From the IMG/VR virus record IMGVR_UViG_3300024258_001041, positions 1-33,390 of that record: a stretch of 33,390 bases of DNA; one strand, 5' to 3'. This stretch comes from a virus. Below are positions 1 to 33,390 of this stretch, piece after piece. Both the position numbers and the translations under genes were made by a program. The notes under the pieces were generated by a model, which ran no database searches, was not told where the DNA came from, and saw only the letters and a program-made list of their open reading frames with translations. Position 1 is the first letter of the stretch. Every line of letters starts with the position of its first letter.

Positions 1-2
1 CG

Positions 3-236
3 TATGATAACACAGCAACTTATCAAATGGAAATATCACATGATGATTTGTATAAGTATGTAGATGATTCTCCTTATAAAATTTATATGAGTTCGTATAA
101 ATCACATTTGGAATGTGTTATGGAAATTGAACATACATCATCATTATCAGCTACCGCAGTAAACAAAATAGTAGAAAGATTATATACTAATAACAATCCC
201 ACATTAGGTAAAAAAGAAGGATTAGAGGAATGGTGA
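3..236 (+). CDS. 5'-truncated hypothetical protein
   Basis: The reading frame is open from the first bases of the window through the TGA at 234-236, so the gene probably begins upstream. An internal ATG at 27 gives 69 residues, but the codons before it also read well as protein. The product is acidic and hydrophilic, with no membrane segment, no cysteine pair and no motif I recognise. It is followed by about 50 bases and then the next gene on the same strand, consistent with a compact phage operon. Function unknown. Confidence 0.55.
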   Translation, partial: YDNTATYQMEISHDDLYKYVDDSPYKIYMSSYKSHLECVMEIEHTSSLSATAVNKIVERLYTNNNPTLGKKEGLEEW

Positions 237-285
237 TTTAATAATAGTTTAAGATTACCAAGTTAAAAAATAAAAAAGGAAAGTA

Positions 286-597
286 ATGGAAGAATTGGAT
301 ACTACAGAAAGTTTTATCGAGAATAGAGAAGAAGAATCAAACGCGATGATTGTTGATTATATCAAAGAGGTGTTGACTATTGAAGGACAGATTAAAGAGC
401 TTAAAGATAACATCAAAGACAATAAGAAAGAAGCTAAAAGTAACGGGGTGCCCGTAGTAATTGCACACAAAGCAATTACTAAACTAAAAGCGATGAAAAA
501 AATGTCTATGTTAGAGAAACAAGAACAAGAGGATGTTATTTCTGCACTAGAGAGTGATTCTGACATTGCGCTATTACTAGCTAATCTAAATACATAA
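286..597 (+). CDS. Small coiled-coil protein, GapR/DUF2312-like
   Basis: A 103-residue charged protein starting at an ATG with an AAAAGGA-type ribosome site close upstream. Residues about 25-85 form a predicted coiled coil. The order is a Glu/Lys-rich helix, then a short Asn-Gly-containing turn (around residue 49), then a second basic helix. This resembles the GapR/DUF2312 family, small DNA-binding proteins that clamp overtwisted DNA. The resemblance is by layout and a few residues only, so function is tentative. Neighbours are small unknown phage genes. Confidence 0.5.
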   Translation: MEELDTTESFIENREEESNAMIVDYIKEVLTIEGQIKELKDNIKDNKKEAKSNGVPVVIAHKAITKLKAMKKMSMLEKQEQEDVISALESDSDIALLLANLNT

Positions 598-619
598 ATA
601 CACTTAAAAAGGGTTTATG

Positions 620-886
620 ATGACTTTTAAAGAAATGGCTAAAGAAATGTACGAGAACAAGGTTGATGTAGAAACACATCAACCTGATTATTATGAAGTG
701 AATGAAATAAAAGGTGAAGACCCAATTGCTCTTATTAGAGGTCTTGGGTACAAAGTTCGTGATTTCTCATTTGAAAAAGGAGTGATATCACTAGATATAG
801 CAGGCTCTTATGACGAGAAAAAAATCAACAAAGTACTAGATGGTATGGGTATTGATAAGATTTTGGTTAATTCTAAAGAAATCTAG
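620..886 (+). CDS. Hypothetical protein with N-terminal TFKEM motif
   Basis: About 88 residues. Two consecutive ATGs lie at 617 and 620. The second is preferred because it is about 6 bases after the AAAAAGGG ribosome site. The mature region is a small alpha/beta-looking acidic domain with no recognised family. The N-terminus reads M-T-F-K-E-M, similar to the first residues of several other proteins in this window. That recalls T4 capsid-targeting peptides (the M-K-T-Y-Q-E-F type), but this is inference. The gene ends at the start of a structured convergent intergenic region. Confidence 0.6.
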   Translation: MTFKEMAKEMYENKVDVETHQPDYYEVNEIKGEDPIALIRGLGYKVRDFSFEKGVISLDIAGSYDEKKINKVLDGMGIDKILVNSKEI

Positions 887-918
887 TACTATAAATTAAG
901 ATTAAATTAAGGTTTGTT

Positions 919-1063
919 GTTTATATACGTGTGGTATACAAACGATAAGTTCCTAGGCTTTCGGTCTACAGCAAACAACTTATCACTATAAGTTGTTACA
1001 ATCCTATGTTCAAAATTATACATAGGCTATACAATAGGGAGACTATCTATCTCCTTTAATTGT
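919..1063. other. Structured intergenic region with serial hairpins
   Basis: The 290-base gap between convergent genes has no convincing ORF but holds consecutive inverted repeats. Arms 919-928/934-943 form 10 bp with one mismatch and a 5-base loop. 944-951/977-984 form 8 bp, enclosing a 5-bp stem 954-958/964-968. 974-983/988-997 form 10 bp, perfect, with a 4-base loop. 1003-1009/1020-1026 form 7 bp, perfect. 1038-1042/1050-1054 pair inside 1031-1035/1059-1063. The arms at 944-951 and 988-997 compete for the same partner at 974-984, so two mutually exclusive folds exist. This could be a small RNA, a terminator cluster or an attenuator. I see no tRNA. Confidence 0.55.
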
Positions 1064-1119
1064 TAAATGGGCTGTTGTTAGCGACAAGGTTGTTTTAGAA
1101 ACTTTACAAGAAGTGATTT

Positions 1120-1143
1120 TTGTTTTAAAAAGTTTTTAAACAA
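1120..1143. terminator. AT-rich inverted repeat between convergent genes
   Basis: The arms TTGTTTTAAAAA and TTTTTAAACAA form a near-perfect AT-only inverted repeat with one extra T in the left arm. It lies just past the 3' end of the minus-strand gp4-like gene and downstream of the plus-strand gene ending at 886. Its position between convergent genes fits a bidirectional terminator, but the stem is AT-only and the loop is very short, so it would be weak. Confidence 0.35.
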
Positions 1144-1178
1144 TTTACAAATATTACCTAAAATAACTCTGTATATAC

Positions 1179-1652
1179 CTACACTCCCAAATCTGTCTCA
1201 TCCATTACTTTGAATATAAAACCCTTTTGTTTACAAAAAGCTTCCGCATACTTCCATTTTGACTGATTTACTTGATACGTGACCATTTCCTTAGCATAAC
1301 GCTCTAACGCCTTATTAGACCCCCTTCTAGGCTTCTTAGGGGGGTATCGCTCTTTCTTAGGTTTAATCTCTATAACATACTTGACTATAATACCATCTAC
1401 CAACACTTCTATATAAACATCAGGGTAATATCTATGTTGCCTATTGTCGGTTGGTTTAATATAAGGAATAGGAAACCCTTCTGATACCCATCTAACAACA
1501 CTTGTGTTCATATCACACCATTGAAAAAACTTCTTCTCCCAAGATGACATATATCGTATACCTTTCCCTTTGGTATAACTCTGTTCACTAATAATATATT
1601 TCTTCGGGTTTACAGGTATATAATCCCCTTGGTGATATTTCTTCTTTTTCAA
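1179..1652 (-). CDS. 4: T4 gp4-like head completion nuclease
   Basis: A 157-residue protein that matches my recollection of T4 gp4 (also called gp50/4), a TnsA-like nuclease fold protein needed to finish filled heads before tail joining. Shared landmarks in order are a basic N-terminus; R-Y-M-S-S-W-E at about 33-39; I-P-Y-I-K-P then H-R-Y-Y-P-D at about 63-78 with the catalytic-type Asp; the E-I-K-P-K-K strand around 95-100 (the E-x-K of a PD-(D/E)XK core); W-K-Y-A around 133; and a C-terminal D-L-G. It is the only clear minus-strand gene in the window. It begins beside a divergent late promoter, which fits a virion protein. Confidence 0.85.
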   Translation of the reverse strand: MKKKKYHQGDYIPVNPKKYIISEQSYTKGKGIRYMSSWEKKFFQWCDMNTSVVRWVSEGFPIPYIKPTDNRQHRYYPDVYIEVLVDGIIVKYVIEIKPKKERYPPKKPRRGSNKALERYAKEMVTYQVNQSKWKYAEAFCKQKGFIFKVMDETDLGV

Positions 1653-1695
1653 GACAAAACCTTTAATTTTTATTTTTCCTTCTTATAGAACAACT

Positions 1696-1709
1696 TATAA
1701 ATATTTATA
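1696..1709. promoter_or_regulatory. Palindromic divergent T4-type late promoter
   Basis: The sequence TATAAATATTTATA is a perfect palindrome, so the T4 late-promoter box TATAAATA is present on both strands (plus 1696-1703, minus 1702-1709). On the plus side it is 28 bases before the ATG at 1724. On the minus side it precedes the gp4-like gene that starts at 1652. The same octamer lies 26 bases before the GH108 lysozyme gene. T4 late genes use this box with the gp55 sigma factor; use here is inferred. Confidence 0.6.
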
Positions 1710-1723
1710 AAAAGGACAAACTT

Positions 1724-2518
1724 ATGCCTACAAAAAAAATCCCATCATTCTCAACTTTTTTAATTGATACTGTGGATGAGAATTTCAAAGAGGATGACTA
1801 CACAAAAGCTAAAAATTGGGTTGATACGTTAAACCTAGATATTCGTACACCAAAAGGGATGAAAAAAGAGCATGAATTATTAAAATATTTATCTAAACAA
1901 ATAGAGTCTGTAGAGTTGTATTACAAAGGTGTACCTGATGAAGGATATACATACGAAATCAATAGAATTATGAATGATGATTTTAGCAAACAAGATATAG
2001 AAAAGATAAGTGTAAAGTTTGGTAAAAATGATGAACAACCATTAGAAATAAAGAAGAAGTACGCAACATACATAAAAAGTGATGCATCTAAATATGAAAA
2101 ATTTATTATAGCAATAGATGAGTTAGAAACTTTACTTTCTAAACTAAAAGGGTTTCATAAGAAACCTTTAAAAAAATTAGTAATTAGATTTGTTAAGAAA
2201 ACAGAACTAAGAGGTAAAGCACTATATAAAACATCTAAAGATGAGCTATGGTTAAACTTACAATCGCCTTTGAAATCTGATGGTTATGGTAGTCTTAAAT
2301 ATATCACCATACATGAGCTTGGTCATAGGTATCTTACAAAAGTAAAAAAACAGAAATGGAACTATGACTCATGGGATTGGGTGACAACTAAATACTCACA
2401 AGTTGATAGTTTAAGTGGGGAAGAAAAGTTCGCAGAACTATTTGCTATCACACATTGGTACAATGATTACAAAGAACATAAAGAAGTTATGGACAAATTC
2501 GTAAATACCATAGAGTAG
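1724..2518 (+). CDS. Zincin-type metallopeptidase, probably a late gene
   Basis: A 264-residue soluble protein. The core is a zinc-protease helix H-E-L-G-H (HExxH) at about residues 197-201. A second conserved-looking segment, E-E-K-F-A-E-L-F-A at about 233-241, could supply the third zinc ligand Glu. The first two thirds are helical and lysine-rich with no signal peptide. The ATG at 1724 follows AAAAAGGA and a TATAAATA late box, so expression with virion genes is likely. It might process or anchor a structural protein or act on the cell surface; no substrate is visible. The N-terminus includes P-S-F-S-T-F-L, loosely like a capsid-targeting peptide. Confidence 0.7.
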   Translation: MPTKKIPSFSTFLIDTVDENFKEDDYTKAKNWVDTLNLDIRTPKGMKKEHELLKYLSKQIESVELYYKGVPDEGYTYEINRIMNDDFSKQDIEKISVKFGKNDEQPLEIKKKYATYIKSDASKYEKFIIAIDELETLLSKLKGFHKKPLKKLVIRFVKKTELRGKALYKTSKDELWLNLQSPLKSDGYGSLKYITIHELGHRYLTKVKKQKWNYDSWDWVTTKYSQVDSLSGEEKFAELFAITHWYNDYKEHKEVMDKFVNTIE

Positions 2519-2572
2519 TTTAAGTAAACTTTAAGGTTATATTATATAAAATAAAATATAAAGAGGGAATGA

Positions 2573-2866
2573 ATGATTAGTTTTGTTGATTGGGTAAATG
2601 AGAAAAAAGAAAAATTTGGTGCATGGGAAAAAGGTCTAGTAAAACTCCATTTAAAAGGGGTCAATTCAGAACACTACCCTTTGTTAATAGATATGCTTAG
2701 AAAAGAGACACAAACAGAAGAGGTTAAATTTGCTATTGATTATTTGCTATTGAATATGCCGAATCTTGGTGCAAATGTTATAACAATGAAAGATATTAAT
2801 AGGAAAGAACAAGAAGAAATTTCTACATTAGTTGGTAAATTAGAAAAGGGGAAATACAATGGGTAA
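2573..2866 (+). CDS. Hypothetical protein, 97 residues
   Basis: A small mostly helical protein beginning M-I-S-F-V-D-W-V-N-E, with a good AGAGGGA ribosome site just before the ATG. No family recognised, no membrane segment, no cysteines. The upstream gap (2519-2560) carries a TTTAAGG-TTATATT stretch similar to the recurring promoter-like motif of this genome. The last codons overlap a tiny ORF at 2859. It is probably a phage accessory or head-associated protein, but that is only context. Confidence 0.55.
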   Translation: MISFVDWVNEKKEKFGAWEKGLVKLHLKGVNSEHYPLLIDMLRKETQTEEVKFAIDYLLLNMPNLGANVITMKDINRKEQEEISTLVGKLEKGKYNG

Positions 2867-2900
2867 CTTTAAAGAGTTTTTCTATGAGAAGAAGAAGTAA
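2859..2900 (+). CDS. Tiny ORF encoding a 13-residue FKEF peptide
   Basis: A 13-codon frame, M-G-N-F-K-E-F-F-Y-E-K-K-K, preceded by the ribosome-site-like AAAAGGGGAA and overlapping the previous gene by 8 bases. It looks like the isolated start of a T4 internal-protein capsid-targeting sequence. It could be the broken 5' end of a lost gene, since foreign DNA is inserted shortly downstream. Too short to be sure it is translated. Confidence 0.3.
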   Translation: MGNFKEFFYEKKK

Positions 2901-2920
2901 GAGTCATTAAAAATAAGAGT

Positions 2921-3112
2921 ATGAACAACTCGATTGTGTTCTATGATTCTATTGAAAGATACAAGAAAGGTACACCAAAAGAAGACGAAATAGAAAGATA
3001 TGAGACTGATTATGGTTTGGATATAAGTAATTTAACAAAAGGGAAATTTTACCCAATTACAATTAAAAGTGGAAAAACAAAAACTACAAGAAACTATCAA
3101 AAAAGAGCTTGA
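2921..3112 (+). pseudogene. Phage gene truncated at the left edge of the cargo
   Basis: The first 48 or so codons (2921 to about 3066) read as an ordinary small phage protein, with the segment L-T-K-G-K-F-Y-P-I. The last 15 codons are the out-of-frame reading of the following DUF2130 gene, whose own frame opens at 3036 and becomes clearly homologous after about 3069. The simplest reading is that foreign DNA joined here and cut the phage gene. Its missing 3' part may or may not be the fragment at 9531-9723. Function unknown. Confidence 0.5.
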
Positions 3113-4094
3113 AGAAGAACAAAGTGAATCAATCTCTCTACTTAAAAAAGAACTCGATGAAAAATCAATTCAAGTAAAAGAACTTAACAAAAGTAAGGTT
3201 GAAATTGTGAAACTAAAAAGAGAAAAGGATGAGATAGAATCAAAGGTTAAAGCTGATTCTGAACTTGCACTAAATCAAAGACTAAAAGAAGAAAAAGAAA
3301 AAATGCAAAAGTCTTTAGATGAAACAAACGAATTAAAGTTTCGACAAAAAGAAGAACAACTAAAACAACTTCAAGAGCAATTACAAATTGCTCAAAGAAA
3401 AGCTGAACAAGGAAGTATGCAACTTCAAGGAGAAGTCCAAGAACTAGCGATTGAAGAATACCTTACAGATAAATACCCATTTGATGTGATTGAAGAGATT
3501 AAAAAAGGGGCAAGAGGTGCTGACTGTGTTCAGGTAGTGCATACAAGAGAAGTGCAAAATTGTGGAAAAATCTATTATGAAAGTAAAAGAACAAAAGATT
3601 TTCAAAAAACTTGGATAGAAAAATTTAAAGCCGATATGAGAGATAAAGGTGTAGATTTAGGTGTACTTGTCACACAAGCTTTACCAACTGACTTAGACAG
3701 AATGGGTTTAGTTGATGGTGTATGGGTATGTACATTTGAAGAGTTCAAAGGTTTATCAACTGTTTTGAGAGATAGTATTATTAAAATCCACCATGCCAAG
3801 AAATCAGATGAAAATAAAGCTGATAAAATGAGTTTACTTTATGGGTATCTAACAAGCACCGAGTTTAGTATGCAGATAGAAGCTATTGTTGAAGGTTTTA
3901 CTACCATGCAAACAGATTTGGATACAGAGAAAAGGTCTATGGCTCGTATATGGAAACAAAGAGAAAAACAGATTGATAAAGTTCTAGAAAATACTATTGG
4001 TATGTACGGTTCAATCAAAGGAATAGCTGGAAATGCTATTGGTAATGTTCAAGCACTAGAACTCCCATATAGTGATACAGAAGATGAAAATTAA
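3069..4094 (+). CDS. DUF2130 family nuclease, N-terminally truncated
   Basis: A 341-residue protein of the DUF2130 family. Residues 1-115 are a long Glu/Lys coiled coil. Residues about 125-230 form a PD-(D/E)XK-type nuclease core, with E-E-Y-L near 130, G-A-D-C near 149 (acidic residue) and Y-Y-E-S-K near 168 (E-x-K). A conserved C-terminal helical region includes M-A-R-I-W-K-Q-R-E-K. Family members as I know them are longer (above 400) and begin with a Cys-pair zinc ribbon. Both are missing here, and the only start is GTG 3069 inside a broken phage gene. It is followed after 14 bases by the methyltransferase, suggesting a shared operon. Activity after truncation is uncertain. Confidence 0.75.
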   Translation: MEKQKLQETIKKELEEEQSESISLLKKELDEKSIQVKELNKSKVEIVKLKREKDEIESKVKADSELALNQRLKEEKEKMQKSLDETNELKFRQKEEQLKQLQEQLQIAQRKAEQGSMQLQGEVQELAIEEYLTDKYPFDVIEEIKKGARGADCVQVVHTREVQNCGKIYYESKRTKDFQKTWIEKFKADMRDKGVDLGVLVTQALPTDLDRMGLVDGVWVCTFEEFKGLSTVLRDSIIKIHHAKKSDENKADKMSLLYGYLTSTEFSMQIEAIVEGFTTMQTDLDTEKRSMARIWKQREKQIDKVLENTIGMYGSIKGIAGNAIGNVQALELPYSDTEDEN

Positions 4095-4108
4095 ATAGGA
4101 AATTATGA

Positions 4109-6760
4109 ATGACAATAACACAGATAGAAAACGGCATTAAAAAACTACTAAAAAACTTTTCAAAAGATACTTTTGTATTTGATTTTCTTCTTACCTATGG
4201 TGAGCCTAAATCAACAATTACATTATTAAAAAAAGGTGATTTAAATCAGTTGGATTCAAAGGGAGAGGTGTTACTTAGAAAAAAAGTATTTTTTAAAGAA
4301 GCCTCCAATAATCTTCACAGTACAATTGATACTCTTAAAAATGATATTGGAGAATCTAAGCAGAAGCCTAGGTTTATAATTGTTACTGACTACGAAAGAC
4401 TACTTGCATACGATACTAAAACTGCGGATACCTTAGATGTTAAATTTGAGGAACTAGTTAAACATTATGATTTCTTTTTACCATTAGCTGGAATGGAGAA
4501 GTCAACTCATATAGATGAAAATCCAGCAGATGTAAAAGCTTCAAATCAGTTAGCAAAACTTTATGATGAGATATTAAAAAATAATCCTACTCAAACACAT
4601 GAAGAGGTACATGCACTCAATGTATTTTTGACTAGGCTTCTATTTTGTTATTTTGCGGAAGACTCAAATATCTTTGATGATAATGTATTCACAAACTCTA
4701 TCTCAAACCATACACAAAAAGATGGAAGTGATGTAGATGGTTATCTTGAAAGATTATTTGATGTATTTAATACTGATGATAAAGATAGAGAAACTAATCT
4801 ACCTGAGTATTTAAAAGCTTTTCCATATGTAAATTGTGGGCTATTTAGAGATAAACATCCATTGCCAAAATTTACTACAAAATCTAGAAATATTATGATT
4901 GATATTGGTGGTTTAGATTGGTCAGAAATAAATCCTGATATATTTGGTTCTATGATACAAACCGTTGTAACACCTGAACATCGTGGTGATATGGGCATGC
5001 ACTATACATCTGTACCAAATATCATGAAAGTTATGCAACCACTATTTTTAGATGAATTATATGAAGAGTTTGAAAAAGTTAAAACTAATAAGAAAAAACT
5101 TCAAGAGTTAATCAATAGAATTTCAAACCTAAAAATATTTGATCCTGCCTGCGGAAGCGGAAATTTTATAATTATTGCATATAAAGAGCTTAGACGATTA
5201 GAGATGAAAATTTTATCAGCTATAGATAGTTTATCTTCTCAAAAGAGTTTTACATTTAGTGAGATAAAACTAACTCAATTTTATGGAATAGAGCTAGATG
5301 ATTTCGCTCATGAAGTAGCGATACTTTCTCTTTGGTTGGCAGAACATCAGATGAACTTGGAATTTTACAAAGCATTTGGAAGAACTGCACCATCTTTACC
5401 ACTTCAAGATGGTGGCAATATTATTCATGGTAATGCTACTCGGATTGATTGGGAAAGTGTTTGTCCTAAAGATGATGTGGATGAAATCTATATACTTGGT
5501 AATCCACCATATTTAGGTGGAAAATCACAATCAAAAGAACAAAAAGAAGATATGAAAATTGTATTTGAGGGTATTAAAAATTTTAAAGAATTAGATTATA
5601 TAGCCTGTTGGTTTTTAAAGGCCTCTAAATATATTAATCATAATTCAAAGTTTTCATTTGTTACAACTAGTTCCATATCTCAAGGTGCTCAAGTTGAACA
5701 ACTTTGGATACATATTTTTTCAAACAATCAAGAAATATTTTTTGCATATAAGCCTTTTCCTTGGTCAAATAATGCTAAAAATAAAGCAGGAGTATCATGC
5801 TCTATCATAGGGATACATCATACAAGCAATAAAAATAAATTTATATATGATAATTTGCTTCGTAAAGAAGTTAAAAATATTAATGGATATTTAACAAATG
5901 GTGCTAATAAGGTTATTACCAAAAGTTTAAAACCAATATCCATATTACCTTCTATAATTACGGGTAATAGCCCTTATGAAAATGGAAATCTCTCATTATC
6001 AACGGAAGAAAAAGACAAACTACTTCAAGAATATCCAGAAGCACAAATATTAATAAAAAAACTCTCAGGAGCGAATGAATTTATTAAAGGTTTAGAAAGA
6101 TGGTGCTTATGGATTGAGGATAAAGACCTTGAACTAGCATTGTCAATTCCTAATATAAAAGAGAGAATTGATAATACTCGAACATTTAGAGAAAACGGTG
6201 GAGAAGTTGCTAGAGGAATAGCAAAAAGACCACATCAGTTTAGATACACTCATACAGCAAAAGATAGTCTAATTATTATTCCAATTGTATCCTCTGAACG
6301 AAGAAAATATATTCCTATTGGGTTTTTATCAAATGATACAGTAATTTTAAGTTCAGCTGCTGTTATATATGATTCTGAAGCATATATATTCGCAATAGTA
6401 AGCTCATATATGCATATGATATGGATGAGGATGACTGCTGGAAGGTTAGAAAACAGACTTAGATATTTATCTGCTTTATGCTACAACACTTTTCCATTTC
6501 CCAAAATAACGGATAATCAAAAAGAGCAAATAACAGAACTTGTATTTAATATTTTAGATGAAAGAGAACAGTATTCAGAAAAAACATTAGGACAACTGTA
6601 TGATCCAGATAAAATGCCAGAAGATTTAAAAGAAGCTCATCATCAATTAGATTTAGCAATAGAAAAATGCTATAGAAATAAACCATTTGAAAATGATGAA
6701 GAAAGACTTGAATACCTTTTTAAACTTTATGAAGAGATGATTGCAGAGGAAAATAAATAA
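4109..6760 (+). CDS. MmeI-like class I DNA methyltransferase (883 aa)
   Basis: A large adenine-type DNA methyltransferase. Residues 1-190 form an N-terminal domain resembling the type IIL/MmeI family but without an obvious D..ExK nuclease motif. The SAM-binding motif I is F-D-P-A-C-G-S-G-N-F at about 343-352. The catalytic motif IV is N-P-P-Y at about 464-467. The remainder has a target-recognition-like region and a conserved C-terminal N-R-L-R-Y segment around 785 typical of the family. The gene overlaps the following helicase by one base and follows a DUF2130 nuclease, so modification, cleavage and translocation may be split over three proteins. Codon use leans more to GAT/AAT/TAT than the phage genes, fitting transfer from a bacterium. 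Confidence 0.85.
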   Translation: MTITQIENGIKKLLKNFSKDTFVFDFLLTYGEPKSTITLLKKGDLNQLDSKGEVLLRKKVFFKEASNNLHSTIDTLKNDIGESKQKPRFIIVTDYERLLAYDTKTADTLDVKFEELVKHYDFFLPLAGMEKSTHIDENPADVKASNQLAKLYDEILKNNPTQTHEEVHALNVFLTRLLFCYFAEDSNIFDDNVFTNSISNHTQKDGSDVDGYLERLFDVFNTDDKDRETNLPEYLKAFPYVNCGLFRDKHPLPKFTTKSRNIMIDIGGLDWSEINPDIFGSMIQTVVTPEHRGDMGMHYTSVPNIMKVMQPLFLDELYEEFEKVKTNKKKLQELINRISNLKIFDPACGSGNFIIIAYKELRRLEMKILSAIDSLSSQKSFTFSEIKLTQFYGIELDDFAHEVAILSLWLAEHQMNLEFYKAFGRTAPSLPLQDGGNIIHGNATRIDWESVCPKDDVDEIYILGNPPYLGGKSQSKEQKEDMKIVFEGIKNFKELDYIACWFLKASKYINHNSKFSFVTTSSISQGAQVEQLWIHIFSNNQEIFFAYKPFPWSNNAKNKAGVSCSIIGIHHTSNKNKFIYDNLLRKEVKNINGYLTNGANKVITKSLKPISILPSIITGNSPYENGNLSLSTEEKDKLLQEYPEAQILIKKLSGANEFIKGLERWCLWIEDKDLELALSIPNIKERIDNTRTFRENGGEVARGIAKRPHQFRYTHTAKDSLIIIPIVSSERRKYIPIGFLSNDTVILSSAAVIYDSEAYIFAIVSSYMHMIWMRMTAGRLENRLRYLSALCYNTFPFPKITDNQKEQITELVFNILDEREQYSEKTLGQLYDPDKMPEDLKEAHHQLDLAIEKCYRNKPFENDEERLEYLFKLYEEMIAEENK

Positions 6761-8448
6761 TGCCAAATTTAGTAGAAGTAAATTACGAACAAACAGGAGA
6801 GAGTAAATCTACCAATGAGTTTGGTATGAGAGATATGCAGGAAAAAGCTTACGAGCAAAGAGATGCAAAATACTTACTCCTTAAAGCACCACCAGCTTCT
6901 GGTAAATCAAGAGCATTGATGTTTATAGCACTTGATAAACTTATCAATCAAGGTGTTAAAAAAGTGATTGTAGCTGTTCCTGAAAGGTCTATTGGTGGTT
7001 CATTTGGCACAACTGATTTAAAATCTTATGGGTTCTATTCAGATTGGGACATAAATGAGAAATATAATCTTTGTACAACATCAGATAGTAAAAGTAAGGT
7101 TCAAGCTTTTAAAGATTTCTTAGATAGTGATGAGAAAATTTTAATCTGTACACATGCAACACTTCGATTTGCATTTGAACAACTAAATGAGTCCAAGTTT
7201 AATAACACTCTACTGGCAATAGATGAATTTCATCATGTTTCAGCAGATGGAGAAAATAAGCTTGGAGAAGTTCTAAGAAACCTAATTGAAAAATCATCGG
7301 TACATATTGTAGCTATGACTGGTTCATACTTTAGAGGAGATAGTGTTCCTGTACTACTTCCTGAAGATGAAGCAAAGTTTACAAAAGTTACTTACAACTA
7401 CTATGAGCAGTTAAATGGATATGAATATCTTAAATCACTTGGTATTGGGTATCACTTTTATCAAGGTAGATATACAACTGCATTAGATGAAATACTTGAT
7501 ACTGATAAAAAAACTATTTTACATATTCCTAATGTAAATTCTGGTGAGTCCACAAAAGATAAACATAGAGAAGTTGGAACTATCTTAGATATTATCGGTA
7601 GAGTTAAAGAGATTACTGAAGATGGAGTAATCATATTACAACGACATACAGATGGTAAGCTTTTAAAAGTTGCTGATTTAGTTAATGATGACCAAAAAGA
7701 GAGAGATAAAATCATTACATATCTGAGAAATATTACTAGTGTAGATGATATGGATTTAATCATCGCTCTTGGAATGGCTAAAGAGGGATTTGATTGGCCT
7801 TATTGCGAACATGCTTTAACTGTTGGATATAGAAGTTCTCTTACTGAAATCATACAGATTATTGGTCGTGCCACTAGGGATAGTGAAAATAAAACAACCG
7901 CACAATTTACAAACCTCATAGCTCAACCTGATGCCAATAATGATGAAGTGAAACTATCTGTAAATAACATGTTAAAAGCTATTACATCATCACTACTTAT
8001 GGAGCAAGTTCTAGCACCTAGTTTTAAATTTAAACCACGATTTCCAGATGATAAAGAGCCACCTAAAAAAGGTGAGTTGAAAATCAGAGGTTATAAAAAG
8101 ATAAAAAGTGAAAAAGTCAAAGAGATAATCGTACAAGACTTAAATGATTTAAAAGCTTCTATCTTACAAGACAAAGACATGATAGGTGCTATGCCTGGGG
8201 ATATTGACCCATTGACTATTAAAGATGTTTTAATTCCTAAAATTGTCAAAGTTAAATACCCAGAGCTTAGCGATGATGAAGTAAAAGAGCTTAGTCAATA
8301 TGCATTTGTAGATAGTGTAATAAGAAATGCTGTTTTTGAAACAAATGGAGATAAAAAGTTTATACGAATGGGCTATCCCCTTCCAACCCTAAGAGAACAG
8401 AAATTGCTAGTAGTTAAGAATGAGCCAAAAATTATTAAGAATATTTGA
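6760..8448 (+). CDS. DEAD/DEAH-box superfamily 2 helicase of the cargo operon
   Basis: A 562-residue SF2 helicase. Walker A is A-P-P-A-S-G-K-S at about 43-50. Motif II is D-E-F-H near 155, the motif III region is M-T-G-S around 186, and the C-terminal RecA domain has motif VI Q-I-I-G-R-A-T-R near 367-374. It starts on the stop codon of the methyltransferase gene (ATAATG, 1-base overlap), so translation is coupled. It likely provides DNA translocation or unwinding for a restriction-like or defence complex with its two upstream neighbours. The last 25 codons lie inside the inserted IS, so the original C-terminus has been replaced. Before insertion it read F-I-R-M-G, then either a TAG or a short continuation. 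Confidence 0.8.
   Translation: MPNLVEVNYEQTGESKSTNEFGMRDMQEKAYEQRDAKYLLLKAPPASGKSRALMFIALDKLINQGVKKVIVAVPERSIGGSFGTTDLKSYGFYSDWDINEKYNLCTTSDSKSKVQAFKDFLDSDEKILICTHATLRFAFEQLNESKFNNTLLAIDEFHHVSADGENKLGEVLRNLIEKSSVHIVAMTGSYFRGDSVPVLLPEDEAKFTKVTYNYYEQLNGYEYLKSLGIGYHFYQGRYTTALDEILDTDKKTILHIPNVNSGESTKDKHREVGTILDIIGRVKEITEDGVIILQRHTDGKLLKVADLVNDDQKERDKIITYLRNITSVDDMDLIIALGMAKEGFDWPYCEHALTVGYRSSLTEIIQIIGRATRDSENKTTAQFTNLIAQPDANNDEVKLSVNNMLKAITSSLLMEQVLAPSFKFKPRFPDDKEPPKKGELKIRGYKKIKSEKVKEIIVQDLNDLKASILQDKDMIGAMPGDIDPLTIKDVLIPKIVKVKYPELSDDEVKELSQYAFVDSVIRNAVFETNGDKKFIRMGYPLPTLREQKLLVVKNEPKIIKNI
8366..8392. repeat. Left IS end: direct repeat plus inverted repeat
   Basis: Positions 8366-8375 (GAATGGGCTA) match 9521-9530 as a direct repeat. 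Positions 8373-8392 (CTATCCCCTTCCAACCCTAA) are the left terminal inverted repeat, pairing with 9512-9531. ISAs1-family elements are known to duplicate about 8-10 bp of target, which is consistent with the direct repeat. Confidence 0.65.
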
Positions 8449-9515
8449 AGAAGAGATATCAGAACAAGCAAGAAAACAAGGCAGAGTACATAGTTTACCA
8501 GTGATGATGTATTTATCAGTAATAGCGATATTAATGGGGGCAAAAAATCCTATGGAGATAACATTGTGGATGCAAGCAAATTGTAAACGCAAAGAGATAA
8601 AAAGACTTTTAGGTGTAGAGTTTTTTAAAGCACCCAAAAAATCAAGAGTATATGATTTTTTCAATATTGTAGATAAAGAGGAGCTAGAAAGAGCTTTTCG
8701 CAAATGGATAGGTACTTTTATAGAGATCACCCCAAATGAAGTACTAGCAGTAGATGGTAAAGTGCTAAGAGGAAGTGCCAATAAAAATCAAAATGCAGTC
8801 TCCATTCTTTCTGCTGTACTAGCCGAATCGAACTTGATTATTGCCCATAAAGAGATAGAGAAGAAATCGAATGAGATACCAGCATTACAAACACTAATAG
8901 GAGAGCTTGATGAGAGTTTTAGTTATGGATTTGATGCACTCAACACCCAAAAAAACGTTACTCAAGATTGAGCAAGCAGATTCATTCTTTGTTGCAAAAT
9001 TAAAAAAGAATCAAAAAGGACTTTTAGCATTCGCTAAAGAGATAGAAGCATGTTCATCGATAGACTCCTCTTTTTCTAGCGAAATTAAACAATCCAACGA
9101 TACTGTACAAAGAGAGGTGTTTGTCTGTAGTAATTGCATCTATCTCTATGGTGGTATCTCTATTGCAAGTGTCATTCGTGTTGATAAGAGTGTTAATGAT
9201 GGTGATATTCAAACACACTATTATATCTCTAATGAAACCAATGATGCTGAAACTTTTTTAAAAAAGATTCTTCAAGAGTGGTCTGTTGAGACAATGCATT
9301 TCTATAAAGATACAGCTCTTTTAGAAGATAAATGCAAAATTAACAAAGGTGCATTTAGTCTCTCTATTTTGAGAAGTTTTGTAATCAATATTTTACACCT
9401 CAATCAAGTTAGAAATATTGGTAGACAAATACGAAAAAATGCTTATGATCTTTCAGAAGCTCTTATGCTTTTTTCTATGGTCAAATTAGAATATGGCTTT
9501 TTAAATAATTATTAG
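8420..9515 (+). pseudogene. Frameshifted ISAs1-family transposase
   Basis: Two overlapping frames together make one DDE transposase. The first (8420 to about 8960) covers the N-terminal domain and the first catalytic region A-V-D-G-K-V-L-R-G. The second (from about 8907 to 9515) continues with K-K-T-L-L-K-I and the C-terminal E-W-S-V-E region with the catalytic-type Glu. Around 8910-8960 the two frames carry alternating pieces of the expected V-M-D-A-L-N-T-Q-K-K-T sequence, implying more than one small indel, about 5 inserted bases near 8930 and another near the A7 run at 8949. The net shift is +1, so this is not the -1 programmed shift some IS families use. Probably inactive. Confidence 0.75.
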
Positions 9516-9531
9516 GGTTGGAATGGGCTAG
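9512..9531. repeat. Right IS terminal inverted repeat
   Basis: TTAGGGTTGGAATGGGCTAG is the inverted partner of 8373-8392 with two mismatches. It starts inside the stop codon region of the transposase and contains the second copy of the 10-bp direct repeat (9521-9530). Confidence 0.65.
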
Positions 9532-9723
9532 GGAAATTTCCTTTGACTGTTAGTTTTGATTCTAAACGTAGTGATAAAATAAAAATAGTAGACCTTAGTT
9601 TTGAAGATGGTAATATTGAAACTGATGATGATACCCATATGTTTTTCACGATAAAGGGGATTGCAAAAATTAAATGATATGACACCACAAGATTTTAATG
9701 GTATTTTAGATAAAACAAGCTAA
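9531..9723 (+). pseudogene. 3' remnant of a phage gene beyond the cargo
   Basis: Immediately after the IS an open frame with no start codon reads G-K-F-P-L-T-V-S-F-D and continues for about 48 codons to a TGA at 9675. Dropping one T there continues as D-M-T-P-Q-D-F-N-G-I-L-D-K-T-S to the TAA at 9721. It looks like the C-terminal part of a beta-rich phage protein cut by the insertion, with a later frameshift. It might be the other half of the gene truncated at about 3066 (which ends G-K-F-Y-P-I), but this is unproven. Confidence 0.45.
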
Positions 9724-9773
9724 TTAAATTTATCAATTAAGTTTATTTTAAGAAACAATATTATATAAAGGAT

Positions 9774-9818
9774 GTAGTGATGAGTTGAGAAATATCAATT
9801 TATAGCATCTATCACTAC
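9774..9818 (+). promoter_or_regulatory. Leader hairpin upstream of the sirtuin gene
   Basis: Arms GTAGTGAT (9774-9781) and ATCACTAC (9811-9818) are a perfect 8-bp inverted repeat. A small TTGA/TCAA stem (785-788/795-798 in the 9700s) lies inside. It lies 12 bases before the AAAGGAAAAAAATG start region of the sirtuin gene. A TATTATATAAAGG stretch just upstream could be the promoter. A role in controlling translation or message stability is plausible, but only structure is seen. Confidence 0.4.
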
Positions 9819-9839
9819 AACACAAAAAAAAGGAAAAAA

Positions 9840-10571
9840 ATGTATATTAATTCAGATGTAGAAGAGAAGATTGTAATTTTTACAGGTGCTGGTATTAGTC
9901 AAGAGTCTGGTATTAGTACTTTTAGAGATGTAAATGGTACATGGGAAAATCACAAAATTGATGACGTGTGTAATGAGCGCACATATAAGAAAAATATAGA
10001 CCTAGTTAATAGATTTTACAACGAGCGTAGAGCTGATATGCTTGGTAAAGAGCCAAATGAAGCACACAAAACCATTGCTAGAATACAAAAAAGATACGGC
10101 GATAAAGTATTGGTTGTTACACAAAACGTAGATAATCTTTTGGAGAAAGGCGGTTGTACCAACGTGTTACATGTACATGGTACTCTTACACAAATGACGT
10201 GTGAAAAATGTCATAACAATTACGACATAGAAGGTGATTTTACAATAGATACAGAATGTCCTAATTGTTTAGAAAAGGGTGATGCTAGACCTAATATTGT
10301 GTTTTTTGGTGGACAAGCTCCTATGTACAAATATATGCATAGAGCTTTTTCAAAACTAGAACACGAAAATAGCTCAATAGTAGTAAGTGGTACTTCTGGT
10401 GCGGTCGTGTCAATGGAATATATCTGCACTCGTCTATGTGTGTATAGTTGTTTGAACAACATGGAATCTTCTAAATATATCAATGATTATAAATTTGATG
10501 ATGTAATGTATCAAAGTGCAAGTACAGCATGGTTAGAAATTGAACAGAAATTACATAAGTTATACGATTAA
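9840..10571 (+). CDS. Phage-encoded sirtuin (NAD-dependent deacylase)
   Basis: A 243-residue Sir2-family protein. The NAD-binding G-A-G-I-S-x-E-S-G-I-S-x-F-R-D motif is at about 16-30. T-Q-N-V-D-N-L is near 100-106. The catalytic His in H-V-H-G is near 117. The four-Cys zinc module is C-E-K-C ... C-P-N-C at about 127-147. N-I-V-F-F-G follows, then G-T-S-G near 184. All core residues are intact, so an NAD-consuming deacetylase or deacylase is expected. A role in altering host proteins or NAD-based defence is conceivable but not shown. A hairpin lies in its leader, and it sits right beside the cargo insertion. Confidence 0.85.
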   Translation: MYINSDVEEKIVIFTGAGISQESGISTFRDVNGTWENHKIDDVCNERTYKKNIDLVNRFYNERRADMLGKEPNEAHKTIARIQKRYGDKVLVVTQNVDNLLEKGGCTNVLHVHGTLTQMTCEKCHNNYDIEGDFTIDTECPNCLEKGDARPNIVFFGGQAPMYKYMHRAFSKLEHENSSIVVSGTSGAVVSMEYICTRLCVYSCLNNMESSKYINDYKFDDVMYQSASTAWLEIEQKLHKLYD

Positions 10572-10615
10572 GCTTATATTTGGTATACTATAATAACAAA
10601 TAAAAAGGATGTATT

Positions 10616-11167
10616 ATGTCAATTGATGTTATAAGCTTTAAAGAGTACATAAACGAAATGCCTTTACATATAGATGATATATCTCGCAATGGGAATATGT
10701 TGTATATTTCTGACGAATTCAACAAAGGGATTAAAGACAAGAGATTATACAACATTGACAAAGATATATATTTGTATAGTAAAGATGTATTGGAACAAAA
10801 CATATATGTATTTTATGTGGTTGATGGTGAACTCTACGCAGGTGCTCACTTAGTGGCTACAAATATTATGAATACCTCTTGTTATGAAGAGATATTGGTA
10901 GCAAGTAGTGGTAAAACCAAAGGTATTATGTATAAATTATATAGTACAATTTCAAAAATAAAAAACACATACATTATGAGTGATGCATTACAAACTTCCA
11001 ATTCAAAGAAAAATTGGTTACGATGGTTAAACAAAAAAGAAAATATAAAAGATATATTCTTATACCATACTACAGAAAAAAAGAAAATAGAGTTTAAACA
11101 AAACGAAAACACATGGTGTAAAAGCACCAAATGTAAATTGAGAAGAATACTTGTCAAATTTAATTAA
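10616..11167 (+). CDS. GNAT-fold-like protein
   Basis: A 183-residue protein. The middle (residues about 65-150) resembles the acetyl-CoA-binding half of GNAT acyltransferases: a strand E-L-Y-A-G-A-H, then E-I-L-V-A-S-S-G-K-T-K-G-I-M-Y-K-L-Y (a P-loop-like turn into a helix), then S-D-A-L-Q-T followed by W-L-R-W-L. Phage proteins with this S-D..Q(T/S)..S...W pattern are often annotated as putative acetyltransferases. The usual Q/RxxGxG/A is not exact. The N-terminus contains I-S-F-K-E-Y, like the other FKE starts here. The tail is basic. Confidence 0.45.
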   Translation: MSIDVISFKEYINEMPLHIDDISRNGNMLYISDEFNKGIKDKRLYNIDKDIYLYSKDVLEQNIYVFYVVDGELYAGAHLVATNIMNTSCYEEILVASSGKTKGIMYKLYSTISKIKNTYIMSDALQTSNSKKNWLRWLNKKENIKDIFLYHTTEKKKIEFKQNENTWCKSTKCKLRRILVKFN

Positions 11168-11184
11168 AAAAAAAGGATTTAGAT

Positions 11185-11700
11185 ATCAAAAAATTAATCG
11201 TATTGTTATTAATGATGAGTTCACTATATGCATCAAGCACAAAGGCTTTAGAAAAAGAGTTCAAGAATATGTCATTTAAACAAAAACAGTTGCTTGTTAA
11301 GGTATTTGTTATAGGAAAACACTTTGACTTAGAGAACACACTTACAGCCATTGCGTGGAAAGAGTCACAAGCAGGTCTTATACCCATTAATGTAGCTGAC
11401 CCTAGTTGTGGCGTATTCCATAATATGCTATCTTCTGTGTCAAGAAGACATAATAACCAATATAACACATCATATAAACGCAATTGGTTATGTACTAAGT
11501 TAATAACAGACTTGGACTTTGCTAGTTCCGAAGCTATATCAGAGCTTCTATACTGGAAGAACTATCATAAAAACAATTGGAACAATATTTGGGGGAGCTA
11601 TAATGCAGGATTTAATTATGATAGTACTGTTGGTAAAGCTTACTCTAAGGATATTTTAAATAGAATAAAGGTAATAAAGAAATACATCAAGGGAGTTTGA
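11185..11700 (+). CDS. Secreted lytic transglycosylase-like protein
   Basis: About 171 residues if read from codon 11185. A typical signal peptide, K-K-L-I-V-L-L-L-M-M-S-S-L-Y-A-S, precedes an SLT-like domain with A-W-K-E-S-Q (catalytic Glu), a D-P-S-C-G-V-F motif and W-G-S-Y-N-A-G-F near the end. That signal peptide begins at an ATC codon 7 bases after a strong AAAAGGA. The first conventional start is TTG 11203, which would drop the Lys-Lys and leave a worse signal. So either ATC is used as a rare start or an ATG has mutated. The product probably cleaves peptidoglycan in the periplasm during entry or lysis. Confidence 0.65.
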   Translation: MKKLIVLLLMMSSLYASSTKALEKEFKNMSFKQKQLLVKVFVIGKHFDLENTLTAIAWKESQAGLIPINVADPSCGVFHNMLSSVSRRHNNQYNTSYKRNWLCTKLITDLDFASSEAISELLYWKNYHKNNWNNIWGSYNAGFNYDSTVGKAYSKDILNRIKVIKKYIKGV

Positions 11701-11801
11701 GTCCATTAGGAAAGTTTGATATATACAAGAGATTAGTGATATCTTATATGAAAGATACGGATGTTATATACAAAAGAGATAGATGTTTCTTATACAAATA
11801 A
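11697..11801 (+). CDS. Possible 34-residue ORF overlapping transglycosylase stop
   Basis: A TTG overlapping the upstream TGA (TTGA) opens a 34-codon frame rich in Lys, Tyr and Asp. The same TTGA coupling is used by the dCMP deaminase gene at 12182. There is no homology I can name. The remaining gap to 11873 shows only AT-rich sequence and the AAAGGA before the co-chaperonin gene. Confidence 0.3.
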   Translation: MSPLGKFDIYKRLVISYMKDTDVIYKRDRCFLYK

Positions 11802-11873
11802 ATACAACAAAACTATAAAAGCCAAATCATTAATATTAAAATATGATTTTTCATAAACAAATAAAGGAAACAG

Positions 11874-12185
11874 ATGAAACAAATCGACCCACAAGATATG
11901 TATAGGATTGATGGTAACAAAGTACAAATGGTTTTTGACCACGTATTAATCAAGCCGAAGAAAGAAGAGACTACAGCAAGTGGTATTATCATGGTAGAAG
12001 AGGTTAGTGTAGAGAACAGAACGGACAAAGGCGAAATCATTGCTATTGGTGATGATGTTGTTAATTACAAAGTAGGTGATTTAGTTAGGTTTCCTATCCA
12101 TGTAGGCATTGATTTTGACTTCTTAGATGGTTATTATATGATTGTGACGGAAGATAGTCTCCTAGGCGTTGAAGAAGCGTTTTGA
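11874..12185 (+). CDS. GroES/gp31-like co-chaperonin, first copy
   Basis: A 103-residue Cpn10-like protein. Landmarks are V-L-I-K-P near 25-29, a mobile-loop region with T-A-S-G-I-I-M-V near 34-42, G-E-I-I-A-I-G-D-D at about 53-61, and V-G-D-L-V-R-F near 66-72. T4 gp31 is the known phage counterpart, which caps host GroEL to fold the capsid protein; that role is inferred here. It overlaps dCMP deaminase by 4 bases. A second divergent Cpn10-like gene lies 1.4 kb downstream. Confidence 0.75.
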   Translation: MKQIDPQDMYRIDGNKVQMVFDHVLIKPKKEETTASGIIMVEEVSVENRTDKGEIIAIGDDVVNYKVGDLVRFPIHVGIDFDFLDGYYMIVTEDSLLGVEEAF

Positions 12186-12697
12186 GAAAGTTTAATAAAG
12201 CATTTATGGACACAGCCGAAGTGTGGGCTAAACTATCACATTCTCGAAGGAAAAAAGTAGGGTCTGTGCTTTCTAAAGATAATAGAATTTTAGCTTGTGG
12301 GTACAATGGCACTTCACCGGGATTTGATAATAATTGCGAAGACGAAATAGAAGTACCTGTTGATATTCATCAGAAACATTGTGATTGTTGTGATACCAAA
12401 TACACAACATCGGAATACTTGGAAAACTCTAAGACCAAAAAGCAATTAGTAACAAAAGAAGAGGTATCTCATGCCGAAGCTAATCTAATTAGTTTTTGTG
12501 CTAAAAATGGAATACCGACCAATGGCTGTGATATGCACATTACATTGTCTCCTTGTGTTAACTGTGCCAAACTAATGTTAAATGCTGGTATTGTACGTGT
12601 GTTCTATAAAGAAGCGTATAGGCTAGACGATGGTATTGTCTTTTTAAAAAACCATGGTATAGAAGTTATAAATACATATAAAAAGGGAACTAAATGA
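12182..12697 (+). CDS. cd: dCMP deaminase
   Basis: A 171-residue zinc deaminase. H-A-E (zinc His and catalytic Glu) is at about 98-100, and P-C-V-N-C (zinc Cys pair) is at about 122-126. An N-terminal S-R-R-K-K-V-G-S-V and the G-Y-N-G-T-S-P-G substrate loop are typical of dCMP deaminases. Extra Cys and His residues (H-C-D-C-C near 62-66) match the second zinc site of the T4 enzyme. It converts dCMP to dUMP, feeding dTMP synthesis. It starts at a TTG overlapping the upstream TGA and ends in an ATGA overlap with the next gene. Confidence 0.88.
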   Translation: MRKFNKAFMDTAEVWAKLSHSRRKKVGSVLSKDNRILACGYNGTSPGFDNNCEDEIEVPVDIHQKHCDCCDTKYTTSEYLENSKTKKQLVTKEEVSHAEANLISFCAKNGIPTNGCDMHITLSPCVNCAKLMLNAGIVRVFYKEAYRLDDGIVFLKNHGIEVINTYKKGTK

Positions 12698-13032
12698 AAA
12701 CATTTAAAGAGCACGTTTACGGGGAAAATATAGTAGTCACTAGAACTGCCATGACCAAAGCAGAAGTAGAAGTTGGAGACTATGTTGGTAAATATGTTGC
12801 TACATTAGGTCAACTAAGTAAAGAAGATGTATTGATTCTTAAAATAGTTAAAATAAGCAAAGACTATGAGAAATTGTCTTTGTCACTATCATCTGATAAT
12901 TTTAATGGCAAATATGATGGTTATGAGTATAGACTTACTAAAAAAGGCAAACCTGGGTTGTTTTTAGTTGGTGACAAAAAAGACGTAGATGCTTTGATTA
13001 AAGATAATCCTAACAAAACATTTATACTATAA
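12694..13032 (+). CDS. Hypothetical protein starting MKTFKEH
   Basis: A 112-residue protein that begins in an ATGA overlap with the deaminase. The first residues M-K-T-F-K-E-H closely resemble the T4 internal-protein capsid-targeting sequence (M-K-T-Y-Q-E-F). The rest looks like a small beta-rich domain with V-E-V-G-D-Y-V-G-K-Y. No family recognised. It may be a packaged head protein, by N-terminal resemblance only. Confidence 0.6.
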   Translation: MKTFKEHVYGENIVVTRTAMTKAEVEVGDYVGKYVATLGQLSKEDVLILKIVKISKDYEKLSLSLSSDNFNGKYDGYEYRLTKKGKPGLFLVGDKKDVDALIKDNPNKTFIL

Positions 13033-13051
13033 ACAAAAAAAAAGGAAAAAG

Positions 13052-13609
13052 ATGGATATATGGGAAAAACTAACGAAATGGTCAACTGACCGTTCGTTAG
13101 ATAAGATGGAATACAATAGAAATGGCTTTTGTACTAATATTGCAGAAGAAAGATATGAGCTTTTGTTAGGTGTTCAGGATGATGATGCAAATGAGATTGT
13201 AGATGCAATTTGTGATATTATAGTATTTTCAAATACAGAGCTTTCTAAGTTTGGTACAATGTACTCTAGTTGTGATATGGAAAATATTATTGGTGCAATG
13301 GAACACGAATATGGTGTTTGTATTGCATATGATTTATATCTTACTAGTGTAATAGGTAAACTAATAGATACAGATGATGAAGAAGAACAGATAGTATTAT
13401 TGTTGGACATTATATCATTATCATTAGAAGCTCTTAGTTATATAGCACATCCTGCTTTGTGCTTAGAAGAATGTCACAAAGAGATTAACTCACGAACTGG
13501 TGCATGGTCGGATGAACATAAAAAATGGAAGAAATTTACTACAGAAGAAGCTAAATCTTTATGGTACAAAGCTGATTATACGAATTACTTAAAGGTTGAT
13601 GATGAATAA
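13052..13609 (+). CDS. MazG-like all-alpha NTP pyrophosphohydrolase
   Basis: A 185-residue helical protein. The metal-binding pattern of MazG-like NTPases is visible: E-E-R-Y-E near residues 31-35, then N-E-I-V-D-A-I-C-D at about 47-55 (ExxE...ExxD). An aromatic and Trp-rich C-terminus follows. These enzymes hydrolyse NTPs or dNTPs to monophosphates. Next to dCMP deaminase this points to nucleotide-pool control, or to degrading alarmone-like nucleotides. A poly-A/AAAGGAAAAAG ribosome site precedes the ATG. It overlaps the next gene by 8 bases. Confidence 0.65.
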   Translation: MDIWEKLTKWSTDRSLDKMEYNRNGFCTNIAEERYELLLGVQDDDANEIVDAICDIIVFSNTELSKFGTMYSSCDMENIIGAMEHEYGVCIAYDLYLTSVIGKLIDTDDEEEQIVLLLDIISLSLEALSYIAHPALCLEECHKEINSRTGAWSDEHKKWKKFTTEEAKSLWYKADYTNYLKVDDE

Positions 13610-13937
13610 AGAAAATAGATTAAGTTTTACCCCAAGCATAGGGAAAGTTATGTGTTTAGAGATTGAGCAGGACATGACGACAGAATCAGGTATCCACATG
13701 GTAAAACAAGGGAAATACTTAAGAGAGCCAAAAGTAGCAAGAGTTGTCAAGCTATCAGAAGGTTTAGCTACACCTCTTGAAATTGGTGATTTTGTGTTTT
13801 ATGCTAAGAACTTATCACCACAAACCGTAAGTGAAAGAGATGGTGAAAATTACGTAGTTATTAACCACACAAAAGAACAAGATGAAATCATTGGATTTGT
13901 TAGAGAAAAAGACTTTAATGAGAGAAAAGGGGACTAA
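13602..13937 (+). CDS. GroES-like co-chaperonin, second copy
   Basis: About 111 residues from ATG 13602, chosen for its 6-base spacing to AAAGG; ATG 13599 and TTG 13596 are alternatives. Cpn10-like landmarks are I-G-K-V-M-C-L-E-I, T-T-E-S-G-I-H-M-V (mobile-loop position), A-R-V-V-K-L-S-E-G, I-G-D-F-V-F-Y-A-K and a C-terminal I-I-G-F-V. It has an extra K-Q-G-K-Y-L-R-E-P insertion compared with the first copy. Having two GroES-like proteins could serve different clients or host chaperonins. A terminator-like hairpin overlaps its stop codon. Confidence 0.6.
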   Translation: MNKENRLSFTPSIGKVMCLEIEQDMTTESGIHMVKQGKYLREPKVARVVKLSEGLATPLEIGDFVFYAKNLSPQTVSERDGENYVVINHTKEQDEIIGFVREKDFNERKGD

Positions 13938-13951
13938 CCCTTCTCTTATTT
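13922..13951 (+). terminator. Hairpin with T-rich tail after second co-chaperonin gene
   Basis: GAGAAAAGGG (13922-13931) pairs with CCCTTCTC (13938-13945), with two unpaired A on the left arm, followed by TTATTTG. It overlaps the TAA at 13935-13937. It would end the 11874-13937 operon before the late lysozyme promoter. Confidence 0.5.
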
Positions 13952-14009
13952 GACTTATTTTATAATAACTATCTATAATGGTGTTTTTATATAATAGAAT
14001 ATAATTATG

Positions 14010-14017
14010 TATAAATA
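14010..14017 (+). promoter_or_regulatory. T4-type late promoter box
   Basis: TATAAATA, identical to the T4 late -10 box, lies 26 bases before the ATG of the GH108 gene, with AAAAGG between. The spacing is almost the same as at the 1696 site (28 bases), supporting real use. Confidence 0.55.
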
Positions 14018-14035
14018 TTATTAAAAGGTATTTAT

Positions 14036-14602
14036 ATGGGAATCAAAGAATCATTCGAAGCCCTATTGGTATTAGAAGGGGTTTACTCAAACGACTCTGA
14101 CGACTTAGGAGGAGAAACTGTATATGGTATCTCACGTAACAATTGGAGTGGCTGGAGTGGCTGGAAACTAATCGATACAATCAAAGAAACAAACCCTTAT
14201 GATTATGTTAAAAAAATAGAAGAAGATGACACAGTTAAGATACATAGTCAAAAGTTCTATAAAGATAATTTTTGGGATAATATGCGTTTAGATGATATAG
14301 ATGATAAATTCCCAAAAGTAAAAAACAAACTATTTGAAGCAAGTGTTAATCTCGGTAGCATAGTTATTGTTAAGATGCTACAAAGCTCCTTAAACCTACT
14401 AAATAAGAACGATGACCTAGTCGTTGATGGATTGATTGGTAATATGACTATCAGTTCTTTAAACGCCTTTAGAGGGTCTTGGGAAGATAGCATTATAGAT
14501 TGTATTAGTGGTGAACAATACCTACGTTACAAATCTATAGTAGAGAACAATCCAAAAATGATTAAATACTTTAGAGGTTGGATTAAAAGAACAAGACACT
14601 AG
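14036..14602 (+). CDS. GH108 family lysozyme (endolysin)
   Basis: A 188-residue glycoside hydrolase family 108 muramidase. The catalytic Glu sits in L-E-G-V-Y at residue 14. The family's D-L-G-G-E-T-V-Y-G-I-S is at about 22-32. Y-K-D-N-F-W is at about 74-79 (typically Y-W), and the second half matches the peptidoglycan-binding domain with V-D-G-L-I-G-N-M-T near 125-132. No signal peptide is visible, so release would need a holin; the two-TM protein at 16067 is one possibility. It is driven by a T4-type late box, as expected for lysis. Confidence 0.85.
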   Translation: MGIKESFEALLVLEGVYSNDSDDLGGETVYGISRNNWSGWSGWKLIDTIKETNPYDYVKKIEEDDTVKIHSQKFYKDNFWDNMRLDDIDDKFPKVKNKLFEASVNLGSIVIVKMLQSSLNLLNKNDDLVVDGLIGNMTISSLNAFRGSWEDSIIDCISGEQYLRYKSIVENNPKMIKYFRGWIKRTRH

Positions 14603-14604
14603 AT

Positions 14605-14623
14605 GTTATAAGGTATATTTAAG
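14605..14623 (+). promoter_or_regulatory. Recurring promoter-like motif before the actin-like gene
   Basis: GTTATAAGGTATATTTAAG is a close match to the motif GTTTAAGGTATAATTAAG found exactly at 28579, 29111 and 31613. A TATAAT-like -10 is embedded. The remaining leader to 14674 contains a TTGTTGTACAATCAA inverted stretch that might be an operator or centromere-like site for the actin/adaptor pair, though no iterated repeat is obvious. Confidence 0.4.
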
Positions 14624-14674
14624 TTTAATTGTTGTACAATCAATTGGTTATAAACAATAACAATAAGGGAGAAC

Positions 14675-15565
14675 ATGATTAAACTTAAAATAGACCTAGG
14701 TTATAGTTCTAGTAAAATAGAATATGAAGACCGATTTATCAAGATACCAACAGCCGTTTCTTTTTATACAGACTTAGGTATCAATTATGGAGATGACAAC
14801 TCGTACGAGTTTGAAGGTGACCGATACATGGTCGGTGAACAAGCCATTTCCGAAGATGCTTTCTCTACTACAGATTACAAATTTATCCACAAATTTATCC
14901 CACTTATTATATACCACATATTAAACAAACTAAATGTTGTAGAAGATGATATGACAATTGAGCTAAGGACTGGACTTGCTATTGTAGATTGGGGAAATAA
15001 AGACGAAATAGCTAAGAGAATTTCTAAGATTGTAGTGAACAACAGAACTATCAATGTAAAGTCTGTGTTTACACCACAGGGTGGAGGCGTATACAAAGAT
15101 TGGTTAAGTAATAATCCTAAAGAAAACAAAATCTTTATTCTTGATATAGGATACAACACTATCAATGGTTTATACTTTGAAAATGGGAAAAATGTAAGAA
15201 ACAAAACAAAATCTTATCCGGGTCATGGTGTATCCACTATTGTAAAACCTTTTACGAATTACCTAGAAGCCACATATAAGATGCCATTCTCGGAACAAGA
15301 AAGTATTAAAATCTTTTTAGAAAATGATTTTAAAATGAGTGGAATTAGACAGGACAAAGTATTAGATAAGATTCAAGAGTTAAAAAAACAATTTGTGACT
15401 AAGCTTTTTAAGAGTATTCTAGTAGAAGACAAAAAAACAATGTCTATGTCGGACAAAGTAGTTATTGCCGGTGGTGGTGCTTACCTATTAGATACGGAGA
15501 AATTCCCGCATAATATTGTATTTGCACAGAAGCCTTATGAGTTTGCAAACGTGAGAGGATTTTAA
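14675..15565 (+). CDS. Actin-like ATPase, ParM-like
   Basis: A 296-residue actin-fold protein. Phosphate-1 loop I-D-L-G-Y-S-S-S-K is at residues 6-14. G-E-Q-A is near 53-56 and F-T-P-Q-G-G-G near 130. Phosphate-2 I-L-D-I-G-Y-N-T is near 152-159, and the adenosine motif V-I-A-G-G-G-A-Y-L-L near 263-272. It belongs with plasmid and phage ParM/Alp proteins that polymerise to move DNA. The following 96-residue gene begins on its stop codon (TAATG), the arrangement expected for a filament-forming ATPase with its DNA-binding adaptor. In a T4-type genome it would imply low-copy maintenance or active positioning of phage DNA. Confidence 0.78.
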   Translation: MIKLKIDLGYSSSKIEYEDRFIKIPTAVSFYTDLGINYGDDNSYEFEGDRYMVGEQAISEDAFSTTDYKFIHKFIPLIIYHILNKLNVVEDDMTIELRTGLAIVDWGNKDEIAKRISKIVVNNRTINVKSVFTPQGGGVYKDWLSNNPKENKIFILDIGYNTINGLYFENGKNVRNKTKSYPGHGVSTIVKPFTNYLEATYKMPFSEQESIKIFLENDFKMSGIRQDKVLDKIQELKKQFVTKLFKSILVEDKKTMSMSDKVVIAGGGAYLLDTEKFPHNIVFAQKPYEFANVRGF

Positions 15566-15855
15566 TGGAAACAAAAACAGCAAAAGTAGAACTAGATGCT
15601 ATTAGTATAGCTACCCTTGAAAAAGTACCTAGTTTACATAGACACGCGGTTATCAATATGGGTGTTCGTTTGATTGAGAAAACCCAATTTTTCAAAACCC
15701 TTTGTGGTATAGAAACCGAACAAATAGAAGAGGTACTAGATATCAATTTGGCTATTGGAGCGGTTAAACCAAAAGATAAACTTGATATACAAACAAAAAT
15801 AGACAATCGCTATGACAAACCTATTGAAGTCGAAGAAGCATGGGAAGGTTTTTGA
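15565..15855 (+). CDS. Putative ParR-like adaptor partner of the actin-like ATPase
   Basis: A 96-residue protein translationally coupled to the actin-like gene by a 1-base overlap. Residues 14-45 (P-S-L-H-R-H-A-V-I-N-M-G-V-R-L-I) look like a short strand and helix of a ribbon-helix-helix DNA-binding domain. The C-terminal half is acidic, as ParR tails that contact filaments can be. Identification rests on position, size and this helix, not on a recognised signature. Confidence 0.45.
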   Translation: METKTAKVELDAISIATLEKVPSLHRHAVINMGVRLIEKTQFFKTLCGIETEQIEEVLDINLAIGAVKPKDKLDIQTKIDNRYDKPIEVEEAWEGF

Positions 15856-15862
15856 CTAATGG

Positions 15863-16048
15863 ATGACAAAGTATTTTTCTCCTAACCATATTGCAAGAGC
15901 TTGTAAGATAGCTTACCTAGAACACAATAGTGACATTGCATGATTAAAAGGTGTTGGAGAAAAAGACTTGCATAGAATTATAAAGTACAATGACGCGTAT
16001 ATTGTATTTAAAAACATATATATATATATATATATAAAGCCAAGTTAA
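15863..16048 (+). pseudogene. Small ORF interrupted by an in-frame TGA
   Basis: Reading from ATG 15863 gives 26 good-looking codons ending H-N-S-D-I-A, then TGA at 15941, then the same frame continues L-K-G-V-G-E-K-D-L-H-R-I-I-K-Y-N before running into a TA microsatellite encoding Ile-Tyr repeats and a TAA at 16046. Trp fits the interrupted position, so TGG to TGA is the likely mutation. The product would be a short helical DNA-binding-like protein with a G-V-G-E helix-hairpin-helix-like turn. Nearby genes use TGG for Trp and TGA as stop, so recoding is unlikely. Confidence 0.45.
16016..16036. repeat. TA dinucleotide tract of 21 bases
   Basis: An uninterrupted alternating AT run just upstream of the ribosome site of the membrane-protein gene. 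Such tracts slip easily, and it falls in the tail of the TGA-interrupted ORF. It could also act as an easily melted promoter region for the gene at 16067. Confidence 0.8.
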
Positions 16049-16066
16049 AAAAGGAAATTAAGATAA

Positions 16067-16297
16067 ATGAATAAAATTATATCAACTATTTTTAAAAATG
16101 TCCAAAGTATTGGTGTAGTAGGGTTACTGTTATGGAGTTTATTTTGTGTAATATTGTATAATTCAATAGGTTATTTAATGATGTCTATTGAGAATTACAC
16201 GGGAATACCAAATGAACTTTATTGGTATGATTTAGTTATCATGTCTTCATCTATATTTATATTTGTATATGGGATTTATATATTAGAAAATAGATAA
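16067..16297 (+). CDS. Two-helix membrane protein, possible holin
   Basis: A 76-residue protein with two hydrophobic segments, about 17-41 and 53-72, separated by an acidic loop, with a basic amphipathic N-terminus. There is no recognised family. Size and topology would suit a small holin or a membrane-acting accessory protein. A spanin role is unlikely because there is no lipobox. AAAAAAGGAAATT precedes the ATG. Confidence 0.5.
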   Translation: MNKIISTIFKNVQSIGVVGLLLWSLFCVILYNSIGYLMMSIENYTGIPNELYWYDLVIMSSSIFIFVYGIYILENR

Positions 16298-16322
16298 CTA
16301 GATAATAACTATAAAAAGTGGT

Positions 16323-16345
16323 AAGTTGATTATATGTATCAACTT
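16323..16345 (+). terminator. Perfect 8-bp hairpin after the membrane protein gene
   Basis: AAGTTGAT (16323-16330) and ATCAACTT (16338-16345) pair perfectly around a 7-base loop, followed by TATTTAG. The T tail is poor, so this may be a weak terminator or a leader structure for the gene at 16452. Confidence 0.4.
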
Positions 16346-16451
16346 TATTTAGAAACGTCTTTATACTAATTTGTATAAGTTTACTAACGACTTTTGCAAT
16401 TTCATGTTCGGAGAGACCGGACTATCTTATTTTATAAAGGAATATATATAT

Positions 16452-16838
16452 ATGGAAAAAGATTTAAGATTATTAATTATGATATCCGCTATATTAAGAG
16501 GGGAAGAATCTATTATATCAGACAATAAAAAAATAGATTGTATTGTTGAAATGGTGAAAAATAAGAGTTTTCATTTGTTTAATATATACAAAAGACCTGC
16601 GATGAAAGTGTTTGATAGTACTAGTGAAATGATTATTAGTGACAAAGCGGTTATATATTCATCCGTTGCTATTAATATAATTTCACTGTATCAAGAACAC
16701 GTACAAAATAGAAAGTTTACATATATGAAATGGGACGATATTGTATCGGCACAAGACTTCTATGGTTATAAAGGCGCAGAACAACGTATCGCGGAAGAAC
16801 ACTTCGATAGAGTTTATAAAGGTTTAAGGAAGGTTTAA
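16452..16838 (+). CDS. Hypothetical protein, about 128 residues
   Basis: ATG 16452 is chosen because AAAGGA lies upstream and the 27 preceding in-frame codons (from TTG 16371) run through a hairpin. The protein is helical, with a central S-D-K-A-V-I-Y-S-S segment and an acidic/basic C-terminus ending G-L-R-K-V. No motif known. It lies among small accessory genes. Confidence 0.5.
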   Translation: MEKDLRLLIMISAILRGEESIISDNKKIDCIVEMVKNKSFHLFNIYKRPAMKVFDSTSEMIISDKAVIYSSVAINIISLYQEHVQNRKFTYMKWDDIVSAQDFYGYKGAEQRIAEEHFDRVYKGLRKV

Positions 16839-16886
16839 GTTTACAAACGGTAAACTATGATATATCACAAAGAGAAGGAAAATAAT

Positions 16887-17198
16887 ATGTTATTTAAAAA
16901 AAATGGAGTAGTTACTAAAGCTACAAAAACAACAATCGATGAGATGTTTGCTATTAAAGAAGAACAAAACAAGCTATCCGCTAGAATGAAAGTGTTATCC
17001 GATAGCCTTAAATTACAAATGGAAAGTGAAGGTGTCAAACGAGTTTCTGATGATTATGGTAATATCGGATATACTAATGCAACGATAAGAACAACAGTTA
17101 ATGTTGCTAAATTAAAAGAGGAAAATCTAAGTCTTTACAAAAAACTTATTAGTACATCTAAAGTAAGCTCTAAGCTCACAATAAAACTTACGAAATAA
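16887..17198 (+). CDS. Coiled-coil hypothetical protein
   Basis: 103 residues from ATG 16887, preferred over ATG 16857 because of the AGAAGGAAAATAAT ribosome site. Residues 20-55 form a coiled coil. The rest has a beta-hairpin (I-G-Y-T-N-A-T-I-R-T-T-V), then a helix containing V-A-K-L-K-E-E and K-V-S-S-K-L-T-I-K-L. This layout recalls phage proteins of the Gp157/nuclease-inhibitor type, but identity is not secure. Confidence 0.5.
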   Translation: MLFKKNGVVTKATKTTIDEMFAIKEEQNKLSARMKVLSDSLKLQMESEGVKRVSDDYGNIGYTNATIRTTVNVAKLKEENLSLYKKLISTSKVSSKLTIKLTK

Positions 17199-17199
17199 A

Positions 17200-17354
17200 A
17201 TGGATATGAAGAGACTAGAACTTATGATTCCTTTGGTAATTTAATAAGTGATAACGATTATACATACGAGTACAAAAAAGAGAATGGAAAGAATGGATTG
17301 ATTTTGCTTAAAAATGGTAAAGAAATTTTGAGCATTCCAGAGTTTAATGTATAA
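17200..17354 (+). pseudogene. Internally deleted YD-repeat gene remnant
   Basis: The segment begins with ATGGATATGAA, the exact start of the YD-repeat genes at 31651 and 33340. It then jumps to a C-terminal repeat and tail read in another frame: T-Y-D-S-F-G-N-L, then Y-E-Y-K-K-E-N-G and L-K-N-G-K-E-I-L-S-I-P. Its upstream bases ACTTACGAAATAAAA are shared with the copy at 28148. An internal deletion removed the N-terminal domain and most repeats and shifted the frame. The copy sits inside an otherwise unrelated region 11 kb from the main family. Confidence 0.65.
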
Positions 17355-17388
17355 TTAATAAAGTTATTGTTATAGTTAAGAACTAACT
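17351..17388 (+). promoter_or_regulatory. Promoter/leader module, copy 1
   Basis: TATAATTAA is followed by TTATTGTTATAGTTAAGAAC and TAACT. The same module, with a small AGTTAG-GAA-CTAACT type hairpin, follows the YD-repeat pseudogenes at 28579-28625 and 29111-29156. It lies upstream of the ORF at 17407 with a GAAGGAAG ribosome site. It is probably a -10 element plus a conserved 5' leader stem. Confidence 0.5.
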
Positions 17389-17406
17389 TGAAGAGAAGGA
17401 AGATAG

Positions 17407-17951
17407 ATGCACATCAAAACAATTGATTATTTTGGAGACACTTACAAGTTGTATAAATCGGAACATATAACAGAAGTACGTGACAATTCCAAAATACAAA
17501 GAGATTTCAATATTACAACAGAGCACTATATTGATATTTTCAAAAGTGCAATGTACAATGGGTTGACACAATTATAAGTTTTCATTCATTGTCATCTTCA
17601 ACAACAGAGGAAACATTCAAATCATACTTGTGTGTGAATTTAACATACCATAACAAATTAACATTTATAAGCTTTTTGTCTTATTCAGGTGATGATATAG
17701 GGTGGTCGAGTAACCACAATAGGATATTTTTAAGAGGATATACTAAACCTTTATTAACAACCGAAGAAATCGGAGAAAAAGATAGGGAGAGAAATAGATT
17801 TAATGATGGTGATTTGTTATACGATAAACCAGATTTAAACAACATAAAACATTTTAGAAAACCTATAAAGAAAGTTATTAAGAAAAAAGGCATCACACAG
17901 AGAAAAACACTACAATATTACTTAGATATGGATGATTCAGAGTTTGAATAA
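17407..17951 (+). pseudogene. Hypothetical gene in two frames (probable frameshift)
   Basis: ATG 17407 opens 56 codons ending Y-N-G-L-T-Q-L then TAA at 17575. The frame one base back continues from there as I-S-F-H-S-L-S-S-S-T-T-E-E and runs 120+ codons to 17951 with no good start of its own (only TTG 17589, no ribosome site). Joining them gives one protein of about 180 residues with a strand-rich centre and a Lys-rich C-terminus. The family is unknown. Either the gene is broken or the sequence has an indel near 17570. Confidence 0.5.
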
Positions 17952-17968
17952 ATATAAAAAGGTATAAA

Positions 17969-19126
17969 ATGCAAGAAAATAAAATAGATTTAGAAACATT
18001 TCAGTTAAAAGAGTCTGCTTTAGTGGACACTATGAAAAATAGTAACCACCATTATGATAAGGATAATATAAACCCTTATCACCAAGAAGGGGATGTGTGG
18101 ACTCATACGGCTATGGTATATCATACGTTTTTGTTATATAGTAGAGATGAACCTTTAAAATATAATCATTTGGTAGGCGTGGCTTGTATATTACATGATA
18201 TAGGAAAACCTAAATCAAGAAGCGTAGACCATGATAAGAAAATAGTTAGTTTTAGGAATCATGATAGTATTAGTGCGTTAATGGTTCCTAGTGTAATGCG
18301 CAAATTTGATTATACAGAAGAAGAAATTAGAAGAGTTGTTAAGCTTGTGTCCATGCATGGTAGATTCTTTGAAATGTTCAATAAAGATAAAGCAGAAGTA
18401 AACACAAAAAAGTTTATGTTAGAGTTCTCTAAAGAAAAAGATATTAATGAATTAAAAGATTTGGTCGCATTAGTACGTTGTGATACCATGGGTAGGGTAT
18501 GTACGGACGACAAGTTCATATTCAATGATAAGTTCGATAAAGTCGCTGATGTGTTTATTAATGGTGCTGTTGATGGTGCTGTTGATGAAACAAATACCAC
18601 AAAAGAAGTAGTATTAATGGTTGGTCTTCCTGCGAGTGACAAATCAACAATAATCAAAAACAAATACAAAGGGTATCATGTTATATCTAGAGACAAAACA
18701 CTTGTAGAGGTAGCAGGCCTCCATGGTTTTGTACACGAAGAGTATAGTGAAATATTCCATTTTATCACCAATAATGATTTACAAAAAGAAGTAGATGAGC
18801 GTTTGAAACATGAACTCTTAGGAGTTGATAATTTCCAAAAAGTGGTGATTGTTATGAATCTTTTATCTACTAAATCAAGAAGAAGAAAACTTCAATATTT
18901 TGGTAAGGAATGGAAGAAAACTTGCCATATGGTACTACCTGGTATTGAAAAATGCTTGGCGAGAAACACAATAAGAAAAGGAAATATGTTATCTTCTAGT
19001 GTGATAACTGGCATGACTACCAATTTTAAATACCCTTTGTACAATGAAGGGTTCTCCGATATTATTTTTGACTTAAACTTAGATAAAGGTTCTTTTGGTA
19101 CAATAGAGGAAAAGGAAGTTTTATGA
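17969..19126 (+). CDS. HD-Pnk-like RNA/DNA end-healing enzyme with altered P-loop
   Basis: 385 residues in the order of bacterial HD-Pnk. The N-terminal HD phosphoesterase carries H46, H76-D77 and H98, all present. The C-terminal polynucleotide-kinase-like P-loop domain begins about residue 213. The Walker A reads G-L-P-A-S-D-K-S-T at 219-227: Asp224 (GAC 18638-18640) replaces the Gly that normally precedes Lys. The downstream segment V-I-V-M-N-L-L-S lacks the Asp usually seen before Thr-Asn. The HD half may still remove 2',3'-phosphates, while kinase activity is doubtful. In T4, PNK and RNA ligase repair tRNA cut by host anticodon nuclease. It overlaps a zinc-ribbon gene by ATGA. Confidence 0.75.
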   Translation: MQENKIDLETFQLKESALVDTMKNSNHHYDKDNINPYHQEGDVWTHTAMVYHTFLLYSRDEPLKYNHLVGVACILHDIGKPKSRSVDHDKKIVSFRNHDSISALMVPSVMRKFDYTEEEIRRVVKLVSMHGRFFEMFNKDKAEVNTKKFMLEFSKEKDINELKDLVALVRCDTMGRVCTDDKFIFNDKFDKVADVFINGAVDGAVDETNTTKEVVLMVGLPASDKSTIIKNKYKGYHVISRDKTLVEVAGLHGFVHEEYSEIFHFITNNDLQKEVDERLKHELLGVDNFQKVVIVMNLLSTKSRRRKLQYFGKEWKKTCHMVLPGIEKCLARNTIRKGNMLSSSVITGMTTNFKYPLYNEGFSDIIFDLNLDKGSFGTIEEKEVL

Positions 19127-19299
19127 CGTTTGATGTTAAATGTACAAATAAAGAATGCGACAAAGTTGATAAAGTGTTTGAGGTAAATATCCCACATTCT
19201 AAGTTAGAAGAACAAATATGCCCTTCTTGTTTAGAGAAGGTGACTAGATGTTGGAACTCAATAGGTATCAAAACACACAATGATGGCTACAAAGCTTAA
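19123..19299 (+). CDS. Small zinc-ribbon protein
   Basis: 58 residues starting in an ATGA overlap with the HD-Pnk gene. Cys pairs at K-C-T-N-K-E-C (7 and 12) and C-P-S-C (about 37-40) would bind one zinc, like FmdB-type or phage zinc ribbons. The remainder is basic and short. It is probably a nucleic-acid or protein adaptor. Confidence 0.6.
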   Translation: MTFDVKCTNKECDKVDKVFEVNIPHSKLEEQICPSCLEKVTRCWNSIGIKTHNDGYKA

Positions 19300-19332
19300 C
19301 AATATAAATTAATTATTTAACGAAAGGTTACA

Positions 19333-19743
19333 ATGAATACAGAATCACATAAAAATATAGTAGATTTGAGGGAACTTTCCCCGATTAATATAGACGAATA
19401 TAGCAAAGCGAACCACTTAAGTGTAGAAGAGACCGATATTATTAAGTTTGTGTTAGAAAAAGATGACTGTTACTACCATAGTGCTTGTGAACAAATACAA
19501 TCGTTGATAGAAGTCTTCAAATCAAACACAGGCGATAACACCCTTGAAAAAGGAATTAACCCTATACATTACAACAATAAGGAGATTCAACCTATACAAT
19601 TTATTGTTAGTAACTCTCTAAATTTTAATGAAGGTAACATCGTGAAATATATAACAAGATACAAAGATAAAAATGGTGTAGGTGATTTGGAAAAAGTACA
19701 AGTATATATTGATTTTCTAGCACAAGAACGAGGCATTTTGTAG
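19333..19743 (+). CDS. DUF3310 family phage protein
   Basis: 136 residues. The C-terminal 60 match the DUF3310 signature: I-N-P-I-H-Y near 76-81, K-E-I-Q-P-I-Q-F-I, N-F-N-E-G-N-I-V-K-Y-I-T-R-Y-K-D-K-N-G at about 98-116, then D-L-E-K. The family is common next to phage replication genes, with no settled biochemical role that I know. It ends on the GTG of the next gene. Confidence 0.8.
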   Translation: MNTESHKNIVDLRELSPINIDEYSKANHLSVEETDIIKFVLEKDDCYYHSACEQIQSLIEVFKSNTGDNTLEKGINPIHYNNKEIQPIQFIVSNSLNFNEGNIVKYITRYKDKNGVGDLEKVQVYIDFLAQERGIL

Positions 19744-20216
19744 TGGGTGAAAGTCTTAGCTCATTTTTTGATGATGAAGCACCTAAACCTACAAAACAAG
19801 AAGTAGCAAAAGAAAAAGCTAAGGTCAATAAGAGAACCCCTTGGCAGATAATGACTACTTCTGTGAATAAGAAGTTTATACCTACAGATGATGAAATAAA
19901 AACTGTACCTAGCTTTATGTTCACCAAATGGTTGTCTAATGATGTGTTTGGTGCACTTGTTGCGAATGTTATCAATGTATACTCACATATACCTATAGGT
20001 TCACAATATCGCCTAGTTAGCGCACTTACAAAGGGAAAAGTGAAGTATATTCAGTACACTAAACCAGAAGTAACATTTAGTGAAGAGGATATTTCTCTAA
20101 TACAGACACATTATAAGTGTAATCGTTTACAATCAATAGACTACCTAGAAATGTTGAAGACACATCAATTAGAGAAGATAAAGAAACATTATCAATACGG
20201 AGGTTCTACCAAATGA
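19743..20216 (+). CDS. 62: Probable clamp-loader small subunit, gp62-like
   Basis: 157 residues beginning at GTG on the previous stop. After a Lys/Glu-rich start, the segment S-F-M-F-T-K-W-L-S-N-D then A-N-V-I-N-V-Y-S-H-I-P-I-G-S-Q-Y matches the pattern I associate with T4 gp62-type proteins (F-x-x-N-x-x-L-S ... N ... I-P ... Y). A terminal helix has Y-K-C-N-R-L-Q-S-I-D-Y-L. gp62 with gp44 loads the sliding clamp. No gp44 is in the window. The operon position just before helicase and polymerase supports the call. Confidence 0.6.
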   Translation: MGESLSSFFDDEAPKPTKQEVAKEKAKVNKRTPWQIMTTSVNKKFIPTDDEIKTVPSFMFTKWLSNDVFGALVANVINVYSHIPIGSQYRLVSALTKGKVKYIQYTKPEVTFSEEDISLIQTHYKCNRLQSIDYLEMLKTHQLEKIKKHYQYGGSTK

Positions 20217-21187
20217 ATACTATACATATTTCCCATTGGGATTTAGATGGTTTTGGTTGCCAAATGGTCATTGGTAATTACTTATATGATACATATAAAA
20301 ATTTTTATCATAACAAAATTAATTGTGGTTATAGTAAAATTTATTTGAAATTACAAGAACTTGATGATATTCTATCTACTACAAATGTTGATGTCGTTTA
20401 TATTACAGATTTGTTATTCGAAACTAACGACTTCAACAAATTGATAATGATTATAAACCATTACATTGATGTTGACTTTGTATTCATAGACCACCATGAA
20501 TACCATGACGAAAGACTAGAAGGGTTACAATCACTCAAAGTTGCACGATGTTTAGTTTTACATAATGAGAAGATGTCGGCTACTAAAATATGTTTAAAAT
20601 ATGTGACTAAAAAATTATCATATAATGCACTTGAATCTACTCATACATTTGTAGATAGAATTGATGCTTACGATATACATCTTATAGATACACATCATTA
20701 TAAAATGGGGTTTGTTTATAATTCTCTTTTTTGGGAATATGGTCTATATAAATTCAACCAAAAATACTTCTTTAATCATGAACTAGAACAAAATGATAGA
20801 AATGTGTATAAAAAGATAGTAAAAAATAAAAATGATTACTATAAAGATAAAGAAAAAAAAGCACATATAATGAAGTCCAAAAATAAAGAGATAGTTATTG
20901 GTTATGTTGATGATTTCATTTCGTTTTTCTCACAAGAATATGCAGACTATAGTATTCACATCATTATAACAAATCATCAAAAACTTTCATTCCGTGTAAT
21001 GATGCATTACGATGATGAACAATGTAAAAGTATAAAACATACAATAATGCAAGAAGTTGAACCATTTTGTGATAGCAATGGTGGTCATTTAAGAGCATAC
21101 GGTGCAAATTTAAAAGAAGGGGTGGATACTATGTCTTTAGTAGAGACAATAGTAGAGACAATAGGTGATTTAATTGACACTTACTAA
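20213..21187 (+). CDS. DHH-family phosphoesterase
   Basis: 324 residues. DHH motifs are D-L-D-G at about 9-12, I-T-D-L near 64-67, I-D-H-H-E near 90-94 (the DHH signature), D-R-I-D-A-Y-D near 143-149, and a C-terminal DHHA1-type G-G-H-L-R-A-Y-G near 287-294. This is the RecJ/NrnA superfamily: manganese-dependent 5' exonuclease on DNA or short RNA, or cyclic dinucleotide phosphodiesterase. The location between clamp loader and helicase suggests a replication or recombination exonuclease. It starts in ATGA overlap and its end overlaps the helicase start by 14 bases. Confidence 0.8.
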   Translation: MNTIHISHWDLDGFGCQMVIGNYLYDTYKNFYHNKINCGYSKIYLKLQELDDILSTTNVDVVYITDLLFETNDFNKLIMIINHYIDVDFVFIDHHEYHDERLEGLQSLKVARCLVLHNEKMSATKICLKYVTKKLSYNALESTHTFVDRIDAYDIHLIDTHHYKMGFVYNSLFWEYGLYKFNQKYFFNHELEQNDRNVYKKIVKNKNDYYKDKEKKAHIMKSKNKEIVIGYVDDFISFFSQEYADYSIHIIITNHQKLSFRVMMHYDDEQCKSIKHTIMQEVEPFCDSNGGHLRAYGANLKEGVDTMSLVETIVETIGDLIDTY

Positions 21188-21869
21188 CGAAATATTAGAA
21201 ACGAGTATACTACAAAGTATCATAACTAACGAAGACTATTTTGGTAATGTATTTGATGTACTAGATACTACACACTTTAGTACAGCAGAAAATGTATTAA
21301 TATTTAAAGAAATTAAAGAACTTGTGGGTAAAACAGGCGAAAGACCTACGACAAAAGAAGTTGCTATGTCTATAAAAGGGAATAGAAAAATCCCCGAAAA
21401 GATTAAATCACAAGTTATATCAGGAGTTAAAAATCTTCACCTAGATTCTAAAATTAAAAATATTGATAACTTTATTGATATGACAGAAGGTTATATCAAA
21501 GATAAAGAAATTGAAATCGCTATACACAAAAGTCTTGATATTCTTGAAAGCAATGGAGATAGACTATCTATACAAAACCTTTTTGAAAAAGCACTCTCCA
21601 TCACTATCGATAATGATGTAGGCACTAACTACAATAAAGATTTTGATGATAGAATGGAAAAATATAGAGCTAGGGCTATGGGTATTACTACAGGATTAGC
21701 AAGTGCTGATGCTATCTCCGGTGGCTTTATTGACAAAACCTTAAGTGTGTATTGCGGAAGTGCTCATTCCGGTAAATCGATTTTTAAAGAAACAAAATTA
21801 AATCTATATGTTAATATAGATTTAAGCAAAAAGATATTAGAATACATGGAGAAGAAAAACAACACGTAG
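21174..21869 (+). CDS. 41: N-terminal half of gp41-like helicase fused to a 30-residue N-intein
   Basis: 231 residues from TTG 21174. Residues 1-201 match the first part of T4 gp41 (DnaB-like hexameric helicase): an N-terminal helical domain, linker, then S-V-Y-C-G-S-A-H-S-G-K, the Walker A up to its Lys201. From Ser202 (TCG 21777) the sequence leaves the helicase and reads S-I-F-K-E-T-K-L-N-L-Y-V, fitting intein block A: nucleophile at 1, acidic at 5, Thr at 6, alternating hydrophobics. It stops 30 residues after the junction. The rest of the intein and the helicase are encoded at 23269-24600. Without trans-splicing the P-loop is broken. Confidence 0.85.
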   Translation: MTLTNEILETSILQSIITNEDYFGNVFDVLDTTHFSTAENVLIFKEIKELVGKTGERPTTKEVAMSIKGNRKIPEKIKSQVISGVKNLHLDSKIKNIDNFIDMTEGYIKDKEIEIAIHKSLDILESNGDRLSIQNLFEKALSITIDNDVGTNYNKDFDDRMEKYRARAMGITTGLASADAISGGFIDKTLSVYCGSAHSGKSIFKETKLNLYVNIDLSKKILEYMEKKNNT

Positions 21870-21882
21870 AAAGGATGTTTTT

Positions 21883-22938
21883 ATGATTCATGGGGAATTT
21901 TATAAGCATAAAAACGAAGAAGAAAAACAATATATAGAAAGTGTACCATACAGTAGAAAAACAACTTATATGAGAAATATGAGAAATCATAACATAGATT
22001 TTGATTTTGTCATGTTTAAAACATATATAGAGTGGAGGAGAATAAACCCATCAATGGATAAAACCGACGATTATTATCAAGCTCTATATGGTGACGATTG
22101 GAGAAAACAATGGGTATACCAAAAAAGAAAACAAGACAAAAAAGGGATTTATGATGGGTTTAGTGATGCGGAAATATTATATGTAAAAGAACAAAACTAT
22201 CAAATATACAAATACATGAAGGATATGCGTAACCATGGTATAACTTTTAGTATTGACAAGCATAAGATTTATATAGAATGGCGAAATGACCATAGAGCAG
22301 ATTCTAGTTCCTTAAAGTCCTATACTATCAAATACGGCGAAGAATTTGGAAAAGAATTACATAAGATAAAGATAAAAAAATGCACAATGGACAAAAAGTG
22401 GTATATAGAGAAATACGGCGAAGAATTAGGGGAAGAGAAATACCAAGAGCGGTCAAAGAATATTAGTGATTCTGCAAAATCATATAGAGTTATGCATGGC
22501 GAAGAGAAATACCAAGAACTTTTGTTGAAGAAATCTATGAGTAAAGATGGGTTTATTCGTAGGTATGGTAAAGATAAGGGGATTGAAAAATTTAACGATT
22601 TTTGTAGAAGAAACGCTTACACTAATACCATAGAATACTATATAGAAACTCATGGTGAAGAATTAGGGAAAAAGAAGCATTTAGAATGGAGAAGTGATTG
22701 TGGTATTCCCACAAGAGCTGAATACTTTATGGATGATGATACTGATTATGAGGAAGCTTGTTTAAAATTAGGTGAGAGACAAGCCACTTTTAGCTTAAAA
22801 AAATGCATAGAAACTCATGGTGACGTTAAAGGTATAGAGGTATTTGAAGATAGACAACAGAGATGGCAACAGACATTAGATGACAAACCACAAGAAGAAA
22901 AAGATAGAATAAACATGACAAAACGCCCCACATTATGA
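21883..22938 (+). CDS. YGEExGxxK-repeat protein, putative homing-nuclease DNA-binding part
   Basis: 351 residues, strongly basic, built from degenerate repeats around Y-G-E-E-L-G-E-E-K-Y-Q-E-R (clear copies near 164, 184, 207, 229, 262 and 313) with charged helices between. Such repeats are found next to nuclease domains in phage free-standing homing endonucleases, and probably bind DNA. No catalytic nuclease motif is visible within it. The next gene overlaps by 4 bases and looks GIY-YIG-like, so the two may form a two-chain enzyme. It lies exactly between the helicase halves with an AAAGGATG ribosome site. Confidence 0.65.
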   Translation: MIHGEFYKHKNEEEKQYIESVPYSRKTTYMRNMRNHNIDFDFVMFKTYIEWRRINPSMDKTDDYYQALYGDDWRKQWVYQKRKQDKKGIYDGFSDAEILYVKEQNYQIYKYMKDMRNHGITFSIDKHKIYIEWRNDHRADSSSLKSYTIKYGEEFGKELHKIKIKKCTMDKKWYIEKYGEELGEEKYQERSKNISDSAKSYRVMHGEEKYQELLLKKSMSKDGFIRRYGKDKGIEKFNDFCRRNAYTNTIEYYIETHGEELGKKKHLEWRSDCGIPTRAEYFMDDDTDYEEACLKLGERQATFSLKKCIETHGDVKGIEVFEDRQQRWQQTLDDKPQEEKDRINMTKRPTL

Positions 22939-23294
22939 TAGGGTTTATTACAAATGTACTAGAAGATACACAAGTCGAATGTCTGTTGTATTATGTAAAG
23001 TTTTATAACGATGATATGGTGTTTTGGAAAATAGGAGTAACAACAAGGTCTATACACAAACGGTTCGGTAGTGATGAGTATATAAAATATAATTATAACT
23101 TATCAAAAAACAATTTGTATTACACTAAGATGGATGCATATAATTGTTTCAAAATGGAACAAGAGATATTAAGGGCACATAAAGAAAATAGGGTTATTAT
23201 AGACATTCCAAATTTCAAAAGCACAGAGTGTTTTAGCACGGACATATTTAAAGAACAAAAGGATTTTGATGAGTTCACAAATAGAGTATTATAA
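22935..23294 (+). CDS. GIY-YIG-like nuclease domain protein
   Basis: 119 residues. The order L-L-Y-Y-V-K-F ... F-W-K-I-G-V-T-T-R-S-I-H-K-R-F-G ... M-E-Q-E-I-L ... S-T-E-C-F is the pattern of a GIY-YIG-like fold seen in many phage proteins: two strands carrying the tyrosines, K-I-G-x-T, Arg, catalytic-type Glu, then T-E-x-F. It starts in an ATGA overlap with the repeat protein and ends inside the start region of the helicase C-half. It probably supplies the cleavage that spreads the split-intein locus. The exact homing specificity is unknown. Confidence 0.6.
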   Translation: MIGFITNVLEDTQVECLLYYVKFYNDDMVFWKIGVTTRSIHKRFGSDEYIKYNYNLSKNNLYYTKMDAYNCFKMEQEILRAHKENRVIIDIPNFKSTECFSTDIFKEQKDFDEFTNRVL

Positions 23295-24600
23295 TAAGGC
23301 GGAGGATTACGCACTAGCCGGTACAATGGTTGATATAATAAAAGAGAGGGGATTAGATTCATCATTAATCGATATGGTAGTAGATACACTTAGTACACGT
23401 ATAGAGAAGAATACTATTTCTATAGAAGATTTGTTTGGTTTCTATGGTATAGAGAACAAGGACAAACTACAGATGTTCCCTATGGTTGACACATTAATGG
23501 TGGAGACCCCATATAACGGTTTACAGAAGATAACACATTTAATACAAAAACCAAAAAGCGACGTATATGAAGTGGTCACATCAAGTGGTAGAAAAGTACA
23601 CGTTGCCGATAGACACATATTTGAAACACATGACAACCAAGGTGTTTTTTGTAATGAGTTAAAAGTTGGTGATTATATTAACACAAAAAGTGGTATGGAA
23701 CAAGTAACAAAGTGTGAATATTACACAAACGATTATGTTTATGATATTAGCATTGCAGCCCCACATTGGTTTTATGATAGTGAAGGTTTTGTTCATCACA
23801 ATTCAATTGCGTTAACACATACTGCATCCGTAGGAATTTCTAACAAAAAGAATGTGTTGTTTATCACATTGGAGATGCCAGAAGAAGATATTGAAAAGCG
23901 AATTGATGCTAATTTATTGGGGTTGACAACAGAAGAGTTAGAGACCATTGACATAGAGGACATTAGAACAAAGTTCGACAATATAAAAGGGGATTTGGGT
24001 GAGCTAAGAGTTAAAGAATATGGCTCTGGTGAATTCAACACAATAAAGATGAAAACGATACTTAATGACTTATATAATGAGGATAAATTTAGACCTGATA
24101 TGATTGTCATAGATTATATCACTTTAATGTCCTCTAGTAGGGGTTCCTTACAAAGTATAGGCAATACCAATACATACTATAGATATGTATCGGAAGAGCT
24201 TCTAACGGCATCTAAGAAGCTTATAAACTCTAATGGTAAAGTAGGGGTTGCTATTGTATCAGCTGCACAACTCAATAGAAATGGTTACGGAAATGTAGAT
24301 GCTGGTATGCAAGATATTAGTGAAGCTATTTCTATTATGCAAACGGCTAATAATAGTATTTTCTTAATCACCAATGAAGAGATGAAAAAGCAGGGTATTA
24401 TGTTATGGAAATGGGTAAAAAATAGAAATAGGGGTAAACTAGAAACACTTACCGTCAATATAGATTACCCAAGGATGACATTTAGTGATTTTGACCAACA
24501 GAAATTATCAAGTGGTCAACAAGACAACTTAAAAAATGTAATTAATAACGATGATTTTAGTATGGAAAATGACATAGACACAAGCGCACTTAAGTTTTAA
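23269..24600 (+). CDS. 41: C-intein plus C-terminal half of gp41-like helicase
   Basis: 443 residues from ATG 23269, chosen for AAAAGGA 6 bases upstream; TTG 23266 is adjacent. Residues 1-68 are an extra helical leader. About 69-178 form the intein body: V-E-T-P-Y-N-G-L-Q-K-I, block B G-R-K-V-H-V-A-D-R-H-I-F (His115; the usual Thr is Ala), L-K-V-G-D-Y-I, block F Y-D-I-S-I-A-A-P-H-W-F-Y and block G F-V-H-H-N with terminal Asn178 (AAT 23800). Ser179 is the +1 residue and completes Walker A. The C-extein of 265 residues matches gp41: F-I-T-L-E-M-P-E-E, K-R-I-D-A-N, V-I-D-Y, A-A-Q, and a terminal L-K-F as in T4 gp41. Confidence 0.88.
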   Translation: MSSQIEYYNKAEDYALAGTMVDIIKERGLDSSLIDMVVDTLSTRIEKNTISIEDLFGFYGIENKDKLQMFPMVDTLMVETPYNGLQKITHLIQKPKSDVYEVVTSSGRKVHVADRHIFETHDNQGVFCNELKVGDYINTKSGMEQVTKCEYYTNDYVYDISIAAPHWFYDSEGFVHHNSIALTHTASVGISNKKNVLFITLEMPEEDIEKRIDANLLGLTTEELETIDIEDIRTKFDNIKGDLGELRVKEYGSGEFNTIKMKTILNDLYNEDKFRPDMIVIDYITLMSSSRGSLQSIGNTNTYYRYVSEELLTASKKLINSNGKVGVAIVSAAQLNRNGYGNVDAGMQDISEAISIMQTANNSIFLITNEEMKKQGIMLWKWVKNRNRGKLETLTVNIDYPRMTFSDFDQQKLSSGQQDNLKNVINNDDFSMENDIDTSALKF

Positions 24601-24655
24601 GCTATATATTATGTGATTTGTGGTAAACTTCACGACCAAAAACAAAAAAAGGAAT

Positions 24656-25156
24656 ATGATGATCACAAGTTGTAGTTATGAAAAAGATTATGAAACGGAA
24701 CCTAGAAATGGGTATGGTTTAATTGGTGTACTAGACAAAGACGATGATATTATGTACATTATTGTCGAGGAAGAAACAGAACTACGATACACGGGTCTTT
24801 CTGTAATCAATAGACTACGTGAAGACCGTAACGCTTTTATAGGGAGTATTCATCAACTACAATCATACTTTATGATTAAGTCTTTTTTTGATGATAAGAT
24901 TGTGTTTAGTGAATACCATGAGGATGTTACCAAAAATGTAGACAACAAAAATACTATTAAATTTGTAGACTTCCATAACTTTATCATGGAAAATACAGAT
25001 ATTATTAATATATACATTTATGACAATAAGAAAAACCTACTTATTGTAAAACCGGAAGGTTGTGATATGATAGAGCTTAACTACAAAAGCAAAAGTGATA
25101 TCAAAAAATACTTTAAAGAAAATAGCATTAATGTTGATAGATACGGTCTTGTATGA
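24656..25156 (+). CDS. Hypothetical protein upstream of DNA polymerase
   Basis: 166 residues from ATG 24656, with ATG 24659 equally possible; AAAAAAAGGAAT precedes them, so the in-frame codons before are not needed. Alternating strands and acidic loops, no cysteine motif, no transmembrane helix. It is coupled to the polymerase by an ATGA overlap. In T4 the translational repressor RegA precedes gene 43, but this protein is longer and I do not see RegA features. A GTTTTAAGCTATATATTA promoter-like stretch is at 24594-24611. Confidence 0.55.
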   Translation: MMITSCSYEKDYETEPRNGYGLIGVLDKDDDIMYIIVEEETELRYTGLSVINRLREDRNAFIGSIHQLQSYFMIKSFFDDKIVFSEYHEDVTKNVDNKNTIKFVDFHNFIMENTDIINIYIYDNKKNLLIVKPEGCDMIELNYKSKSDIKKYFKENSINVDRYGLV

Positions 25157-28074
25157 TACAATTTGAAAATATAGTGGATGGGAAGACACCGGTTATACGA
25201 TACTATGATACAAAAAAAGGGGAAAGTTTTTATAGACCTATAACATACAAACCAAAGTTGTATGTGAAGTCACCAAACCCAAATGCTAAGTATAGATACA
25301 TTCTTGACCAAAGCATCATGTTAGATGAGAAAACCTTTGATTCGGTAAAAGAGTCAAATGACTATAAAAAACAATTTGCTTCTATGGATAATAAACCATT
25401 TTACGGTGAGACCAAACCAAAGTACCAGTTTATTAGAGACCACTTCTATTTCAAAGAAGAGGGTTTCCACAATGACCTTAATATTTGGTACATAGATATT
25501 GAAACAGAAATCAAGGGTGCATTCGAGAGCCCTTATCTAGCTAGAAACCCTATAACTCTAATACAATATTATGACAACCACGAAAATATATATTATGTTT
25601 ATAGCTTTAAAGAAGAGTATGAGAACAAAGACCTAGAAAAAGAATTAAATGCTGTAATATCACATATGTGTTTCAAGGATGAAGTTACAATGTTGTTACA
25701 ATTTGCGGATGATATCAAAGAGAAGAATCCTGCGGCAATGGTTGCATGGAATGGTGAAAAGTACGATTATCCTTATCTTTATAATAGATATGAGCGTTTA
25801 AAGTTAGGGGCTAAGAGATTATCACCTATTGGTATGGTCAATAAAAAAGAACTAAGAGATTACTCTCCTAAAATGGTAGATGGTGAGGTCGTTAAAGAAT
25901 ACACATATAGATTTGAAGGGATTTATCTACTAGACTTAATGGTTATGTATAAGAAGTTTACATTTGTAACACAGACCTCTTATTCACTTAGCAACATTGC
26001 TAAAGTAGAACTAGGTGATGATAAAGTAAATTACGAGGAATTTGACAATTTACAAGAAGTGTACGATAAAGATTATAAGACATTTGTTGATTATGGCATT
26101 AAAGATGTAGAGTTGATAAAAGAGATAGATGCTAAACATTCACTTAGTTCACTTATGATTATGATTGCTTTTAAGATGGGGATTCCTATGGATGAAGCAT
26201 TAGGTACTGTTACACCATGGGGTATATACGTAATCAATACGGCTTATTCTAAAGGGATGATTTGTCCTAATGATGGTGGAAATAAAGTTACGTTATCAAG
26301 CGAAGAGATGATGGAACAATTTATTAAACATGAACAAATGGATATTATACAAGGGGTTAAAGACCAAAAGAAGAAAAAAGATAAGTATGTTGAATTTTTC
26401 CAAGGTAATGTTAGTGAGAGTCAATATCAAAAAGTATTCACAAGGGGTGCATGGGTAGAGGTACCAGAAAAAGGGAAACACAAATATATAATTTCCGTAG
26501 ACTGGGCATCACTTTACCCATTAATACTCATAATGAACAACCTTAGTGCCGAAAAGATTTTACACGATGATGAAATTAGAAGAGACCCTACTCTATCCGA
26601 AATCTGTGATTTTTTAAAAGGTCACCAAGACAGTGAAGGGATACAACTACAAAAAGATTTTAATAAAGATTCTTTGGTACAAGGGATAAAAGATGGTTTA
26701 CGGAAGAATGTATACGATACATTTGATAAGATGGGGGAATACGAATCATATTTAAAAGAGAAAAACCTTTCTTGTAGTGTTAATGGTGTATTTACAAAAA
26801 ATGATGAAATCGGGTTTATCCCGACAATGGTCAAGGATATTTTTTTAGAAAGAAAGACACACAAGAAAAAGATGATTGCTTATAATGTAAGGGGTGAGTT
26901 GATAAAAGGTTTTCTGACAAAAGATAATGTTAATACTGAATCTACGACTATAAAAAACCCATTAGAATATACCGAATCGGATATTTCTTCTATGAATACG
27001 GACGATTTAAAAACATTGTTTGATAAATGTGAATATTTGTCTAATAATGAAAATACAGAACAGATGACTAGAAAGATTTTAATTAATAGTTTATATGGTA
27101 GTCTAGGGAATCAGCACTTTGTTTTATATAATGTTGATGTGTCTAATGCAATTACCGCAGGTGGTAGATTCTACAATCAATTAGTATTATACAAAATAGA
27201 TGATTTATTAAGAGCAAAATCAAAGATTGATAAACCTTATTTGGTGTACGGTGATACCGACTCCGGATATTTTTCACTAGAAAATATAGTAGAAAACCAC
27301 AAAAAATTGGAAGGTAAAAGTGTACTAGATAAGATATCATTTTGTGATTCATTTTATGAAAAAATCATACAACCTAAGATACAAGAGTATCTCATGAGTG
27401 CTAGTGATAGATTGAACGTATTTGATAAAGATGCTATGTCTATGGATAGGGAAATTATTGCTGACTGTGGTATATTTGTAGCGAAAAAAAAATACATCAC
27501 AAGGGTTTTTGATAATGAGGGTGTAGTATACGATATACCAAAAACAAAAATCATGGGTCTTGAAATCATTAGGTCAAGTACACCTGCATTTTCAAGAAAG
27601 TATTTAAAAGATGCTATACCTATGTTGTTGGATATGGAACAAAGTGACTTGACTACTTGGTTGGTAGATGTAAAAGACAAATTCTTTGAAGCTGATGTTG
27701 CGGACATAGGAAAAGTATCCGGTGTCTCTAATCTTTCATTTGATTTACACAAGAGCAAATCTATACCTATCGCATCAAGAGCATCTTTAGTACACAACTA
27801 TTATATAACTAAAAACAAAAAGTTATCAAAGTTTAACCTTATAACAACAGAAGACAAAATAAAACTTGTGTATCTAAAACAACCAAACCCTTGTGGTAAT
27901 CAAGATTGTGTAGGGTTTGTCAATCCTATGTTCATTGAAGAAGAAGGATTAAGTGAATACCTAGATAAAGAAATAATGTGGGAGAAATATTTCCTTAAAC
28001 CTTTACAAATTATGATTGATAGCTTGGGCTGGACTACTGACACTATTCCTAGCATTGATATGGACGAATGGTAA
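25153..28074 (+). CDS. 43: Family B DNA polymerase, T4 gp43-like
   Basis: 973 residues, somewhat longer than T4 gp43 (898). The proofreading exonuclease has D-I-E-T with Asp115 and Glu117, Exo II W-N-G-E-K-Y-D-Y-P-Y near 197, and Exo III Y-G-I-K-D-V-E near 316. The polymerase domain has motif A V-D-W-A-S-L-Y-P with Asp450, motif B K-I-L-I-N-S-L-Y-G-S-L-G near 641-652, and motif C Y-G-D-T-D-S with Asp701/Asp703. All catalytic residues are present, so it should be an active replicative polymerase with proofreading. It starts in an ATGA overlap and ends before a recurring promoter motif. No intein is seen in this gene. Confidence 0.93.
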   Translation: MIQFENIVDGKTPVIRYYDTKKGESFYRPITYKPKLYVKSPNPNAKYRYILDQSIMLDEKTFDSVKESNDYKKQFASMDNKPFYGETKPKYQFIRDHFYFKEEGFHNDLNIWYIDIETEIKGAFESPYLARNPITLIQYYDNHENIYYVYSFKEEYENKDLEKELNAVISHMCFKDEVTMLLQFADDIKEKNPAAMVAWNGEKYDYPYLYNRYERLKLGAKRLSPIGMVNKKELRDYSPKMVDGEVVKEYTYRFEGIYLLDLMVMYKKFTFVTQTSYSLSNIAKVELGDDKVNYEEFDNLQEVYDKDYKTFVDYGIKDVELIKEIDAKHSLSSLMIMIAFKMGIPMDEALGTVTPWGIYVINTAYSKGMICPNDGGNKVTLSSEEMMEQFIKHEQMDIIQGVKDQKKKKDKYVEFFQGNVSESQYQKVFTRGAWVEVPEKGKHKYIISVDWASLYPLILIMNNLSAEKILHDDEIRRDPTLSEICDFLKGHQDSEGIQLQKDFNKDSLVQGIKDGLRKNVYDTFDKMGEYESYLKEKNLSCSVNGVFTKNDEIGFIPTMVKDIFLERKTHKKKMIAYNVRGELIKGFLTKDNVNTESTTIKNPLEYTESDISSMNTDDLKTLFDKCEYLSNNENTEQMTRKILINSLYGSLGNQHFVLYNVDVSNAITAGGRFYNQLVLYKIDDLLRAKSKIDKPYLVYGDTDSGYFSLENIVENHKKLEGKSVLDKISFCDSFYEKIIQPKIQEYLMSASDRLNVFDKDAMSMDREIIADCGIFVAKKKYITRVFDNEGVVYDIPKTKIMGLEIIRSSTPAFSRKYLKDAIPMLLDMEQSDLTTWLVDVKDKFFEADVADIGKVSGVSNLSFDLHKSKSIPIASRASLVHNYYITKNKKLSKFNLITTEDKIKLVYLKQPNPCGNQDCVGFVNPMFIEEEGLSEYLDKEIMWEKYFLKPLQIMIDSLGWTTDTIPSIDMDEW

Positions 28075-28087
28075 AGAAATACCAATA

Positions 28088-28105
28088 GTTTAAGCTATAT
28101 TTAAG
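28088..28105 (+). promoter_or_regulatory. Recurring promoter-like motif
   Basis: GTTTAAGCTATATTTAAG, 16 of 18 identical to the exact copies at 28579, 29111 and 31613. It lies 43 bases before the YD-repeat gene start at 28148. The flanks AGTTTAA (28087) and TTAAACT (28107) form a 7-bp inverted repeat around it, which could be a regulator site. Confidence 0.45.
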
Positions 28106-28147
28106 GTTAAACTATGACAAACTTACGAAATAAAAAGGAAAAATAAA

Positions 28148-28572
28148 ATGGATATGAATTACATAACAGAAGAAGTACTAACTAAATTAGGTGCTGATAA
28201 AGAATGCAAAGCATGGTGGATAAGAAATGAACTTGATGGATTTCCTGTTTTAAAATTAAAAGCTATTAAAGGAGATTGCCATGGATACATTGCATCGTTA
28301 AAAGAAATTTTCTATAACAATACTTATGATGACAATGGTAATTGTTTAACTTTTAAAGATTCTAAAGGTTATGAACAGACTTATACTTATGACGAAAACT
28401 GCAATTGGTTAACTTATAAAACATCTGATGGTTATAGTTTAACTTATACTTATGATGAAAAAGGCAATTTAAAAAGTGACAATGGAGATATATACGAGTA
28501 CAAACAAAAAAGGCAAAGGTTTGATTTTGACAAAAAAATAACAAAACAATTTTAAATATTCCTAATTTTTGA
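28148..28572 (+). pseudogene. YD-repeat protein, short copy with 3' frameshift
   Basis: Starts M-D-M-N-Y-I-T-E-E-V-L-T-K-L like the other family members. It keeps the N-terminal domain (A-W-W-I-R-N-E-L ... I-K-G-D) and has only three T-Y-D-x-N-G-N units. The current frame ends at 28555, but the family tail (L-T-K-N-N-K-T-I-L-N-I-P-N-F) is present in another frame and ends at TGA 28570-28572, so indels in A-rich stretches near 28500-28545 shifted it. The domain may still fold. Upstream ACTTACGAAATAAAA is shared with the remnant at 17200. Confidence 0.65.
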
Positions 28573-28578
28573 ATAATG

Positions 28579-28625
28579 GTTTAAGGTATAATTAAGAAAG
28601 TAATTGTTATAGTTAGGAACTAACT
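28579..28625 (+). promoter_or_regulatory. Promoter/leader module, copy 2
   Basis: GTTTAAGGTATAATTAAG (28579-28596), with a TATAAT -10 at 28587, is followed by TAATTGTTAT and the perfect stem AGTTAG-GAA-CTAACT (28611-28625), then GAAGGAAG and the ORF at 28643. It is nearly identical to copy 3 at 29111 and related to copy 1 at 17351. Confidence 0.55.
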
Positions 28626-28642
28626 AGAAGAAGGAAGATAAG

Positions 28643-28804
28643 ATGAAAGAAAATAAATTATATCAAATATATGTGTTTGATGATTATGGTAAAGAAAGAA
28701 AAGAGTGCCAAGTGTTCGCAAATAGTGTAGTACACGCAAAGAAAATAGCAAAAGGTATCCGTAGTTATAAAATATCAAATATAGTAGAAGTGAGGGGTGT
28801 ATAA
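28643..28804 (+). CDS. Small hypothetical protein, 53 residues
   Basis: ATG 28643 follows a GAAGGAAGATAAG ribosome site and the shared leader module. The product is basic with a strand-strand-helix look: Y-Q-I-Y-V-F-D-D-Y-G, then A-N-S-V-V-H-A-K-K-I-A-K-G-I. Its end coincides with the deletion junction of the following YD-repeat pseudogene, so its last codons may be altered by recombination. No family recognised. Confidence 0.5.
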   Translation: MKENKLYQIYVFDDYGKERKECQVFANSVVHAKKIAKGIRSYKISNIVEVRGV

Positions 28805-29104
28805 TGGACTTAGTGGGTTTCCTACATCAAGATTAAAAGATATCAAAGGAGATTATAATGACTATATTTTGTGGCTGAAAGATAAGTTCTATTATAGTAC
28901 ATACGATACCTATGGAAATTGTTTAACTTATAAAAATTCTAAAGGTTATAGTTGTGATAAAACATATGATTCCTATGGTAATTGTTTAACTTCTAAAGAT
29001 TTTGTTGGTAATGAATTTATTAGTACATATACGAGTACAATAAAGACAACGGATTAGTTTTGACTAAAAATGGTGAAGAGATTTTAAACATACCTAATTT
29101 TTGA
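28804..29104 (+). pseudogene. 5'-deleted, frameshifted YD-repeat copy
   Basis: Family homology begins abruptly at N-G-L-S-G-F-P-T-S-R-L-K-D-I-K-G-D-Y, corresponding to residue 28 onward of the intact copies; the first 27 codons are missing. Two T-Y-D-x-Y-G-N-C-L units remain. The frame stops at 29057, but the family tail (N-G-E-E-I-L-N-I-P-N-F) lies in another frame to TGA 29102-29104. The 5' junction fuses it to the end of the 53-residue ORF (GTG 28797 is the only in-frame start). Confidence 0.65.
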
Positions 29105-29110
29105 ATAATG

Positions 29111-29156
29111 GTTTAAGGTATAATTAAGAAAGTAATTGTTATACTTAGGAACTAAC
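29111..29156 (+). promoter_or_regulatory. Promoter/leader module, copy 3
   Basis: GTTTAAGGTATAATTAAG is identical to 28579-28596 and is followed by AAAGTAATTGTTATAC and a shortened stem TTAG-GAA-CTAA. It lies upstream of the RNA ligase gene, with a GAGAAGGA ribosome site. Confidence 0.55.
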
Positions 29157-29176
29157 AAAGAAGAGAAGGATATAAA

Positions 29177-30246
29177 ATGGATAAGAAACAACAAGCACTA
29201 TTTGATGGTTTGAACACTCTATGTGATACAAACGAAGCGTTTTATTTTAGTGAGCAGAAATATCTTTTAAGGTACACAATTAGAAGTTTTTCTTATAGAC
29301 TAGCATCATATAGTGAGTTTAGTATCCCTTTTGCGAAAGACTGTAGAGGTACATCATTTGTATTAGATGATGAAACTGGTAAATGGGAAGTGTTTACGAG
29401 AGCATACAAGAAGTTTTTTAATCTTTCGGAGGGAATACCAAAAGAAGATTATATGGCTCAATATCAACCATTAAGTTCTTATGAGAAACTAGATGGTTCT
29501 ATTATATTTGTTGGAGTTATAGGAGATACATTAATTACAAAATCAAAAACTTCAATCAATTCAGAACAAGCTAGATTGGCACAGAGCCTATTGGATGGTA
29601 ATAAACCTCTACAAAACTTCTGTAGAGGTATTATAGAAGATGGGCACACTCCTATATTTGAATTGATTGGTAGACAAAATGTGGTAGTACTTCGATACGA
29701 TGTAGATGCCGATTTAGTATATCTAGGTAAAGCAGGTGAGCACGAAGTACCTGCTAGTGATTCGGATGGTTGTGAGCAACAAGGGATTGTATATGCTAAA
29801 CGTGGGATGAGTTATTACATACACAGGAGACGTCTAAACCTACTATAGAAGGGTATGTTGTAAGAACCACAGCCAATGAGTTTATAAAGGTAAAGGTGAA
29901 TTCATACGTGGATTTACATAGGTTAAAAGGTTCAATATCAAACAAAAAGAACCTTGCTAACCTTATATTAGACGATTGTTTAGATGATTTGCTAGGTGCA
30001 TTTAGAGAAGACCAAGTATCTATAGATTATATTTTAAAAGAGCAAGTACGCATATCACACAAATATAACCACTTGGTCGATTCTGTCACAAAATGGCACA
30101 TTCACAATAAAGATTTAGATAGAAAATCTTTTGCTATATTGACCAAGGACAAAATGGAGTTCTGCATGAGTTTATGTATGCATTTGTACAATGACAAACC
30201 TATCGATTACAAAGATTTCTTTATAAAAAACAGAATGTACAAATAG
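29177..30246 (+). pseudogene. T4 Rnl1-like RNA ligase split by a frameshift
   Basis: The first frame (29177-29848) carries nucleotidyltransferase motif I Y-E-K-L-D-G-S with Lys104 as the adenylated Lys, a C-R-G-T-S-F segment at 56-61, and motif III I-F-E-L-I-G-R. After G-I-V-Y-A-K-R (about 29803) the protein continues only in the -1 frame: W-D-E-L-L-H-T-Q, then motif IV T-I-E-G-Y-V-V and motif V K-V-K-V-N-S-Y, through the C-terminal domain to 30246. Corrected length is about 356 residues (T4 Rnl1 is 374). One missing base near 29803 explains it. No slippery site is obvious, so this is a mutation or assembly error. ATG 29896 could restart the C-terminal part only. Confidence 0.8.
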
Positions 30247-30255
30247 GAGTTAATT

Positions 30256-30822
30256 ATGAAACACGACAAAAGACTAGTGTGTGAACACGATGGTATGAAA
30301 TATAGAATTTTATTCACAAAGCACTTAGATACTAAGAGGTTTTATGAAAAAAACAGTCAGATGAAAGATAGAGTACCAGAAGGATTTGAAATGGTACATG
30401 TTGCTCTAGGGCTAAAATCAATCGTACCAAAATTGCACGACAAAAGAGAGTTAAAATTTGTGCTTAAATTTAACATAGACAATGGATGTGGTTATGTACA
30501 CGTAATTATAAAAAAAGAATATCATCTCAAAGATGATATTATGTCTTTTGTTGTGGTTAGTGTATTAGCTCATAATTCTAACAAGTCATGTTTTAATCGT
30601 ATACCAATCGAAAACAGATATTATACAGAGAACACATTAACACAAATTAAAAAAGATGCAAAGAAAATAGAAAACACACAATTTTTCAAAACTGAACGAC
30701 ATGATAGACATGAGAACACACCGTATACTCATAATAACAATACTCCTATAGTAGGACACAATGTAAAAAGAAAATCGACAGGTTCTATTAAGATAGTAAG
30801 AAAAGGGAAAGATAATGTTTAG
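30256..30822 (+). CDS. Hypothetical protein, 188 residues
   Basis: An ATG following AGGAG 9 bases after the ligase. The N-terminal 130 residues look like a compact alpha/beta domain with many His and Lys. The C-terminal 55 are low-complexity, with N-N-N-T-P and basic residues ending K-R-K-S-T-G-S-I-K-I-V-R-K-G. No known motif. It overlaps the next gene by 8 bases. Confidence 0.55.
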   Translation: MKHDKRLVCEHDGMKYRILFTKHLDTKRFYEKNSQMKDRVPEGFEMVHVALGLKSIVPKLHDKRELKFVLKFNIDNGCGYVHVIIKKEYHLKDDIMSFVVVSVLAHNSNKSCFNRIPIENRYYTENTLTQIKKDAKKIENTQFFKTERHDRHENTPYTHNNNTPIVGHNVKRKSTGSIKIVRKGKDNV

Positions 30823-31618
30823 AGAAGTTTTAATAAAGGATGGGATTTTACCTTATATGACATCAGAAGAGTTATTTAAAGAAAAGTCGTTCGCTGTCAA
30901 TGATAATAGGTTAGATTGGTATAAAATTAGTGAGGACATAGAGATTGATATTGGTTCTATATCATTTATAGCTAACAATAAGGATAGATTGGATTTGGAT
31001 ATTATTATATCAAGAGCCTTTTCTTCTTCTATGTTCAACAAAGAGTTTTTTACCAAGATGGAAACTTTGTTTTTTGGTGGTAACTGGAAAAACCCAAAAA
31101 ACACCTTTCCAATATGTCCTACGGTAAGTGTTGATTATTTTGACAAATATAAAATAGTAGCTATCGATGACCACACAGTTTCTTTTATTGACAACGTGAT
31201 AGAAGACCCAATTTTCTACGATATGGTGACAAAATCTACATTGTATGATGACGAAATGAAAATGTCGCTTTTGATGATTGGTGTTGCTATTGACATGATT
31301 ACCTATGATGTTATTGATGAATGGTTATCTGTGGAAAATAAAGATATTTTTGTAGCTAGAATGATAAACATCGCTTATGGGTTGTTAGACACAAACCCAA
31401 ATATATACAAGGGTTTTATAATTAGGTACATAAACGAAGTGTCTTATTTGCCAATTATTAAAAACAACAAAGAAATTATATCAGCATATTGTGATAACAA
31501 GACTAGAACTAATATGTTATTTGATAGGGTCATTACTAGGGATGACATTTTTGACTATGACTATGATATGGACATTGTAAAGAAGGCTATATTTTATATG
31601 ACTAATTTATTAGTTTAA
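30815..31618 (+). CDS. Hypothetical protein, 267 residues
   Basis: A mostly helical acidic protein with no recognised motif. It has several hydrophobic stretches (around 148-160) that are not long enough to be clear membrane helices. ATG 30815 lies in the end of the previous gene after AAAGGGAAAGATA. Its stop is immediately followed by the exact recurring promoter motif. Confidence 0.55.
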   Translation: MFREVLIKDGILPYMTSEELFKEKSFAVNDNRLDWYKISEDIEIDIGSISFIANNKDRLDLDIIISRAFSSSMFNKEFFTKMETLFFGGNWKNPKNTFPICPTVSVDYFDKYKIVAIDDHTVSFIDNVIEDPIFYDMVTKSTLYDDEMKMSLLMIGVAIDMITYDVIDEWLSVENKDIFVARMINIAYGLLDTNPNIYKGFIIRYINEVSYLPIIKNNKEIISAYCDNKTRTNMLFDRVITRDDIFDYDYDMDIVKKAIFYMTNLLV

Positions 31619-31630
31619 GGTATAATTAAG
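31613..31630 (+). promoter_or_regulatory. Recurring promoter-like motif, exact copy
   Basis: GTTTAAGGTATAATTAAG, identical to 28579 and 29111, overlaps the stop codon of the preceding gene and lies 21 bases before the ATG of the large YD-repeat gene. The -10-like TATAAT is at 31621-31626. Here the stem-loop leader is absent and AAAAGGA follows directly. Confidence 0.5.
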
Positions 31631-31650
31631 AAAATAAAAGGAATAATTAA

Positions 31651-32397
31651 ATGGATATGAATTATATTACAGAAGAGGTACTAACTAAGTTAGATGCTTG
31701 TGAAGATGGAAAAGCTTGGTGGTTAAGAAATGAATTAAGTGGGTTTCCTGTAGATAGACTAAAAGAGATTAAAGGCGATTATAAAGAATACATTATTTGG
31801 TTAAAAGATAAGTTCTATAATTGTACTTATGATTCTAATAACAATATGTTAAGTAGAACACATTATAATGACTATATAATTAAATATACTTATGATTCTA
31901 ATAACAATATGTTAAGTGAAGTACGTCCCAATGGGAATGTGCTTAAAATGACGTATGATTCTAATAACAATATGTTAAGTGAAACATATCAAAATGGCGA
32001 TAAAATAACATATACATATGATTCGAATAATAATATGTTGAGTAAAACACATCCTAATGGTGATGTGCTTAAAATGACGTATGATTCTAATAACAATATG
32101 TTAAGTGAAACATATCAAAATGGCGATAAAATAACATGGTCTTATGATTCTAATGGAAATATGTTAAGTGAAAAATACCCGCATAGTGATATTATTAAAT
32201 ATACATACGATACTAATAATAACAAGTTAAGTGAGGTACGACATAATATAATAACGAAATATACTTATGACTCTAATAATAACAAGTTAAGTGAAACATA
32301 TTCTAATGGTGCTAAAACAACATGGGAGTATGATACAGACAATGGTGTAACATTAAAAGAAGATGGAAAGCAAATTTTACATATACCAAAATTCTAA
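31651..32397 (+). CDS. Intact YD-repeat protein, 8 repeats
   Basis: 248 residues. The N-terminal domain of about 55 residues has M-D-M-N-Y-I-T-E-E-V-L-T-K-L, A-W-W-L-R-N-E-L-S-G-F-P and I-K-G-D-Y. Then come eight units of about 21 residues of the form T-Y-D-S-N-N-N-M-L-S-E-T-Y-x-N-G-D, and a tail ending Q-I-L-H-I-P-K-F. YD repeats in Rhs and teneurin proteins build beta-cage shells. Here the protein is small and lacks a toxin domain or signal peptide. It could be a surface-binding or decoy protein; function unknown. A 75-bp perfect internal repeat shows recent unit duplication. Confidence 0.75.
   Translation: MDMNYITEEVLTKLDACEDGKAWWLRNELSGFPVDRLKEIKGDYKEYIIWLKDKFYNCTYDSNNNMLSRTHYNDYIIKYTYDSNNNMLSEVRPNGNVLKMTYDSNNNMLSETYQNGDKITYTYDSNNNMLSKTHPNGDVLKMTYDSNNNMLSETYQNGDKITWSYDSNGNMLSEKYPHSDIIKYTYDTNNNKLSEVRHNIITKYTYDSNNNKLSETYSNGAKTTWEYDTDNGVTLKEDGKQILHIPKF
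31937..32137. repeat. Perfect 75-bp direct repeat inside the YD-repeat gene
   Basis: 31937-32011 and 32063-32137 are identical, 126 bp apart, which is exactly two 21-codon units. This points to recent in-frame duplication or gene conversion within the repeat array. Confidence 0.85.
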
Positions 32398-32431
32398 AAG
32401 GATACAAAGGTACATAAAAAAAGGGAATAAA

Positions 32432-33307
32432 ATGAACATGGATTACATTACAGAAGAGGTACTAACTAAGTTAGATGCTTGTGAAGATGGAAAAGCTTGG
32501 TGGTTAAGAAATGAATTAAGTGGTTACCCAGTATCGAGATTAAGAGAAATCAAAGGGGATTATGAGGGCTATATTACATGGTTAAAAGATAAATTCTATA
32601 ATTGCACATACGATTCTAATGGAAATAAGATAAGTAAAACGTATTCTAATGGTGATGTATTTACATGGACTTATGATACAAATGGAAATGTACTAAGCGA
32701 AACACAACTCAATGGTAATGTACATAAATGGACTTATGATTCGAATAATAATATGTTAAGTGAGATATACCCTAGTGGTGGTACGTTTACATACACTTAT
32801 GACTCTAATAGCAATATAGTAAGTAAAACATACCCTAGTGGTGATGTATTTACATATATATATGATTCTAATGGCAATATGTTGAGTAAAACATATCCTA
32901 GTGGTAGAGCGTATAAATGGGTACATGACGCTAACGGAAATATGCTGAGTAAAACACATCCTAATGGTGATGTATGCACACATACATATGATACAAACGG
33001 AAACATGTTAAGTGCGACACTTCCTAACGGCAGTGTTTATACATATACTTACGACTTAAATAATAATATGTTAAGCGAAACACTTCCTAATGGTGATGTA
33101 TACGTATATACATATGATTCGAATAATAATATGTTGAGTAAAACACATCCTAATGGTGATGTATACACACATACATATGATACAAAAGGAAATATGTTAA
33201 GTGCAGTATATCCTTATATTAGTGCTCATAAATGGTCTTATAATACAGACAATGGTTTAACATTAAAAGAAGATGGAGAGCAAATTTTACATATACCAAA
33301 ATTCTAA
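32432..33307 (+). CDS. Intact YD-repeat protein, 10 repeats
   Basis: 291 residues from ATG 32432, after AAAAAAGGGAATAA. Earlier in-frame codons overlap the previous gene and are not family-like. The N-terminal domain is nearly the same as in the 31651 gene: 77 bp are identical (31666-31742 versus 32447-32523). It carries ten YD-type units with more varied positions (T-Y-D-S-N-G-N, V-H-D-A-N-G-N, T-Y-D-L-N-N-N) and the same tail Q-I-L-H-I-P-K-F. No toxin, signal peptide or catalytic motif is visible. It is the second of at least three tandem paralogues. Confidence 0.75.
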   Translation: MNMDYITEEVLTKLDACEDGKAWWLRNELSGYPVSRLREIKGDYEGYITWLKDKFYNCTYDSNGNKISKTYSNGDVFTWTYDTNGNVLSETQLNGNVHKWTYDSNNNMLSEIYPSGGTFTYTYDSNSNIVSKTYPSGDVFTYIYDSNGNMLSKTYPSGRAYKWVHDANGNMLSKTHPNGDVCTHTYDTNGNMLSATLPNGSVYTYTYDLNNNMLSETLPNGDVYVYTYDSNNNMLSKTHPNGDVYTHTYDTKGNMLSAVYPYISAHKWSYNTDNGLTLKEDGEQILHIPKF

Positions 33308-33339
33308 AATATTACAATACAAATAAAAGGAATAATTAA

Positions 33340-33390
33340 ATGGATATGAATTATATAACAGAAGAAGTACTAACTAAATTAGATGCTTGC
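33340..33390 (+). CDS. Start of a further YD-repeat paralogue, 3' cut by window
   Basis: 17 codons, M-D-M-N-Y-I-T-E-E-V-L-T-K-L-D-A-C, match the family N-terminus, preceded by AAAAGGAATAATTAA as in the 31651 gene. The array therefore continues past the window. Confidence 0.7.
   Translation, partial: MDMNYITEEVLTKLDAC

What the first reader, a model, noticed from the sequence alone, without database searches (positions are those of the whole stretch)
21174..24600. Fractured gp41-type helicase with an atypically split intein cutting the Walker A motif
Seen: helicase sequence stops after G-S-A-H-S-G-K (Lys201, ends 21776). It is followed by a 30-residue segment with Ser1, Glu5-Thr6 and alternating hydrophobics, matching intein block A. 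The second gene carries block B, F and G features, ends in His-His-Asn (23794-23802), then Ser+1 (23803) and the remaining helicase. The joined exteins give 201+265=466 residues, close to T4 gp41 (475), with the P-loop restored and the same L-K-F terminus. Known: split inteins in fractured phage genes usually have N-parts near 90-100 residues; only a few atypical ones (for example AceL-TerL, N-part 25) are split so early. The early split, the Ser1 nucleophile and the GK|S site together make this candidate unusual. Helicase function would depend wholly on trans-splicing.
Basis: partly seen in the sequence, partly recalled or inferred. Interest (0 to 1): 0.95.

Follow-up and report, generated by a model that had tools for sequence, protein, structure and literature searches.

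The report
Split intein breaks phage helicase gene
A phage's essential DNA-unwinding helicase is encoded as two separate proteins that are almost certainly stitched together by a split intein with a very short first piece, with a homing-nuclease cassette lodged between the halves; the arrangement is real but belongs to a large, partly known family, and this copy adds an unusual serine chemistry and a swapped nuclease type.

Summary
A gp41/DnaB-like helicase is split exactly inside Walker A (GSAHSGK|S) into two ORFs. The second ORF starts with an intein C-part: AlphaFold model plus Foldseek give VidaL and the atypically split Cat intein among the best hits; His116, Asp159, His177 and Asn178 are present. 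The first ORF ends in a 30-residue tail at the intein position (Ser1, Thr6, block-A pattern), weakly supported by sequence alone (anchored test p about 0.006-0.01) but backed by position and synteny. The joined exteins align without a gap to intact phage helicases. No intron family was found.

The premise that the early split is exceptional is wrong for this family. IMG/VR scans gave dozens of phage ATPase genes (terminase, gp46-like, AAA+, at least five other gp41-like helicases) cut mostly at the P-loop GK|S/T by related inteins with N-parts of 14-57 residues and a homing endonuclease between the halves. Campylobacter phages CPt10 (intact intein) and F379 (endonuclease inserted) form a natural before/after pair.

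Particular here: Ser1/Ser+1 where all 27 tallied family N-parts are Cys1, a GIY-YIG-type (T5orf172) nuclease instead of EDxHD, and an endonuclease broken into two overlapping ORFs. Trans-splicing is inferred, not shown.

The parts
21174..21776 (+). N-extein: N-terminal domain, linker and first half of Walker A (GSAHSGK) of gp41/DnaB-like helicase, 201 aa, TTG start
   Evidence: phrog_19 DnaB-like replicative helicase E 7e-22; PF00772 E 5e-6; AGGTG about 6 nt before TTG
21777..21866 (+). Intein N-part (IntN), 30 aa: SIFKETKLNLYVNIDLSKKILEYMEKKNNT; Ser1, Thr6
   Evidence: Position fixed by gapless extein alignment; anchored block-A profile p about 0.006-0.01; same place and similar length as IntN in L140 (32 aa), VmeM-32 (27 aa), F379 (30 aa)
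21883..22938 (+). Homing endonuclease, DNA-binding part: 351 aa; its residues 270-350 are the 'ERQxTFSLxxCIExxG..RWQ..L..K..EE..RIN' module shared with fractured-gene endonucleases
   Evidence: Cr30 47% identity over the last 80 residues; 80 viral loci with the module, most with an intein C-half just downstream
22935..23294 (+). Homing endonuclease, nuclease part: T5orf172/GIY-YIG-type domain, 119 aa, starts in an ATGA overlap with the preceding stop
   Evidence: PF10544 E 4.5e-4, above gathering score; 38% identical to the C-terminal domain of the F379 terminase endonuclease; model pLDDT 83 but no significant PDB fold match
23269..23802 (+). Intein C-part (IntC), 178 aa: helical extension (res. 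10-58) then HINT core with block B His116, block F Asp159, block G His177-Asn178
   Evidence: PF14890 E 2.7e-8; AlphaFold/Foldseek HINT, best hits VidaL and other inteins incl. Cat; His116, Asp159, His177, Asn178 invariant in 52 aligned IntCs
23803..24597 (+). C-extein: rest of helicase from Ser+1 (SIALTH...), 265 aa
   Evidence: PF03796 DnaB_C E 3e-12; phrog_19 E 4e-44; gapless continuation of Walker A with intact helicases F336 and DSL-LC03

Best explanation
This is a fractured replicative-helicase gene. An intein that sits in the Walker A motif (GK|S) was itself split near its N-terminus when a homing endonuclease cassette entered it. The two halves are translated separately (N-half 231 aa, C-half 443 aa). 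The 30-residue IntN docks into the IntC, which is an almost complete HINT fold lacking its N-terminal piece, and class-1 protein trans-splicing with serine nucleophiles (Ser1, Ser+1, Asn178 cyclisation) joins the exteins into a 466-residue helicase with a restored P-loop. The cassette between the halves (a DNA-binding module plus a GIY-YIG-type nuclease) is the mobility gene that would spread the arrangement by cleaving uninterrupted helicase alleles. Shown by computation: the ORFs, the HINT C-part, the extein continuity, the homology of the cassette to endonucleases in other fractured P-loop genes. Inferred: that the tail is a working IntN, that splicing occurs, that the nuclease is active and homes.
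For: Extein continuity with no gap at the junction and 2442 phage records covered over at least 80%. IntC fold and catalytic residues. IntN at the exact expected place with block-A pattern. Homologous fractured gp41 genes with the same order (N-half, endonuclease, C-half): Vibrio phage vB_VmeM-32 and contigs L044, L064, L088, L128, L140, L166. Mechanism of origin seen in Campylobacter phages: CPt10 has the terminase intein intact, while F379 has the same intein (flanks 96% identical in DNA) with 47 bp replaced by about 1160 bp carrying an endonuclease of the same two-domain type as here. No self-splicing intron family in the region or the window. Two further viral contigs carry parts of the region with 100% identical DNA (L004 = window 22431-26348, L005 = 23356-27869), so assembly error there is unlikely.
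Against: The IntN is the most divergent of the set (1.3 bits against 5.6-26.5), and its identity rests on position as much as on sequence. Ser1 is unique in the family here: all 27 distinct IntNs tallied automatically were Cys1. The [KR]-His 'NX' motif reported for Ser1/Ser+1 inteins (PMC10189870) is not evident in my alignment; His90 is preceded by Thr. The IntN + IntC complex could not be modelled. There are no expression or proteomic data. The identical contigs do not cover the N-half, and no close non-identical relative exists to test for selection.
Confidence: 0.85

Rival explanations
1. Decayed intein: the N-tail has lost (or never had) intein function, the halves are not spliced, and the helicase is supplied by another gene or by non-covalent assembly of the halves.
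For: IntN is highly divergent with an unusual Ser1; the endonuclease is broken into two ORFs, as expected of a degenerating element; the record is only a 33.4 kb fragment, so a second helicase cannot be excluded.
Against: Both helicase halves and the IntC are intact ORFs with plausible ribosome-binding sites and all C-terminal splicing residues. A helicase cut between the Walker A Lys and Ser with 30 and 178 foreign residues attached is unlikely to work unspliced. No other helicase of this family lies in the record.
Confidence: 0.1
2. The interruption is removed at the RNA level by a group I or II intron lying inside a normal intein, so that the protein is made as one chain.
For: Phage introns often carry GIY-YIG endonucleases (general knowledge).
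Against: No Rfam match at E up to 1 in 21100-24700, none at gathering score in the window. The C-half has its own start codon and ribosome-binding site. Relatives have the same separate-ORF layout, and in F379 the C-half start overlaps the endonuclease.
Confidence: 0.02
3. Assembly or sequencing artefact that chops one intein-containing gene.
For: The endonuclease is split by an apparent frame change (ORF351 and the nuclease ORF keep the spacing seen in the fused F379 protein), which could be a sequence error.
Against: Two other contigs are identical over the parts they cover. The order N-half, endonuclease, C-half recurs in many unrelated contigs and in isolated phages.
Confidence: 0.02

Closest known systems
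AceL-TerL / GOS-TerL / Cat and VidaL atypically split inteins
   Same: Early split near the intein N-terminus with a short IntN (AceL-TerL 25, GOS-TerL 37; PMC11766414); terminase members sit in phage P-loop genes; Cat and VidaL are among the best structural matches of the IntC. GOS-TerL has Ser1 (PMC11766414).
   Different: Here the extein is a gp41-type helicase, Ser1 is paired with Ser+1 (GOS-TerL: Cys+1), and the IntC has a long helical N-terminal extension.
PolB16 OarG split intein (PMC10189870)
   Same: Early split (IntN 15), Ser1/Ser+1 chemistry.
   Different: Different extein and site (PolB). The [KR]His NX motif described there could not be found with confidence here.
Fractured genes with split inteins and EDxHD (Vsr-like) endonucleases (Dassa et al. 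2009; paper not held, known from memory and as a cited reference)
   Same: Gene halves with split-intein parts flanking a free-standing homing endonuclease; gp41 is among the genes named there (memory).
   Different: The characterised gp41 inteins (gp41-1, gp41-8) are split late (IntN 88 and 94; PMC11766414). Here the split is early and the nuclease domain is of the T5orf172/GIY-YIG type.
Vibrio phage vB_VmeM-32 gp41 locus (KU160494, C-half unannotated in the record)
   Same: Fractured gp41, 27-residue IntN, endonuclease with the same module, C-half overlapping the endonuclease end.
   Different: Inserted four residues upstream (AGVN|TGKS), Cys1/Thr+1, endonuclease ends in an EDxHD-like domain.
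Campylobacter phage F379 / CPt10 terminase intein
   Same: F379: 30-residue IntN and an endonuclease with the same module plus the same nuclease type, in one ORF.
   Different: Terminase, inserted at RQ|SSKS, Cys1; endonuclease not split.

Membership tests
Class 1 intein (HINT protein-splicing domain) | HINT fold with block B His, block F Asp, C-terminal His-Asn and a nucleophile at +1 | tested here: met
   His116, Asp159, His177, Asn178 present; Ser+1; Foldseek best hits are inteins
Class 1 intein (HINT protein-splicing domain) | Nucleophile at position 1 followed by block A | tested here: inconclusive
   Ser1 present at the exact site; block-A profile score low but above chance (p about 0.006-0.01); no NCBIfam intein_Nterm match
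Atypically (early) split intein | Intein coded in two ORFs with short IntN and long IntC | tested here: met
   30 and 178 residues in separate ORFs; family IntNs 14-55
Atypically (early) split intein | Demonstrated protein trans-splicing | not testable with these tools
   Needs expression of the two halves
Ser1/Ser+1 (cysteine-less) intein subgroup | Serine at 1 and +1 | tested here: met
   Sequence
Ser1/Ser+1 (cysteine-less) intein subgroup | NX motif histidine preceded by Lys/Arg (PMC10189870) | tested here: inconclusive
   Only candidate His90 is preceded by Thr and sits two residues off the column where most relatives have His
Fractured gene with homing endonuclease | Free-standing homing endonuclease ORF between the split-intein gene halves | tested here: met
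   ORFs 21883-22938 and 22935-23294; relatives
EDxHD (Vsr-like) homing endonuclease family | C-terminal EDxHD catalytic domain | tested here: not met
   ORF351 ends where the EDxHD-like domain begins in VmeM-32, Cr30, L140, L166; a T5orf172-type ORF follows
T5orf172 / GIY-YIG nuclease | Profile match to the T5orf172 domain | tested here: met
   PF10544 above gathering score; 7 of 9 aligned relatives match; no PDB fold match
gp41/DnaB-type replicative helicase | DnaB N and C domains with complete Walker A after joining | tested here: met

The most novel reading that the evidence does not exclude
An early-split intein in a replicative helicase that works entirely with serine nucleophiles but without the canonical NX [KR]-His, belonging to a P-loop-targeting intein family whose homing endonucleases exchange EDxHD and GIY-YIG catalytic domains on a shared DNA-binding module. 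The endonuclease insertion itself is what creates early-split inteins, as the pair CPt10 and F379 suggests.
Probability: 0.45. Interest if true: 0.6.

Novelty: new variant of a known kind. Interest (0 to 1): 0.5.

Why it matters
Short-IntN split inteins are prized for protein labelling, and a published review calls the natural ones rare (PMC11766414). The scan shows that they are common in uncultured phages at Walker A motifs, giving dozens of candidates, and this one would be a rare Ser1/Ser+1 member. The CPt10/F379 pair makes the origin of early-split inteins directly testable (endonuclease insertion into an intact intein), and the shared module with two nuclease types shows how such elements can change their catalytic domain while staying at one kind of target site.

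Tried and rejected
(1) A second, degenerate block A in the C-half (residues 28-60 align to the start of the phiMAM1 terminase intein in BLAST): rejected. It scores -6 on the block-A profile, pairwise shuffles for the residues before 'ISIEDLF' are not significant, AlphaFold makes the stretch helical, and intact relatives have a longer, helical-looking insert at that place. (2) Group I/II intron: no Rfam match. (3) NCBIfam intein_Nterm: no match to the joined sequence even at E 10, whereas CPt10's intein matches. (4) Pairwise shuffle tests of the 30-residue tail against single inteins were uninformative. (5) Search of viral contigs with the N-half alone found no relative. (6) PDB fold search with the nuclease model gave nothing significant. 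(7) IntN-IntC complex modelling was not possible: only sequences encoded as they stand could be folded.

Full report
Observation. The helicase gene is in two pieces. The first ORF (21174-21869) ends with Walker A up to its lysine, followed by SIFKETKLNLYVNIDLSKKILEYMEKKNNT and a stop. The second (ATG 23269, stop 24600) ends its intein part in His-His-Asn at 23794-23802 and continues from Ser at 23803 with the rest of a DnaB-type helicase. Profiles give DnaB N and C domains and a phage DnaB-like helicase family for the two ORFs. Joined in silico, the exteins (466 aa) match 2534 phage records, 2442 of them over at least 80% of their length in one place, and the alignment with intact helicases of Campylobacter phage F336 and Synechococcus phage DSL-LC03 runs through the junction without a gap.

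Intein. The C-part is a HINT domain: PF14890 E 2.7e-8 (just below Pfam's cut-off), AlphaFold mean pLDDT 81 with strands from residue 68, and Foldseek hits that are inteins, led by VidaL and including Cat, which has an atypical split site. Block B His116, block F Asp159 and His177-Asn178 are invariant in 52 aligned relatives. The N-part is less certain. At the one position fixed by the extein boundary it scores 1.3 bits on a profile of 30 related IntNs, against 5.6-26.5 for those; this is rank 53 of 9390 12-mers in the window's proteins (about 0.006) and 0.011 by shuffling. Ser1, Thr6 and the hydrophobic pattern fit, but all 27 distinct relatives tallied have Cys1.

Between the halves. ORF 21883-22938 and ORF 22935-23294 overlap by ATGA. 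The first ends in a module that is 47% identical to a Caulobacter phage Cr30 protein. In Cr30, vB_VmeM-32, L140 and L166 this module is followed by an EDxHD/Vsr-like domain, and ORF351 stops just before it; the EDxHD label was given by motif and by eye, since Pfam has no match for the VmeM-32 protein. The second ORF is a T5orf172 (GIY-YIG-type) domain, 38% identical to the C-terminal domain of the endonuclease in the fractured terminase of Campylobacter phage F379. In F379 module and nuclease are one chain, and the number of residues between RIN and YYVKF is 24 in both when the two window ORFs are laid end to end, so the window's endonuclease looks like one gene broken by a frame change. Whether it is made by re-initiation at ATGA or is dead is open. 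Several further viral loci (L010, L012, L025, L033/L039, L043, L062, L066) carry the module fused to this nuclease type, against an EDxHD majority.

Family. A scan with the module gave 80 loci, most with an intein C-half directly downstream. A scan with terminase inteins gave about 50 distinct inteins, mostly coded in two ORFs. Together 106 distinct intein C-parts were read, with +1 = Thr 72, Ser 23, Cys 11. N-parts are 14-57 residues. The host genes are P-loop ATPases cut mostly at GK|S/T: terminases, gp46-like ATPases, AAA+ proteins, and gp41-like helicases in L044, L064, L087/L088, L128, L140 and L166. vB_VmeM-32 has a fractured gp41 at AGVN|TGKS and L008 an unsplit one at AE|TNLGKT, so gp41's Walker A holds at least three insertion sites. 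These extein assignments rest on the residues around the junction and on alignment of some helicases, not on a full annotation of each gene.

Origin. Campylobacter phages CPt10 and F379 share a terminase intein. In CPt10 it is one piece; in F379 47 bp are replaced by about 1160 bp holding the endonuclease, with 96% DNA identity on both sides. This is direct comparative evidence, although the direction (insertion rather than loss) is inferred.

Mechanism. Best supported: separate translation, association of the 30-residue IntN with the IntC, class-1 trans-splicing through Ser1 and Ser+1, and a restored helicase; the endonuclease provides mobility. Splicing itself is inferred. The [KR]-His motif reported for Ser1/Ser+1 inteins (PMC10189870) could not be located with confidence, so the chemistry may differ or the intein may be slow.

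Known and new. Early-split inteins are published: AceL-TerL (25), GOS-TerL (37, Ser1/Cys+1) (PMC11766414) and PolB16 OarG (15, Ser1/Ser+1; PMC10189870). Fractured genes with a new endonuclease family were described by Dassa et al. 2009, which could not be read here. The window adds a helicase member with Ser1/Ser+1 and a GIY-YIG-type cassette in two ORFs: a new variant of a known kind.

Limits. The record is a 33.4 kb fragment. Contigs L004 and L005 are identical to the window but begin at 22431 and 23356, so they do not confirm the N-half. No close but different relative was found, so selection could not be measured.

Noticed in passing
L094 (Campylobacter phage F379) 3165-6511 versus L089 (CPt10) 78-2273: Same terminase intein intact in one phage and split by an endonuclease insertion in its near relative: a natural before/after pair for the birth of an early-split intein.
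   Followed up: yes
L001 (Vibrio phage vB_VmeM-32) 4041-7116 and 1739-3706: Both gp41 and UvsX genes are fractured with split inteins; the gp41 C-half is not annotated in the public record.
   Followed up: partly
L015, IntN after LITGMAGIGK: A candidate IntN of only 14 residues (CFCGETEMDVEF..), about as short as the shortest characterised (15).
   Followed up: no
L120 2941-5142: One terminase C-half seems to contain a second intein further downstream (second IntC match at residues 345-453).
   Followed up: no
8420-8971 and 8907-9515: Transposase-like protein (by eye ISAs1/H-repeat type) in two overlapping frames matching consecutive parts of phrog_16731: a broken gene in the phage.
   Followed up: partly
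28148-28555, 28797-29057, 31651-32397, 32363-33307: Paralogues with a common head (NYITEEVLTKL...WWLRNELSGFP, absent or cut short in 28797-29057) and YD/Rhs-like repeats of different number, arranged in series.
   Followed up: no
29177-29848: T4 RNA ligase 1-like protein matching only positions 3-183 of 377 of its family.
   Followed up: no
14675-15565 and 9840-10571: A partition-family protein (phrog_691) and a Sir2-like protein on the phage record.
   Followed up: no
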